Source of the DNA: Bacteroidota bacterium
GTDB lineage: Bacteria; Bacteroidota; Ignavibacteria; UBA10030
NCBI GenBank assembly: GCA_021813905.1
Contig: JAKAJH010000024.1
Coordinates: forward strand, 1 to 47,057
Length of the DNA: 47,057 bases
Reading direction: 5' to 3'
Shown: in pieces, positions 1 to 47,057 of the stretch
Layout: the number at the start of each line of letters is the position of its first letter
How positions within the stretch are numbered: position 1 is the stretch's first letter
Position numbers and translations under genes: made by a program
The notes under the pieces: model-generated
The model's input: only the letters and a program-made list of their open reading frames with translations
Database searches by the model: none
Told to the model about the DNA's origin: nothing

Positions 1-152
1 GTTCGACGGCGCTGTTGCCGGTAGAAAGCACGAACTGCAGCCCCGGCTGTTGCGTTCGTACGTCACTGCACACGCTGAACCAAGTGCCGAAACGGCGTAG
101 TGCCAACCCTTCCTGGGAGCAGAAAGCACTCCCCGCATGCACGCCCAACTAA
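1..152 (-). other. Cassette 4, 5' part only (runs out of window)
   Basis: This stretch starts at the attC recombination point (G at 153) and continues beyond the left edge. Read on the minus strand it aligns with the first ~130 bases of cassettes 1 and 2. It keeps the GGGAG...CTCCC inverted repeat near the start, a short frame reading (LVGR)xCGExxLLPxRVG and ending in TGA, and a GTGCTTTCTA block matching GTACTTTCTA in the other two. The GTG proposed as start of the small downstream ORF in cassettes 1 and 2 is replaced by CCG here. No complete gene can be called. Confidence 0.6.
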
Positions 153-300
153 CGTGTGGGAGCTAAGCTGCGCGCGAGCGCCGAAGGTGAAACGGCGCTA
201 GCGGCAGCAAAACTCATGATCTTATCTGTTCGATTCCCTTTGTTGGCGAACGGCACTGAAGCCTTCTTCGCGCGTCAGCTTGAGCGACCTGTTAGGGCGC
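143..300 (-). other. attC site of cassette 3
   Basis: On the minus strand the site opens with GCGCCCTAAC and closes with GTTAGTTGGGC. The inner arms GCTCAAGCTGACGCGCG and CGCGCGCAGCTTAGC pair imperfectly and leave the unpaired bases typical of attC. The lipoprotein stop codon TAA (292-294) lies inside the first core box, as is usual for cassette genes. About 100 bp of spacer separates the arms. Confidence 0.85.
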
Positions 301-822
301 GTGATCACTGTTGGCCGCCTTAGCAGGAGCGGTCAACTGATAAACCGACTCGGGAGGATAGAGGATACCAAGCACCAGTCCGGCAACAGATCCTAGAGTC
401 GAACCGTAGACAAATCCCCCAAGACCAGCCCAAGGATCGTCCGAGAGTGCATGCGCCACTCCGATGCCGCCAACGGCTCCGGCAAAGGTCCCGACAGCGC
501 ATCCGACAACAGCGCCGAGTACCGGGTGAGGGATTACGATTCCACGAACATCCCGAGTATCCAGCTTGAGTGTGTCGAGCATTTCGCGAAAGATGACCGA
601 ACTGTCGGATGACTTTAGCTCAGTGAGGGACTTCTCCTGACCATCGCTGAGCACGACCTGAACATCGTCTCCGGCATACCTCTGGGCGAAATCCTCTGGA
701 GTAATCTGGGTTCCCTTGAAATGCTCATCATGCCGAAGCGTCTCCACAGCGGTAGCGCAACCCGAGAATCCCACGAGCAGAGCCAGTAAACCCAAAAGAC
801 CAGTTGACCGCCACACTCTCAT
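292..822 (-). CDS. Cassette-borne lipoprotein with glycine-zipper C-terminus
   Basis: This is the gene of cassette 3, 176 aa from the ATG at 822, which lies 15 nt inside the recombination point. The longer open frame to 915 runs through the attC site and is not used. The N-terminus has RST, a hydrophobic run and a lipobox LVGFSGC with Cys22, so a lipid-anchored envelope protein is expected. Residues ~95-155 are rich in G-x-x-x-G steps (GAVVGCAVGTFAGAVGGIG and GLGGFVYGSTLGSVAG). Such glycine zippers are seen in small outer-membrane and inner-membrane-inserting proteins. The stop lies in the attC core. There is no clear Shine-Dalgarno, so translation may depend on the cassette promoter transcript. 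I do not recognise the family and no function can be assigned. Confidence 0.75.
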   Translation of the reverse strand: MRVWRSTGLLGLLALLVGFSGCATAVETLRHDEHFKGTQITPEDFAQRYAGDDVQVVLSDGQEKSLTELKSSDSSVIFREMLDTLKLDTRDVRGIVIPHPVLGAVVGCAVGTFAGAVGGIGVAHALSDDPWAGLGGFVYGSTLGSVAGLVLGILYPPESVYQLTAPAKAANSDHAP

Positions 823-830
823 GATCACGC

Positions 831-978
831 GCCCTAACGTGTGGGAGCTAAGCTGCGCGCGAGCTGAAAGGCTCAAACGGCAGCGTGATAACCTGAACTT
901 CTGATCTACTTCCAATCTTGCCAGCAGACGGCACTAAAGCCTCATTCGCGCGTCAGCTTGAGCGACATGTTAGTTGGG
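831..978 (-). other. attC site of cassette 2
   Basis: Minus strand: the first core is CCCAACTAAC (978 to 969) and the last core is GTTAGGGC (838 to 831). The arms TCGCTCAAGCTGACGCGCG and CGCGCGCAGCTTAGCTCC form the imperfect stem. The spacer is nearly identical to that of the attC at 1283-1433 (about seven differences by eye). Confidence 0.85.
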
Positions 979-1292
979 AAAGGTGCTTAAAAGCTGAAAG
1001 TGTTCAGGCGGCTGAAAACTTCCCCGACCGGTACACAGCCAGCTTCAACTGACGGGTGTGCGGGGTACTCTTCAGCTCGATTGAAAGCAGATGGATCTCT
1101 GACGGCACCAACCCCGAAAACCGACGACCGCTGCACTTCCCCAAGCACTGTCGCCACTAGAAAGTACTCACTTCAGCAACAACTACCAACTTTCGCACTT
1201 CACTTAAGCCGCTGAACCAAGACGGTGAGAGCGGCACCCAGGCCAACCCTGTTTGGGAGCAAAGATCGCTCCCCGCACACCCGCCCAACTAA
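838..1292 (-). repeat. Integron cassette 2 (455-bp copy of cassette 1)
   Basis: The cassette is exactly as long as cassette 1 and aligns with it without gaps. I count about 26 substitutions over 455 bases, of which about seven are in the attC. Neither copy carries a conventional gene. The only minus-strand frame ending close to the attC is the 56-residue one at 987-1157. The first ~30 bases contain a GGGAGC...GCTCCC hairpin. Confidence 0.85.
987..1157 (-). CDS. Possible small cassette protein, 56 aa (copy 2)
   Basis: A GTG-initiated minus-strand frame ends in TAA nine bases before the attC core, where cassette genes normally end. Its C-terminal half includes RDPSAFNRAEEYPAHPSVEA and GEVFSRLN. 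An in-frame stop just upstream fixes the GTG at 1157 as the only start. There is no clear ribosome binding site. Compared with the copy in cassette 1 there are about three silent and three replacement changes, so there is no strong sign of purifying selection. I do not recognise the family. The cassette could instead be non-coding. Confidence 0.3.
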   Translation of the reverse strand: MATVLGEVQRSSVFGVGAVRDPSAFNRAEEYPAHPSVEAGCVPVGEVFSRLNTFSF

Positions 1293-1433
1293 CGTGTGGG
1301 AGCTAAGCTGCGCGCGAGCTGAAAGGCTCAAACGGCAGCGTGATAACCTAAACTTGTGATCTACTTCCAATGTTGCCAGCTAACGGCACCGAAGCCTCAT
1401 TCGCGCGTCAGCTTGAGCGACATGTTAGTTGGG
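1283..1433 (-). other. attC site of cassette 1
   Basis: Minus strand: the first core CCCAACTAAC lies at 1433 to 1424 and the last core GTTAGTTGGGC at 1293 to 1283. The outer ten bases of each arm are perfectly complementary. The inner arms pair with bulges, as in other attC sites. Confidence 0.87.
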
Positions 1434-1747
1434 AACGGTGCTTAAAAGCTGTGTGTGTTCAGACGGCTGAAAACTTCCCCGACCGGTACACAGCCAGCTT
1501 CAACTGACGGGTGTGCGGGGTACTCTTCAGCTCGATTGGAAGCAGATGGATCTCTAACGGCACCAACCCCGAAAACCGACGACCACTGTACTTCCCCAAG
1601 CACTGTCGCCACTAGAAAGTACTCACTTCAGCAACAACTACCAACTCGCGCACCTCACTTAAGTCGCTGAACTAGGATGGTGAGAGCGGCACCCAAGCCA
1701 ACCGTGTTTGGGCGCAAAGATCGCTCCCCGCACACCCGCCCAACTAA
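1293..1747 (-). repeat. Integron cassette 1 (attI-proximal, 455 bp)
   Basis: This is the first cassette after attI, so it should be the most recent insertion or duplication. It is a same-length, about 94% identical partner of cassette 2. Its leader carries the same short frame (CGERSLRPNTVGLG, ending LVQRLK then TGA) as cassette 2. One base change weakens the leader hairpin (GGGAGC facing GCGCCC). Confidence 0.85.
1442..1612 (-). CDS. Possible small cassette protein, 56 aa (copy 1)
   Basis: This is the counterpart of the frame at 987-1157, with the same GTG start and the same TAA position relative to attC. Differences include R to W, F to S and F to H replacements, with silent changes elsewhere. 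The frame survives without indels, but so does the whole cassette, so coding status is uncertain. Being closest to the putative Pc promoter, it would be the best transcribed cassette. Confidence 0.3.
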   Translation of the reverse strand: MATVLGEVQWSSVFGVGAVRDPSASNRAEEYPAHPSVEAGCVPVGEVFSRLNTHSF

Positions 1748-1800
1748 CTCTGGATTAGATGATATTTGCACAGATATATGTGCGTAACGGGGAATGGACG
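1738..1800 (-). other. attI recombination site
   Basis: The core GTTAGTTGGGC (1748 to 1738, minus strand) joins cassette 1 to sequence unrelated to the cassettes. It is therefore the attI crossover point. To its right is a GCACA-6 nt-TGTGC inverted repeat (1768-1783) that could belong to the integrase binding region. The right boundary is approximate. Confidence 0.65.
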
Positions 1801-1941
1801 GAGAAGGCAGCGTAGGATGCGAGATAGCGATTAATGCGGACTGGACAAGAACGGCGGAGATGTCTGGCTTGCTGCGACCGGCACCCCCCGCCACAGCCCT
1901 CTCCACTACTTCCCCGAAAACTTCCCCTCCCCAACACGAGT

Positions 1942-1970
1942 AATCTACACTTTCTCACAAGAATTGTCAA
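1942..1970 (-). promoter_or_regulatory. Probable cassette promoter Pc
   Basis: Reading left, TTGACA (1970-1965), a 17-bp spacer and TAGATT (1947-1942) form a near-consensus housekeeping promoter about 200 bp before the first cassette. The -35 box lies in the inverted repeat GAATTG-T-CAATTC (1961-1973). The position between intI and attI, pointing into the array, matches Pc. Overlap with the intI leader means the two transcripts could interfere. Confidence 0.65.
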
Positions 1971-1987
1971 TTCTCCCGGGGATCCGT

Positions 1988-3022
1988 ATGGCACAAAAAC
2001 TTCTGGATTCTGTCCGCGACGCGATCCGAACACGACACCTGAGCCGCCGAACAGAACAGGCATACACCTACTGGACCAAACGCTTCGTCCTCTTCCACAA
2101 TAAACGCCACCCGTCTGAACTCGCAGAACCCGAAATTCGCGCGTTTCTCACGCATCTCGCCACCGAAGAAACAGTCTCATCCTCCACCCAAAACCAGGCG
2201 CTGAATGCTCTCCTCTTCCTTTACCGAAATGTCCTGAACAAAAAGCTGAACCACCTCGGGACCATCGAACGTGCAAAACGCTCGAAACGCCTGCCGAATG
2301 TCTTTACCCCCGATGAAGCCTTCCGCATCCTTACAGAACTCTCCGGTGTACCGCAACTGGTGGCTGCGGTGCTGTACGGATCCGGAATGCGCCTGATGGA
2401 ATGCCTGAAACTGCGCGTGCAGGATGTCGACTTCGAGCGGCGATTGATCGTGGTGCACGAGGGAAAGGGCGCCAAGGACCGGATCGCAATCCTCCCGGAA
2501 CGCCTCATCCCGCCGCTACGACATCAGGTGGAACGGGTGCGACTGATCCACCAGCTCGATCTGCGCGACGGATTCGGCCACGCACTGCTGCCCGGCGCGC
2601 TGGAGCGGAAAGCGGCAAGCTATTCGACACAGCCCGGATGGCAATTTCTCTTCCCGGCATCAAAGCGCTCGATGGATCTGGAGACGGGAAAGATCATGCG
2701 CTTCCATCTGGATCCGTCCACGATCCAGCGACTTGTGAAAGAAGCGATCGAGCACGCGGGCATCCGAAAGAACGCGAGCGTGCATACGTTCCGGCATTCG
2801 TTCGCAACGCATATGCTCGAGAATGGATGCGATATCCGCACGGTGCAGGAATTGCTCGGACATCGTGACGTGCGCACGACGATGATCTATACGCACGTGC
2901 TGAGCCGCACGCGACCACCGGTCCGGAGCCCGCTGGATGTGTGGAAAGAGAAAGAGGAACGACTGCTGGAGGATAAGCGGGTGCAGACGCTGGCGGAGCG
3001 GAGTGAGAAGGAGGCGGGGTAG
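1988..3022 (+). CDS. intI: Integron integrase IntI (tyrosine recombinase)
   Basis: The protein has 344 residues and catalyses attI x attC and attC x attC recombination of single-stranded folded attC sites. The N-terminal SAM-like core-binding domain covers ~1-90 (RTRHLSRRTEQAYTYWTKRF) and the catalytic domain ~100-310. The catalytic set is R135 (GSGMRL), K160, H266/R269 (HTFRHSF), H292 (LLGHRDV) and Y301. The spacing of 131, 26 and 9 residues equals that of IntI1. The IntI-specific insertion is present at ~200-228 (ALERKA...GWQFLFPAS), which separates it from XerC/XerD. I chose ATG 1988, with GGGG at 1978-1981 in front. A TTG at 1964 would add eight residues. The gene is intact, so the array may still be active. 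IntI genes are common in Proteobacteria and scattered in other phyla including Chlorobi. Confidence 0.95.
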   Translation: MAQKLLDSVRDAIRTRHLSRRTEQAYTYWTKRFVLFHNKRHPSELAEPEIRAFLTHLATEETVSSSTQNQALNALLFLYRNVLNKKLNHLGTIERAKRSKRLPNVFTPDEAFRILTELSGVPQLVAAVLYGSGMRLMECLKLRVQDVDFERRLIVVHEGKGAKDRIAILPERLIPPLRHQVERVRLIHQLDLRDGFGHALLPGALERKAASYSTQPGWQFLFPASKRSMDLETGKIMRFHLDPSTIQRLVKEAIEHAGIRKNASVHTFRHSFATHMLENGCDIRTVQELLGHRDVRTTMIYTHVLSRTRPPVRSPLDVWKEKEERLLEDKRVQTLAERSEKEAG

Positions 3023-3128
3023 GGGCGGGGGTACGAGGATGCGAGGGTACGAACGTACGAGGGTACGGGGGTACGTATGTGGGTGGGTGATTGGGTGGGT
3101 AGGTGTGTGAGTGTGCGGGTGAGTGGAT
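3014..3128 (+). repeat. G-rich low-complexity tract with G-quadruplex motif
   Basis: Between intI and mfd, short units such as GGGTACGAG and GGGTGGGT repeat imperfectly. Positions 3081-3099 hold four GGG runs with loops of 1, 5 and 1, the canonical G-quadruplex pattern on the plus strand. A second G-rich run is at 3014-3026. The tract ends about 35 bp before the mfd -10 box. Related sequence in the opposite sense appears at 18590-18650 and 33540-33615. Confidence 0.7.
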
Positions 3129-3137
3129 GAGGGCGAC

Positions 3138-3166
3138 TTTCCTTCGTGCGGTTTTTGCGCTATCTT
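3138..3166 (+). promoter_or_regulatory. Possible mfd promoter
   Basis: TATCTT at 3161-3166 matches the -10 form seen at several other genes here. The hexamer 17 bp upstream is TTTCCT, a weak -35. The transcript would start near 3173, just before the mfd GGAAAGAG ribosome binding site (3183-3190). Confidence 0.4.
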
Positions 3167-3195
3167 AATGCCCCCTGACGGCCGGAAAGAGATCG

Positions 3196-6100
3196 GTGGT
3201 CGGGGCGTACTATTTTCTGCCTGAACAAAAGCGCCAGTCCGTGAGCGATCTGCACCATATCCGACAACGCATCACCGCGACGGATGCCTTCCGAAGTCTG
3301 GAACGGTCGATCGAGACGTTGTCTGCCGACCGGCCAGCGCGCATGCGCGGGATCGCGGGATCGCTGATGGCGTTCGTGGCGGCGCATGCCTTCGACCACA
3401 CACAACGCCAGATGCTCGTGATCGTGCCGGAGGCGGATGCCGCCGAGCAACTGCGTGACGATTGCTCACAGCTCCTCTCCGACTCCTCCGTCCGACTGTA
3501 CGCCGCCGCACCGCATCACGACGCGACGGTGCTTGACATGAGCGCTCCCATCGCCCGCGTCGAAACGCTCCGGTCACTCACGAATGGCGAGCGCGCGCTC
3601 GTGATCGCCTCCGCCGATGCCGTCGCCTCACGCGTGACCCCGCCGGAACAGTTCAAGCAGCGCTCACTCGACATCCGGGTCAACACCGAGGTGCCGTTCG
3701 CATCCCTCCTCACCACGCTCGAGGAATTCGGGTTCGAGAAGAAAGAGTTCGTCGAAGAGTACGGCGACTACGCGGTCCGCGGAGGCATCCTCGACATCTT
3801 TCCGTTCGTCGGCGAAAATCCGGTGCGGTTCGAGTTCTGGGGCGACACGGTCGAATCGATCCGCGAGTTCGATGCGCTGTCGCAACGCTCCATCCGCGAG
3901 CTGCAATCGGCGGCGGTCGTGCCGAGCCTCGAGCCGAAGTCCGACGCCGATGCCGGCACCGAAACGCCCGGCAGTCTCATCTTCCCCTATCTCCAACCGA
4001 ATGCCCTGGTGCTGATCGCCGAGCCGCTGCTCGTACGCAAAGAGATCGACGAGCTGACGGCCGAAGGAGCGTCACATGTCGTGGACTGGCCAACGGTCGA
4101 GTCCGGGCTGAACACGTTCGCGCGCATTGAACACATCTCGCTCATTGAACACGGCGAGAGTGCCGACATCACGTTCGAAAGCGCACCGCAGCCGCCATCC
4201 GCGGGAAGCGTGAAGACACTGCTGCACCATCTCGACCAATTGCGCACGGACGGCTTCGAAGTCTTTATCGCCTGCGATACGGGCGAAGAGAAGCACCGGC
4301 TGCAGGAATTGCTCGACGAAGAGCTGACGTCCGCCACGGGCGAAGGAGCCGAAGAGGCGCCGGCCGAGCGCCGATCGTTCCGGATCACGAGCGACGCGTT
4401 CCATGCCGGATTCGTTGATCACGCGTCGAAGATCGCGCTCTTCACCGAGCACGAGGTGTTCGGACGGCTGAAACGTCGCGGGACGACGCGCAAGCGCAAG
4501 TTCAAAGGGATCAGCCAGAAGGAGGTGCAGCAGCTGGGGCGCGGCGACTTCGTGGTGCACGCCGACTACGGCATCGGCCGCTTTGCGGGACTGCAGAAGC
4601 TGAAGGTCCGCGGGGTCGAGCAGGAAGTGATGAAGCTGGTGTATCTCGAGAACGACATCCTGTATGTCAATCTCAACTTCATCAACCGCGTGCAGAAGTA
4701 CTCGTCGCAGGAGGGACACGTCCCGGCGCTGAGCAAGCTGGGCGGACCGGACTGGGACCGGCTGAAAGCTCGCGCCCGCAAAAAGATCAAGGACATCGCG
4801 CGCGATCTGATCAGGCTCTATGCGCGCCGCCGGCACGAGCAGGGATTCGCGTTTGCGCCCGACACGCACTGGCAGAAGGAGATGGAGGCGTCGTTCCAGT
4901 ACGAGGACACGCCCGACCAGGCAAAGGCCTCCGCGGACGTGAAGGGCGACATGGAACTCCCGTCGCCGATGGACCGGCTGATCTGCGGGGACGTGGGATT
5001 CGGCAAGACTGAAGTGGCGGTGCGGGCTGCGTTCAAGGCGGTGATGAACGGCAAGCAGGTGGCCGTGCTGGTGCCGACGACGATCCTGGCGCAACAGCAC
5101 TACAACACCTTCCTCGACCGGCTGGGACGCTACTCGGTGCGGGTGGAATCGCTCACACGGTTCCGCGCGAAAAAGGATCAGACCGCCGTGCTCGAAGGAC
5201 TGACGCAGGGACGGGTGGATATTCTTATCGGCACGCACCGGCTGCTGTCGAAGGATGTGGCGTTCAAGGACCTCGGGCTGCTGGTGATCGACGAAGAGCA
5301 CCGGTTCGGCGTGACGGCGAAGGAGAAGCTGCGCCAGCTCCGTGCAACGGTGGATACGCTTACGCTGACGGCGACGCCGATCCCGCGCACGTTGCAGTTC
5401 TCGCTGATGGGGGCGCGCGACCTGTCGCTGATCAACACGCCTCCGCGCAACCGGCTGCCGATCCGCACGGAGATCGCGCAGTTCAGCGTGCCGCTGGTGC
5501 GGGAAGCGATCCTCAAGGAATTGCACCGGGGCGGACAGGTGTATTTCGTCCACGACCGCGTCCACAACATCGACGAGATCCAGGCGCTGCTGGAGCAGCA
5601 CATGCCGAAAGTCCGCTTCCACGTGGCGCACGGACAGATGGCGGGACACGAGCTCGAGAAGGCGATGATCGACTTCCTCGAACGCAAACACGACGTCCTC
5701 ATCTGCACGAAGATCATCGAGTCGGGCATCGACATTCCGAGCGTCAACACGATCATCATCAACAAGGCGGACCGGTTCGGACTGGCGGAGCTGTATCAGC
5801 TGCGGGGACGGGTGGGGCGGTCGAACATCCAGGCGTACGCGTACCTGCTGACGCCGCCGCTGTCGGTCCTGCCGCGGCACACGCTGCGCCGGCTGCAGGC
5901 GATCCAGGAGTTCACGGAGCTGGGGTCGGGATTCAATCTGGCGATGCGGGATCTCGAGATCCGCGGGGCGGGCAATCTGCTGGGCGCGGAGCAGTCGGGG
6001 TTCATTCTGGAGATGGGATTCGAGATGTATCAGCGCATCGTCGAGGAGGCGGTGCAGGAGCTGAAGCAGCAGGAGTTCGCCGACATCTTCGAGCGCGAGA

Positions 6101-6609
6101 TCGTCCGCGGACCGGCACGGGAGCAGGAGACGGTGGTGGAGACGGACATCGAGGCGCTCATCCCGGATGTGTATGTGGAATCGGATGCGGAGCGGCTTGA
6201 CCTGTATCGGCGGCTCTACCGGATGCGCTCGCGCGAGGAGCTGGACGCCCTGCGCGCGGAGCTGACCGACCGGTTCGGAGAATATCCGGAAGAGGTGGAG
6301 CATCTCTTCCGTCTCATCGACATGAAGATCGTCGCGGGGGCGGCGGGATTCACGAAGGTGGAACTGAGCGGCGGCGATGTGCTGCTGTCATTCCCGCCGG
6401 CGGAGCAGGCGGCGTTCTATGAAGGAGAGCACGCGCCGTTCCAGCGGATGATGGCGATCGTGCCCTCGCTCCGATCCTCGCAGGTGCGGCTGAAGCAGGA
6501 GGGGACACAGCTGCGACTCGCGGCACGCATTCCGGCGGATGGATCGCCGGAGGAGCGTCTCACGCATCTCACCACACTCATCGGCCGACTGACGGGGAAG
6601 AACAGTTAG
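3196..6609 (+). CDS. mfd: Transcription-repair coupling factor Mfd
   Basis: The protein has 1137 residues, the usual length. It displaces RNA polymerase stalled at DNA lesions and recruits UvrA for strand-specific repair. Layout: UvrB-homologous N-terminal part (~1-330), CarD-like RNA-polymerase-interacting domain from ~448 (GRGDFVVHADYGIGRF), then the RecG-like translocase. The translocase shows Walker A GDVGFGKT (~598-605), DEEH (~699-702), TATPIPRTL and the QLRGRVGR motif. The C-terminal TRCF regulatory domain includes EALIPDVYVESDAERLDLYR. The GTG at 3196 is preferred because GGAAAGAG lies six bases upstream. A GTG at 3241 is possible but poorly placed. The gene stands alone and converges with the membrane protein at 6693. 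Confidence 0.97.
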   Translation: MVGAYYFLPEQKRQSVSDLHHIRQRITATDAFRSLERSIETLSADRPARMRGIAGSLMAFVAAHAFDHTQRQMLVIVPEADAAEQLRDDCSQLLSDSSVRLYAAAPHHDATVLDMSAPIARVETLRSLTNGERALVIASADAVASRVTPPEQFKQRSLDIRVNTEVPFASLLTTLEEFGFEKKEFVEEYGDYAVRGGILDIFPFVGENPVRFEFWGDTVESIREFDALSQRSIRELQSAAVVPSLEPKSDADAGTETPGSLIFPYLQPNALVLIAEPLLVRKEIDELTAEGASHVVDWPTVESGLNTFARIEHISLIEHGESADITFESAPQPPSAGSVKTLLHHLDQLRTDGFEVFIACDTGEEKHRLQELLDEELTSATGEGAEEAPAERRSFRITSDAFHAGFVDHASKIALFTEHEVFGRLKRRGTTRKRKFKGISQKEVQQLGRGDFVVHADYGIGRFAGLQKLKVRGVEQEVMKLVYLENDILYVNLNFINRVQKYSSQEGHVPALSKLGGPDWDRLKARARKKIKDIARDLIRLYARRRHEQGFAFAPDTHWQKEMEASFQYEDTPDQAKASADVKGDMELPSPMDRLICGDVGFGKTEVAVRAAFKAVMNGKQVAVLVPTTILAQQHYNTFLDRLGRYSVRVESLTRFRAKKDQTAVLEGLTQGRVDILIGTHRLLSKDVAFKDLGLLVIDEEHRFGVTAKEKLRQLRATVDTLTLTATPIPRTLQFSLMGARDLSLINTPPRNRLPIRTEIAQFSVPLVREAILKELHRGGQVYFVHDRVHNIDEIQALLEQHMPKVRFHVAHGQMAGHELEKAMIDFLERKHDVLICTKIIESGIDIPSVNTIIINKADRFGLAELYQLRGRVGRSNIQAYAYLLTPPLSVLPRHTLRRLQAIQEFTELGSGFNLAMRDLEIRGAGNLLGAEQSGFILEMGFEMYQRIVEEAVQELKQQEFADIFEREIVRGPAREQETVVETDIEALIPDVYVESDAERLDLYRRLYRMRSREELDALRAELTDRFGEYPEEVEHLFRLIDMKIVAGAAGFTKVELSGGDVLLSFPPAEQAAFYEGEHAPFQRMMAIVPSLRSSQVRLKQEGTQLRLAARIPADGSPEERLTHLTTLIGRLTGKNS

Positions 6610-6692
6610 ATCCTTCGACGGCTCACCGATCGGCTCCGGCGTTTCGTCTTCTCTTTCCTTCCGTCGCAACCATCGATCTATCGCTTGCGGTG

Positions 6693-7724
6693 CTACGCCT
6701 TCGCGACCGCGCGAACCCGCTCGGCTTCCACCTGGCGATACAGCGCGATCTCGCTTCCGTAGAATCCCGCCTTGAGCGTCAGGCGCAGGATCATGTACAC
6801 CTGCTGCAGCGCGAAGACGCCCATGATGGACCACCAGGTACTCTGTGCAAACATCCCTTCGACCACGGCGTAGAGGCCCATCAGGGCGAGACCGATCAGC
6901 CAGAGGGTGAAGAAGAGGGGAAACGTGCGCCCGAAACGACTGACGGTGAAGACAAGACCCGCGCCGAAGGCCGCAATGGCGCTGACCCGATCATCCGCGA
7001 CGAGCATGATCTTGGCGTAATCGAGACACAGCACGACGACGGCGATGAGGAATGCCATGACGGCGTTCTTGATGAGATAGAAGATGAACGGCGTCATCTC
7101 GGACGGCTCGTTGGCCGTCCAGAGTGCGATCGCGTGCTGCGCCCAGTCGCCGATGTAGTGGAAGAGCAATGCGCTGACGAGCAGTCCGATGAGCGCCAAT
7201 CGGATGAACCGGCCGAAGAATCGTCCCCCATCCGAAATGAATTCCGCGATTGTGACCGGATAGCCGCTCCAGTACGCGTTGACGAACCCGCCCGCGAGAA
7301 GCGAACCGACGGCGGCATAGACAAGCGTCAACAGCGTCAGCAGGCTCATGCCGCTGAAGTTGAGCCGAAGCGATGTCACAGCTCCGACGAGAAATCCCCC
7401 CACGGAAGTCACCACGCCGCCGGAGAGCAGACGGTCACCGAACTGCATGAACGGACCGGCGCCGAAGATCGAGTAGTCGAGCATCCGGGCGATCTCGTTA
7501 TTCCGCTCTTCGTACCGGAATGTCTGCCACCAGTTCTCGTCCGTGCGCTGCAGAAGCAGCTCCTCGCGCTGCGTGTCGGCCACCGACCGGCCGATAAGAT
7601 TCATCATCGGCACGGCCAGCACCATGCCGAACGCCAGATTGACCAGCCACGCAAAGATGACAAGCCGCTTGTTCCGCAGCACCGCGCCGAATCCGTCCAC
7701 CATGAACCGAAATGTCTTCATCAT
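6693..7724 (-). CDS. Multi-pass membrane protein of unknown function
   Basis: The protein has 343 residues and about six hydrophobic segments: ~20-45, 95-130 in part, 135-160, 175-200, 225-250 and 275-325. It begins MMKTFRFMVDGFGAVLRNKR, a positively charged start followed by a membrane segment. The loop at ~45-90 carries charged residues (DTQREELLLQRTDENWWQTFRYEE) and is probably extracytoplasmic. No catalytic motif is visible and I do not recognise the family. It lies 20 bp downstream of the M1 peptidase on the same strand, so it is the last gene of that operon. A GGACGAG ribosome site precedes the start. Functional coupling to the peptidase is only an inference. Confidence 0.8.
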   Translation of the reverse strand: MMKTFRFMVDGFGAVLRNKRLVIFAWLVNLAFGMVLAVPMMNLIGRSVADTQREELLLQRTDENWWQTFRYEERNNEIARMLDYSIFGAGPFMQFGDRLLSGGVVTSVGGFLVGAVTSLRLNFSGMSLLTLLTLVYAAVGSLLAGGFVNAYWSGYPVTIAEFISDGGRFFGRFIRLALIGLLVSALLFHYIGDWAQHAIALWTANEPSEMTPFIFYLIKNAVMAFLIAVVVLCLDYAKIMLVADDRVSAIAAFGAGLVFTVSRFGRTFPLFFTLWLIGLALMGLYAVVEGMFAQSTWWSIMGVFALQQVYMILRLTLKAGFYGSEIALYRQVEAERVRAVAKA

Positions 7725-7744
7725 TCTCGTCCTTTCGTCCGGAT

Positions 7745-9886
7745 TCAGTTCCAGTACGTCATGATTTCAAGCGCGTTCTGCACCCAGAAGAGGAACTTCG
7801 ACGCGATCCTCCGGGTGGCGAGGGATCGGAATCCCGGCGGCCGCACGACCTGACTGTTGTTGTCCCAGTTGATGTCCATGACGAGCTTGTGGTCGGGATC
7901 GACCACGGCGGAGACGACCGGCACATCGGTCGGGTAGGAGTACTTCACCCACCGGTCGCGGCCGTCCCACGCTTCATGCCGCGTGGAGCCGTCCTCGAAC
8001 GTGATCAGAACCTCCACGGGCGCAATCGCTTCACCCTTGCGCGTGATGACGACCTCGCTCACGTATGCCGTCCGTGGCGCCTTCATGGCTGCGGAATCCA
8101 CGGGCCCGCCATTGGCATTGAAGACGCCCCGCGGCGGAGGAATTGCATTATTGTCGATGTGGTCGACCGCGTAGTCGAAGAGGTTCGAGCTGTACCAGGT
8201 GTTGTCGAAGAACCACTGCATGTTCTTTCCGGTCACTTCGTTGACCGTGTTGATGAAGTCCTGGCTCGTCGGGTGCTTGAACCGGTACCGGAATTGGTAC
8301 GTGCGCATCACGCGATACATCATCTCCTCGCCGAGATAGCGCTCGAGCGTCATCAGAGACATGGCGGGCTTGTGGTAGGAATTCAGCCCGTAGCTCTCGT
8401 TGTACTCCCATCCGCGTCGGGCCATGACGTCGTTCTTGCCCTGCATGCGGAGATAGGTGTTCTGCGACAGCAGTCCGTCCTCGTTGATGTCGCTGAAGAT
8501 CCACGGAATGCCGACGTAGCTTGCGGCACCCGACCCGCCGAAGTAGTACCGCACGGCCTTGAACGGCGGCCAGCCGGCGCGTATGACGCGGTCGGTGGAG
8601 TACGTGTTGAAGCCTTCGTCGAGCCACGCTTCCTCGAACTCGTTGTTGCCCACCATGCCGTACCAGAACTGATGACCGAACTCGTGCACGGTAACTCCCT
8701 CCGGAGATGATTGCTCCGCCGGAGCCAGCAGGTTCGTGCCGCCGGTGAAGAGCGTGGGATACTCCATGCCGCCGGAGCGGCTGCCGTTGGCCGGATCGAC
8801 GACCGTGACGGCGTCGTACGGATACTCGCCGTACCACTCGCCGTAATACCGGAGCGCCTTGAATGTTGCGTCGAAGTACCGGTCGACCATATTCTCGTGC
8901 TGCGGCTGCGTCAGCAGGATCACCTTCACGTCCTTCAACGGATGATGACGGTCGGATCGCTCGCCCGGTTCGAGCGTGCGATGGCTGAACGTGCGCACAT
9001 GCACGTTGAAGTCCGGTGCGGCGACCCAGGCGAAATCGTGTATGTCAGCCTGGACGAAACGATGCGTCGCGGTGCCGTTGGCGTTGGGAGTGATGGATTC
9101 CGGGATGCCGCCGGAGGCGCCGACGATGTACGACGACGGGACCGTGAGGTTCACGTCGTACACGCCGTAGTCGGCGAAGAACTCGGTGTGCGCGTGAAAT
9201 TGATGGCAGTTCCAGGCGCCCTTCCACCACACGCCGATCTTCGGGAACCACTGCCCGAAGAAGTGATACTGCCGGATGACGCCGGTGCGAGAGATCGGCA
9301 GCGGCTGCTTTGTCTCGAAGGCGAGCTTCAGGCGCATCGTGCGTCCGGGCGGGATGGGCCGGGGCGTCCGGAGCTGGCAGACGGTCTGATCGTCGGTGTT
9401 GTTGTCGTCCGGGTGGAGGTACGTCAGCGTCGGGAGGATGTCCACGTCGCCGCGCGGTGTTTCCCAGGCGGCGCTCGTGATGTTGGTGTAGCCGTAGTCC
9501 GACTCCTTCATGCCGGGACGGAGGCTCCAGCCGTTCTCGCGGGCGAACGTGCTGCGGTTGTTCTTCCACGCATTGTGATAGAGATGAAAAGGGAAGGATG
9601 ACTGATTGCGCCCGGTGGTGTTGCGCCATTCGAGAATCTCCGTGCCGCGCACGATGTTCGTGGCGGTGTCGAGCGTAACATCCATCGTGTAGTGGACGAT
9701 GCGATCGCTCGAGTCGGGGAGCACGAGATTCGCATCCCACGGCGGCGCGCCCTGCTCCAGCCGGGTCTGATGCGCGAGCGGGCGCAGGCGCTGGTCGGGT
9801 CCCGGAAGCCCGATGAAGGCGAACACCGAGACGATGGCGACGGCGAGGACGACGTACTCAATGATCGCAATGCGACGTGCGGACAT
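7745..9886 (-). CDS. M1 family metallopeptidase, membrane-anchored
   Basis: The protein has 713 residues and is a gluzincin aminopeptidase-type enzyme. An N-terminal hydrophobic segment (~10-28) after MSARRIA suggests a signal anchor, with the enzyme in the periplasm or outside. The zinc site is HEFGH at 401-405 with the third ligand E424 (NEFEEAWLDEG), the exact HExxH-x18-E spacing of M1. The substrate-binding GxMEN motif is changed to GGMEY (373-377). The tail lacks the long ERAP-like domain, so it is shorter than PepN (~870 aa) and resembles the M1 variants common in Bacteroidota. Spacing of 36 bp from the SGNH hydrolase and 20 bp to the membrane protein makes a three-gene operon. Confidence 0.93.
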   Translation of the reverse strand: MSARRIAIIEYVVLAVAIVSVFAFIGLPGPDQRLRPLAHQTRLEQGAPPWDANLVLPDSSDRIVHYTMDVTLDTATNIVRGTEILEWRNTTGRNQSSFPFHLYHNAWKNNRSTFARENGWSLRPGMKESDYGYTNITSAAWETPRGDVDILPTLTYLHPDDNNTDDQTVCQLRTPRPIPPGRTMRLKLAFETKQPLPISRTGVIRQYHFFGQWFPKIGVWWKGAWNCHQFHAHTEFFADYGVYDVNLTVPSSYIVGASGGIPESITPNANGTATHRFVQADIHDFAWVAAPDFNVHVRTFSHRTLEPGERSDRHHPLKDVKVILLTQPQHENMVDRYFDATFKALRYYGEWYGEYPYDAVTVVDPANGSRSGGMEYPTLFTGGTNLLAPAEQSSPEGVTVHEFGHQFWYGMVGNNEFEEAWLDEGFNTYSTDRVIRAGWPPFKAVRYYFGGSGAASYVGIPWIFSDINEDGLLSQNTYLRMQGKNDVMARRGWEYNESYGLNSYHKPAMSLMTLERYLGEEMMYRVMRTYQFRYRFKHPTSQDFINTVNEVTGKNMQWFFDNTWYSSNLFDYAVDHIDNNAIPPPRGVFNANGGPVDSAAMKAPRTAYVSEVVITRKGEAIAPVEVLITFEDGSTRHEAWDGRDRWVKYSYPTDVPVVSAVVDPDHKLVMDINWDNNSQVVRPPGFRSLATRRIASKFLFWVQNALEIMTYWN

Positions 9887-9922
9887 GGCGGATCCTGTCA
9901 GAATGAATGGGATGGTTCAGGT

Positions 9923-10549
9923 TCATGGTTGCGTCAGCCATGGATCGAGGAGCTCCGCCCAGCGGCGATAGCCGGGACCGTTCAGGTGGAGGCCGTCGAG
10001 GCTGAAGGCGGGAGAGAGTTGTCCGGTCGGGTCGGCGAATGCGGGATGCAGGTCGATCCACGCGCAGCCGAACGAGCGGGTGAGCGGCTCGAGCTCGCGG
10101 TTCAGTTCGCGGATGCGGGGATTCGGGCGCGTCGGGTCGTCGCGCGTGGGAAGAACGGACTGCACGGCGACGACGGCGGACGGCACCTGTGTCCGGATCC
10201 GGTGCAGGATCTCCTGCATGGCCGCGAGGATCTCGTCGTCCGAGTAGCCGAAGGCGAGATCGTTGGTGCCGAGCAAAATCCCTACGCGGTCGGGATGAAT
10301 GGAAAGGATGGATTCGTTCAGGCGGTCCAGGGCCGCTTTCGTCACATCGCCGGAGATGCCCCGATTGGCGAAGGAGTATTGGGGAAAGAATTCGTCGAAC
10401 GGGAAGCCCTCGGTGAGCGAATCGCCGAGCATTGCGATGATCGGACGGGAGTACGTCCGGCCGGCAAGCTCCTTGAACGTGCTGACGCGCTGGTACCAGT
10501 ACGGGGTGTAATCGAATTCCGGCATACGGCAGGCGGTAATATACGACAT
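9923..10549 (-). CDS. SGNH/GDSL-type hydrolase
   Basis: The protein has 208 residues from the ATG at 10549. A second ATG at 10525 (MPEFDYTPYW) is equally plausible because neither has a Shine-Dalgarno. All SGNH blocks are visible: GDSLTEG (block I, Ser nucleophile), NRGISGD (block II, Gly), LLGTNDL (block III, Asn) and DGLHLNGPGY (block V, Asp and His). The family includes esterases, thioesterases and acetylhydrolases acting on lipids or sugars. The sequence looks like the PAF-acetylhydrolase-like subgroup. There is no signal peptide, so it is probably cytoplasmic. It is the first gene of the operon with the M1 peptidase and is divergent from the BI-1 gene. Confidence 0.9.
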   Translation of the reverse strand: MSYITACRMPEFDYTPYWYQRVSTFKELAGRTYSRPIIAMLGDSLTEGFPFDEFFPQYSFANRGISGDVTKAALDRLNESILSIHPDRVGILLGTNDLAFGYSDDEILAAMQEILHRIRTQVPSAVVAVQSVLPTRDDPTRPNPRIRELNRELEPLTRSFGCAWIDLHPAFADPTGQLSPAFSLDGLHLNGPGYRRWAELLDPWLTQP

Positions 10550-10595
10550 CGGAAAGAGAGATATACAACGGAATACGGCCGACCGGTACCGTTTA

Positions 10596-10624
10596 TTGCA
10601 AACGCGCGTCTAACTGAGTATCTT
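10596..10624 (+). promoter_or_regulatory. Promoter of the Bax-inhibitor-1 family gene
   Basis: TTGCAA (10596-10601), a 17-bp spacer and TATCTT (10619-10624) predict a start near 10631 and a leader of about 19 nt containing the GAGGA ribosome site. Confidence 0.6.
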
Positions 10625-10649
10625 GGCACAGAACAATTCCGAGGAATCC

Positions 10650-11393
10650 ATGCGAACATCCAATCCGACACTGAAAGACAGTTCCTTTCAAAACCTTCCG
10701 ACAGTGACGTCGCCCGACGAGGCGATGACGCTGCAGGGAACGGTGACCAAAACGGCCATCCTGCTGTTCCTGGTGGTACTGCCGGCCATGTACATCTGGA
10801 ATCTCTCTGCCACCGGCGAAATGGGAAGCGCAGGACCGTGGATCATCGGCGGGTCGGTCGGCGGATTCATTCTGGCGCTGGTGACGGTGTTCCGCAAGCA
10901 ATGGTCCGCCATCACGGCGCCGCTGTATGCGATCTGCGAAGGCCTGGCGATCGGCGGCATATCGGCGGTGTTCGAGGCGGCGTATCCGGGCATCGTGTTT
11001 CAGGCGGTGTCGCTGACGTTCGGCACGCTCGTGGTCCTGCTGGTGGCATACACCTCCGGCTGGATCCGGCCGTCAGAGAATTTCAAGCTTGGCGTGGTGT
11101 CGGCCACAGGGGCCATTGCGCTGATTTACTTTGTAACGTTCGTGCTTCAGATGTTCGGCATCCGGGTTGGATTCATCAATGACGGCGGGATTCTCGGCAT
11201 CGCCTTCAGCCTGTTCGTGGTGGCGATCGCGGCGATGAACCTGGTGCTGGATTTTGATTTCATTGAGAAAGCATCGGAGCAAGGTGTGCCGAAGTACATG
11301 GAGTGGTACGGGGCCTTCGGTCTGATGGTCACGCTGATCTGGCTGTATCTTGAGATCCTGCGGCTTCTCGCGAAGACCCGCGGCCGGAAGTAA
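10650..11393 (+). CDS. Bax inhibitor-1/YccA family membrane protein
   Basis: The protein has 247 residues from the ATG at 10650, with GAGGA at 10641-10645. The upstream TTG at 10623 lies inside the -10 box and is not used. Seven hydrophobic segments follow a polar N-terminus. The pattern GGSVGGFILALVTVFRK, APLYAICEGLAIGGIS, IGIAFSLFVV and MNLVLDFDFIEK is that of the bacterial YccA/BI-1 group (Bax1-I). In that family a conserved acidic pair in the C-terminal segments is linked to pH-gated calcium leak; here the acidic residues are in LDFDFIE. The physiological role in bacteria is poorly defined. It is a single-gene unit with its own promoter and terminator. Confidence 0.9.
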   Translation: MRTSNPTLKDSSFQNLPTVTSPDEAMTLQGTVTKTAILLFLVVLPAMYIWNLSATGEMGSAGPWIIGGSVGGFILALVTVFRKQWSAITAPLYAICEGLAIGGISAVFEAAYPGIVFQAVSLTFGTLVVLLVAYTSGWIRPSENFKLGVVSATGAIALIYFVTFVLQMFGIRVGFINDGGILGIAFSLFVVAIAAMNLVLDFDFIEKASEQGVPKYMEWYGAFGLMVTLIWLYLEILRLLAKTRGRK

Positions 11394-11414
11394 CCGAAAG
11401 AGATGTGAACAACG

Positions 11415-11449
11415 AGCCCGCCTTCGGCAAGTCCGGATGCGGGCTTTCT
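11415..11449 (+). terminator. Rho-independent terminator after the BI-1 gene
   Basis: AGCCCGC (11415-11421) pairs with GCGGGCT, with an inner TCGG/CCGA-type extension, and is followed by TTCTATT. It lies about 20 bp after the BI-1 stop. Confidence 0.75.
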
Positions 11450-11553
11450 ATTGAAGAGAAGAATTGACAATTGATGCTCCTCGTCCGTACGTACCAAGGG
11501 CGCCCCAAGAACAGGCAGGCGCCCCAGGATGGTACAGCGAACCGATGTTCCGA

Positions 11554-14500
11554 TCACCGCAGCATGATCATCTTCCGGACGGCCGTGAAGTTGCCCGCCT
11601 TGAGCTGGTAGAAGTACACCCCGCTGGCGGCCGGCATGCCGAATTCCGTCCGTCCGTTCCACGTGACCGTGTACGTTCCGGCCGGAGAGACACGATCGAC
11701 CAGCGTGGCCACTTCCTGTCCGAGCAGATTGAACACCCGCAGTGTGACGTGGTTCTGCTGCGGCAGGGTGAAGTTGATCTGCGTCGTCGGGTTGAACGGG
11801 TTCGGATAATTCTGCGACAGCGAGTACTGCTCGGGGATCGCCGCCGGCTGATCCGTCACCCCCGTCGTGCTGGTAAGCGAGAAGCTCACGGTTCCCGGCA
11901 CCGGAGCACCGGAGGCATCATACGTTGCGCTGACCGACGTGGAGGTCGGCGTTTCGTAATCGATCCGGTCACTGCTGACCGTGTATGACCCCGGTGCGAG
12001 TCCGCTGATCGTGTAACTGCCCGAGGCATCCGTCACCGCATAGCCGGTCACCGTGCCGGTCCCGTCCGTCGCATAGACAAACGTTCCATCCACGCCCACC
12101 GTCGCGGCGGCTTTCTGCAGCCGTCCCACCGGTGCCGTCGTCGAGACCGTACCCTGGATATACGTGTAGCCGGATGCAGACACCGGGATCGGCCGGACCA
12201 TAATGTCGATGCCCGCAATGGCGGATCCGTTGACGCTGACGGTGGTGGCCTGCCGCCACCGCATGGTCGGTCCGGTCAGGCTGTAGAAGGAGGGCACGTA
12301 CCGGCCCAGCGGCATGGCGAGCACGTAGTAATCACCCGGCGGCAGATTGTCGAGCTCGTACCCTCCGGCCGTGTCACTTTCCGCAAAGAACGCGTCGGCC
12401 GGACCCGCCCCACTCCGACCGAATGCCACGATGCGCGCCGGAACGCCGACATTGGCCGTCGTATCCAGCACCGTGCCCGCGATAGTTCCGAGCGGGACCG
12501 GCGGGAGCGCGTGCAGCGTGAAGTTGATCTGCGTCGTGTCGGCGACCAGCGCCAGCGGATCGGCAGAGAGCAGGTCGCTTTCGTTGTTGTAGAAGAGCTT
12601 GAAGAATCCCTGTGCATACGCCAGACCGATGTACGATCCGCGCGGCAGGATCAGATGATATGCGCCGGTCGAATCCGTGGTCGTCCGGAACGCCGCTCGG
12701 GCATCACCGCTGAGCGCGAGTCCCAGTGACGGAGAAGCGTTCAACACATCACGGATGTTGTCGAGGTCGTGATCGCCGGGGGCGGGGTTCTTGGCGGAGT
12801 TCAGCAGATATTCCGCTCGTGTGAAGATCACCACCGCGCCCGGAATCGGTGCACCGAGCGTATCCGACACATTTCCGCTGACGGTGAAGAGCGGCACCGT
12901 GACCTCCCGTGCCTTCAGAATGAAATTCACCGTGACGACCGCCGAATCAGCCACGAGGATGGGATCGGCGTCGACCGGTGAATTCTTCTGGAAGTACCAC
13001 TGCCGCACATAGTCGCCGCGCAGGGCGGTGGCGCGCGCGATGTACGATCCCACATCAACATGATTGAAGCGGTACGTACCGGTGGAGTCGGTTGTCGCAG
13101 AGTATTCGAACGACATCACCGCGTCACGCTTGAACAGCTGTACGAGCGCGCGGATCGGCGTGCCGAGACTGTCGGTGACCGAACCGGTCACGATGCCGCT
13201 GGCTCCGGCCACGGCGATGCCATACTCCTGCCGTGCCATGCCGCCGCCGCTCGAATGGACCATCACCGTCACTTCGTACCAGCCGCGAACCGCGGGGGTC
13301 CACTGGACAAGACCGGACACGGAGTCGACGATCATGCCATACGGATGCTCGCCGAGCGCCCAATGGAATGTGGCCGTGGAATCGCTCGACGATGCTGCTG
13401 CCTGGTAGGTATAGAGTATTCCGACGCGAGCTTCACGCACAGGTGTCGAGACGATCGAGACACGATCGTGCGGTCCCCCTTCCATCACACGGAAGAGGAG
13501 CATGCATCGGTTGGTGGAGGCCACCTGGGCTTCCCCGCGCGCCTGCACCATGTACGCAAACGCGTTCGTTGCATTCAGCGGCGGTGTATCAATATACCAG
13601 CGATTGGTCGTGGAATCGATCGGCACGAAGTTCGCGGTCGAATCAACCTGCGTTGCGTTCGCGGCCAGGGCCACCCGGTACACGTAGTACTTCGAGGGAA
13701 TGAACTGCACCGGACTGTTCCACGCCAGCGCGACTCTGTTCTCCTCGGTGATCCGCGCCGTGAGCATGAACATCACCGGCAGATGCCTCCAGGGCACGAC
13801 CGAGACGTTGCTCCAGATCGTGTCGAGGCCCGCAATGCCGGCCACGCGGTACGCGAACGCGAACGCCGCCATGGCCGGAGAATCGGTCGCTTCGGTTGCC
13901 GTCAGACTGTCGATGCGGATCCAGCCGGCCGCGTTGATCTGCGCGGCGGTGTCCGTGATCGCATTCCGGTAGAGCAGGTAGTACGACGGGGATACCGTGG
14001 CGGCGGTGTTCCAGTGCAATTGAATGGAACCGCCGTCAAAGTCCGTGTACCCGGACAGCTCGATGGCATCATGCATCTGCACCACCGCGCCGTTGCTCTG
14101 CACGATCTGCCCGGCCGCCGTCCTTCCGCGGACCTGATAGAGGTAACTGAAGTTCCCGGCGGAGGCGCCGGTATCTTCATACGTCGTGGCCGTCGTCGAG
14201 TCGATCAGCAGCGGAACAGTCGCGACGAGAGTCATGCGTCGTGGATCGAACGGCGCTCGGTAGACGTAATACATCGTGAAGGTTGTGCCGGCCGGAGGGG
14301 TCCAATGCAGTGCCGGATATCCGGAGTCGTTGCGCGCTGCGTCGAGCCGGATGTACGGCGTCGTCGGTACCGGGCCGACAAGCACGGTGGCAACGTTCGA
14401 GCGGATCGGCAGTCCCGCCCCGATCACAGCCCAAACCTGATACGCGAAGATACCGGTGTGCGTCTGCGTGTACGCGTCGGCGTACGAAAGCTGCGCCGTG

Positions 14501-15360
14501 GAATCGATCAGCGTGGCCGACGCCGGATCGGGCATGTATTCCATCGACGAGGGCTGGGTGCGATAAATGTAGTACTTGATCACGGACACGAACGCGGGGG
14601 CGTCCCAGGCCAGCCGCGCCGTTCCGGAGGAGTCGACCCAAGCCCGCAGCCGGAATGTCTCCGGCGGTTCAGAAGACGGGACGTAGATGAACGCGAGATT
14701 GCTCAGCAAGCGGGCGCCGGTGGATGAGACCGCGACCAGGCGGTACGCATAGCTTCCTCCTTCACCCAACAGCGGCGGCATGTCCATGGCGGACGTGCTG
14801 GTCGCACCAAGGGAATCGATCCTCTCGAAGCGGGACGAATCGGGGATCACGCCCGTGGACGAAAGCGTGCCGCGGTACAGAAGATAGTAGCCGGCAGTGA
14901 ATCCAGCGGGGGCATCCCAGGCAAGCTGCACATGCGCGGAGTCTTCCAGCGTCGCGCGGAGATGAAACGCAAGGCTGCCCGCGTTGAAGTCAACGAAGAG
15001 CGGATTGCTCTTCATGGCTCCCATCATCGTGATTGCGATGACCCGGTAAGCGTATCCGCCGCTGTCCGGAGTTCCGGGCTGATCCGTGTAGGCGCGGAGG
15101 CTTGCACCGGTCGAATCGATCAGCGTGGGAGGCAACGAATCGAACGGGGCACCGGGAACAGGAATGTAGGTGCGGTAAATATAGTAGCGCAGCACGGTCA
15201 CCGTCGACGGGGCGCTCCACTCGAGATGAACCGTGCGCGTGGAATCCAGATATCCCGACAGCTGGAAATCGCCGGGCGGCGGCATTTGCGCCACCGCTGT
15301 TGCCGAGATCATCAGACCGGCAACAGCGAGAATGGTGCACAGAAGCATTTTCCTCAACAT
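11554..15360 (-). CDS. Large secreted FN3/carboxypeptidase-regulatory-like protein with T9SS sorting domain
   Basis: The protein has 1268 residues from the ATG at 15360, which has GGAGGAGG upstream. The longer frame to 15432 is not needed. A signal peptide (MLRKMLLCTILAVAG, cleavage near AVAQ) is followed by six FN3-like modules of ~100 aa. Each repeats a V.L.W..P...YY(I/L/V)YR pattern (~28-640). Then come an Ig/cadherin-like module ending GLVQWTPA and four CarboxypepD_reg-like beta sandwiches with GSVTDSLGTPI-, SGNVSDTLGAPI- and GTVLDTTANVGV-type starts. The last ~85 residues are a type A T9SS sorting domain (QNYPNPFNPTTQINFTLP, NLLGQEVATLVD, GVYFYQLKAG). Known for the family: such proteins are exported through type IX secretion and anchored at the cell surface. 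There is no catalytic domain; an adhesin or matrix role is inferred. It stands alone downstream of a 333-bp gap. Confidence 0.93.
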   Translation of the reverse strand: MLRKMLLCTILAVAGLMISATAVAQMPPPGDFQLSGYLDSTRTVHLEWSAPSTVTVLRYYIYRTYIPVPGAPFDSLPPTLIDSTGASLRAYTDQPGTPDSGGYAYRVIAITMMGAMKSNPLFVDFNAGSLAFHLRATLEDSAHVQLAWDAPAGFTAGYYLLYRGTLSSTGVIPDSSRFERIDSLGATSTSAMDMPPLLGEGGSYAYRLVAVSSTGARLLSNLAFIYVPSSEPPETFRLRAWVDSSGTARLAWDAPAFVSVIKYYIYRTQPSSMEYMPDPASATLIDSTAQLSYADAYTQTHTGIFAYQVWAVIGAGLPIRSNVATVLVGPVPTTPYIRLDAARNDSGYPALHWTPPAGTTFTMYYVYRAPFDPRRMTLVATVPLLIDSTTATTYEDTGASAGNFSYLYQVRGRTAAGQIVQSNGAVVQMHDAIELSGYTDFDGGSIQLHWNTAATVSPSYYLLYRNAITDTAAQINAAGWIRIDSLTATEATDSPAMAAFAFAYRVAGIAGLDTIWSNVSVVPWRHLPVMFMLTARITEENRVALAWNSPVQFIPSKYYVYRVALAANATQVDSTANFVPIDSTTNRWYIDTPPLNATNAFAYMVQARGEAQVASTNRCMLLFRVMEGGPHDRVSIVSTPVREARVGILYTYQAAASSSDSTATFHWALGEHPYGMIVDSVSGLVQWTPAVRGWYEVTVMVHSSGGGMARQEYGIAVAGASGIVTGSVTDSLGTPIRALVQLFKRDAVMSFEYSATTDSTGTYRFNHVDVGSYIARATALRGDYVRQWYFQKNSPVDADPILVADSAVVTVNFILKAREVTVPLFTVSGNVSDTLGAPIPGAVVIFTRAEYLLNSAKNPAPGDHDLDNIRDVLNASPSLGLALSGDARAAFRTTTDSTGAYHLILPRGSYIGLAYAQGFFKLFYNNESDLLSADPLALVADTTQINFTLHALPPVPLGTIAGTVLDTTANVGVPARIVAFGRSGAGPADAFFAESDTAGGYELDNLPPGDYYVLAMPLGRYVPSFYSLTGPTMRWRQATTVSVNGSAIAGIDIMVRPIPVSASGYTYIQGTVSTTAPVGRLQKAAATVGVDGTFVYATDGTGTVTGYAVTDASGSYTISGLAPGSYTVSSDRIDYETPTSTSVSATYDASGAPVPGTVSFSLTSTTGVTDQPAAIPEQYSLSQNYPNPFNPTTQINFTLPQQNHVTLRVFNLLGQEVATLVDRVSPAGTYTVTWNGRTEFGMPAASGVYFYQLKAGNFTAVRKMIMLR

Positions 15361-15693
15361 GGCTCCTCCTCCGTTTGTGGTTTCAACAATTTCGTGTACG
15401 GCAGAACGGACAGATACGGGCGGAATCCGCAACCCGTGGATACACCGAGTCGAATTTTTGACACAGGGCCAGGCCCGGCGGTTTCATGGCAACAAGATAG
15501 CTCCATTCTTCAAGGAAGATTGTGACCGAGAAGACATGAGGCCGCTGCGTGGGGGAGTTCGGAGAGAGAGAACAGGGATCAGATATCGGGGATTCCGGAG
15601 TGTTTTGCGGAGCGGCAAACCGCGAGACCCGATGGCGACAATTCCTTTACCGGTACACTGCCGTATTCATGCAACTTCTTGATCCGTGTCACG
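15361..15693 (-). other. 333-bp intergenic region upstream of the T9SS protein
   Basis: No gene can be supported. The minus strand has GGAGGAGG just before the start at 15360 and a TATCTT -10-like hexamer at 15499-15494. The hexamer 17 bp further up is CAATCT, a poor -35. An imperfect GTTTTGC/GGCAAAC hairpin lies at 15603-15621. A short minus frame overlaps the end of the DUF2851 gene and has no start signals. Confidence 0.4.
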
Positions 15694-17211
15694 CTAGTCC
15701 ACCGCAGGATCAGCGGGTTCTTCGGTGCGCGACCGTGCAATCGATTGCAGCCCGAGGTGCTGTCCGACGGCACAGTCGCCGCAGCGCTGTTCCAGACAGT
15801 AGTACCAATAGAGCTGGATCATGCCCTGGTGCACGACGGCGTTCTTCGGCAGGCGAACGTCGTGAAGGAGCGGTGTCATGCGCCGCGTGACTGCGTTCTC
15901 CGCTCCCGCCGGCAACTCTCCCAATAAACGCATCACGCCTGCCCGCACCTCGCGATCGAGGAACGTGCGCGCGTACAAGAACCCGATGGGCAGGATGATG
16001 TTGATGAGGATCTCGCGCGTACGTTCGGCGCCAAGCGGGGTCTGGTCCGTCGCTTCCGCAGGCGATTCCTGCGTCGCGGACAGCAACCGCTCGAGCTCTG
16101 CGCGACAACGGCGGCCGTTGATCTCCGACTTGATGACCTGCACGATGGAGCGGAACAGGTCGTGCCTCAGGATCGCAACGGCGAGTGCGGCGGCGGCTTT
16201 GATCCGCACCGCGGGTGCATTGGCCGGACGTGTGGGAAAGAGCGTCCAGTCGGACGGATGGATCAGTTCGCCGCGAAAATCCCGGCGCAGGCTTTCCCAG
16301 CGGGCATTCAGCGTCGTGGCCTCCGTGCGGGATGATGCATCGGTTGCCGCAGCCGGATCAGGAAGAAGTCCCGCGCAGCCGAACAGTGCCGCTTCCACGT
16401 CGGTCACGGTCACCGGCGGTACGAGGGCGGCGAGATACTTCAGCGTGACGCTGCGCCCGAGCCGGACGAACGGATCACGATTCCGGTCGTAGCCGAGGCT
16501 TTCCAGCAATCCCTCATACAGTACCTGATCCCACACGCTGCGCCGCGCGATATCCTGCTCGGACGGCTCGGCGGGCGACGGGATCTCGTCGGGGCGGCCT
16601 TCGTCCGGCGGCGGCTCGGATGCATGGTGCTCACGCACGCATCCCGCATGGTCGCGGGCCAGTTCGAAGAGTCGCTCCTGGAACCGGCGCACTTTCAGCT
16701 CGAGTCGTTCCGTCGCGAGATGGTGCAGCCATGTCTCGAGCGTCCCCACCGGTACCGGTCCGCGGCCGGCGCAGGGAAGCTCCGCCGTCCGGTTGCTGCG
16801 TTCATCCATAATGGCGCGCTGCCACACGGTACGAATGGAGGATGGAAGAAAATCGGCGAGCACGAGCGTGGGGATCGTGCGTCCGGATTGCGCGATGATG
16901 TCCGCGATGCCGGGCGCATGTTCCAGCACGACGTGCAGGACGACGCCGTTGTAGCGCGGATCCTCCTGGTGGCCGTGCTGAAGCCATTCGAACACGGTCC
17001 GGTGGATCTCCACGTCGCCGGCGTACGTGACGCCGCCGATCGCAATGCGGGCGCGGCGGAAGTCGGGACCGCTGGTGGTGTTCAGGCGTCCGGGGTCAAG
17101 CACGGCAACGGACCGCCCGTCAACGGTGCGCAGCGAGGTGTGGGACAGGTACTGGTTGCTCCAGATCTGGCGGAGAAACCGTTCGTGGATGGAATGAAAG
17201 CGCCGATGCAT
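15694..17211 (-). CDS. DUF2851 family protein
   Basis: The protein has 505 residues from the ATG at 17211, with GGGGGAG five bases upstream. DUF2851 proteins are found mainly in Bacteroidota and Chlorobi and have no established function. Family hallmarks are the N-terminal HERFLRQIWSNQYL, GPDFRRARIAIGG, the GDVEIH...W..HGH...RYN.VVLHVV core (~63-95) and a C-terminal four-helix-like stretch. That stretch ends with QLYWYYCLEQRCGDCAVG, where two or three cysteines could bind metal. The length is somewhat above the usual ~430 because of a charged insert around 185-215 (EPPPDEGRPDEIPSPAEPSE). It lies 48 bp downstream of ridA on the same strand, so it is probably co-transcribed with pyrF-ridA. Confidence 0.9.
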   Translation of the reverse strand: MHRRFHSIHERFLRQIWSNQYLSHTSLRTVDGRSVAVLDPGRLNTTSGPDFRRARIAIGGVTYAGDVEIHRTVFEWLQHGHQEDPRYNGVVLHVVLEHAPGIADIIAQSGRTIPTLVLADFLPSSIRTVWQRAIMDERSNRTAELPCAGRGPVPVGTLETWLHHLATERLELKVRRFQERLFELARDHAGCVREHHASEPPPDEGRPDEIPSPAEPSEQDIARRSVWDQVLYEGLLESLGYDRNRDPFVRLGRSVTLKYLAALVPPVTVTDVEAALFGCAGLLPDPAAATDASSRTEATTLNARWESLRRDFRGELIHPSDWTLFPTRPANAPAVRIKAAAALAVAILRHDLFRSIVQVIKSEINGRRCRAELERLLSATQESPAEATDQTPLGAERTREILINIILPIGFLYARTFLDREVRAGVMRLLGELPAGAENAVTRRMTPLLHDVRLPKNAVVHQGMIQLYWYYCLEQRCGDCAVGQHLGLQSIARSRTEEPADPAVD

Positions 17212-17259
17212 GTCTCCCCCATGCCATGGACATCGTGCAACGCGGTGCTGCGGTGACGA

Positions 17260-17652
17260 CTACTCGCCGACGTCGGCGTCGGCTTCGATCTCGACAAGTA
17301 TCTCCGGCGAGACGAGCGCCCGTACTTCAACCATGGTCGACGCCGGACGGATCGCGCCGAAGAACTCCCCGTGCGCTTTTGCGACCTGTTCGAAGTCGGC
17401 CATCGATTTCACGTATACGCGCGTGCGCACAACGTCACGCAATCGTGCGCCGGCCTTGACAAGCGCGGATTCGATGTTCCGCAGTGCCTGCACGGTCTGT
17501 CCGTACACATCTCCCGGAGTCACGATGGCGCTGTTTGGATCGGTCGCGGTCGTGCCGACGGCCCAGATATGCGGTCCGATGCGCACCGCCCGGGAGTATC
17601 CGACGATCGACTCCCAGGGAGTCGCGGAGGAAATATTCTCGCGGGAGATCAC
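17260..17652 (-). CDS. ridA: RidA/YjgF/UK114 family protein
   Basis: The protein has 130 residues. The family hydrolyses reactive enamine/imine intermediates made by PLP enzymes. Typical features are VGTTATDP, the [18 protein letters not shown] helix, [17 protein letters not shown] with the conserved active-site arginine in VRTRVYV, and the C-terminal [20 protein letters not shown]. The final acidic residue pattern IEADA fits the YjgF fold. The GTG start at 17652 is three bases past the pyrF stop, so the two genes are translationally coupled. There is no separate ribosome site beyond a weak GAGTGAAG. It may belong to a Rid subgroup other than canonical RidA. Confidence 0.9.
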
Positions 17653-17655
17653 ACT

Positions 17656-18480
17656 TCACTCGCTGAAAAAGTGATGGCGCTGCTCCTCGATCGCGTCGCG
17701 CAGACGGAGCGCTTCGGCTCGCGCGGCGTCGGCAAAGTCCCTGCCGGACGATGCGTAGAGAATGCTGCGGCTGGCGTTGATGACGGCCAGATCGCCGTCG
17801 GCCGTGCAGCCCCAACGAATGGACGCACGGAGATCGCCTCCTTGAGTGCCGATGCCCGGAATGAGCAGCGGCATGTCCGGAGCGAGCGCCCGCACACGCT
17901 TGAGTTCCGACGGATGCGTCGCACCGACGACAAGACCGAGATTGCCCCGCGTGTTCCACTTCCGCGCGGTCCGGACAACAGCCTCGTACAGCCGACCGGA
18001 CCCGACTCTCTTGCGCTGGAAATCACGCGATCCGGGATTGGATGTCAGCGCCAGCAGAAACACGCCATGCTCCGGATCGGCCAGGAATGGCTCGACGGAA
18101 TCCGATCCCATGTACGGATTGACCGTGACCGCATGGAAGCCAAATTCCGTGAAGAGCGCCGAGGCGTAACGGGCGGAGGTGTTGCCGATGTCCGCACGCT
18201 TTCCGTCTCCGATGGTGACGACGCCGGGCGGAATGACATCCAGCGTGCGTCGAAGAGCATCCCACCCGTTGCGGCCGAGAGCCTCGAAGAAGGCCAGATT
18301 CGGTTTAAACGCGCAGACAAGATCCTGTGTCGCCGCGACGATCGCTCGAGCGAACTCCACGACGCCGTCGGGGCGGCCTTTCAGAGGCTCGGGCAGTTTG
18401 GCGGGATCGATGTCGAGTCCGACGCAGAGGAGCGACCGGCGTTGGCGCTGGACATCGCGAAGATGATCATTGAACGACAT
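17656..18480 (-). CDS. pyrF: Orotidine 5'-phosphate decarboxylase, type 2
   Basis: The protein has 274 residues from the ATG at 18480 (MSFNDHLRDVQ), with AGGA about eight bases upstream. The longer frame to 18534 adds a non-homologous stretch. It catalyses the last step of UMP synthesis. The catalytic cluster is in GDGKRADIGNTS (Lys-x-x-Asp pair). Other markers are LCVGLDIDP, CAFKPNLAFFE, NPYMGSDSVEPF and PLLIPGIGTQGGD (phosphate loop). The length and the GDGKRADI sequence place it in the type 2 family. It leads the pyrF-ridA-DUF2851 unit and lies downstream of dcd, another pyrimidine gene, after a 172-bp gap holding its own promoter. Confidence 0.96.
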   Translation of the reverse strand: MSFNDHLRDVQRQRRSLLCVGLDIDPAKLPEPLKGRPDGVVEFARAIVAATQDLVCAFKPNLAFFEALGRNGWDALRRTLDVIPPGVVTIGDGKRADIGNTSARYASALFTEFGFHAVTVNPYMGSDSVEPFLADPEHGVFLLALTSNPGSRDFQRKRVGSGRLYEAVVRTARKWNTRGNLGLVVGATHPSELKRVRALAPDMPLLIPGIGTQGGDLRASIRWGCTADGDLAVINASRSILYASSGRDFADAARAEALRLRDAIEEQRHHFFSE

Positions 18481-18505
18481 GGGAAATCCTGGTTGGGATG
18501 CAGGA

Positions 18506-18534
18506 AAGATGGGAAACCGGAGAATCAAAGTCAA
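18506..18534 (-). promoter_or_regulatory. Promoter of pyrF
   Basis: On the minus strand, TTGACT (18534-18529), a 17-bp spacer and CATCTT (18511-18506) precede the pyrF ATG by about 25 bp. The -35 box is the second copy of a tandem TTTTGACTTTTGACTTTGA sequence. Confidence 0.5.
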
Positions 18535-18580
18535 AAGTCAAAATGAAAAAGCAAAAAGAAAACAATTGAAAAATCGGAAT
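18524..18580 (+). repeat. A-rich AAAGTCAAAAGTCAAAA tract
   Basis: This tandem AAAGTCAA/AAAAGC-type low-complexity sequence is much richer in A than its surroundings. It supplies the -35 region of pyrF. Similar CAAAAGTC runs are known as intergenic filler in several bacterial groups. Confidence 0.5.
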
Positions 18581-18589
18581 GTTGTCGCA

Positions 18590-18652
18590 CATGGATGAAC
18601 GCGCTTTTCGTACCCCCGTACCACGTACACTCGTATTGCCACACCCACGGAC
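18590..18652 (+). repeat. Low-complexity CGTACCCCCGTACC tract
   Basis: The stretch around 18609-18650 repeats CGTAC and CCACACCCAC units. It resembles the reverse complement of the tract at 3030-3080. It lies between the dcd stop and the pyrF promoter and contains no gene. Confidence 0.5.
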
Positions 18653-19195
18653 TTACCGCTTTCCAAAGTTCTTCCACATCATCGACTCGACCGGCCGGGT
18701 GGTCTTGCGGCGATACTTGGCACCCCGCTTCCGGGAGTACGGAATTTCCACCTCGCCGGAGATCTCGAAGTAGATCAGTTGTCCGATGGGCATGCCGGCG
18801 TAGATGCGTACGGGCTGACGCACGGAAATCTCGAGTGTCCAGGTGTTGCAGAATCCGACGTCGCCTTTTCCCGCGGTGGCATGGATGTCGATGCCGAGGC
18901 GTCCGATGCTGCTCTTGCCTTCAAGAAAGGGGACGTGCCGGTGGGTCTCGGTATATTCTTTCGTGACGCCCAGATACAATTTGCTGGGAACGAGCATGAG
19001 TCCCTCGGGCGGGATGCGGAATTGGCGCACTTTGTTGTGGCGGCGCGCATCGAGGATCTCGTGCGTGTACATCGCCAGCCAATCGCCAAGATGCACATCA
19101 TAACTATTGGAGCCGAGATGCTTCCGCGAGAACGGCCGGATCACGATCGAGCCGCTCTTCATTTCACGCAGGATCTGCTTGTCGGACAGTATCAC
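18653..19195 (-). CDS. dcd: dCTP deaminase (or bifunctional dCTP deaminase/dUTPase)
   Basis: The protein has 180 residues from the GTG at 19195, with GGAGGGAA directly upstream. It produces dUTP from dCTP for dTMP synthesis and belongs to the trimeric dUTPase superfamily. Recognisable motifs are MILSDKQIL, the N-terminal SYDVHLGDW loop, LGVTKEY, the EGKSSIGRLGIDIHATAGKGDVGF core and the TWTLEI strand with its conserved Glu. The GMPIGQLIYF strand precedes the C-terminal nucleotide-lid segment (KYRRKTTRPVES). Which of the two enzyme types cannot be decided by eye. It is a single gene followed by the pyrF group. Confidence 0.94.
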   Translation of the reverse strand: MILSDKQILREMKSGSIVIRPFSRKHLGSNSYDVHLGDWLAMYTHEILDARRHNKVRQFRIPPEGLMLVPSKLYLGVTKEYTETHRHVPFLEGKSSIGRLGIDIHATAGKGDVGFCNTWTLEISVRQPVRIYAGMPIGQLIYFEISGEVEIPYSRKRGAKYRRKTTRPVESMMWKNFGKR

Positions 19196-19217
19196 GTTCC
19201 CTCCGTACGTATCGGGC

Positions 19218-19262
19218 CACGCTCACGCAGTCTCCCCATTCCCCCATCCCCCAATTATCCGA
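19218..19262 (-). repeat. G-rich tract upstream of dcd
   Basis: On the minus strand the sequence reads GGGGGATGGGGGAATGGGG, three long G runs just before the dcd ribosome site, preceded by ATAATTG. It belongs to the same kind of intergenic filler as 33540-33615 (both contain CCAATTA/CCGAT words on the plus strand). Confidence 0.45.
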
Positions 19263-19274
19263 TTCTCATGGGTG

Positions 19275-19655
19275 TTACTTGATGAAGAGCGAGTACGTCA
19301 CTTCCGCAAGGAGAAAGATGAAAACCGTGAGCGAGACGAACACAAACGTCCGATCGCGTTCCACGGTGAATCCGACGATCGCGGCGATCACACGCAGAAT
19401 CGGCGTGAGCATCAGCACCACGAGTCCGGTGAAGCCCAGGGTCACCGGATCCAGCGAGGATGACAGAAGCCGCTGGAGCAGTACGGGAAGCGTCAGGGGG
19501 TGGGCGGGAAGATCGATCCGGAATCCGTGGACCGCAGCAAGCACCAGGGCCGCCGCCATAAGCGTCGCGCTCGTCCACACGCCGATGCGCAGAACGAGGC
19601 TGGCCCAGTGATCGACGAGGTTGTCCGGTTGAATGACGGGAGATTCGTTGGCCAT
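19275..19655 (-). CDS. DUF1634 family membrane protein
   Basis: The protein has 126 residues and three hydrophobic segments (~18-42, 70-92 and 100-124). The order WASLVLRIGVW, LTLPVLLQRLLS, ILRVIAAIVGF and DRTFVFVSLTVF is that of DUF1634, small inner-membrane proteins typically encoded beside TauE/SafE permeases. The ATG is one base past the permease stop, so translation is coupled and a two-component exporter is likely. No enzymatic residues are seen. Confidence 0.88.
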   Translation of the reverse strand: MANESPVIQPDNLVDHWASLVLRIGVWTSATLMAAALVLAAVHGFRIDLPAHPLTLPVLLQRLLSSSLDPVTLGFTGLVVLMLTPILRVIAAIVGFTVERDRTFVFVSLTVFIFLLAEVTYSLFIK

Positions 19656-19656
19656 G

Positions 19657-20469
19657 TCAGCGCAGATACAGCTCGATGGAGGTGAAGAGCAGCACGACGG
19701 CGAAAATCCACACCAGCACGTGGCTGTGAATGCGTCGGCTCAGCCACACGCCGGTGAACGAACCGAACAGCACGCCCAGCGCCGCCGCCGATCCGATCAT
19801 CGGATGCAGGTGGCCATGGGCGAAATAGATGAATGCGCTCGCCGCCGCCGTTACGCCGATCATGAAATTGCTGGTTGCCGCCGCGGCCTTGATGGGAATG
19901 CCGGAAATCATGTTCATGGCCGGCACCTTGAATATCCCCCCGCCGATACCGAGGAGTCCTGAGACGTTCCCTGCGACGAACGACACGCCCAGGACTCCGG
20001 GAATCCGTCGAACCGTGTAGGGGACCGGGTTCCCGGTGCCGTCATCGGGAACAATCCCGGGCAGAACGCCGTCCAGGTGGACCGGCTCGGTCCGTGTATG
20101 GTTGCGGGCACGCCGGACCATGAGAATTGCAGCAAGAAAGAGCAGAACGGAGAAGAGCTTGGTCAGCACCGCCCCGGAGAGGACGTTGGCCGTAATGCCC
20201 CCCGCAATGGCGCCCAGCACGGTCGCGATCTCCAGCAGCATGCCCAGCCGAACGTTCACCGTATGGCGCTCCAGATTGAGTGCTGCGCCGGCGCTGGAGG
20301 TGGCGATCACCGCCACGATACTGGTGGCAATGGCCTGGTGGACGGGGAGGCCGAGGACAAGAACGAGATAGGGGATGAGGAATACCCCGCCGCCCAACCC
20401 GAGCAGGGCACCGAAGGTCCCGGCGACGAATCCTCCGGCAAGCAGCGCAACAAGAAGTGAGACCGTCAT
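19657..20469 (-). CDS. TSUP (TauE/SafE) family anion exporter
   Basis: The protein has 270 residues and about eight membrane segments arranged as two repeats. Family signatures are the N-terminal FGALLGLGGGVFLIPYLVLVLG and its counterpart GLLGIGGGIFKVPAMNMISGIPIKAAAATSNF in the second half. The ATSIVAVIATSS helix is also typical. TSUP members move sulfite, sulfoacetate, organic sulfonates or similar anions. The substrate cannot be read from sequence. A charged cytoplasmic insert (MVRRARNHTRTEPVHLDG) separates the halves. It is transcribed with the DUF1634 gene from a promoter in the 128-bp region shared with corA. Confidence 0.92.
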   Translation of the reverse strand: MTVSLLVALLAGGFVAGTFGALLGLGGGVFLIPYLVLVLGLPVHQAIATSIVAVIATSSAGAALNLERHTVNVRLGMLLEIATVLGAIAGGITANVLSGAVLTKLFSVLLFLAAILMVRRARNHTRTEPVHLDGVLPGIVPDDGTGNPVPYTVRRIPGVLGVSFVAGNVSGLLGIGGGIFKVPAMNMISGIPIKAAAATSNFMIGVTAAASAFIYFAHGHLHPMIGSAAALGVLFGSFTGVWLSRRIHSHVLVWIFAVVLLFTSIELYLR

Positions 20470-20493
20470 TCGTGGTCCGGAACTGTGCGGGGC

Positions 20494-20522
20494 AGTGTAC
20501 GAAAAAGTCGGTGCAGTTCCAA
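20494..20522 (-). promoter_or_regulatory. Promoter of the TauE/SafE gene
   Basis: Minus strand TTGGAA (20522-20517), a 17-bp spacer and TACACT (20499-20494). The flanking inverted repeat GGAACTG (20478-20484) / CAGTTCC (20514-20520) encloses the promoter and could be a regulator site. Confidence 0.45.
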
Positions 20523-20531
20523 TCAGCGCGC

Positions 20532-20559
20532 TTGTTTTGTCGGAAAGAATTCCTAATTT
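20532..20559 (+). promoter_or_regulatory. Possible corA promoter
   Basis: TTGTTT (20532-20537), a 16-bp spacer and TAATTT (20554-20559) sit about 40 bp before the corA ATG. It is divergent from the TauE/SafE promoter. Confidence 0.4.
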
Positions 20560-20597
20560 GCCCGCATTACGCCACTCACCACCCGAGGCACGCCGCC

Positions 20598-21512
20598 ATG
20601 CTCACGCGCTTCGATCTTACGGACGGTCGTATCCTGCCCTCAACCCGCACCGACAGCCCCGTACTTGTGTACACGAATCCCGACGATGCGGAGCGGCGCG
20701 AACTCATCGACGAACTGAAGATCGATGAGCACACGCTCAACTCCGCGCTGGATCCGGACGAGCTGTCGCGCCTGGAATTCGAGCCGAATCACATGGCGGT
20801 GATCTACAAGCGCCCGCGCAACTACTCGGGCCGGGACCAGCTGGTGTTCAAGGTGGCCTCCGGCGGCATGTTCCTGTTCCGCGACCGGCTGGTGATCCTG
20901 ACCAGCGAGGAGATTCCGGCGTTTGACGGGAAACCGTTCACCCGCGTGCAGTCGCTGAACGAGCTGGCGCTCAAGCTGATCTACCGCTCGATTTTCCACT
21001 ACATCGAGCACCTGCGCATCTTCAATCTCATCACCGATGATCTCGAAAAGAAGATCAACGCCTCGATGGAAAACCGGTATCTTCTGAATCTTTTCACCCT
21101 CGAAAAAAGTCTGGTCTATTATCTCAACGCCATCAACGCCAACGGCGTACTCATTGAGAAGCTGAAGATCAACGCCGCAAAGATCGGCTTCAGCCACGAG
21201 GAAACGGAGTTCCTCGACGACATGCTCATCGAGAACAGCCAGTGCTATCGGCAGGCCGAGATTCATTCCAACATCCTTGCCAGCCTCATGGATGCGCGGG
21301 CGTCCATCGTCGGCAACAATCTGAACGTGCTGATGAAGACGCTCAACATCATCACCATCGGCATCATGGTGCCGACGCTGGTGGTGAGCATCTTCTCCAT
21401 GAACGTCCGGATCCCATTGCAGGAGCATCCGCTCGCGTTCGAGATCATCATGGGGCTCGCCGTGCTGTCGGTCGGCGTGATCACCTACCTCTGGAAACGC
21501 AAGCGCTGGTAG
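20598..21512 (+). CDS. corA: CorA family divalent metal (Mg2+/Co2+) channel
   Basis: The protein has 304 residues from the ATG at 20598, with GAGG about ten bases upstream. The frame extends to 20457, but that stretch overlaps the divergent promoters. A cytoplasmic alpha/beta N-terminal domain and long helices (IYRSIFHYIEHLRIFNLITDDLEKKINAS) lead to two C-terminal membrane helices (~255-275 and 283-300). The selectivity loop, normally GMN, reads SMN (VVSIFSMNVRIPL). The tail WKRKRW is the usual basic cytoplasmic end. CorA pentamers conduct Mg2+ or Co2+. The Gly-to-Ser change in the signature loop is seen in some distant CorA-like proteins, so ion preference is open. A second Mg-related operon lies 4 kb downstream. 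Confidence 0.9.
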   Translation: MLTRFDLTDGRILPSTRTDSPVLVYTNPDDAERRELIDELKIDEHTLNSALDPDELSRLEFEPNHMAVIYKRPRNYSGRDQLVFKVASGGMFLFRDRLVILTSEEIPAFDGKPFTRVQSLNELALKLIYRSIFHYIEHLRIFNLITDDLEKKINASMENRYLLNLFTLEKSLVYYLNAINANGVLIEKLKINAAKIGFSHEETEFLDDMLIENSQCYRQAEIHSNILASLMDARASIVGNNLNVLMKTLNIITIGIMVPTLVVSIFSMNVRIPLQEHPLAFEIIMGLAVLSVGVITYLWKRKRW

Positions 21513-21549
21513 TCCTCTCGGGGACGGGGGGAGACGCTGCCGGCGCACC

Positions 21550-21578
21550 TTGACAGGACCGGCGGAAATACCTATCTT
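21550..21578 (+). promoter_or_regulatory. Promoter of the hybrid histidine kinase
   Basis: TTGACA (21550-21555), a 17-bp spacer and TATCTT (21573-21578). The predicted leader is about 100 nt, ending in GAGGAG before the ATG at 21686. Confidence 0.65.
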
Positions 21579-21685
21579 CGGGGGCAATCACGGTGCACGC
21601 ATCAACGCGTTCTCTTCGCTTCCTGGCGACGAGAAGCATGCGGGCGGGGCAGGGCGAGTGGAAGTAGTGGGCTCGAGGAGACCGT

Positions 21686-24600
21686 ATGACCGTTGAAACC
21701 GACGCGGCCCGATCGTTCCGGCTTGTCCTTCTTGATTTCATCGTTCTGAGCCTCGCCATCGTCGGTGTGGCGTATGCATTCTTCACGGCCCAACGCTCCC
21801 GCATTGAATCGGAAAAACGCGCGGAGATGGCGGCCATTGCCGATCTGAAGACCGGTCAGATCGCGAACTGGCGCCAGGAGCGCCTGTCCGATGCGTCATT
21901 CATCCTCCGCAACCGGGATATCGCCGGCCAGATCCGCCGTCTCGTCGCCAATCCCTCCGACAAGAAAAGCCGCGCCGAAACAGAGTCGTGGATGCGTGCC
22001 ATGTGGGGGAACGGACAGTACGGCTGCATGCATGTGTTGACGCCCGGGGGGCGCTCGCTGTTGACCGTTCCCGAAGCCGACACCATCCGGCCGCAGCCGT
22101 TCGGGGATCGGCTTTCGGCCATCGCCGCGCATCATGCGGTGGAGTTCACGGATCTGGACCTTGACCGGACCGGTCGTCCCTACCTTCAACTGATCATCCC
22201 GGTGTATGCATCGAACGGACCGGTGGCGCCCGTCTCCGGTTTTGTGACTCTTGTGGTCGATCCCTTCCGTATCCTCTACCCGCTTGTGCGATCGTGGCCG
22301 ATCCCGGCGCCCGGATCCGATGCGGTGCTGGTGCGGCGGGACGGCGATTCCGCGGTCGTGCTGAGCGATCTTGCAGACGGCTCGCTGCGGGTGCTGGCGA
22401 CGCGGTACCCGCTGACGGCTGAGAATCTTCCCGAAGCGATGGCCGGTCGGGGTGAGGAAGGAGTGATGGAAGGGGTGGATCACCGCGGCACCGCGGTTCT
22501 GGCGTCCATCCGGCATGTGCCGCAAAGCCCGTGGTTCCTTGTGTGCGAGGGAACGACCGCGGAGGCGTATGCGGAGATCCGGTCGGCCGGCGTGTACACC
22601 CTCGTCATCGTGCTGTTGCTGATCGTCGCAGCGGCGGTGACGGTGCTGCTGCTGTGGACACGACGGCAGTCCGCGTACGAGCGGGCGCAGCAGGCCGGGG
22701 AAGTGACGCGGCAACTGATGGTGGAGCGGTACGACGTCCTGGCCCGGTATGCCAACGACGCCATCATCCTGTTCACCGACAGCGGACGGATCGATGATGT
22801 GAACGAACGGGCCGTCACGCTCTATGGATACGCCCGGGAGGAATTCCGGCATTTGAACGCCGCCGCGCTTCGGGCCAACGGTGACCGCGTGTCGTTCGAC
22901 GCGATGCTCCGGATCGCGCGGGAGGAGAACGGCCGACCGTACGAAGAGGTCCATGTACGCCGGGACGGCGTCCGGTTCCCCGTTGAAGTCAGCACACGCG
23001 TCGTCGATGTGACCGGCGGGCTGTTCTTCCAGAGCATTATCCGCGACATCTCCGATCGCCGGCAGGCGGAGGATCGGCTGGAGCAGAGCGAGCGGCGCTT
23101 CCGCGCGATGTTCGAGCAATCGGGCGTCGGCATGGCGGAGGTGACCCCCGACGGGAAGTTTCTCCTGGTGAATGAGCGCTTCTGCCGGTTCGTGGGGTAC
23201 ACCCGGGACGAGCTCCGCCGGATGGACTTCGGCGCCATCACGCATCCTGACGATCTTGCGCGGAACCGCCAGGAGATCGCCCTGCTAGTGAGCGGCGAAG
23301 TGGGCTCCCTGGTCACGGAGAAGCGCTACCTGCGCCGCGACGGTTCCGTTGTGTGGGTGCGCGTGACCGTTGCGCTGGTGAGGGATGCCGCCGGTGCGCC
23401 GGATTTCATCGTTTCGGTGGTGGAGGATATCGGCCAGCAGCGGGACGCGGAGGAGGCGCTGCGCGCCAGCGAGGCAAAGTACCGCTCCATCTTCGAATCG
23501 ATCACCGATGTGTATTACCGGGTGAACATTGACGGAGCGGTTGAACTCGTCAGCCCTTCGGTCAAAGCACTGCTGGGGTACACGCCCGCAGAGCTGCAGG
23601 GCGGGCGGGCGCCGGCATTCGTCGTGCATCCGGAGGAGTGGCGCGGACTTCTCGATCGTGTCGCCCGGCAGGGGGCGGTGCCCGACGTGGAGATCACTCT
23701 ACGCCGGAAAAGCGGAGAGGAACTCATCGTGTCGGTCAGCGCGCGCGGCGTGACGGACGCGCAGGGGCGCCTGGTCGGGTACGACGGATTGCTGCGGGAT
23801 ATCACGGAACGGCGCCGTTCGGAAGAGCAACTGCGCCTGCTCACGCGTGCGGTGGGGCAGGCCCAGGATGTCGTGTTCATGACGAAGCCGGACGGCACGA
23901 TCACGTTCTGCAATGCCGCCTTCGAGCAGGTGTACGGCTATTCCCGCGACGAAGTGATCGGCCGGACCCCGAGACTGTTCAGCAGCGGGCGGCAATCGCA
24001 GGCCACATACGAGATGTTCTGGCGCGAGATCCTCGCGGGCCGCAACTTCCGCGGGGAATTCGTCAATCGGACGAAAGACGGCCGGTTCGTGGTCGTGCAG
24101 GCGTCGGTGACGCCCGTGGTCGGCGACGGGGGTGCGGTGCAGGGGTTCATCGCCGTTCAGCACGATGTGACGGAGCAGAAGCGCGCCGAGGACGCGCTGC
24201 GGGAATCGGAAGAGAAGTACCGGCGGCTGTTCGAAGATGATCTGACGGCCGATTCAATCACAACCCCGGATGGACGGATCCTCGCGTGCAATCCCGCCTT
24301 CGCCCGCATCTACGGATTCTCATCGGTGGAGGACGCGCTGACGCATTCGGTCCTCGAGCTGTACGAGTCACCGGCGCAGCGGGGTGAACTGCTCGCGGCC
24401 CTGCACGCAAAGGAAAGGCTGGAGTACCATGAAGTGCGCCTGCGCCGGATCGATGGCCGGCCGGTGTATATCATCGAGAATATGGTTGGCCGATTCGACG
24501 CGCAGGGGCACCTGATCGAGGTCCAGACGTACGCGTTCGACAACACCGAGCGCAAGAAGCTGGAGCAGCAGCTGCTGCAGGTACAGAAGATGGAGAGCAT

Positions 24601-25711
24601 TGGCACGCTCGCGGGGGGCATCGCCCACGACTTCAACAACATCCTCGCCATCATTCTGGGATTCACGGGACTGCTGTCGCAGCAGCGCGACCAGTCCGAC
24701 CGGTTCCAGCACAGCGTCGACTCCATTTCGAAGGCTGTTCAGCGCGGCGCCCACCTCGTGCGGCAGATCCTCACGTTTGCGCGCAAGACGGAGGTCGACG
24801 TGGGACCGGTGAGCGTGAACGAACTGATCCGCGATCTGGCACACATGCTGGAGGAGACGTTTCCGAAGAGCATCGAGATCCGGACCGATCTGCAGCGCTA
24901 TCTCGATCCCATCCTCGGCGACCAGAGTCAGATTCACCAGGCGTTGCTGAATCTTGCCGTCAACGCCCGCGATGCAATGCCGTCGGGCGGAAGCCTCATG
25001 ATCCGGACGGAGCTGGTGTCCCGCGAGGATCTGGAAAGCCGCTTTGCGTCGGCCTCCGTGCCGGCGTACGTCCGCATCAGCGTGCAGGATACGGGACACG
25101 GCATGGACGAGGCAACCCGTCAGCGCATTTTTGAACCGTTCTTCACAACCAAGGATCGGGGAAAGGGGACGGGGCTGGGGCTGTCGGTCGTCTACGGAGT
25201 GGCCACAGGGCACGGCGGTTTCATCGACGTGCAGAGCTCGCCCGGCCACGGCTCGACCTTCATGCTCTACCTGCCGTCCGCCTCGGCCGCCGATCTGCCG
25301 CGTGCAGAGGGGCGCGAAGCGTCGTTGGAGATTCGCGGGGGCACCGAAACCGTGCTGCTGGCCGAGGATGAGGATGCGCTCCGCCATCTGGCCACGTCCG
25401 CGCTGGAAGCCAACGGTTACCGGGTGATCGCGGTCGTAGACGGGGTGGAAGCCCTGGAGGTGTTCGCGGCCCGCGCCAATGAAATCGACCTGATCGTCTC
25501 CGACCTGGGCATGCCGCGTCTGGGCGGACGGGAGACGGTCCTCCGTGCCCGCGCCCGACGCTCCGATCTTCCCGTGATCATCGTAAGCGGTCACTTCGAC
25601 CCGGAAGAGAAAGCGACACTGAGTGCGGACGGCATCGAGAACTTCCTTCAGAAGCCGTATCACATGGATGATCTGCTGCGTATCGTCCGCTCCGCGATCG
25701 ATCACCATTGA
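21686..25711 (+). CDS. Hybrid sensor histidine kinase with five PAS domains and a receiver
   Basis: The protein has 1341 residues. A membrane helix (~13-34), an extracytoplasmic sensor region (~40-300) and a second helix (~303-325) are followed by five PAS/PAC modules (~345-460, 468-590, 596-712, 718-836, 843-957). Next come the HisKA domain with GGIAHDFNN, His981 being the phosphorylation site, and the HATPase (LNLAVNARDAMPSGG, DTGHGMDEATRQRIFEPFFTT, GTGLGLSVVYG). The C-terminal receiver has Asp1273 in VSDLGMPRLGG and Lys in LQKPYHMDD. HDFNN-type hybrids often act as single-protein sensors whose own receiver modulates output. No partner regulator is encoded next to it. GAGGAG precedes the start. 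The signal sensed is unknown; PAS3 to PAS5 may bind a cofactor but no heme or flavin residues can be assigned by eye. Confidence 0.95.
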   Translation: MTVETDAARSFRLVLLDFIVLSLAIVGVAYAFFTAQRSRIESEKRAEMAAIADLKTGQIANWRQERLSDASFILRNRDIAGQIRRLVANPSDKKSRAETESWMRAMWGNGQYGCMHVLTPGGRSLLTVPEADTIRPQPFGDRLSAIAAHHAVEFTDLDLDRTGRPYLQLIIPVYASNGPVAPVSGFVTLVVDPFRILYPLVRSWPIPAPGSDAVLVRRDGDSAVVLSDLADGSLRVLATRYPLTAENLPEAMAGRGEEGVMEGVDHRGTAVLASIRHVPQSPWFLVCEGTTAEAYAEIRSAGVYTLVIVLLLIVAAAVTVLLLWTRRQSAYERAQQAGEVTRQLMVERYDVLARYANDAIILFTDSGRIDDVNERAVTLYGYAREEFRHLNAAALRANGDRVSFDAMLRIAREENGRPYEEVHVRRDGVRFPVEVSTRVVDVTGGLFFQSIIRDISDRRQAEDRLEQSERRFRAMFEQSGVGMAEVTPDGKFLLVNERFCRFVGYTRDELRRMDFGAITHPDDLARNRQEIALLVSGEVGSLVTEKRYLRRDGSVVWVRVTVALVRDAAGAPDFIVSVVEDIGQQRDAEEALRASEAKYRSIFESITDVYYRVNIDGAVELVSPSVKALLGYTPAELQGGRAPAFVVHPEEWRGLLDRVARQGAVPDVEITLRRKSGEELIVSVSARGVTDAQGRLVGYDGLLRDITERRRSEEQLRLLTRAVGQAQDVVFMTKPDGTITFCNAAFEQVYGYSRDEVIGRTPRLFSSGRQSQATYEMFWREILAGRNFRGEFVNRTKDGRFVVVQASVTPVVGDGGAVQGFIAVQHDVTEQKRAEDALRESEEKYRRLFEDDLTADSITTPDGRILACNPAFARIYGFSSVEDALTHSVLELYESPAQRGELLAALHAKERLEYHEVRLRRIDGRPVYIIENMVGRFDAQGHLIEVQTYAFDNTERKKLEQQLLQVQKMESIGTLAGGIAHDFNNILAIILGFTGLLSQQRDQSDRFQHSVDSISKAVQRGAHLVRQILTFARKTEVDVGPVSVNELIRDLAHMLEETFPKSIEIRTDLQRYLDPILGDQSQIHQALLNLAVNARDAMPSGGSLMIRTELVSREDLESRFASASVPAYVRISVQDTGHGMDEATRQRIFEPFFTTKDRGKGTGLGLSVVYGVATGHGGFIDVQSSPGHGSTFMLYLPSASAADLPRAEGREASLEIRGGTETVLLAEDEDALRHLATSALEANGYRVIAVVDGVEALEVFAARANEIDLIVSDLGMPRLGGRETVLRARARRSDLPVIIVSGHFDPEEKATLSADGIENFLQKPYHMDDLLRIVRSAIDHH

Positions 25712-25798
25712 TTGGCGCCGGTTGTTGCATTTCAGTGCATTCTTCCCTTTTTTGGGGCATTCATGAGTGGAAGATGATTACTGCCACAGCCGGGTGTC

Positions 25799-27088
25799 AT
25801 GACCGTTGAGATCGTCAAATTTTCCTACCTGAGTGAGTTCATCAACCTGCCGGTGCTTCACGCCTCCACGCAGAAGCGTGTGGGCCGCATCGTCGACCTC
25901 ACATCATCCACGCTGCAGGTGTATCCGCGGGTCACCGGCCTGATGGTCCGGCGCGTCCGCGGGGGAGGCCTGCAATACATTCCGTGGAACTGCGCCAAAC
26001 GCATCGTCTTCAAAGAGCACGTCGATATTGAACCGCCGCCGGAGGGGGTCCAACCGTCCGAGAACGACATCCTGCTGCGCAAGTCGTTCATGGACAAGCA
26101 GATCATCTCCACCTCCGGCAACAAAGTGGTGCGCGTGAACGATGTCCAGCTGCTGATCGAAGACCGGAGCAAGGACAGCACGAACCTCTGGGCGGTGCAC
26201 ATCGATATCGGTGTCAAAGGCATTTTGCGCCGGCTCGGCTACCTGCGCATCGCGAACGCCGCGTTCCGCTGGGTGACAGACCGCGACATCCACGACCGGT
26301 TCGTGTCGTGGAAAAATGTCCAGCCCACCTCCACGTCGCCCGTCTCCTCCTCCGTGCAGTTGAAGACCGACGCCTCGAAGCTCTCCGAGATCCATCCCGC
26401 CGATCTGGCGGATATTCTTGAAGACCTCGGCATGGATGAGCGCGTGGCGCTGCTCGAATCGCTCGACCGGTTCGTCGCCGCCACAACGATGCAGGAGATG
26501 CAGATCCGCAACCGTCTGCAGATCGCGGAGGCGCTCGAACCCGACAAGCTCGCCGCCATCATCAACGAAATGCAGCTGGATGAAGCCGTGGATCTGCTCG
26601 ACGAGCTGGAAGCCGAGCGACGGCAGACGGTGTATCGGCATCTGCCGCCGGAAAAAGTCAGCGAGCTGCGCGATCTGTCCCGGCTTGCCGTCTCCGGCGT
26701 GGGCAGTCTGCTGAATTCCGATTTCATCATCGCCCGGCGGGAAGAGCCGGTGAGTCGCGTGCTCGATCGCGTGCGCGAAGAGTGCGAAACGGCGGAGATC
26801 TACCGGTACGCGTACGTGCTCGACGACCAGGAACGCCTGGTCGGCGTGGTCACACTCCGGCACCTGCTCATCAGCCCTCCGTCGATGCTGATCGCCGATC
26901 TCATGAGCGAGCATCCGGTCGCCGTCCAGCTCGATACGCACATCCGGCGTGTTGCGCGCATCTTCTTCAAGTACCATTTCGAGGCCGTCCCCGTGGTGGA
27001 TGATGCGGGACATATGCAGGGCGTCGTGTCGTATGCCGACGTGCTGGCGGCGGTCTTCCCCGATGTTCGCGAGGAGGCAGCGGCGTAG
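25799..27088 (+). CDS. MgtE-type intracellular sensor domain plus CBS pair, without channel
   Basis: The protein has 429 residues and no membrane segments. The N-terminal ~170 residues look like two PRC-barrel-like units (LPVLHASTQKRVGRIVDLTSSTLQVYPRVTGLMV and KVVRVNDVQLL). At ~195-300 is the MgtE N-domain superhelix (KLSEIHPADLADILEDLGMDERVALLESL, ...LQIAEALEPDKLAAIINEMQLDEAVDLLDEL). From ~305 come two CBS domains (EEPVSRVLDRVREECETAEIYRYAYVLD, LMSEHPVAVQLDTHIRRVARIFFKYHFEAVPVVDD). In MgtE these domains sense cytosolic Mg2+ and gate the channel; the channel itself is missing here. The stop is one base before the NRAMP start, so it is presumably the regulatory subunit of that transporter. The ribosome site is weak. 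Confidence 0.92.
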   Translation: MTVEIVKFSYLSEFINLPVLHASTQKRVGRIVDLTSSTLQVYPRVTGLMVRRVRGGGLQYIPWNCAKRIVFKEHVDIEPPPEGVQPSENDILLRKSFMDKQIISTSGNKVVRVNDVQLLIEDRSKDSTNLWAVHIDIGVKGILRRLGYLRIANAAFRWVTDRDIHDRFVSWKNVQPTSTSPVSSSVQLKTDASKLSEIHPADLADILEDLGMDERVALLESLDRFVAATTMQEMQIRNRLQIAEALEPDKLAAIINEMQLDEAVDLLDELEAERRQTVYRHLPPEKVSELRDLSRLAVSGVGSLLNSDFIIARREEPVSRVLDRVREECETAEIYRYAYVLDDQERLVGVVTLRHLLISPPSMLIADLMSEHPVAVQLDTHIRRVARIFFKYHFEAVPVVDDAGHMQGVVSYADVLAAVFPDVREEAAA

Positions 27089-27089
27089 C

Positions 27090-28346
27090 ATGAGCATCTT
27101 CCGCCGACTCAAGGACAATCCCGCGCTCCGGCGCATCGTAATCTTTATGAGCATCCTCGGACCCGGCATCATCACCGGGAGCGTGGACAACGATGCAGGC
27201 GGCATCACAACCTACTCCGTCGCCGGCGCCATGTACGGCTATCGCCTGCTGTGGACGCTCATTCCGTCGTTCATTGCGCTCCTGGCGGTGCAGGAGATGA
27301 ATGCGCGCATGGGGATCGTGACCGGCAAAGGGCTCGCCGATCTGATCCGTGAGAACTTCGGCGTCCGGCTCACCTTTTACTTCTTCATTCTCCTGCTGAT
27401 CGCGGATGTCGGCAACACCGCCACGGAGTTCGCCGGCGTCGCCGGCAGCATGAATGTCTTCGGCGTCAGCAAGTACGTGTCGGTGCCGATCGCGGGCGTG
27501 CTTGTGTGGATGCTGGTGCTGAAAGGAAACTATAAGTTCTCCGAACGCATCTTCCTGCTGTTCAGCGTCTTCCTGCTGTCCTACGTCGTGTCGGCGATCA
27601 TGGCCAAGCCGGACTGGGAGCACATCGGACTCGCCATGGTGAAACCGACGATCCAGTACGATGCGCTGTACATCACCACGGTACTCGGCATCATCGGTAC
27701 CACGGTCGCGCCGTGGATGCAGTTCTACATGCAATCGTCCGTGATCGAGAAGGGACTGAAGATCAGCGATTACCGTTACACGCTGGTGGACGTCATCCTC
27801 GGCTGTGTCGCCACGATCGTGGTGGCCTTCTTTATTATCGTGGCGTGCGGTGCCACGCTGCATGTGAACGGCGTGCAGATCAATGAAGCCAGTGATGCGG
27901 CCATGGCCCTGAAGCCGCTGGCGGGCGCGGCTGCGGCGCAGCTGTTTGCGTTTGGACTGTTCGTGGCCTCCATCTTCTCCGCGACGATCCTGCCCCTCGC
28001 GACCGCGTTCTACGTCTGCGAGGCGTTCGGATTCGAGGCCGGCATCGACAAGCGGTTCAGCGAAGCGCCCCAGTTCTACGCGCTGTTCACCATCATCATT
28101 CTTATCGGCGCCGGCGTGATCCTGATCCCGGGCGCACCGCTGATCACCATCACCGTCTGGACGCAGGTGCTGAACGCCATCCTGCTGCCCGGGGTGCTCA
28201 TCTGCATGATGATCATCGTGAACAAGGCCGAGATCATGGAAAGCTATACCAACAGCACGCTGCAGAACATCATCGGCTGGTCGACGTCGGCCGTGCTGAT
28301 CATCCTGAGTCTGTACCTGCTCGTCAGCGGCGTCGGCCTCGGCTGA
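27090..28346 (+). CDS. NRAMP-family divalent metal transporter, non-canonical site
   Basis: The protein has 418 residues and about eleven membrane helices, starting at the ATG at 27090 with GAGGAG at 27071-27076. The NRAMP fold is clear (GPGIITG in helix 1, GTTVAPWMQFYMQSSV in helix 6). The metal-site motifs differ from MntH: helix 1 DPGN aligns with DAGG (DNDAGGITTY) and helix 6 MPH aligns with PWM. The Asp is kept, but the Asn and the soft-metal-binding Met are lost. Loss of that Met is a feature of NRAMP-related proteins that prefer harder ions such as Mg2+ rather than Mn2+/Fe2+. Coupling to an MgtE-like sensor protein supports Mg2+, but this is inference. Confidence 0.92.
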   Translation: MSIFRRLKDNPALRRIVIFMSILGPGIITGSVDNDAGGITTYSVAGAMYGYRLLWTLIPSFIALLAVQEMNARMGIVTGKGLADLIRENFGVRLTFYFFILLLIADVGNTATEFAGVAGSMNVFGVSKYVSVPIAGVLVWMLVLKGNYKFSERIFLLFSVFLLSYVVSAIMAKPDWEHIGLAMVKPTIQYDALYITTVLGIIGTTVAPWMQFYMQSSVIEKGLKISDYRYTLVDVILGCVATIVVAFFIIVACGATLHVNGVQINEASDAAMALKPLAGAAAAQLFAFGLFVASIFSATILPLATAFYVCEAFGFEAGIDKRFSEAPQFYALFTIIILIGAGVILIPGAPLITITVWTQVLNAILLPGVLICMMIIVNKAEIMESYTNSTLQNIIGWSTSAVLIILSLYLLVSGVGLG

Positions 28347-28384
28347 ACGTCCGCGTCCATCGGTTCCTTCGGAAAGGCATCATC

Positions 28385-29815
28385 ATGAAACACGCCTTGC
28401 TCCTGCTGCTGTGCGCTGTCACGGCGCTGTCCGCGCAGACATACGACCGCTACTTCACTCCCGCCACCATGCGCGTGGACTATTACCATTCGGGCACGAA
28501 AGGCCAGGAGAGCATTGCGCTCGACAAGGTGATCGGGGAGGGACCGTGGCCCGGCAGCCGCGTGAACCTCATCGACACGCTGAACCTGGGCGAGTTCTTC
28601 GTGAAGGTCACCGATCTCCGCACCAACGCGCTCATCTATTCGCGCGGCTATGCGACGATGTTCAACGAGTGGCAGACGACCGACGAAGCGATGAACGGCG
28701 TGTGGCGCACCATGTCCGAGACGGTGCGTTTCCCGTATCCCAAGGATCGCGTGCAGGTGACCATCGCCCGGCGCGACAAGTTTGTGGCCGCCGGCCAGCC
28801 CCTCGCCTTTCGCGACATTTTCTCAACGGTGATTGATCCCGCCGATCCGACGCAGGTGCACCACGAAGCGCTGACGCATCCGTACAAGACCATTGACCTC
28901 ATGATCAACGGCGCTCCGGAGACGAAGGTCGATATCGTGATCGTGGGAGACGGCTATGCGGCGGGCGACATGGAGAAATTCCGGAAGGACGCGAAGCACT
29001 TCAACGACGTGATGTTCTCGACGGAGCCGTTCAGGAACCGGCGGAATGATTTCAACGTGCGCGCCATCGAGGTCGTGTCGCCGGAATCGGGCATCGACAA
29101 GCCGGACAAGAACATCTGGAAGAACACCGCGCTGGGCACGATGTACAACACCTTCGGCTCCGCCCGGTACGTGCTCACGGAGGCGAATCAGACGCTGCGC
29201 AATATCGTCGCGGAAGTGCCGTACGACTTCATCACTATCCTCATCAACGACGACCGCTACGGCGGGGGCGGCATCTTCAATCTCTACACCACCACGTACA
29301 CGAAGAACGATGCGCCCGGACAGGAATGGCAGATGGATTACGTCTACGTCCATGAATTCGGCCACTGCTTCGGCGGACTGGCGGATGAGTACTACAGCTC
29401 GCAGGTGTCGTACGTCGATTTCTATCCAAAAGGGGTGGAGCCGTGGGAACCGAACGTCACGGCCGCGAAGACCCGCGAAACGCTCAAATGGGGATCGATG
29501 GTGAAGCCGACGACACCGATTCCGACACCATGGGGCAAGGCGGAGTATGACAGCCTCGAAGCCGTGCGCGCAACGTTCGACCGGCTCGCGCCCGACTACT
29601 ATCAGAAGAGAGACCCGCTCATGAAGCGCGAAGCGGAGATCCTGAAGACCGCGCAGTACGCCGGTGCGGTCGGAGCGTTCGAAGGCGCCGGCTACGTATC
29701 GAAGGGACTGTACCGCCCTGCGGTCGATTGCCGGATGTTCACCCTGTCACTCGTCGGATTCGATCCGGTATGCTCGGCGGCCATCGAGAGGATGATCGAC
29801 CTCTACGCCCACTGA
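28385..29815 (+). CDS. Secreted M64 family metallopeptidase
   Basis: The protein has 476 residues, with signal peptide 1-17 (MKHALLLLLCAVTALSAQ). The N-terminal ~150 residues form a beta-rich M64 N-domain (YHSGTKGQESIALDKVIGEG). The catalytic domain starts near VDIVIVGDGYA (~183). The zinc motif is HEFGHCFGGLADEYY, with H323, E324, H327 and downstream Asp as in the M64 (IgA peptidase, ClpX-independent) family. Known members cleave IgA hinges or are uncharacterised secreted proteases common in Bacteroidota. There is no sorting domain, so it is probably periplasmic or released. It lies 38 bp after the NRAMP gene, with GGAAAGG upstream; co-transcription is possible but a functional link is doubtful. 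Confidence 0.93.
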   Translation: MKHALLLLLCAVTALSAQTYDRYFTPATMRVDYYHSGTKGQESIALDKVIGEGPWPGSRVNLIDTLNLGEFFVKVTDLRTNALIYSRGYATMFNEWQTTDEAMNGVWRTMSETVRFPYPKDRVQVTIARRDKFVAAGQPLAFRDIFSTVIDPADPTQVHHEALTHPYKTIDLMINGAPETKVDIVIVGDGYAAGDMEKFRKDAKHFNDVMFSTEPFRNRRNDFNVRAIEVVSPESGIDKPDKNIWKNTALGTMYNTFGSARYVLTEANQTLRNIVAEVPYDFITILINDDRYGGGGIFNLYTTTYTKNDAPGQEWQMDYVYVHEFGHCFGGLADEYYSSQVSYVDFYPKGVEPWEPNVTAAKTRETLKWGSMVKPTTPIPTPWGKAEYDSLEAVRATFDRLAPDYYQKRDPLMKREAEILKTAQYAGAVGAFEGAGYVSKGLYRPAVDCRMFTLSLVGFDPVCSAAIERMIDLYAH

Positions 29816-29828
29816 CGCGACGACGCGC

Positions 29829-30626
29829 ATGAGCGAGGATTCGTCCCGGCATACCCGGACGGCGCTGGTCACCGGTGCGACGCGGGGGATCGGCTTCGAG
29901 CTTGCGGCGCTGCTGGCCCGCGACAGGTACGATCTGGTCCTGGTCGGACGGAACCGCGAGCAGCTGTCGCAGAACGCGCGTCAGCTCGAGTCGCAGCACG
30001 GCATCCGCGTCCGGGTGCTGGCGAAGGATCTGAGCGCGTCGAACGCGGCCGACGGGATCGTGGATGCCCTCCGCGCGGACATGGTCGGGATCGATGTGCT
30101 CGTGAACAATGCGGGGTTCGGCTGGAACGGTCGCTTTGTCGAGTCGGATCTGGCCGAGCAGCTGTCCATGATCCAGGTGAATGTGACAGCGCTGATGCAC
30201 CTGACGCGCCTCCTGCTCCCCGCCATGGTTGCCCGCCGGAGCGGCCGCATCCTGAATGTCGCCTCGACCGCCGCGTTCTATCCGGGACCGATGATGGCGA
30301 CCTACTACGCGAGCAAGGCGTTCGTGCTGAGTTTTTCGGAAGCGCTGGCAGAAGAGCTGCGCGGAACGGGCGTGACGGTGACGGCGCTCTGCCCGGGCCC
30401 GACGCGGACGGGATTTCAGGCGCGCGCCGGCATGGGCAACTCGCGGCGGGTCAAGAGTCTGTTTGTCATGGACGCGGCAACGGTCGCTGCGGCGGGATAC
30501 AGAGCGCTGCACAATGGGAAGCGCGTGTGCGTTCCCGGCGTTCTGAACAGACTAATGACGATGTTCGCGCGCATCCTGCCGAAAGCCGCGGTGCTCCAGA
30601 TCCTGAGGAATCTGCATAAACGCTGA
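29829..30626 (+). CDS. Short-chain dehydrogenase/reductase
   Basis: The protein has 265 residues and is a classical SDR with NAD(P)-binding TGATRGIG (~15-22), LVGRN, NNAG (~96), the catalytic Ser in NVASTAAFYPG and the YYASK dyad (Tyr-x-x-x-Lys ~157-161). PGPTRTGF follows. The basic residue in VGRNREQL suggests NADP(H). It resembles the YqjQ/DltE-like group that includes 3-ketoacyl reductase-like enzymes. The substrate is unknown. It starts 13 bp after the M64 stop, without a clear ribosome site, so translation probably depends on the upstream gene. Confidence 0.92.
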   Translation: MSEDSSRHTRTALVTGATRGIGFELAALLARDRYDLVLVGRNREQLSQNARQLESQHGIRVRVLAKDLSASNAADGIVDALRADMVGIDVLVNNAGFGWNGRFVESDLAEQLSMIQVNVTALMHLTRLLLPAMVARRSGRILNVASTAAFYPGPMMATYYASKAFVLSFSEALAEELRGTGVTVTALCPGPTRTGFQARAGMGNSRRVKSLFVMDAATVAAAGYRALHNGKRVCVPGVLNRLMTMFARILPKAAVLQILRNLHKR

Positions 30627-30732
30627 CGACGGAAACGGAAGCCCGCGTTGGCTCGTTGTCGAAGCAAATGATCCGCACCGCCGGACGCATTCCGGCGCAT
30701 ATTCGTTCCCGATTCGGAGGACCAATCCACCC

Positions 30733-32118
30733 ATGAAGTGCCGCACAACGCTTTCCCTCGTTGCCCTTCTCGTCGCGTCTTCTCTCCCCCTTCCCGCACA
30801 GTCGTCCGTTACCGCACCGTACGATTCCATCGCTCGCGAGATTGTCCGTACCGGATTGGGACAGGATGAAGCGATCGGCATGCTGCGCGATCTCTGCATC
30901 AATGTCGGCCCCCGACTCACCGGATCCCCCGGCGCCGCCAAAGGCGTTGCGTGGGCGGTGGCGAAGATGAAGGAACTCGGCTTTCAGAATGTCCACACGG
31001 AACCGGTCATGGTTCCGCACTGGCTCCGCGGACCGGTGGAAGAGGCGTCGTACATGACGGATGCATCCTCGAAACCGATCGCGCTGCACATCGCGGCCCT
31101 GGGCGGGAGCGTCGCCACGCCAAAGAAGGGACTGACCGCGGAGATCATCGAGATCACCTCGTGGGATCAGCTGAAGGCGATCGGTGACCGGGCGAAGGGG
31201 AAGATCGTGTTCTTCAACCGGCCGATGGACCGTTCGCTCATCTCGACCGGACAGGCGTACGGCCGCGCGGTCGATCAGCGGGGCCGGGGAGCGGTGGAGG
31301 CGGCGAAGGTCGGCGGAATCGCGGCGCTGGTGCGTTCCATGTCCACCCGCATCGATCTCGTCCCGCACACAGGGATGATGACGTACGTCGATTCGATCCC
31401 GAAGGTGCCGGCGGCTGCCGTCAGTACGCAGGAAGCCGAGACGCTGCATCGCCTTCTCGCCGACGGCCACCGGGTCACCGTCTCGCTGACGCTCTCGTGC
31501 GAGATGCTGCCCGACGTCGAATCCGCGAACGTGATGGGAGAGATTGTGGGGAGCGAGAAGCCGGACGAGGTCGTCGTGGTGGGCGGACATCTGGACAGTT
31601 GGGACAAAGGCCAGGGCGCGCACGATGACGGCGCCGGATGCGTTCAGTCGATGGAGGCGCTGCGCCTCCTCAAGACGCTCGGTTTGACGCCGAAGCGGAC
31701 GATCCGGGCGGTGCTGTTCATGAACGAAGAGGATGGTCTCAACGGCGGCATTGCGTATGCGGCAAAGGACCGGGGCACGGAGCGGACCGTGGCGGCCATC
31801 GAAACCGACTCGGGCGGATTCCTGCCGCTCGGCTTCGGCATCAGTGATTCGGCCGCCTACGGGAAGCTGTCGCAGTACGCGCCATTATTCCGTCCGTTCT
31901 TCGCAGATCATTTTCAGCGGGGCGGCGGCGGTGCGGATATCAGCCCGATGGCAAAGAAGCATGTTCCGATGATCGGGCTCATCACCGACTGGAATCCCTA
32001 TTTCGATCTTCATCATTCCGACAGCGACGTCGTCACGGCGGTCAACGAGCGTCAGCTGGAACTGGGTGCGGTGTCGCTGGCGATCCTGACGTACGTGATC
32101 GCGCAGGAAGGGCTGTAG
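30733..32118 (+). CDS. Secreted M28 family peptidase with PA domain
   Basis: The protein has 461 residues, with signal peptide ~1-23 (MKCRTTLSLVALLVASSLPL). The di-zinc site has H286 and D288 (GGHLDSW), D298 (AHDDGAG), the catalytic Glu pair E332/E333 (NEEDG), D359 (ETDSGG) and a final His in FDLHHSDSD. A PA-type insertion (~130-250) interrupts the peptidase domain, as in plasma glutamate carboxypeptidase-like (PGCP/CPQ) members. It is expected to be an aminopeptidase or carboxypeptidase acting on small peptides in the periplasm. GGAGG lies 12 bases before the ATG. A 106-bp gap separates it from the SDR gene and may contain a promoter, though none is clear. Confidence 0.94.
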   Translation: MKCRTTLSLVALLVASSLPLPAQSSVTAPYDSIAREIVRTGLGQDEAIGMLRDLCINVGPRLTGSPGAAKGVAWAVAKMKELGFQNVHTEPVMVPHWLRGPVEEASYMTDASSKPIALHIAALGGSVATPKKGLTAEIIEITSWDQLKAIGDRAKGKIVFFNRPMDRSLISTGQAYGRAVDQRGRGAVEAAKVGGIAALVRSMSTRIDLVPHTGMMTYVDSIPKVPAAAVSTQEAETLHRLLADGHRVTVSLTLSCEMLPDVESANVMGEIVGSEKPDEVVVVGGHLDSWDKGQGAHDDGAGCVQSMEALRLLKTLGLTPKRTIRAVLFMNEEDGLNGGIAYAAKDRGTERTVAAIETDSGGFLPLGFGISDSAAYGKLSQYAPLFRPFFADHFQRGGGGADISPMAKKHVPMIGLITDWNPYFDLHHSDSDVVTAVNERQLELGAVSLAILTYVIAQEGL

Positions 32119-32166
32119 CCGGTCGCGGACCGGTTCACGTTCCATTCTTCGAGGGAGTGCCGCGCC

Positions 32167-33306
32167 ATGAGCCGATGGTCCATGCGCTTCAGACTGGGAG
32201 TGCTGCTGGCGCTTGCCGCGGCGACCGCGGGTGCGCAGCGGATCGATCCTGCGCTGCAAGCGTGCCTGCAGAAGCTTCCGCATCCGTCCGCCGTCAGCGA
32301 TTTTCGTCCGATCGCGCACCTCTCGTCGGAGAACCAGGACACCACGCTGATCTGCTGGAGCTTCTCCACCTCGTCCTTCGTCGAATCGGAAATGGAACGT
32401 CTGGGCATGCCGCCGGTGCGTTTGTCGGTGATCTACCCGATGTACTGCGTGTTCCTGGAAAAGGCGCGGCGATTCGTGGAGGAGAAGGGGGATTCGCGTT
32501 TCAGCCCCGGCGATCTCTTCGCGGGTGTCCTCGATATCGTGCGTCAGTACGGCGCCATGCCGGCGGCTGCGTATGAGGGCGTAAAGGATCCGCACACAAT
32601 CTACAATCATGCGGCGCTGTACCGGGATCTGGATCAGCTGATGCGCTCTGTGAAGCAGATGCAGGAGTGGGCTGCGGACGGGGTGGTGGCGCGCGTGCGG
32701 ACAATTCTCGACCGGCACCTGGGTGCGCCGCCGGCGACGTTTCGCTGGGACGGGAAGGAGTACACGCCGCGCTCGTTCGCGGACAGTGTCGTTCGTCTGC
32801 CGTGGGATCAGTACCTGCTCGTCACATCGTTCACCTACGCGCCGTTCGGAGAATTTGTGGCGCTGAAGGTTCCGGACAACTGGAAGCACAACGCGAACTT
32901 CTTCAACGTGCCGCTCGATCAGTTCGAGACATCGCTGCGCGGAGCGATCGAGCGCGGGTACACTGTCGCGATCGATGCGGACATCTCCGAGCCGAGCTAC
33001 GAGCAGACGAAGCAGTACGCGTTCATTCCGACGACGGACATTCCGGCCGATTCCCTGACGCAGGGCATGCGCGAGCGTCTCTTCGACAGCGGTGCCACCA
33101 CGGACGATCATCTGATGCACGTCGTGTCGTATCGCGCGTTCGACGGGCAGGACTGGTATCTGGTGAAGGATTCGTGGCGCACGGCGTGGGAGGGGCCGAA
33201 CCGGGGATACATGTTCTTCCATTCGTCGTACATCCGCATGAAGGTGCTTGCGTACCTCGTGCATCGTGACGCCGTGCCGGAGATCGCGCGGATGATCCGG
33301 CCGTAG
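32167..33306 (+). CDS. C1B papain-like peptidase (bleomycin hydrolase/aminopeptidase C type), exported
   Basis: The protein has 379 residues, with a signal peptide ~1-23. The nucleophile is C63 in TTLICWSFSTSSF and the catalytic His is H315 in DDHLMHVV. The third position, Asn in ENSWG or KNSWG, is Asp here (VKDSWR, D335). The C-terminal GYMFFHSSYIRMKVLAYLVHRDAVPE matches the end of bleomycin-hydrolase-like aminopeptidases. The usual cytosolic enzyme is ~450 aa and hexameric; this one is shorter and exported. Whether Asp supports activity is uncertain. It starts 48 bp after the M28 gene, with GGGAG 11 bases upstream. Confidence 0.88.
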   Translation: MSRWSMRFRLGVLLALAAATAGAQRIDPALQACLQKLPHPSAVSDFRPIAHLSSENQDTTLICWSFSTSSFVESEMERLGMPPVRLSVIYPMYCVFLEKARRFVEEKGDSRFSPGDLFAGVLDIVRQYGAMPAAAYEGVKDPHTIYNHAALYRDLDQLMRSVKQMQEWAADGVVARVRTILDRHLGAPPATFRWDGKEYTPRSFADSVVRLPWDQYLLVTSFTYAPFGEFVALKVPDNWKHNANFFNVPLDQFETSLRGAIERGYTVAIDADISEPSYEQTKQYAFIPTTDIPADSLTQGMRERLFDSGATTDDHLMHVVSYRAFDGQDWYLVKDSWRTAWEGPNRGYMFFHSSYIRMKVLAYLVHRDAVPEIARMIRP

Positions 33307-33325
33307 CCGCGGCATCCGATTCCGC

Positions 33326-33354
33326 TTGACAATTCCCGGCGCCGAGTGTAGATT
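33326..33354 (+). promoter_or_regulatory. Promoter upstream of the small T9SS protein
   Basis: TTGACA (33326-33331), a 17-bp spacer and TAGATT (33349-33354). It shares TTGACAATTC at one end and GTGTAGATTAC at the other with the putative Pc promoter at 1942-1970. The predicted start is near 33361, giving a ~268-nt leader. Confidence 0.65.
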
Positions 33355-33628
33355 ACGGCGTCACGCGCGCGTGAGTATCTGTGTTCTGTCGACGGCGCGG
33401 CGCTGACATTCCTCCTCCCCGATTTCCAGATCCCCTCAGTGGTATCCGATTGGTAACTGAACGCTTGCCCGGGACGAGCACCTCTCCCGGAGCAATGCCC
33501 CGTGTGTCGCGAGTGCAGCGCGCACTGCCCCTCAAACAATTCCCCGATCATCCAATTACCAAATTACCCAATTCCTCACACCCACCAACACACTCACGCA
33601 CCAACACACCGTCACAAAGGGGGATCTC
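33355..33628 (+). other. Long untranslated leader, no gene
   Basis: Between the promoter and the ATG at 33629 lies a 5' leader without an open frame of note. It contains CGCGCGCG near 33364 and a GACATTCCTCC word at 33405-33415 that recurs at 34982-34992. Its last 90 bases are low-complexity. AAGGGGGA (33616-33623) is the ribosome site. No riboswitch fold is recognised. Confidence 0.45.
33537..33615 (+). repeat. Low-complexity CCAATTACC / CCACCAACACAC tract
   Basis: Imperfect repeats of CCAATTAC and CACCAACACACTCACGC, poor in G. The reverse complement resembles the GGGTGGGTGATTGGG stretch at 3081-3110. It lies inside the leader of the small T9SS protein. Confidence 0.55.
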
Positions 33629-34261
33629 ATGAAGTCTGTCATTCTTTTCCTGACCGCCACGGCGTTTGTCGCCGGCCAGCCGGCACACCCTGTCCCGTTC
33701 GCATCGACGCAGAACATCCTCTATCTCACGATCGTCAACGACGCCGCCTGTACAGCGGAAGGCCTCGTGTTGCGCGTTGCGCAAGCGCCGGAGTGGATCC
33801 GATTCGACCGCGCGGATAGAGCCGTTCCCGCGATCAGCGCGCACGAGACCGCCGAGCTGCAATTGCCGTTCGTGATCGACCGGATGGCGCCGGTGCAGAC
33901 GGAGGGCACGGTTCTGCTGTCGGTCGAATCAGCCGGCCGGGAGCGATGGGAGCAGCGGCTGCGGATCACGGTGCTGGCGCCGGAGACGTATGAGCTGTTC
34001 CAGAACTATCCCAATCCCTTCAATCCTGTCACGACCATTGCGTATCAGTTGCCGGAAGAAGCCCGCATTCGCCTGAGGATCTGCGATCTCATCGGCCGGG
34101 ACATCGGGACGATCGATGAAGGCACGAGAACGCCGGGATATCACCGGGTGCGATTCGACGCCGCGGGACACGCATCGGGGGTGTACGTCTGCCTGCTGGA
34201 AACCATTGACCCGGCGGGGCGGCACCGGACATTCCGTCGGACTATGGTGCTGGTGCGGTGA
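33629..34261 (+). CDS. Small exported protein with T9SS sorting domain
   Basis: The protein has 210 residues. A signal peptide (MKSVILFLTATAFVAGQ) is followed by one beta-sandwich module (~25-115, ILYLTIVNDAACTAEGLVLRV...). The type A T9SS C-terminal domain (~120-210) carries LFQNYPNPFNPVTTIAYQLPEEARIRLRICDLIG, SGVYVCLLE and a final FRRTMVLVR. Apart from the sorting signal there is only ~90 residues of cargo, so a surface or matrix component is likely. It is transcribed from its own promoter with a long leader. It is followed at 34264-34275 by the palindrome GTTCGCGCGAAC and a TTTT run, too short to be a confident terminator. Confidence 0.9.
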   Translation: MKSVILFLTATAFVAGQPAHPVPFASTQNILYLTIVNDAACTAEGLVLRVAQAPEWIRFDRADRAVPAISAHETAELQLPFVIDRMAPVQTEGTVLLSVESAGRERWEQRLRITVLAPETYELFQNYPNPFNPVTTIAYQLPEEARIRLRICDLIGRDIGTIDEGTRTPGYHRVRFDAAGHASGVYVCLLETIDPAGRHRTFRRTMVLVR

Positions 34262-34355
34262 GGTGTTCGCGCGAACTTTTCGGCGCGATCGTCGGTTCAC
34301 AAAATATTCCCGTCATCAGGTTCTCTTCCGCCCACCAAACGAATGGAGCATAACG

Positions 34356-34892
34356 ATGGCGATCGGCAGTACTGTACGACCGAGCCCGGAAGAGTACGGT
34401 GAACACTACCAGACCTACGTCGAGCTCGTACCGGAGACGGATGTGGTCGCGGCGATGGAGCGGCAGGTGCCGGAGACGGTCCGGCTGCTGAGCGGCATCC
34501 CGGCCACGCTTGCCGATTACCGGTACGACGCAGGAAAGTGGACCGTCCGCGAGGTCATCGGGCACATCATCGACACGGAGCGCATCTTCGGGTTCCGCGC
34601 GCTCGCGTTCGCCCGCGGAGAGAAGGCGCCGGTTCCGGGCGCCGATGAGAACGAGTACGTCCGGCATGCGGCTTTTGACCGTTACCGCATCGACGACCTC
34701 GTCCGCGAGTACGAGCATCTGCGCCGCGCGCATGTCTCGTTCTTCGGGCATCTGGCGCCCGAGGCGTGGGGACGTTCGGGAACGGCGAATGAGCTTCCGG
34801 TGACCGTGCGCGCGCTCGCGTTCATCATTCTCGGACACGAGCGTCACCACCTGAAGATCATGCGCGAACAATACATTCCCGGCAACGCGTAG
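34356..34892 (+). CDS. DinB-fold family protein
   Basis: The protein has 178 residues from the ATG at 34356, with GGAG at 34344-34347. It has the four-helix DinB/YfiT fold with the three-His metal site: GHIIDTERIF (His in helix 2) and LGHERHHLKIM (two His in helix 4). The N-terminal WTVREVIGHIIDTE motif is typical of the group that includes bacillithiol- and mycothiol-dependent transferases. Such proteins are often damage- or stress-induced, but the substrate here is unknown. It appears to be a single gene. Confidence 0.9.
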   Translation: MAIGSTVRPSPEEYGEHYQTYVELVPETDVVAAMERQVPETVRLLSGIPATLADYRYDAGKWTVREVIGHIIDTERIFGFRALAFARGEKAPVPGADENEYVRHAAFDRYRIDDLVREYEHLRRAHVSFFGHLAPEAWGRSGTANELPVTVRALAFIILGHERHHLKIMREQYIPGNA

Positions 34893-34918
34893 CCGTTGTC
34901 CGGTGCGATCCGGCACGG

Positions 34919-34947
34919 TTGACTTTCGCATCTGTCGGGCGTAGATT
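34919..34947 (+). promoter_or_regulatory. Promoter upstream of the DUF6174 remnant and lipoprotein
   Basis: TTGACT (34919-34924), a 17-bp spacer and TAGATT (34942-34947). It starts 27 bp after the DinB gene stop and points toward 34965-35612. Confidence 0.6.
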
Positions 34948-34964
34948 TCCTGCGTGCGGACGGC

Positions 34965-35177
34965 GTGGGGCGGGGGATCAGGACATTCCTCCCGTCATTC
35001 ATTCCTGTCGTGCCGCACAACCACTGTCCGGTGTTGTTCGTCACCGATCCCATGCGCATGACCGCCTCTGGCCGCATTGAGTATGATTCCACGTTCGGCT
35101 ATCCGCGCAGCCTGTTCATCGATCCGAACGCGCAGATCGCCGATGAGGAATACGGGTACGTCACAACGCTGCACTGA
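34965..35177 (+). pseudogene. N-truncated DUF6174-like protein
   Basis: The frame of 70 codons ends in GRIEYDSTFGYPRSLFIDPN and then ADEEYGYVTTLH. This matches the C-terminal part of DUF6174 proteins (YGYP..IFID....ADDE..Y.V). The N-terminal half of that domain, including its Cys-containing segment and signal peptide, is absent. The first ~30 residues encoded here (GIRTFLPSFIPVVPHNH) look unlike it. Either a deletion removed the start, or a short version begins at the ATG at 35052 or 35058. It sits between a good promoter and the lipoprotein at 35193. Confidence 0.5.
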
Positions 35178-35192
35178 ACAAGGGATGAGACG

Positions 35193-35612
35193 ATGAAGAT
35201 CGCGGGATGCGTGGTGCTGCTCGTGGCGGCGGGACTTGTCGCCGGATGCAAGGACAATCCGGTCGCCGATGATATTCCGACCGGAGCGTTTCGCTACATC
35301 GGCTACGATACGCTCGGCCAGGCTGTCGTGCAGGGATATCTCCGGATGGCCCTGACGGATTCAAACCGGATCGAGGGGGATTGGGCGCTTGTGGCGATCG
35401 CAGGGGAATCAACCGTTGGGCCGCAAACCGGTTCCGGATCGCTGGAGGGAGAGATCGTCGGGACGACAATCCGGCTGAACCTGAATCCGCAGATGATCGA
35501 CAATAATGTCCTGCTTTCCGGGGAACTTCGCGGCAATATCTACGCGGGCGAGTGGATGTTCGTCGGATTTCCGGGAGTGCTGAATCGGGGCACTTTTGCG
35601 GCACGCCGCTGA
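35193..35612 (+). CDS. Small lipoprotein of unknown function
   Basis: The protein has 139 residues. A signal peptide with lipobox LVAGC puts the lipidated Cys at 19. The mature part is beta-rich and glycine-spaced (GAFRYIGYDTLGQAVVQGYLRMAL, EGDWALVAI, GSGSLEGEIVGTTIRLNLNP, GELRGNIYAGEWMFVGFPGVLNRGTFAARR). This is the pattern of a small barrel or sandwich in which strands scaled as ...IEGDW... and ...GEW... repeat. It is reminiscent of META- or lipocalin-like proteins but not assignable. AGGGATGAG precedes the ATG. It is 15 bp after the DUF6174 remnant and probably shares its promoter. Confidence 0.8.
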   Translation: MKIAGCVVLLVAAGLVAGCKDNPVADDIPTGAFRYIGYDTLGQAVVQGYLRMALTDSNRIEGDWALVAIAGESTVGPQTGSGSLEGEIVGTTIRLNLNPQMIDNNVLLSGELRGNIYAGEWMFVGFPGVLNRGTFAARR

Positions 35613-35693
35613 GCGCCGGGCACCGCAATCCATGCGCATATGAAACTCCTTGGCATGTGCATTGTCCAATGAGAAAAGAGAGGAGGCAGTACG

Positions 35694-36134
35694 ATGAGAT
35701 CACTCATTGCAGGATTTCTGCTGCTCCTGCTTCCAGCGGTGAGCAGCGCCCAGCCGTGGGTTCCGCGGGACGTGGAGATGGCCCTCGACCGTATTCAGCA
35801 GGCGTTCCGAACGGCGGATCCGGCATCCATCGAGGACATGATCCCGTCCGGCATCACGATGCGTCTTGCCGACTCCCTGTACCGCGATATCTCCAGCATT
35901 CAGGCGATGCATCTGCTGAAGAACTACTTTGCGGACAAGGATTCGATCGACTTCCACATGATCGGCGTGCCGGGCCGCGGGACGATGTATTACACCCAGA
36001 ACGGACAGCGCGACACGGTCAATGTTGATGTGTGGCTGATGCGCGGCCGGTTCGACGTGAACATCTACGCACTGAACATCAGCAACTATCCGACGGCGAC
36101 GGTCTTTTTCAATATTCCGCGCTCGAAGAAATAG
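35694..36134 (+). CDS. Exported DUF4783-like protein
   Basis: The protein has 146 residues, with a signal peptide cut near VSSAQ (~20). The mature domain begins with an alpha segment (VEMALDRIQQAFRTADPASIEDMIP) followed by SGITMRLADSLYRDISSIQAMHLLKNYF and beta strands. This order (helix, small barrel with an AFRTAD motif, YSS.QA..LL..FF) is that of DUF4783/NTF2-like proteins common in Bacteroidota. There is no catalytic residue set. GGAGG lies nine bases before the ATG. It converges with the LolA-like gene; the 96-bp gap shows no clear terminator. Confidence 0.75.
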   Translation: MRSLIAGFLLLLLPAVSSAQPWVPRDVEMALDRIQQAFRTADPASIEDMIPSGITMRLADSLYRDISSIQAMHLLKNYFADKDSIDFHMIGVPGRGTMYYTQNGQRDTVNVDVWLMRGRFDVNIYALNISNYPTATVFFNIPRSKK

Positions 36135-36230
36135 CCGCTGCCCGTCCGGAGTAATGACCGATCCGGTATGCCTCGCGGTCTCTTCCGGGGTGTACCGGCG
36201 ACGAGTTCCCGCTTCTCCGGTCGACAGACC

Positions 36231-36968
36231 CTATCGACGAAGCGCCGCTTTGCTCAGCAAATAGTCGGGGATCGGCACGTCGAGCGTGATCGTGTCGAGA
36301 TAGAACTCCGTTCCTTCCCCTTCTTTCAGGACGTCCTTGTAGAGCACAGACGTCGCCATCCAGCGGTTCTGGATCCGACGCACCTCGCGGACATCCACCG
36401 TCTTCAGCAGTCTCCCGCTCTTTGCGTAGAGATTCTCCTTCAGCACGACATCGCGGGCTTCGTCCACCCAGAGCCGCCGGTGGTCGTACGCGATATCCTC
36501 CGTCTTCGCGGTCAGGTCCAGCACCCAGCACTCGCGCCCGGCCGCCGTATCCCGGCGAACAACGGTCGCGGCATACAAATGGGGAAGATGCGGATCGTCC
36601 ATCATATCCTCGTACGACAGGTCCGAACCCATCACCGACTGCCGGAGCAGATGGCCCGAGATCATGATGATCCGGTCGGTGGAGGGAGAGTACTCCCAGA
36701 GCATGTCCTTGAGCTTGAGCATCTTGATGCCGCGTTCGCGGGCGGGGGCGAGGAATTCGGTGTACGATTCGTTTGTCCCGCGCTGCCACGATTTGGACTC
36801 AACGGTACGCATCTCGCGGGGTCCGTGGATCACCATGCGGGACGTGACGATCCTCGTCCGCGAGAACATGTTCTCATCCACGCGTTTGAGGATCTCGTCG
36901 CCGTTGGGCGTTTGCGAGGAAAGGGTGCCCGGCAGGAATGCGAGCGCCAGAAAAATCGGACGGATCAT
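36231..36968 (-). CDS. LolA-like outer membrane lipoprotein-sorting protein
   Basis: The protein has 245 residues, with signal peptide ~1-18 (MIRPIFLALAFLPGTLSSQ). It has the LolA/LolB-like half-barrel: DEILKRVDENMFSRTRIVTSRMVIHGPREMRTVESKSWQ, MLWEYSPSTDRIIMIS, LTAKTEDIAYDHRRLWVDEARDVVLKENLYAKSGRLLKTVDV. It corresponds to the family annotated as outer membrane lipoprotein-sorting protein (LolA_like, PF17131), which often accompanies RND or FtsX-type exporters. The ATG overlaps the permease stop (ATGA). It is the last gene of the TetR-headed operon and presumably carries the hydrophobic cargo across the periplasm. Confidence 0.9.
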   Translation of the reverse strand: MIRPIFLALAFLPGTLSSQTPNGDEILKRVDENMFSRTRIVTSRMVIHGPREMRTVESKSWQRGTNESYTEFLAPARERGIKMLKLKDMLWEYSPSTDRIIMISGHLLRQSVMGSDLSYEDMMDDPHLPHLYAATVVRRDTAAGRECWVLDLTAKTEDIAYDHRRLWVDEARDVVLKENLYAKSGRLLKTVDVREVRRIQNRWMATSVLYKDVLKEGEGTEFYLDTITLDVPIPDYLLSKAALRR

Positions 36969-38251
36969 GACTCAAGCTCCTTGAACAGCTGTGAGGTCTG
37001 TCGTTTGTAGATGCCGATGCCGGACAGCGCGGTGCCGGACAGCGTCGCAAGCACGCCGGGCAGGAATCCGATGACGAATGTCAAGGGGGTGACCCGGGCG
37101 CGGACGATGTTGGGGATCAGCATCGTGCTGTCCTTCATGATGGTGCCGATGTTGAATCCATGGATTTGCAGATAATACGCCACCGTCAGTCCCGCCAGCG
37201 TGCCGGCCGCAGATCCAATGACGCCGATGAGAAGCGATTCGGCGAGCAGCGTGAGATAGACATGCGTCTTGTCCTCGCCCACGGCGAGGCGTACGCCGAG
37301 CTCGCCGTACCGGCGCAGGCTGCCGGTGAGGCCGGCATTCCAGAGCACGACGAACATTGCCACAAGAAAGACGCCCACGATGACGACTGAAAAGGCGTCG
37401 ATGTAGTCAAGGTAGTCTGACAATCCGCTCTGCGTGCGAAGCGTCCCCATCACGGGCGCAAAGGCGGCGGTCGGTGATGACGGGACCGCGGCGAAACGCT
37501 GATTGAAACCGGCCGCCACGGCGTTGGCGCGCTCCTCATGATACACGCCGTCCCGGAAGAAGCCGATGATCTCACCGGCACCGTCTGCCATGTCGAGCGC
37601 CTGCTGAATGTCCGCCACATCCGCCACCAGAGTCCCTTTGTCCATTGCGACTATGCCGAACCGGAGCGTCCCGACCACCACGAAGTTCGTGATGCTCATG
37701 CTGCCGTACATCGTCGAGCTGATGAGCGTGGCCGTGTCGCCCGGCTGGATCTGCAGGCGTTCCGCGAGGTCTTCACCGACGAGAATTTCTCCGTGCCGCA
37801 CCGGCGCACGCCCCCGTACGACGGCGTCCCGGACGTCGAGGATCGTGCGCTCGGGACTGTCCGGCGACAGAAGATCCACCGCCATGCCGCGGACCGGCGC
37901 CTGTGCTCTTGTTTCGTGGTGCTCATCGGGAATATCCAGCAGGCCGCCGAAGGAGATGCGCGGCGTCCAGAGCAGATCGGGATCGTCATGCCGCAATCCG
38001 GTCATCAATGTGTCGACGCCGAGGAGAGCCAGATCGATGGGCATCTGATCGGCTTCCTTCGCGTAAGCGCGTGTCATCACGAGCACATGGCCGGTGCGGT
38101 AGCGGGCGGTCGAATCGACGACGCTCGTGATGGCGCCGTTGATCCAGGCCTGCAAAAACACCGTGAGCAGGACCCCGAAGAACACCGTGAGCAACGGGAA
38201 GAGCGACCGGGAGCGATCGCGCAGCAGGCCGTTCAGCAGGAACCGGATCAT
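36965..38251 (-). CDS. FtsX/LolC-like ABC permease, second subunit
   Basis: The protein has 428 residues from the ATG at 38251, overlapping the stop of the first permease by ATGA. Topology: one N-terminal helix (~18-38, FPLLTVFFGVLLTVFLQAWINGA), a ~230-residue periplasmic MacB_PCD-like domain, then three C-terminal helices (~295-320, 340-370, 385-410). The FtsX signature is RRYGELGVRLAVGEDKTHVYLTLLAES. This architecture fits LolC/LolE and MacB-type mechanotransmission transporters that move lipoproteins or lipids without passing them through the membrane. It pairs with the permease at 38248 and the ATPase at 39429. Confidence 0.92.
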   Translation of the reverse strand: MIRFLLNGLLRDRSRSLFPLLTVFFGVLLTVFLQAWINGAITSVVDSTARYRTGHVLVMTRAYAKEADQMPIDLALLGVDTLMTGLRHDDPDLLWTPRISFGGLLDIPDEHHETRAQAPVRGMAVDLLSPDSPERTILDVRDAVVRGRAPVRHGEILVGEDLAERLQIQPGDTATLISSTMYGSMSITNFVVVGTLRFGIVAMDKGTLVADVADIQQALDMADGAGEIIGFFRDGVYHEERANAVAAGFNQRFAAVPSSPTAAFAPVMGTLRTQSGLSDYLDYIDAFSVVIVGVFLVAMFVVLWNAGLTGSLRRYGELGVRLAVGEDKTHVYLTLLAESLLIGVIGSAAGTLAGLTVAYYLQIHGFNIGTIMKDSTMLIPNIVRARVTPLTFVIGFLPGVLATLSGTALSGIGIYKRQTSQLFKELES

Positions 38252-39420
38252 GAGAGCTTCCCCCGCAGCGCGTCCGTGGGTTTCAGGTGCGCAATCCTCC
38301 GTGTCGGCAGAAAGCTCACGATGGTTGTGACGAGACAGACGAGCACCGTCGTGCCGACGACCAGCGACGGCGAATAGACCGGGAAGAGCTTCTCCCCGAT
38401 CGCGAAGCCCATGGTGTCCGCCGCGTTCGGCAGGGCGAATCCCGTGTTGGCGACGAACGCCATGAGCGGAATGCCGTACATGGCCGCCACCAGCGCGGCC
38501 AGGATGCTGTGCAGCGCCCCTTCCGTGGTGAACAAACGGATGACACCGCCCCGCGTCATCCCGAGCGCCATCAGCGTTCCCATTTCCTTGCGGCGGCGCC
38601 AGATGGACAGCACCTGTGTGTCGAAGATGGCGAGCATGGCGAGAAACAGGAGCAGAAGGTACAGGATGCTCGCGCCCACGCTCTTCATCCGCACGAGCGT
38701 GTGCAGGTCGCGCAGCAGAAACGACAGGTCGCGGAAATCCCATCCCCCCACCGACCCGGGAGGCGCAACGCGTTGTCCGAGGACGACGATCGTCGCCTCG
38801 TCGGGTGTCCGCGTGAATCGCCGAAGCTCGTCGAGCGGGATCCAGATCTGCTCGTTGTCGATGTCCTGGACCGTGGACCGGAACACCTCCGCGATGACCA
38901 CGTCCCGCGCGTCGAAGGTACCGTGCACGTCCCGCCACTGCACCGTGACCATGTCGCCTTTCTGCAGCCCCGTGCTGTGCGCCATCCGGCTGCCGATGAT
39001 GGCCGGAATGCCGTGCGAGCGGTCCTTCAGCAATGCCGACGGAATGGAAAGCACGGTCTGATCGGGGTCGATCCCCTTCAGCAGGACAGAGCGGAAACGC
39101 CCCTGCGGATAGATCGTCGCCGGTCGGATGAGGATGGGCGTGGCCTGTCTGTGCGCGATGAGCGAATCGAGCGGAGCGGGAATGACCCCGTGCGCATCGT
39201 CGAGGGTCAGCGGATCATACGGATCGTAGGAGCTGTGCCAGTATTGTCCGCCGCCGTACAGAGCCGCGACGGTAGCGCGCTCCACCTGCTCGTTGAGGCC
39301 GTCGTAGAAACCCTGCAGAAAAATGATGGCCACGAAGGAGAACGAAAGGGCCACCACGTTCAGCCACGTCCGCAGACCGGCGTGGAGAAGGTTGCGCAAT
39401 GCGAGTGTGAGTGTCAGCAT
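38248..39420 (-). CDS. FtsX/LolC-like ABC permease, first subunit
   Basis: The protein has 390 residues from the ATG at 39420, eight bases after the ATPase stop. The N-terminal helix is LRNLLHAGLRTWLNVVALSFSFVAIIFLQGF, followed by a periplasmic domain (~40-265) and three C-terminal helices. The cytoplasmic coupling motif is SIWRRRKEMGTLMALGMTRGGVIRLFTTEG. The tail THLKPTDALRG-type ending (RRIAHLKPTDALRG) is typical of the LolE/MacB family. The two permeases are distinct, so the complex is probably a heterodimer like LolCE. Confidence 0.92.
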   Translation of the reverse strand: MLTLTLALRNLLHAGLRTWLNVVALSFSFVAIIFLQGFYDGLNEQVERATVAALYGGGQYWHSSYDPYDPLTLDDAHGVIPAPLDSLIAHRQATPILIRPATIYPQGRFRSVLLKGIDPDQTVLSIPSALLKDRSHGIPAIIGSRMAHSTGLQKGDMVTVQWRDVHGTFDARDVVIAEVFRSTVQDIDNEQIWIPLDELRRFTRTPDEATIVVLGQRVAPPGSVGGWDFRDLSFLLRDLHTLVRMKSVGASILYLLLLFLAMLAIFDTQVLSIWRRRKEMGTLMALGMTRGGVIRLFTTEGALHSILAALVAAMYGIPLMAFVANTGFALPNAADTMGFAIGEKLFPVYSPSLVVGTTVLVCLVTTIVSFLPTRRIAHLKPTDALRGKLS

Positions 39421-39428
39421 GGGCCGCC

Positions 39429-40139
39429 TCACGAATGAGAGGAATCGCCGGCGTGTTCGTCCCGCGCGATGCGTCCGTCCACGAGCGTGATTGTGCGGTG
39501 CAGATACCCGATGACCTTCTCGTCGTGGGTGGCGAAGACGAACGTCGTGTGCAGATCCCGGTTCAGTTGAAGCATCGTCTTCATGATGTGATGAGAGTTG
39601 GCCGCATCGAGGTTCGCGGTGGGCTCGTCCGCCAGCACCACGTCCGGCTTCTTCACGATGGCCCGGGCGATCGCCACGCGCTGGCTCTGTCCGCCCGAGA
39701 GCTGCGACGGACGCGAATCGGCGCGATCGGCGAGCCCCACCCACGCCAGGGCTTCCTCGACCATCTGTTTCCGCCGGCCCGTTTCGATGCCCTGCAGAAG
39801 CAGCGGAAACTCCACGTTCTCGAACACGGTATAGACCGGAAGAAGATTGAACGTTTGAAAGATGAATCCGAGGTGTTCGTTGCGGAGACGGGCGGCCTCC
39901 CGGTGGGTCAGCGTTTCCACACTGCGCCCCAGGATCTCGGCGCTGCCGCTCGTCGGCACGTCGAGGGCGCCGATGATGTTCAGGAGCGTCGTCTTGCCGG
40001 AGCCGCTCGGACCCACGAGTCCCACGAACTCACCCCGGGAGATCGCAAGATCGATGCCGTCCAGCGCTTTGAGAGTCGTCTGGCCCAGCGCATATGTTTT
40101 GTCGAGAGCATGCGTCACAACGAGCGGTAGGTCCTGCAT
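39429..40139 (-). CDS. LolD/MacB-type ABC ATPase
   Basis: The protein has 236 residues from the ATG at 40139, with GTGGAG eight bases upstream. The GTG at 40151 is part of that ribosome site. Walker A is GPSGSGKTT (43-51), the Q-loop [19 protein letters not shown] (the LLP..T..ENV spacing typical of LolD/MacB), the signature LSGGQ (148-152), Walker [14 protein letters not shown] (167-179) and H-loop His206 (ATHDE). It energises the two FtsX-like permeases downstream. All catalytic residues are present. Confidence 0.95.
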
Positions 40140-40168
40140 GGAATACTCCACAAGAAGACGGTCAGGTG

Positions 40169-41311
40169 TCAGTGATTGAAGACGAGCGTCAGCTGGGCGC
40201 CGGCGCCGGCGAACGCCGCGTTGACGGTCTGCGCCTGCGGACCGGGAGCGGCGTCGGGATTCCAGAAGCCGAGGAGATACACACTCCAGTTGTCATAGTT
40301 ACGCTGCCAGGTGGCGATGCGGTACCAGTGCCGGTTCGTCCAATCGCGGTAGATCATCGCAGATAATTGATCGAGGATGCTCAGCGGATACGTCATCAGC
40401 AGGCCGGAAAAATCGGTTCTGGCGGCGTGCGCAAGCGGCCCGGAAGGCCGGTCGGCGCGAAAATACTCGGCGGCAACATACAACCCGTCCCCGATCCCGA
40501 ACGTATAGTCGGCGCCGAGCGTCGCAAGGCGCTGGTAGCGCAGCTCGGGTATGTCGATATCCGTGCGGGTGAGCGCCGTCTCGAACCACACGCCGATGCC
40601 GAGGTCCCATTTTCCGTCGAGCCCGATACGGTCTTCGGGAACGTCGGAACGGCCCGCGAACATCAGGCCGAGATTCCGCAGATCCGCTCGGCGGTGATGG
40701 TACGTGATGGCGGCTTCGCCCGGGCCGATCGTAGACTGGATGCGCCCGCCGTACTCAACGGTGCGCTGCCGTGTGGGGGACAGTTCCCATCCTTTTGTAC
40801 CGGCGTTGCCGTACAGCATCCACGTCCAGATGTTGGCATTGTCCTGGAACGTGTAGCGCAGAAGAAGACCGGTGACGCCGTCGGTGAGCTGAAGAGGATC
40901 GCGCGGATCCACGCGGTCGAACCACATAAGGGGGCGGAACAGCAGGGCGGAGCCGAAGTTGATCTTCTGGAGTCCGATGCGCGCTTCGAATCGATCGGTC
41001 GCAAGCCGGAGCCAGGCGCGGTATGCTTTCACATCCGACGCGGTGGCCGGATGCCGGTCGGCAGCGACGGCGGCGTCGGTGAACGCATTGAGCGACAACT
41101 CCAGGTCGGCGTTGAGTGAACCGGACAGCGGTGCGGCGGCGAGGAGATCGGGGATATAGCGGAGTCCCGATTGTGCCGATGCCGGATCGGCGGGATGTGC
41201 CATGAGCCAGCCGGAGGCCTGACCGTGCAGCTCTGCCGACTGTGCCTGCGCGCGAACGGCAGAAAACACCGAGAGGAGCACGGCGGCAATATTTCTCATC
41301 GCGGATCGCAT
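40169..41311 (-). CDS. Outer-membrane beta-barrel protein of unknown family
   Basis: The protein has 380 residues from the ATG at 41311. An upstream ATG at 41359 overlaps tetR and one at 41299 is also possible. The signal peptide is MRSAMRNIAAVLLSVFSAVRA with a QAQ cut. The mature part alternates amphipathic strands and short turns (LNADLELSLNAFTDAAV, YRAWLRLATDRFEARIGLQKINFGSALLFRPLMWFD, WTWMLYGNAG, AAITYHHRRADL, LGADYTFGIGDGLYVAAEYF, ...GAGAQLTLVF at the end). This is like 14- to 16-strand OMPs of the phosphoporin/DUF1302-type shape. Its place between TetR and the LolCDE-like genes suggests it is the outer-membrane end of the same pathway. No closer family is recognised. Confidence 0.8.
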   Translation of the reverse strand: MRSAMRNIAAVLLSVFSAVRAQAQSAELHGQASGWLMAHPADPASAQSGLRYIPDLLAAAPLSGSLNADLELSLNAFTDAAVAADRHPATASDVKAYRAWLRLATDRFEARIGLQKINFGSALLFRPLMWFDRVDPRDPLQLTDGVTGLLLRYTFQDNANIWTWMLYGNAGTKGWELSPTRQRTVEYGGRIQSTIGPGEAAITYHHRRADLRNLGLMFAGRSDVPEDRIGLDGKWDLGIGVWFETALTRTDIDIPELRYQRLATLGADYTFGIGDGLYVAAEYFRADRPSGPLAHAARTDFSGLLMTYPLSILDQLSAMIYRDWTNRHWYRIATWQRNYDNWSVYLLGFWNPDAAPGPQAQTVNAAFAGAGAQLTLVFNH

Positions 41312-41340
41312 CGTGCATCCGGTCGTCCGGTCGGTGGCGG

Positions 41341-41937
41341 TCAGAGGGCATGCTCCCATCGGGAGGTCAGCACGCTCATGAGGCGCTCCTTGATGGCGTC
41401 GATTGGGAACAGATCCGGCGCGACGGTGTAGTTGGCTACGATACCGTCGAAGAGGAACATGAGCAGATAGGTGTCCAGCTCCGGCTGGTCGGATCCGGCG
41501 TCGCGCAGTGTCGTTCGCATGTGCGAGAGGAACTGCTCGAAGTATTCCGCCATCTTCTTGCTCTTGATCAGGCGCCGGTACTCGTCGTCAAGATTCAGGT
41601 GAAGCGAAAGACGGACCAAGAGCGGATCGGACTTGATGAATGCCAGCCAGTGGTCGATGACCGCAAGAAGTCTCTCGCGTGCGGGTCGATCATCTCCTTC
41701 CGCGAGGAAGCGCGGCATGATACGCTCGAACTGTTCGTCGAAGATCGCGAGCAGAATATCCTGCTTGGTGCTGAAGTGGTTGAAGATCAGCCCCTTCGAG
41801 ATACCGGCCTTGCGTGCGATCTGCTCCGTCGTGGTGGCGGAGTATCCGCGCTTAGCGAACAGCTCGAGAGAGGCGGAAAGGATCGCTTCCCGCGTCTTCC
41901 CCCGCATTCTTTCGGAAAGCTCTTTTGACCTTGGCAT
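41341..41937 (-). CDS. TetR/AcrR family transcriptional regulator
   Basis: The protein has 198 residues from the ATG at 41937. The longer frame covers the operator and is not coding. The N-terminal helix-turn-helix is clear: TREAILSASLELFAKRGYSATTTEQIARKAGISKGLIFNHFSTKQDILLAIFDE. The remaining ~140 residues form the ligand-binding and dimerisation domain. It is the first gene of the operon with the barrel, LolCDE-like and LolA-like genes, about 30 bp before the barrel start. A perfect palindrome lies directly upstream, so autorepression and release by a hydrophobic ligand are the natural model. The ribosome site is not obvious. Confidence 0.94.
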   Translation of the reverse strand: MPRSKELSERMRGKTREAILSASLELFAKRGYSATTTEQIARKAGISKGLIFNHFSTKQDILLAIFDEQFERIMPRFLAEGDDRPARERLLAVIDHWLAFIKSDPLLVRLSLHLNLDDEYRRLIKSKKMAEYFEQFLSHMRTTLRDAGSDQPELDTYLLMFLFDGIVANYTVAPDLFPIDAIKERLMSVLTSRWEHAL

Positions 41938-41951
41938 GACGAATATTTTTA

Positions 41952-41973
41952 ATTGACCAACCGGTTGGTCAAT
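41952..41973. promoter_or_regulatory. TetR operator, perfect 22-bp palindrome
   Basis: ATTGACCAACC (41952-41962) is followed immediately by its exact inverse GGTTGGTCAAT (41963-41973), 15 bp before the tetR start. The length and symmetry fit a TetR dimer pair. Each arm provides a TTGACC -35-like hexamer. On the minus strand an AT-rich AAAATA/AATATT -10 region follows, so repressor binding would mask the promoter. Confidence 0.88.
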
Positions 41974-42309
41974 GATAATGTGTACTGAATTGGAAGTCAA
42001 GCAAAATCGAAGAAATCCGGGAATGCATCGTGAATCGGGGATTTTGGAAATCGGCCCCCGTCGATGAGTACTCCGACAGACAGAGGTCGAACTTCTCCGA
42101 TAGAGAGACTGTGTTCTTGCCTCCCACGTTTGCGGACTGCGGCTTGCGGTGAGATTCGTCACAGATTTCGAACCGAACATTTTGGTTACAGACGATGGAG
42201 GCCCGAATGATCGGGACCTCGGTCTCATCAAGGTTCTGTTCCGAATCACGGACACGTTCAGCAACACTCAATCGTACCGGGCACCGGAAGAAGTGGAGGA
42301 GGGAAGACG
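41974..42309 (+). other. Intergenic region upstream of lipoprotein, no gene seen
   Basis: About 336 bp that are poorer in GC than the flanks. A TAATGT hexamer 17 bp after the plus-strand TTGACC of the operator could make a rightward promoter. No open frame with a ribosome site, hairpin-plus-T-run or repeat is evident. GAGGAGGGAAG at its right end is the ribosome site of the gene at 42310. Confidence 0.4.
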
Positions 42310-42786
42310 ATGCGCACACTCGGCAAGGTGGCACTCGGGGCGGGAATGCTCGTGCTGGCGGGATGCAGTGCGGGTCCCTGGATGGACACGCGGTGTCCGG
42401 ATGGACAGACGGTCAGCGTTCTTCGGGATCCGTCAATCGCGTACGAGACGTGCGCTTCACAATATGAGAACGGCGTGAACGCCACGCGGCGGACGTTGAG
42501 CGCCGTGAGTCGTCGCGCGTCAGCGGACGATCAGACACGGAGCGTGATCCGGCGGTTCGAGGGAATGATCGGGCGGGAGCGGTCGATCCTGCAGCAGAAG
42601 TTTCGCGCGGCGGCCGAAGCGCTCCGGAAGGATCCTTGCGATCCGTCTGCGCGCGCATTGTTCAACCAGCTTATTGCACAGGCGGACGTCGGGGCGCGCA
42701 AACTGCGTCACATTGCCAACGCCACTGCGGTCCCGGACGATTCCCTGCGCGTGCTGCTGCAGAACTATGTCGTGGATCCGGACTGA
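42310..42786 (+). CDS. Helical lipoprotein of unknown function
   Basis: The protein has 158 residues with lipobox MLVLAGC, Cys19. Three further cysteines (in DTRCPDG, YETCASQ and KDPCDPS) could make a disulfide. From ~45 on the sequence is helical and charged (ASQYENGVNATRRTLSAVSRRASADDQTRSVIRRFEGMIGRERSILQQKFRAAAEALRK). A helix bundle or coiled coil in the periplasm is therefore likely. GAGGAGGGAAG precedes the ATG. It may share the operator region with tetR, but the operator is 340 bp away. It converges with the GNAT gene, leaving 12 bp. Confidence 0.82.
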   Translation: MRTLGKVALGAGMLVLAGCSAGPWMDTRCPDGQTVSVLRDPSIAYETCASQYENGVNATRRTLSAVSRRASADDQTRSVIRRFEGMIGRERSILQQKFRAAAEALRKDPCDPSARALFNQLIAQADVGARKLRHIANATAVPDDSLRVLLQNYVVDPD

Positions 42787-42798
42787 GCCGTCGGCCGG

Positions 42799-43257
42799 TT
42801 ACAGCACGAAGTCGACTTCCATCATCCGGTACTTCGACTGCCGCATGCCCAGCGCGGCGTACGTCTGCTGCGCTCGCGTGTTGTGGTCCTCCACGTAGAG
42901 CCGCAGTCCGCACACATCGGCGCGCGTCCGGGCCAGCTGCTCGACGGAGCGGTACAGCGACCGGAACACGCCTTTCCCGCGATAGTCTTTCCGCGTGTAC
43001 ACGCTCTGGATCCACCAGAAGGCGCCGTTCCGCCAGTCGCTCCACTCGTAAGTGATCATCAGCTGTCCGATGATCGTCGTCCCGTCGAGGGCGACATAAT
43101 ACACGCCGCGATTGGGATCGGCAAAGACCGCGTCCACGCCGGCGCGCAGCCGAACGCGATCCAGCGCGAGACCTTCGGTTTCCTCCGCCATCAGCGCGTT
43201 GAACTCCGTGATCACGGCGGCATCGCCGGGCAGGGCGGGACGAAGATGAAGATCCAT
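42799..43257 (-). CDS. GNAT family N-acetyltransferase
   Basis: The protein has 152 residues. Motif A is SVYTRKDYRGKGVFRSLYRSVEQLA (acetyl-CoA binding R-G-K-G-V near 93-98), preceded by the beta-4 strand GAFWWIQSVYT. The C-terminal LRLYVEDHNTRAQQTYAALGM is the usual motif B region. The N-terminus LHLRPALPGDAAVITEFN is standard. The substrate is unknown. The start lies three bases after the DedA stop and AAAGGAG overlaps that stop, so the gene is translationally coupled to dedA. Confidence 0.93.
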   Translation of the reverse strand: MDLHLRPALPGDAAVITEFNALMAEETEGLALDRVRLRAGVDAVFADPNRGVYYVALDGTTIIGQLMITYEWSDWRNGAFWWIQSVYTRKDYRGKGVFRSLYRSVEQLARTRADVCGLRLYVEDHNTRAQQTYAALGMRQSKYRMMEVDFVL

Positions 43258-43260
43258 GGC

Positions 43261-43935
43261 CTACTCCTTTGTCTCGCGCGTTGCGGCCCGCTTGCGCCGC
43301 CGGGCGACGATCTGCCGCGCGAACTCCACCGCTGCCGGGATGCCGGGGATCAGCACGAGCGCGATGATGACGAGACTGAAGTGCTGCCGGACGACGGGGA
43401 TATTGCCGAAATAGTATCCGGCGATGGTGAAGAGGAGTACCCAGAGTGCGCCGCCCGATACGTTGTAGACGATGAAACGGCCGTACGACATGCTCCCGAT
43501 CCCCGCGACGAACGGTGCGAACGTGCGGATGATCGGAAGGAAGCGGGCGATCACGATGGTCTTGCCGCCGTGCTTCTCGTAGAACCGGTGCGTTCGCTCG
43601 AGGTACTCGCGGTTTAGTAACCGCGAATGCTCGCCATGGAAGACCTTCGGCCCGAGGTAATGGCCGATCCAGTAATTCGCGGTGTCGCCGGCGAATGCCG
43701 CAACGATGAGCAGGATCAGCGACGTGGGCAAATCCATCGCGCCGATCGCCGCCATCGATCCGACCGCGAACAGCAGCGAATCACCCGGCAGAAACGGGGT
43801 CACGACGAACCCCGTTTCGCAGAAGATGATGACGAACAGGATCGCGTAGATCCACGTGCCGTACGCGGCCGTCAGGTCGACCAGATGGCGGTCAATGTGA
43901 AGGATGAAATCCAGCAGCTGGCTCAGGAAATCCAT
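43261..43935 (-). CDS. DedA/SNARE-associated (VTT) family membrane protein
   Basis: The protein has 224 residues with about five membrane segments. Signature elements are the F(C)ETGFVVTPFLPGDSLLFAVG segment (~38-58), AGDTANYWIGHYLGPKVF, the amphipathic FYEKHGGKTIVIARFLPIIRTFAPFVAGIGSMSY segment with its paired Arg, and ALWVLLFTIAGYYFG. DedA proteins are undecaprenyl-phosphate or phospholipid flippase candidates. It lies seven bases after the FKBP gene stop and is co-transcribed with it. The C-terminus is very basic (ARRRKRAATRETKE). Confidence 0.94.
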   Translation of the reverse strand: MDFLSQLLDFILHIDRHLVDLTAAYGTWIYAILFVIIFCETGFVVTPFLPGDSLLFAVGSMAAIGAMDLPTSLILLIVAAFAGDTANYWIGHYLGPKVFHGEHSRLLNREYLERTHRFYEKHGGKTIVIARFLPIIRTFAPFVAGIGSMSYGRFIVYNVSGGALWVLLFTIAGYYFGNIPVVRQHFSLVIIALVLIPGIPAAVEFARQIVARRRKRAATRETKE

Positions 43936-43942
43936 GCGCCGG

Positions 43943-44626
43943 TCACTTGATGCCGATGAGCTCGATCTCGAAGATGAGCGTCGCGTTGGGGCCGATCAGC
44001 TCGCTCGCGGCGCGGGGACCGTACGCAAGCTCGGAAGGGATGTACACCTCCCACTTGGAGCCGACCGTCATCATCGGGATGGCCTCCTGCCAGCCCTTGA
44101 TGACCTGACCGAGACGGAACGTCGCGGGTTCGCCGCGCTTGTATGAGCTGTCGAACTCCTTGCCGTCGATGAGCGTGCCGCGGTAGTTGCAGACGACAGT
44201 GGTATCCTTCGCGGGGCGGGGGCCGGTCCCCTGCGTGATAATCTTGTACTGGAGGCCGTCCGGAAGCGTTACGATGCCCGGCTTCTTCTTGTTAGCAGCG
44301 AGGAACGCCTCGCCGGCCTTGCGGTTCTCTTCACCCTGCTTGTTCATGCGTGCGCTCTGTTTGGCGATCATTTCCTGGGAGAATTCCTGAAGCAGACGTT
44401 CGGTGGCGGATTCGGAGATCCCGCTCTTCTTGCCGCTGTATGCATCGCGGAAGCCGCGCATCAGGGCATCAACGCTGACCGGGACTTCCTGTGCCTTGTA
44501 GCGGGTTCCAAAATCATATCCGATGCCGTAGCTGATGCTGTCTTTCCGGGTTTTAAAGGTGGATTGGGCGTCGGCGGACGTGACGGCTGCCAGCACGACG
44601 ACCGCACTGAGAAGAATGGCACGCAT
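43943..44626 (-). CDS. FKBP-type peptidyl-prolyl isomerase (Mip/FkpA-like), exported
   Basis: The protein has 227 residues, with signal peptide ~1-20 (MRAILLSAVVVLAAVTSADAQ). The helical dimerisation domain (~30-115) begins with KDSISYGIGYDFGTRYKAQEVPVSVDALMRGF. The FKBP domain (~125-227) has GTGPRPAKDTTVVCNYRGTLIDGKEFDSSY, VIKGWQEAIPMMTVGSKWEVYIPSELAYGPR and TLIFEIELIGI. The active-site residues (Tyr, Phe-Asp, Trp, Tyr) are conserved. It acts as a periplasmic folding chaperone. AGAGGT precedes the ATG. It heads the FKBP-DedA-GNAT operon. The hairpin at 44649-44673 lies in its leader. Confidence 0.95.
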   Translation of the reverse strand: MRAILLSAVVVLAAVTSADAQSTFKTRKDSISYGIGYDFGTRYKAQEVPVSVDALMRGFRDAYSGKKSGISESATERLLQEFSQEMIAKQSARMNKQGEENRKAGEAFLAANKKKPGIVTLPDGLQYKIITQGTGPRPAKDTTVVCNYRGTLIDGKEFDSSYKRGEPATFRLGQVIKGWQEAIPMMTVGSKWEVYIPSELAYGPRAASELIGPNATLIFEIELIGIK

Positions 44627-44648
44627 GAAGACCTCTGTGATTTGACAA

Positions 44649-44673
44649 GAAAAAACGCAGGGGTTGCCTGCGT
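44649..44673 (-). terminator. Hairpin with T-run: terminator of lipoprotein gene or leader attenuator
   Basis: Minus strand: ACGCAGG (44673-44667), loop CAACC, CCTGCGT (44661-44655), then TTTTTTCTT. The perfect 7-bp stem and T run make a standard intrinsic terminator. It follows the lipoprotein stop by 47 bp and precedes the FKBP start by 23 bp. The candidate FKBP promoter lies upstream of it. Confidence 0.85.
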
Positions 44674-44686
44674 CATGGACTGCATC

Positions 44687-44715
44687 AAGATACGGAAATC
44701 CGTCGTGAGAACAAA
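44687..44715 (-). promoter_or_regulatory. Candidate promoter of the FKBP-DedA-GNAT operon
   Basis: Minus strand TTTGTT (44715-44710), a 17-bp spacer and TATCTT (44692-44687), starting four bases past the lipoprotein stop. The predicted start (~44680) is only about seven bases before the hairpin. Confidence 0.5.
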
Positions 44716-44719
44716 CGGG

Positions 44720-45304
44720 CTACTTCTTTAGGCGATCGCTGGACAGCAGCTCCAGACGGTCGTTGCGGAGCAGGTACGTGTTCTCCACGTCGACTGTCGG
44801 GCAACAGGGCGCATCGTTTGGCGCGTGGACGGTCATCTGGAGAATGATGCGGCGATCCCGTAACGCCATCGACCGGATCTTGATGCGATCGCCGAGACCG
44901 AGCAGTGCGACATTGGTGTCCCCGCGTGCCGTGGTCAGGACGACGGCGAGATCGAAGAGGACACCGCTCGGTCCGTATGCCGACCGAAGCACGAGGGCCG
45001 CGCCGCCCTGCGTGGGCGTGATGCGTCCGATGAGCCGGTATCGGGTGAGCGTGACGATGAGATCACCGCCCGGGGGCGTCGGCAACGCCTGGCGGAACGT
45101 GCCGCGGACCAGTGTCACCGTGCCGCTCTCTGTGACCGAAGACTGGTACTGGCCGTTCTCCAGGTCCTGCATTGTCGGGAGAAGCAGCGATTCGTTGTTC
45201 TGATCGTTCCCGCCGCAGCCGGTCAGCGCGACCGCCAGCGACACCAGCAGTGTGACTCCTGCGAAGCGGAAAGAAGGGAAGAAATGAGCGCTGATCGTGT
45301 GCAT
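44720..45304 (-). CDS. Lipoprotein of unknown function
   Basis: The protein has 194 residues. The N-terminus has a long n-region (MHTISAHFFPSFRFAG), a hydrophobic core and lipobox VALTGC, Cys30. The mature protein begins GGNDQNNESLLLPTMQDLENGQYQSSV and is then beta-rich (GTVTLVRGTFRQAL, DLIVTLTRYRLIGRI, LFDLAVVLTT, IILQMTVHAPND). A CC pair in NDAPCCPTVD is followed by a final ENTYLLRNDRLELL. The family is not recognised. The promoter at 45319-45347 would give a leader of under ten bases. The gene ends before a strong terminator. Confidence 0.8.
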   Translation of the reverse strand: MHTISAHFFPSFRFAGVTLLVSLAVALTGCGGNDQNNESLLLPTMQDLENGQYQSSVTESGTVTLVRGTFRQALPTPPGGDLIVTLTRYRLIGRITPTQGGAALVLRSAYGPSGVLFDLAVVLTTARGDTNVALLGLGDRIKIRSMALRDRRIILQMTVHAPNDAPCCPTVDVENTYLLRNDRLELLSSDRLKK

Positions 45305-45318
45305 AGGTCACCCGCGGC

Positions 45319-45347
45319 AACGTACGGTGATTTTCGGTGATCGTCAA
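45319..45347 (-). promoter_or_regulatory. Promoter of the lipoprotein gene
   Basis: Minus strand TTGACG (45347-45342), a 17-bp spacer and TACGTT (45324-45319). It fits the TTGACa-17-TAnnTT pattern of the window and overlaps the gap after the MBL-fold gene. Confidence 0.55.
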
Positions 45348-45354
45348 CGACGGC

Positions 45355-46080
45355 TTAGCGGCCTCCGAAGATCTCGCGCAGCACCGGCGCCAGTCCCCGG
45401 AGCGCACGCCCGCCGTCTCCGCTGAACGACGAGCCATGCATGACCGCCAGCGTTGCGGGATTGAGCATCGCCAGGCCGTTGAGTAACCGCTCGGTTCCGG
45501 GCGCGTACGGCATGTAGGCCGGCATCGGCCCCGCCTCATACGTCAGCAACGCCTCGCGCGTACGCTCCAACAGATCGTCGGTGACCAGCGGCGCGACATC
45601 GAAACTCTGATGGAACAGATCGGAACAGAAGAGAGTGCCGTGGTTCTCTTCGAACAGCATCGCCGCATCCCAACCGTGCGGCAGGTGCGGTGTGGCGTAC
45701 AAGCGGAACCGATTCTTTCCGGTCACCAGTACCTGGTCCCGCGTCATGCCGTGCGGCGCGCGAAGGGCGAAATCACCGATGTTGACACCGGCGGCGGTCA
45801 CGCCGCACACGACGCCCGCGTCCGGCGCGATGGTGAGCCATTCGTTCAGTGCGCCGCATTCGTCCGCCTCAAAATGACTGAATCCGATCCACCGGAGCCG
45901 TGCGGGATCCATCATGCGGGCGACCGCCTCCCGCAGCTCCGGGAACATCAGCCGGAGCCCGGTGTGATACAGCATCGGCTCGTCGTCCCGGACCAGGAAC
46001 TGATTGAACTGCAGCCGTGCATCCGGCACGTACGTGGAAAGCCGGAACACATCGGGCGCGATTTCCGTCACGTTCGTCAT
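45355..46080 (-). CDS. Metallo-beta-lactamase-fold protein, flavodiiron (ODP)-like
   Basis: The protein has 241 residues. The metal ligands follow the HxExD pattern of flavodiiron proteins instead of the HxHxDH of hydrolases: SHFEADECG gives H, E and D. Further ligands are His in HLPHGWDA, Asp in CSDLFHQ and His in MHGSSFSGD. The N-terminus NQFLVRDDEPMLYHTGLRLMFPEL matches the ODP group. In full flavodiiron proteins a flavodoxin domain follows and NO or O2 is reduced; that domain is absent. A stand-alone ODP sensor or oxidoreductase role is inferred. AGGAGC lies six bases before the ATG. It lies 41 bp downstream of the broken S9 gene. Confidence 0.88.
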   Translation of the reverse strand: MTNVTEIAPDVFRLSTYVPDARLQFNQFLVRDDEPMLYHTGLRLMFPELREAVARMMDPARLRWIGFSHFEADECGALNEWLTIAPDAGVVCGVTAAGVNIGDFALRAPHGMTRDQVLVTGKNRFRLYATPHLPHGWDAAMLFEENHGTLFCSDLFHQSFDVAPLVTDDLLERTREALLTYEAGPMPAYMPYAPGTERLLNGLAMLNPATLAVMHGSSFSGDGGRALRGLAPVLREIFGGR

Positions 46081-46121
46081 TTCGTGCTCCTTGCCGGAAC
46101 CGCGGACATCCGGATCCCGCC

Positions 46122-46988
46122 TCAGCGGTACGCCGCCCGGTCCAGATCGTCGACTGATCGGAACGGATGCGGCGGATTGAGATAGTTCGCCAGGAAACGG
46201 TAGATCTTCAGCCGTGTCTCCCGCGCGAGACGCGTGTCGATGCGGTCGAAGCTGTGGCCGCCCGGCGCGTCCTGAAAGATCTCGTATTCGAACTTCTTGC
46301 CCGCGGCCTTCAGCGCTTCGATCAGATGCTGCACTTCGATGACGTTGACGTCATCATCGTTCGTGTTGGTGTGGATCAGCAACGGCGTCTTCAATCGATC
46401 CACGTGCGTCACCGGCGAACGACGGCGGTACTCCGCGATATCTTCCTGAGCGGTCTTGCCGATGTGATAGGGGGCGGAGAACTCGCGGCGATAGTCATCG
46501 TCAAGATATCCCATCCGCTGCACGAGGTCGCTCACGGGTACACCCGCGAACGCCACCCGGTAGTCGTTCGGATGCTGGAAGATATCCATGAGCGTGATCA
46601 GGCCGCCGTGGCTCCATCCGATGATACCGACGCGATCCTTGTCCACAAAGTCGAAGTTCTCGGCGACGTAATCGCGCGCCGCGTGGTTGTCGTCGATCTC
46701 CAACCCGCCGTAATCGATCTGCTTGTAGAAGCCTTCCCCGTAGCCGGTGCTTCCCCGGTATTCCGGCGCTGCCACGATGTAGCCCTGTGCGGTCAGCTCG
46801 CGGATGATGTGTGTATGGTAGGTGGTAAAATCGGCGTGGACACCGCCGTGAGGAAGGATCAGCAACGGGTACTTTTTGCTCCGGTCCAGATTCCGCGGAG
46901 CGAAGACATAGGTCCAGAACTTCAGGGGATTGTAGTGCTCCCACAAAAACAAGACAGATTTATGACCGTGAAGGTTTAGAGTCGTCGG
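46122..46988 (-). pseudogene. S9 prolyl oligopeptidase family, N-terminally truncated
   Basis: About 276 residues are readable from a TTG at 46952, and the frame is open back to 46988. It is the alpha/beta-hydrolase domain only: YPLLILPHGG oxyanion loop, PEYRGSTGYGEGFY, nucleophile Ser in GWSHGG, catalytic Asp in HTNTNDDDVN and His in GGHSFD. S9 enzymes are 600-700 residues with an N-terminal beta-propeller, missing here. There is no ATG or ribosome site. Sequence directly upstream is the end of an IS transposase in the same orientation. I infer that an insertion cut the gene between about 46950 and 46988. Free-standing hydrolase-only relatives exist, so low-level translation of a fragment is not excluded. 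Confidence 0.7.
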
Positions 46989-47057
46989 TCATGCAGCAAC
47001 TGATATCTGGCTCAGTGATTGTTCGAAGTCGATCGGACTCCGTTCCCCGATTGCCGA
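46963..47057 (-). mobile_element. Right end of an IS3-family insertion sequence (partial)
   Basis: The 3' part of a transposase gene enters from the right edge and stops at 46989. A likely terminal end follows: on the plus strand TGACCGTGAAGG begins at 46963, consistent with IS3-type ends that start TG. The other end and any target duplication are outside the window, so the boundary is a guess. Confidence 0.6.
46989..47057 (-). CDS. IS3-type transposase, C-terminal fragment
   Basis: The last 22 codons read SAIGERSPIDFEQ, SLSQISVAA, then TGA (46991-46989). The pattern (H)SA(L/I)G..SP..FE is the conserved end of the IS3-family OrfB integrase domain, usually preceded by YN..R.H. Only this tail is in the window. 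Nothing else encoded nearby would explain it. Confidence 0.7.
   Translation of the reverse strand, partial: SAIGERSPIDFEQSLSQISVAA

Follow-up and report, generated by a model that had tools for sequence, protein, structure and literature searches.

Paralogous gene-less cassettes in a Bacteroidota integron with split pairing between their own ends

What do two nearly identical integron cassettes do when they sit one behind the other and neither appears to carry a gene? The pair lies at the left end of the window, the whole 47,057-nt stretch analysed here, which is one entire contig (C6) of a 3.08 Mb genome of the Ignavibacteria lineage. It touches two open questions: why gene-less cassettes are numerous in integrons, and what favours the free cassette circle for integration. 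The array lies on the 5′ side of the integrase gene intI, whose product also matches the Pfam families Phage_integrase and SAM-like. Its cassettes are read on the minus strand and point away from intI, so the first, attI-proximal cassette is the one at 1293–1747. In order from intI the array comprises cassette 1 (1747–1293), cassette 2 (1292–838), cassette 3 (837–153) and the start of cassette 4 (152–1):

1964–3022, plus strand: intI, integron integrase, 352 aa (TIGR02249, E 9e-129, 429 bits against a cut-off of 265)
1942–1970, minus strand: candidate cassette promoter in the attI region, TTGACA-17-TAGATT, pointing into the array (consensus scan only)
1293–1747, minus strand: cassette 1, attI-proximal, ORF-less, 455 bp including attC (read from the sequence)
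1293–1428, minus strand: attC of cassette 1, the 136-nt element common to the array's cassettes, with readable R''/R' and L''/L' arms
838–1292, minus strand: cassette 2, ORF-less, 455 bp including attC, 94% identical to cassette 1
838–973, minus strand: attC of cassette 2, the same 136-nt common element
153–837, minus strand: cassette 3, coding, with a lipoprotein-like ORF (292–822) and an ordinary 17-bp terminal inverted repeat
1–152, minus strand: cassette 4, start only (contig end), a diverged homologue (~66%) of the start of cassettes 1 and 2

Cassettes 1 and 2 each carry an attC at the 3′ end and stand in an array adjoining attI and intI, as integron gene cassettes do. The ORF of cassette 3 has no match in Pfam or NCBIfam. 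The other end of the array is probably on contig C28 (L009/L042). At L009, two cassettes of one array (129–740 and 2367–3077) encode paralogous outer-membrane-like proteins and have similar ends; these proteins likewise match nothing in Pfam or NCBIfam.

Comparison of the twin copies bears out the earlier note's description of two gapless 455-bp sequences, about 94% identical, each with its own attC in minus-strand reading. They differ by 26 mismatches (17 transitions, 9 transversions; 94.3% identity) and no gap, with similar substitution rates in the 319-nt payload (19) and the 136-nt attC (7). The absence of indels had been read as a constraint on length or structure, an argument that proves weak, because the chance of seeing no indel among 26 substitutions is 0.06–0.27, assuming one indel per 9–20 substitutions. 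The longest substitution-free stretch, 76 nt, is not unusual either (P 0.21). Cassette 4, a third copy 66% identical to the other two, has indels, and length is therefore not constrained. The other reading offered earlier, repeated re-insertion of related cassettes, is supported. Searches for payload homologues covered 98 genomes from the order and 395 from the phylum, where only short chance matches appeared, as well as plasmids and, by exact-pattern scans, viral contigs; none was found. One match, in genome G014, was rejected as a homologue; it falls within an apparent protein-coding gene.

The payload also gives no sign of encoding a protein. As previously stated, it has no normal ORF, with none above ~60 aa from a start codon on the reading strand. 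Non-coding cassettes have been defined by the lack of any ORF >150 bp, of protein matches and of a synonymous-site pattern (PMC1382264). The best candidate, a 56-aa frame at 987–1157 on the minus strand, measures 171 bp with its stop, slightly over that 150-bp limit, and shows no coding signal. Its reading as a micro-protein cassette draws on the frame being open in both cassettes 1 and 2 and on four of its eight substitutions being synonymous, four being replacements; however, this synonymous share is no different from random placement (2.4 expected, P 0.18). In cassette 4 the start codon has changed from GTG to CCG and the frame is shifted, and no counterpart was seen in the other cassettes with split ends described below. 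Neither purifying selection nor retention of the frame in homologues was found, and we give a micro-protein next to no probability. Of the earlier proposal that the pair represents a non-coding RNA or micro-protein cassette, the non-coding character is supported, whether as DNA or as RNA, and the micro-protein is not.

What cassettes 1 and 2 do carry is pairing between their own ends. In each, a1 plus a2 is the exact reverse complement of a2′ plus a1′ over 23 nt, provided that a 74-nt insert is skipped: the outer 10 nt pair with the cassette end, the adjoining 13 nt, without a mismatch, with a stretch lying 74 nt deeper in the cassette. The arms are placed as follows:

1739–1748, minus strand: a1 arm of cassette 1, GTTAGTTGGG, pairing with a1′ at 1424–1433
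1726–1738, minus strand: a2 arm of cassette 1, CGGGTGTGCGGGG, pairing exactly with a2′ at 1508–1520
1508–1520, minus strand: a2′ arm of cassette 1, CCCCGCACACCCG
1434–1507, minus strand: 74-nt insert of cassette 1, between a2′ and a1′
1424–1433, minus strand: a1′ arm of cassette 1, CCCAACTAAC, joining attC
1284–1293, minus strand: a1 arm of cassette 2
1271–1283, minus strand: a2 arm of cassette 2
1053–1065, minus strand: a2′ arm of cassette 2
979–1052, minus strand: 74-nt insert of cassette 2
969–978, minus strand: a1′ arm of cassette 2

We group as split-end cassettes those in which a1 (8–10 nt) pairs with the cassette end and the adjoining a2 (12–15 nt) pairs 74–79 nt further in; cassettes 1 and 2 belong here, with 13/13 pairs in a2/a2′. 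A leader hairpin proposed earlier, GGGAGC/GCTCCC, loses one pair in cassette 1 and shows no compensation. A search of the rest of the genome for the a2′ predicted for cassette 4 (CCCCGCATGCACG, ~74 nt before its end arm) gave only that cassette's own start and, at chance level, sites with one mismatch; the contig stops before the 3′ end of this cassette is reached.

The split layout recurs in three genomes (G009, G008 and G005) of another genus in the same family, where the arms differ in sequence and are again complementary. The cassettes concerned are ORF-less in G009 (g9b) and G008 (g8) and coding in G005 (g5a, g5b), and a further ORF-less cassette, g9a of G009, has the layout with two mismatches. 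As g5a and g5b carry genes, coding cassettes can have the layout too. Six split cassettes standing before an attC emerged when both strands of 2.46 Mb were scanned with a descriptor of the layout, against none per shuffled pass. Within each cassette a2/a2′ forms 11–13 of 13 pairs, versus a mean of 4.6 for arms exchanged between cassettes, and the same inner-arm search in 68 ordinary cassettes gave 10 pairs at most. At 12 of the 13 a2/a2′ positions two or three Watson-Crick pair types occur, which indicates compensatory change. These changes in other cassettes strongly support the predicted long-range structure of a1/a1′ and a2/a2′, be it formed in DNA or in RNA. The window cassettes and those of the other genus are too dissimilar in sequence for common descent to be proved.

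The insert measures 74–79 nt in every split cassette with an intact a2′ arm; its length is thus conserved, but no stable fold is common to all. Two candidate identities for it were rejected: ORF-less bodies gave no credible match to an attC model, as a relic attC would, and a conserved hairpin is not stable in g8. In two more cassettes, g9c and g9d, most of a2′ and part of the payload are deleted, yet both still stand within an array. G004 has, at L166:1513–1569, a 58-nt intergenic stretch that matches the 3′ insert of g9c at 79% identity and belongs to no recognised integron. The coding split cassettes of G005 (L032:1226–2541 and L138:5978–7622, minus strand) have a second inner inverted repeat, GTTTTGCGGCACAGT, around the coding part, exact in L032, which gives the appearance of one cassette inside another.

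Could such pairing be a leftover of cassette origin, with neutral filler between attC sites and no selection on payload or pairing? The even substitution rate across payload and attC, the indels in cassette 4, the deletions in g9c and g9d and the lack of coding signal all agree with this. Neutral decay would not, however, keep 11–13 of 13 a2/a2′ pairs in arms whose sequences vary from cassette to cassette, and we consider filler quite unlikely.

The compensatory changes also bear on a structured non-coding RNA, acting in trans or as a leader, in which a1/a1′ and a2/a2′ would form stems P1 and P2 with the 74-nt insert at their junction. Besides the compensation in P2, such an RNA would account for the constant insert length and could be transcribed from the sigma-70-like promoter upstream, and a cassette-encoded sRNA is known in sRNA-Xcc1 of Xanthomonas, which is oriented against its array, beside symE (PMC8876359, PMC12444791). 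Against it, the 319-nt payload folds with z-scores that are marginal at best on the reading strand (−1.25 for cassette 2, −2.20 for cassette 1) and similar on the other (−2.04 and −1.83). Coding cassettes show equally strong end pairing, the insert lacks a conserved fold, the payload is partly deleted in g9c and g9d, and an Rfam search gave no credible match. We regard an RNA product as unlikely, though as the likeliest of the rivals.

Alternatively, the pair might act as a promoter or insulator, supplying or altering transcription for the cassettes downstream or for intI. ORF-less cassettes from Treponema, in the oral metagenome, can carry promoters (PMC6557892), and cassettes 1 and 2 occupy the first and second positions of their array. 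But neither strand of either cassette has a sigma-70-like site, although the phylum's promoter consensus may differ. The only match is the candidate in the attI region, which scores 10/12 in a scan that found one site against 0.7 expected in shuffles. This role appears very unlikely.

A role at the DNA level seems better placed to explain the pairing, and extended pairing of cassette ends proves general in this order. Ordinary attC core-box pairing (R''/R') involves a 7-bp core. Among 94 cassettes parsed from the window and from arrays of related genomes (loci L032–L042 and L125–L164), 72% have a cassette-specific terminal inverted repeat of at least 12 bp, exact, as do 0.6% of swapped ends; the median is 14 bp, falling to 5 bp when ends of different cassettes are combined. 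Repeat length is independent of cassette length from 0.28 to 2.6 kb (Spearman 0.16, P 0.18), as expected if the pairing acts across attC and not across a transcript. In other phyla automatic attC detection was too noisy for a clean comparison; some proteobacterial cassettes show end repeats of 10–12 bp, and the difference in repeat length may be one of degree. Elsewhere, at L146:219–585, two tandem ORF-less cassettes with a payload of ~100 nt each have ordinary end repeats and come close to attC-only cassettes.

In the excised circle a cassette's own ends flank attC directly, whereas in the array the start of the next cassette takes that place; only in the free circle, therefore, can the repeats extend the attC hairpin. 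By computed DNA folding, the bottom-strand attC gains 9.1 ± 3.4 kcal/mol in stability when the flanking start is the cassette's own (circle) and not that of its neighbour (array), and the circle was the more stable form in every one of 50 ordinary cassettes whose repeats reach 12 bp or more. Cassette 2 gains 7.9 kcal/mol in the circle. Cassette 1 pairs as well in the array, because cassette 2 begins with the same sequence.

From these folding energies we infer a DNA-level role for the end pairing. On the account that we favour, by a slim balance of probability, cassettes 1 and 2 would be paralogous ORF-less cassettes of a chromosomal integron that make no protein, move by the action of IntI on their attC, and keep an end pairing that promotes the return of the free circle to attI. 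Selection would keep a1/a1′ at the very ends and a2/a2′, whose inner partner stands 74 nt ahead of the end arm. With the circle's ends on either side of attC, their pairing would lengthen the attC hairpin, which by calculation may help the single-stranded attC to fold and could thereby favour re-integration at attI. Repeated copy-in at attI would have left cassettes 1 and 2 and, earlier, the diverged cassette 4; the payload between the arms would be nearly or wholly unconstrained. This integron has an intact integrase and intact attC, and the overall picture suggests that the two cassettes persist as mobile non-coding DNA. Extension of attC leaves the 74–79-nt insert length unexplained. A bolder version, which we hold only as a minor possibility, places split-end ORF-less cassettes in a class of their own among selfish elements carried by integrons: non-coding circles that would spread through arrays because two-step pairing, with a1 beside attC and a2 past a fixed 74–79-nt spacer, favours the circle over the integrated site as IntI substrate and biases integration one way.

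Conserved, compensated end pairing arises in the circle and, as a rule, is missing from the array. It offers a definite point at which both opening questions can be tested, and a signature for sorting non-coding cassettes. We know of no earlier report of a split-repeat layout. A literature search found no earlier description of split end pairing; since its coverage was partial, this is weak evidence of novelty.

How do these cassettes compare with known ones? Those with ordinary attC core boxes (R''/R') likewise have complementary ends of their own, and the difference lies in extent: 12–17 bp in this order against 7 bp, and 10 + 13 bp split by 74 nt in cassettes 1 and 2. With the sRNA-Xcc1 cassettes of Xanthomonas (PMC8876359, PMC12444791) they share the possibility that the product is an RNA, but there is no sequence or Rfam link between the two. 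Promoter-bearing ORF-less cassettes (PMC6557892) also combine the lack of an ORF with an attC and can stand first in an array; no sigma-70-like promoter site was found, in contrast, in cassettes 1 and 2. A further parallel is with Vibrio integrons, where paralogous non-coding cassettes are well known (PMC1382264). These differ in lineage and sequence, and the available portion of that report makes no mention of split end pairing; as described there, they too have no ORF, occur as several related copies per array, are conserved over their length and lack homologues outside their lineage.
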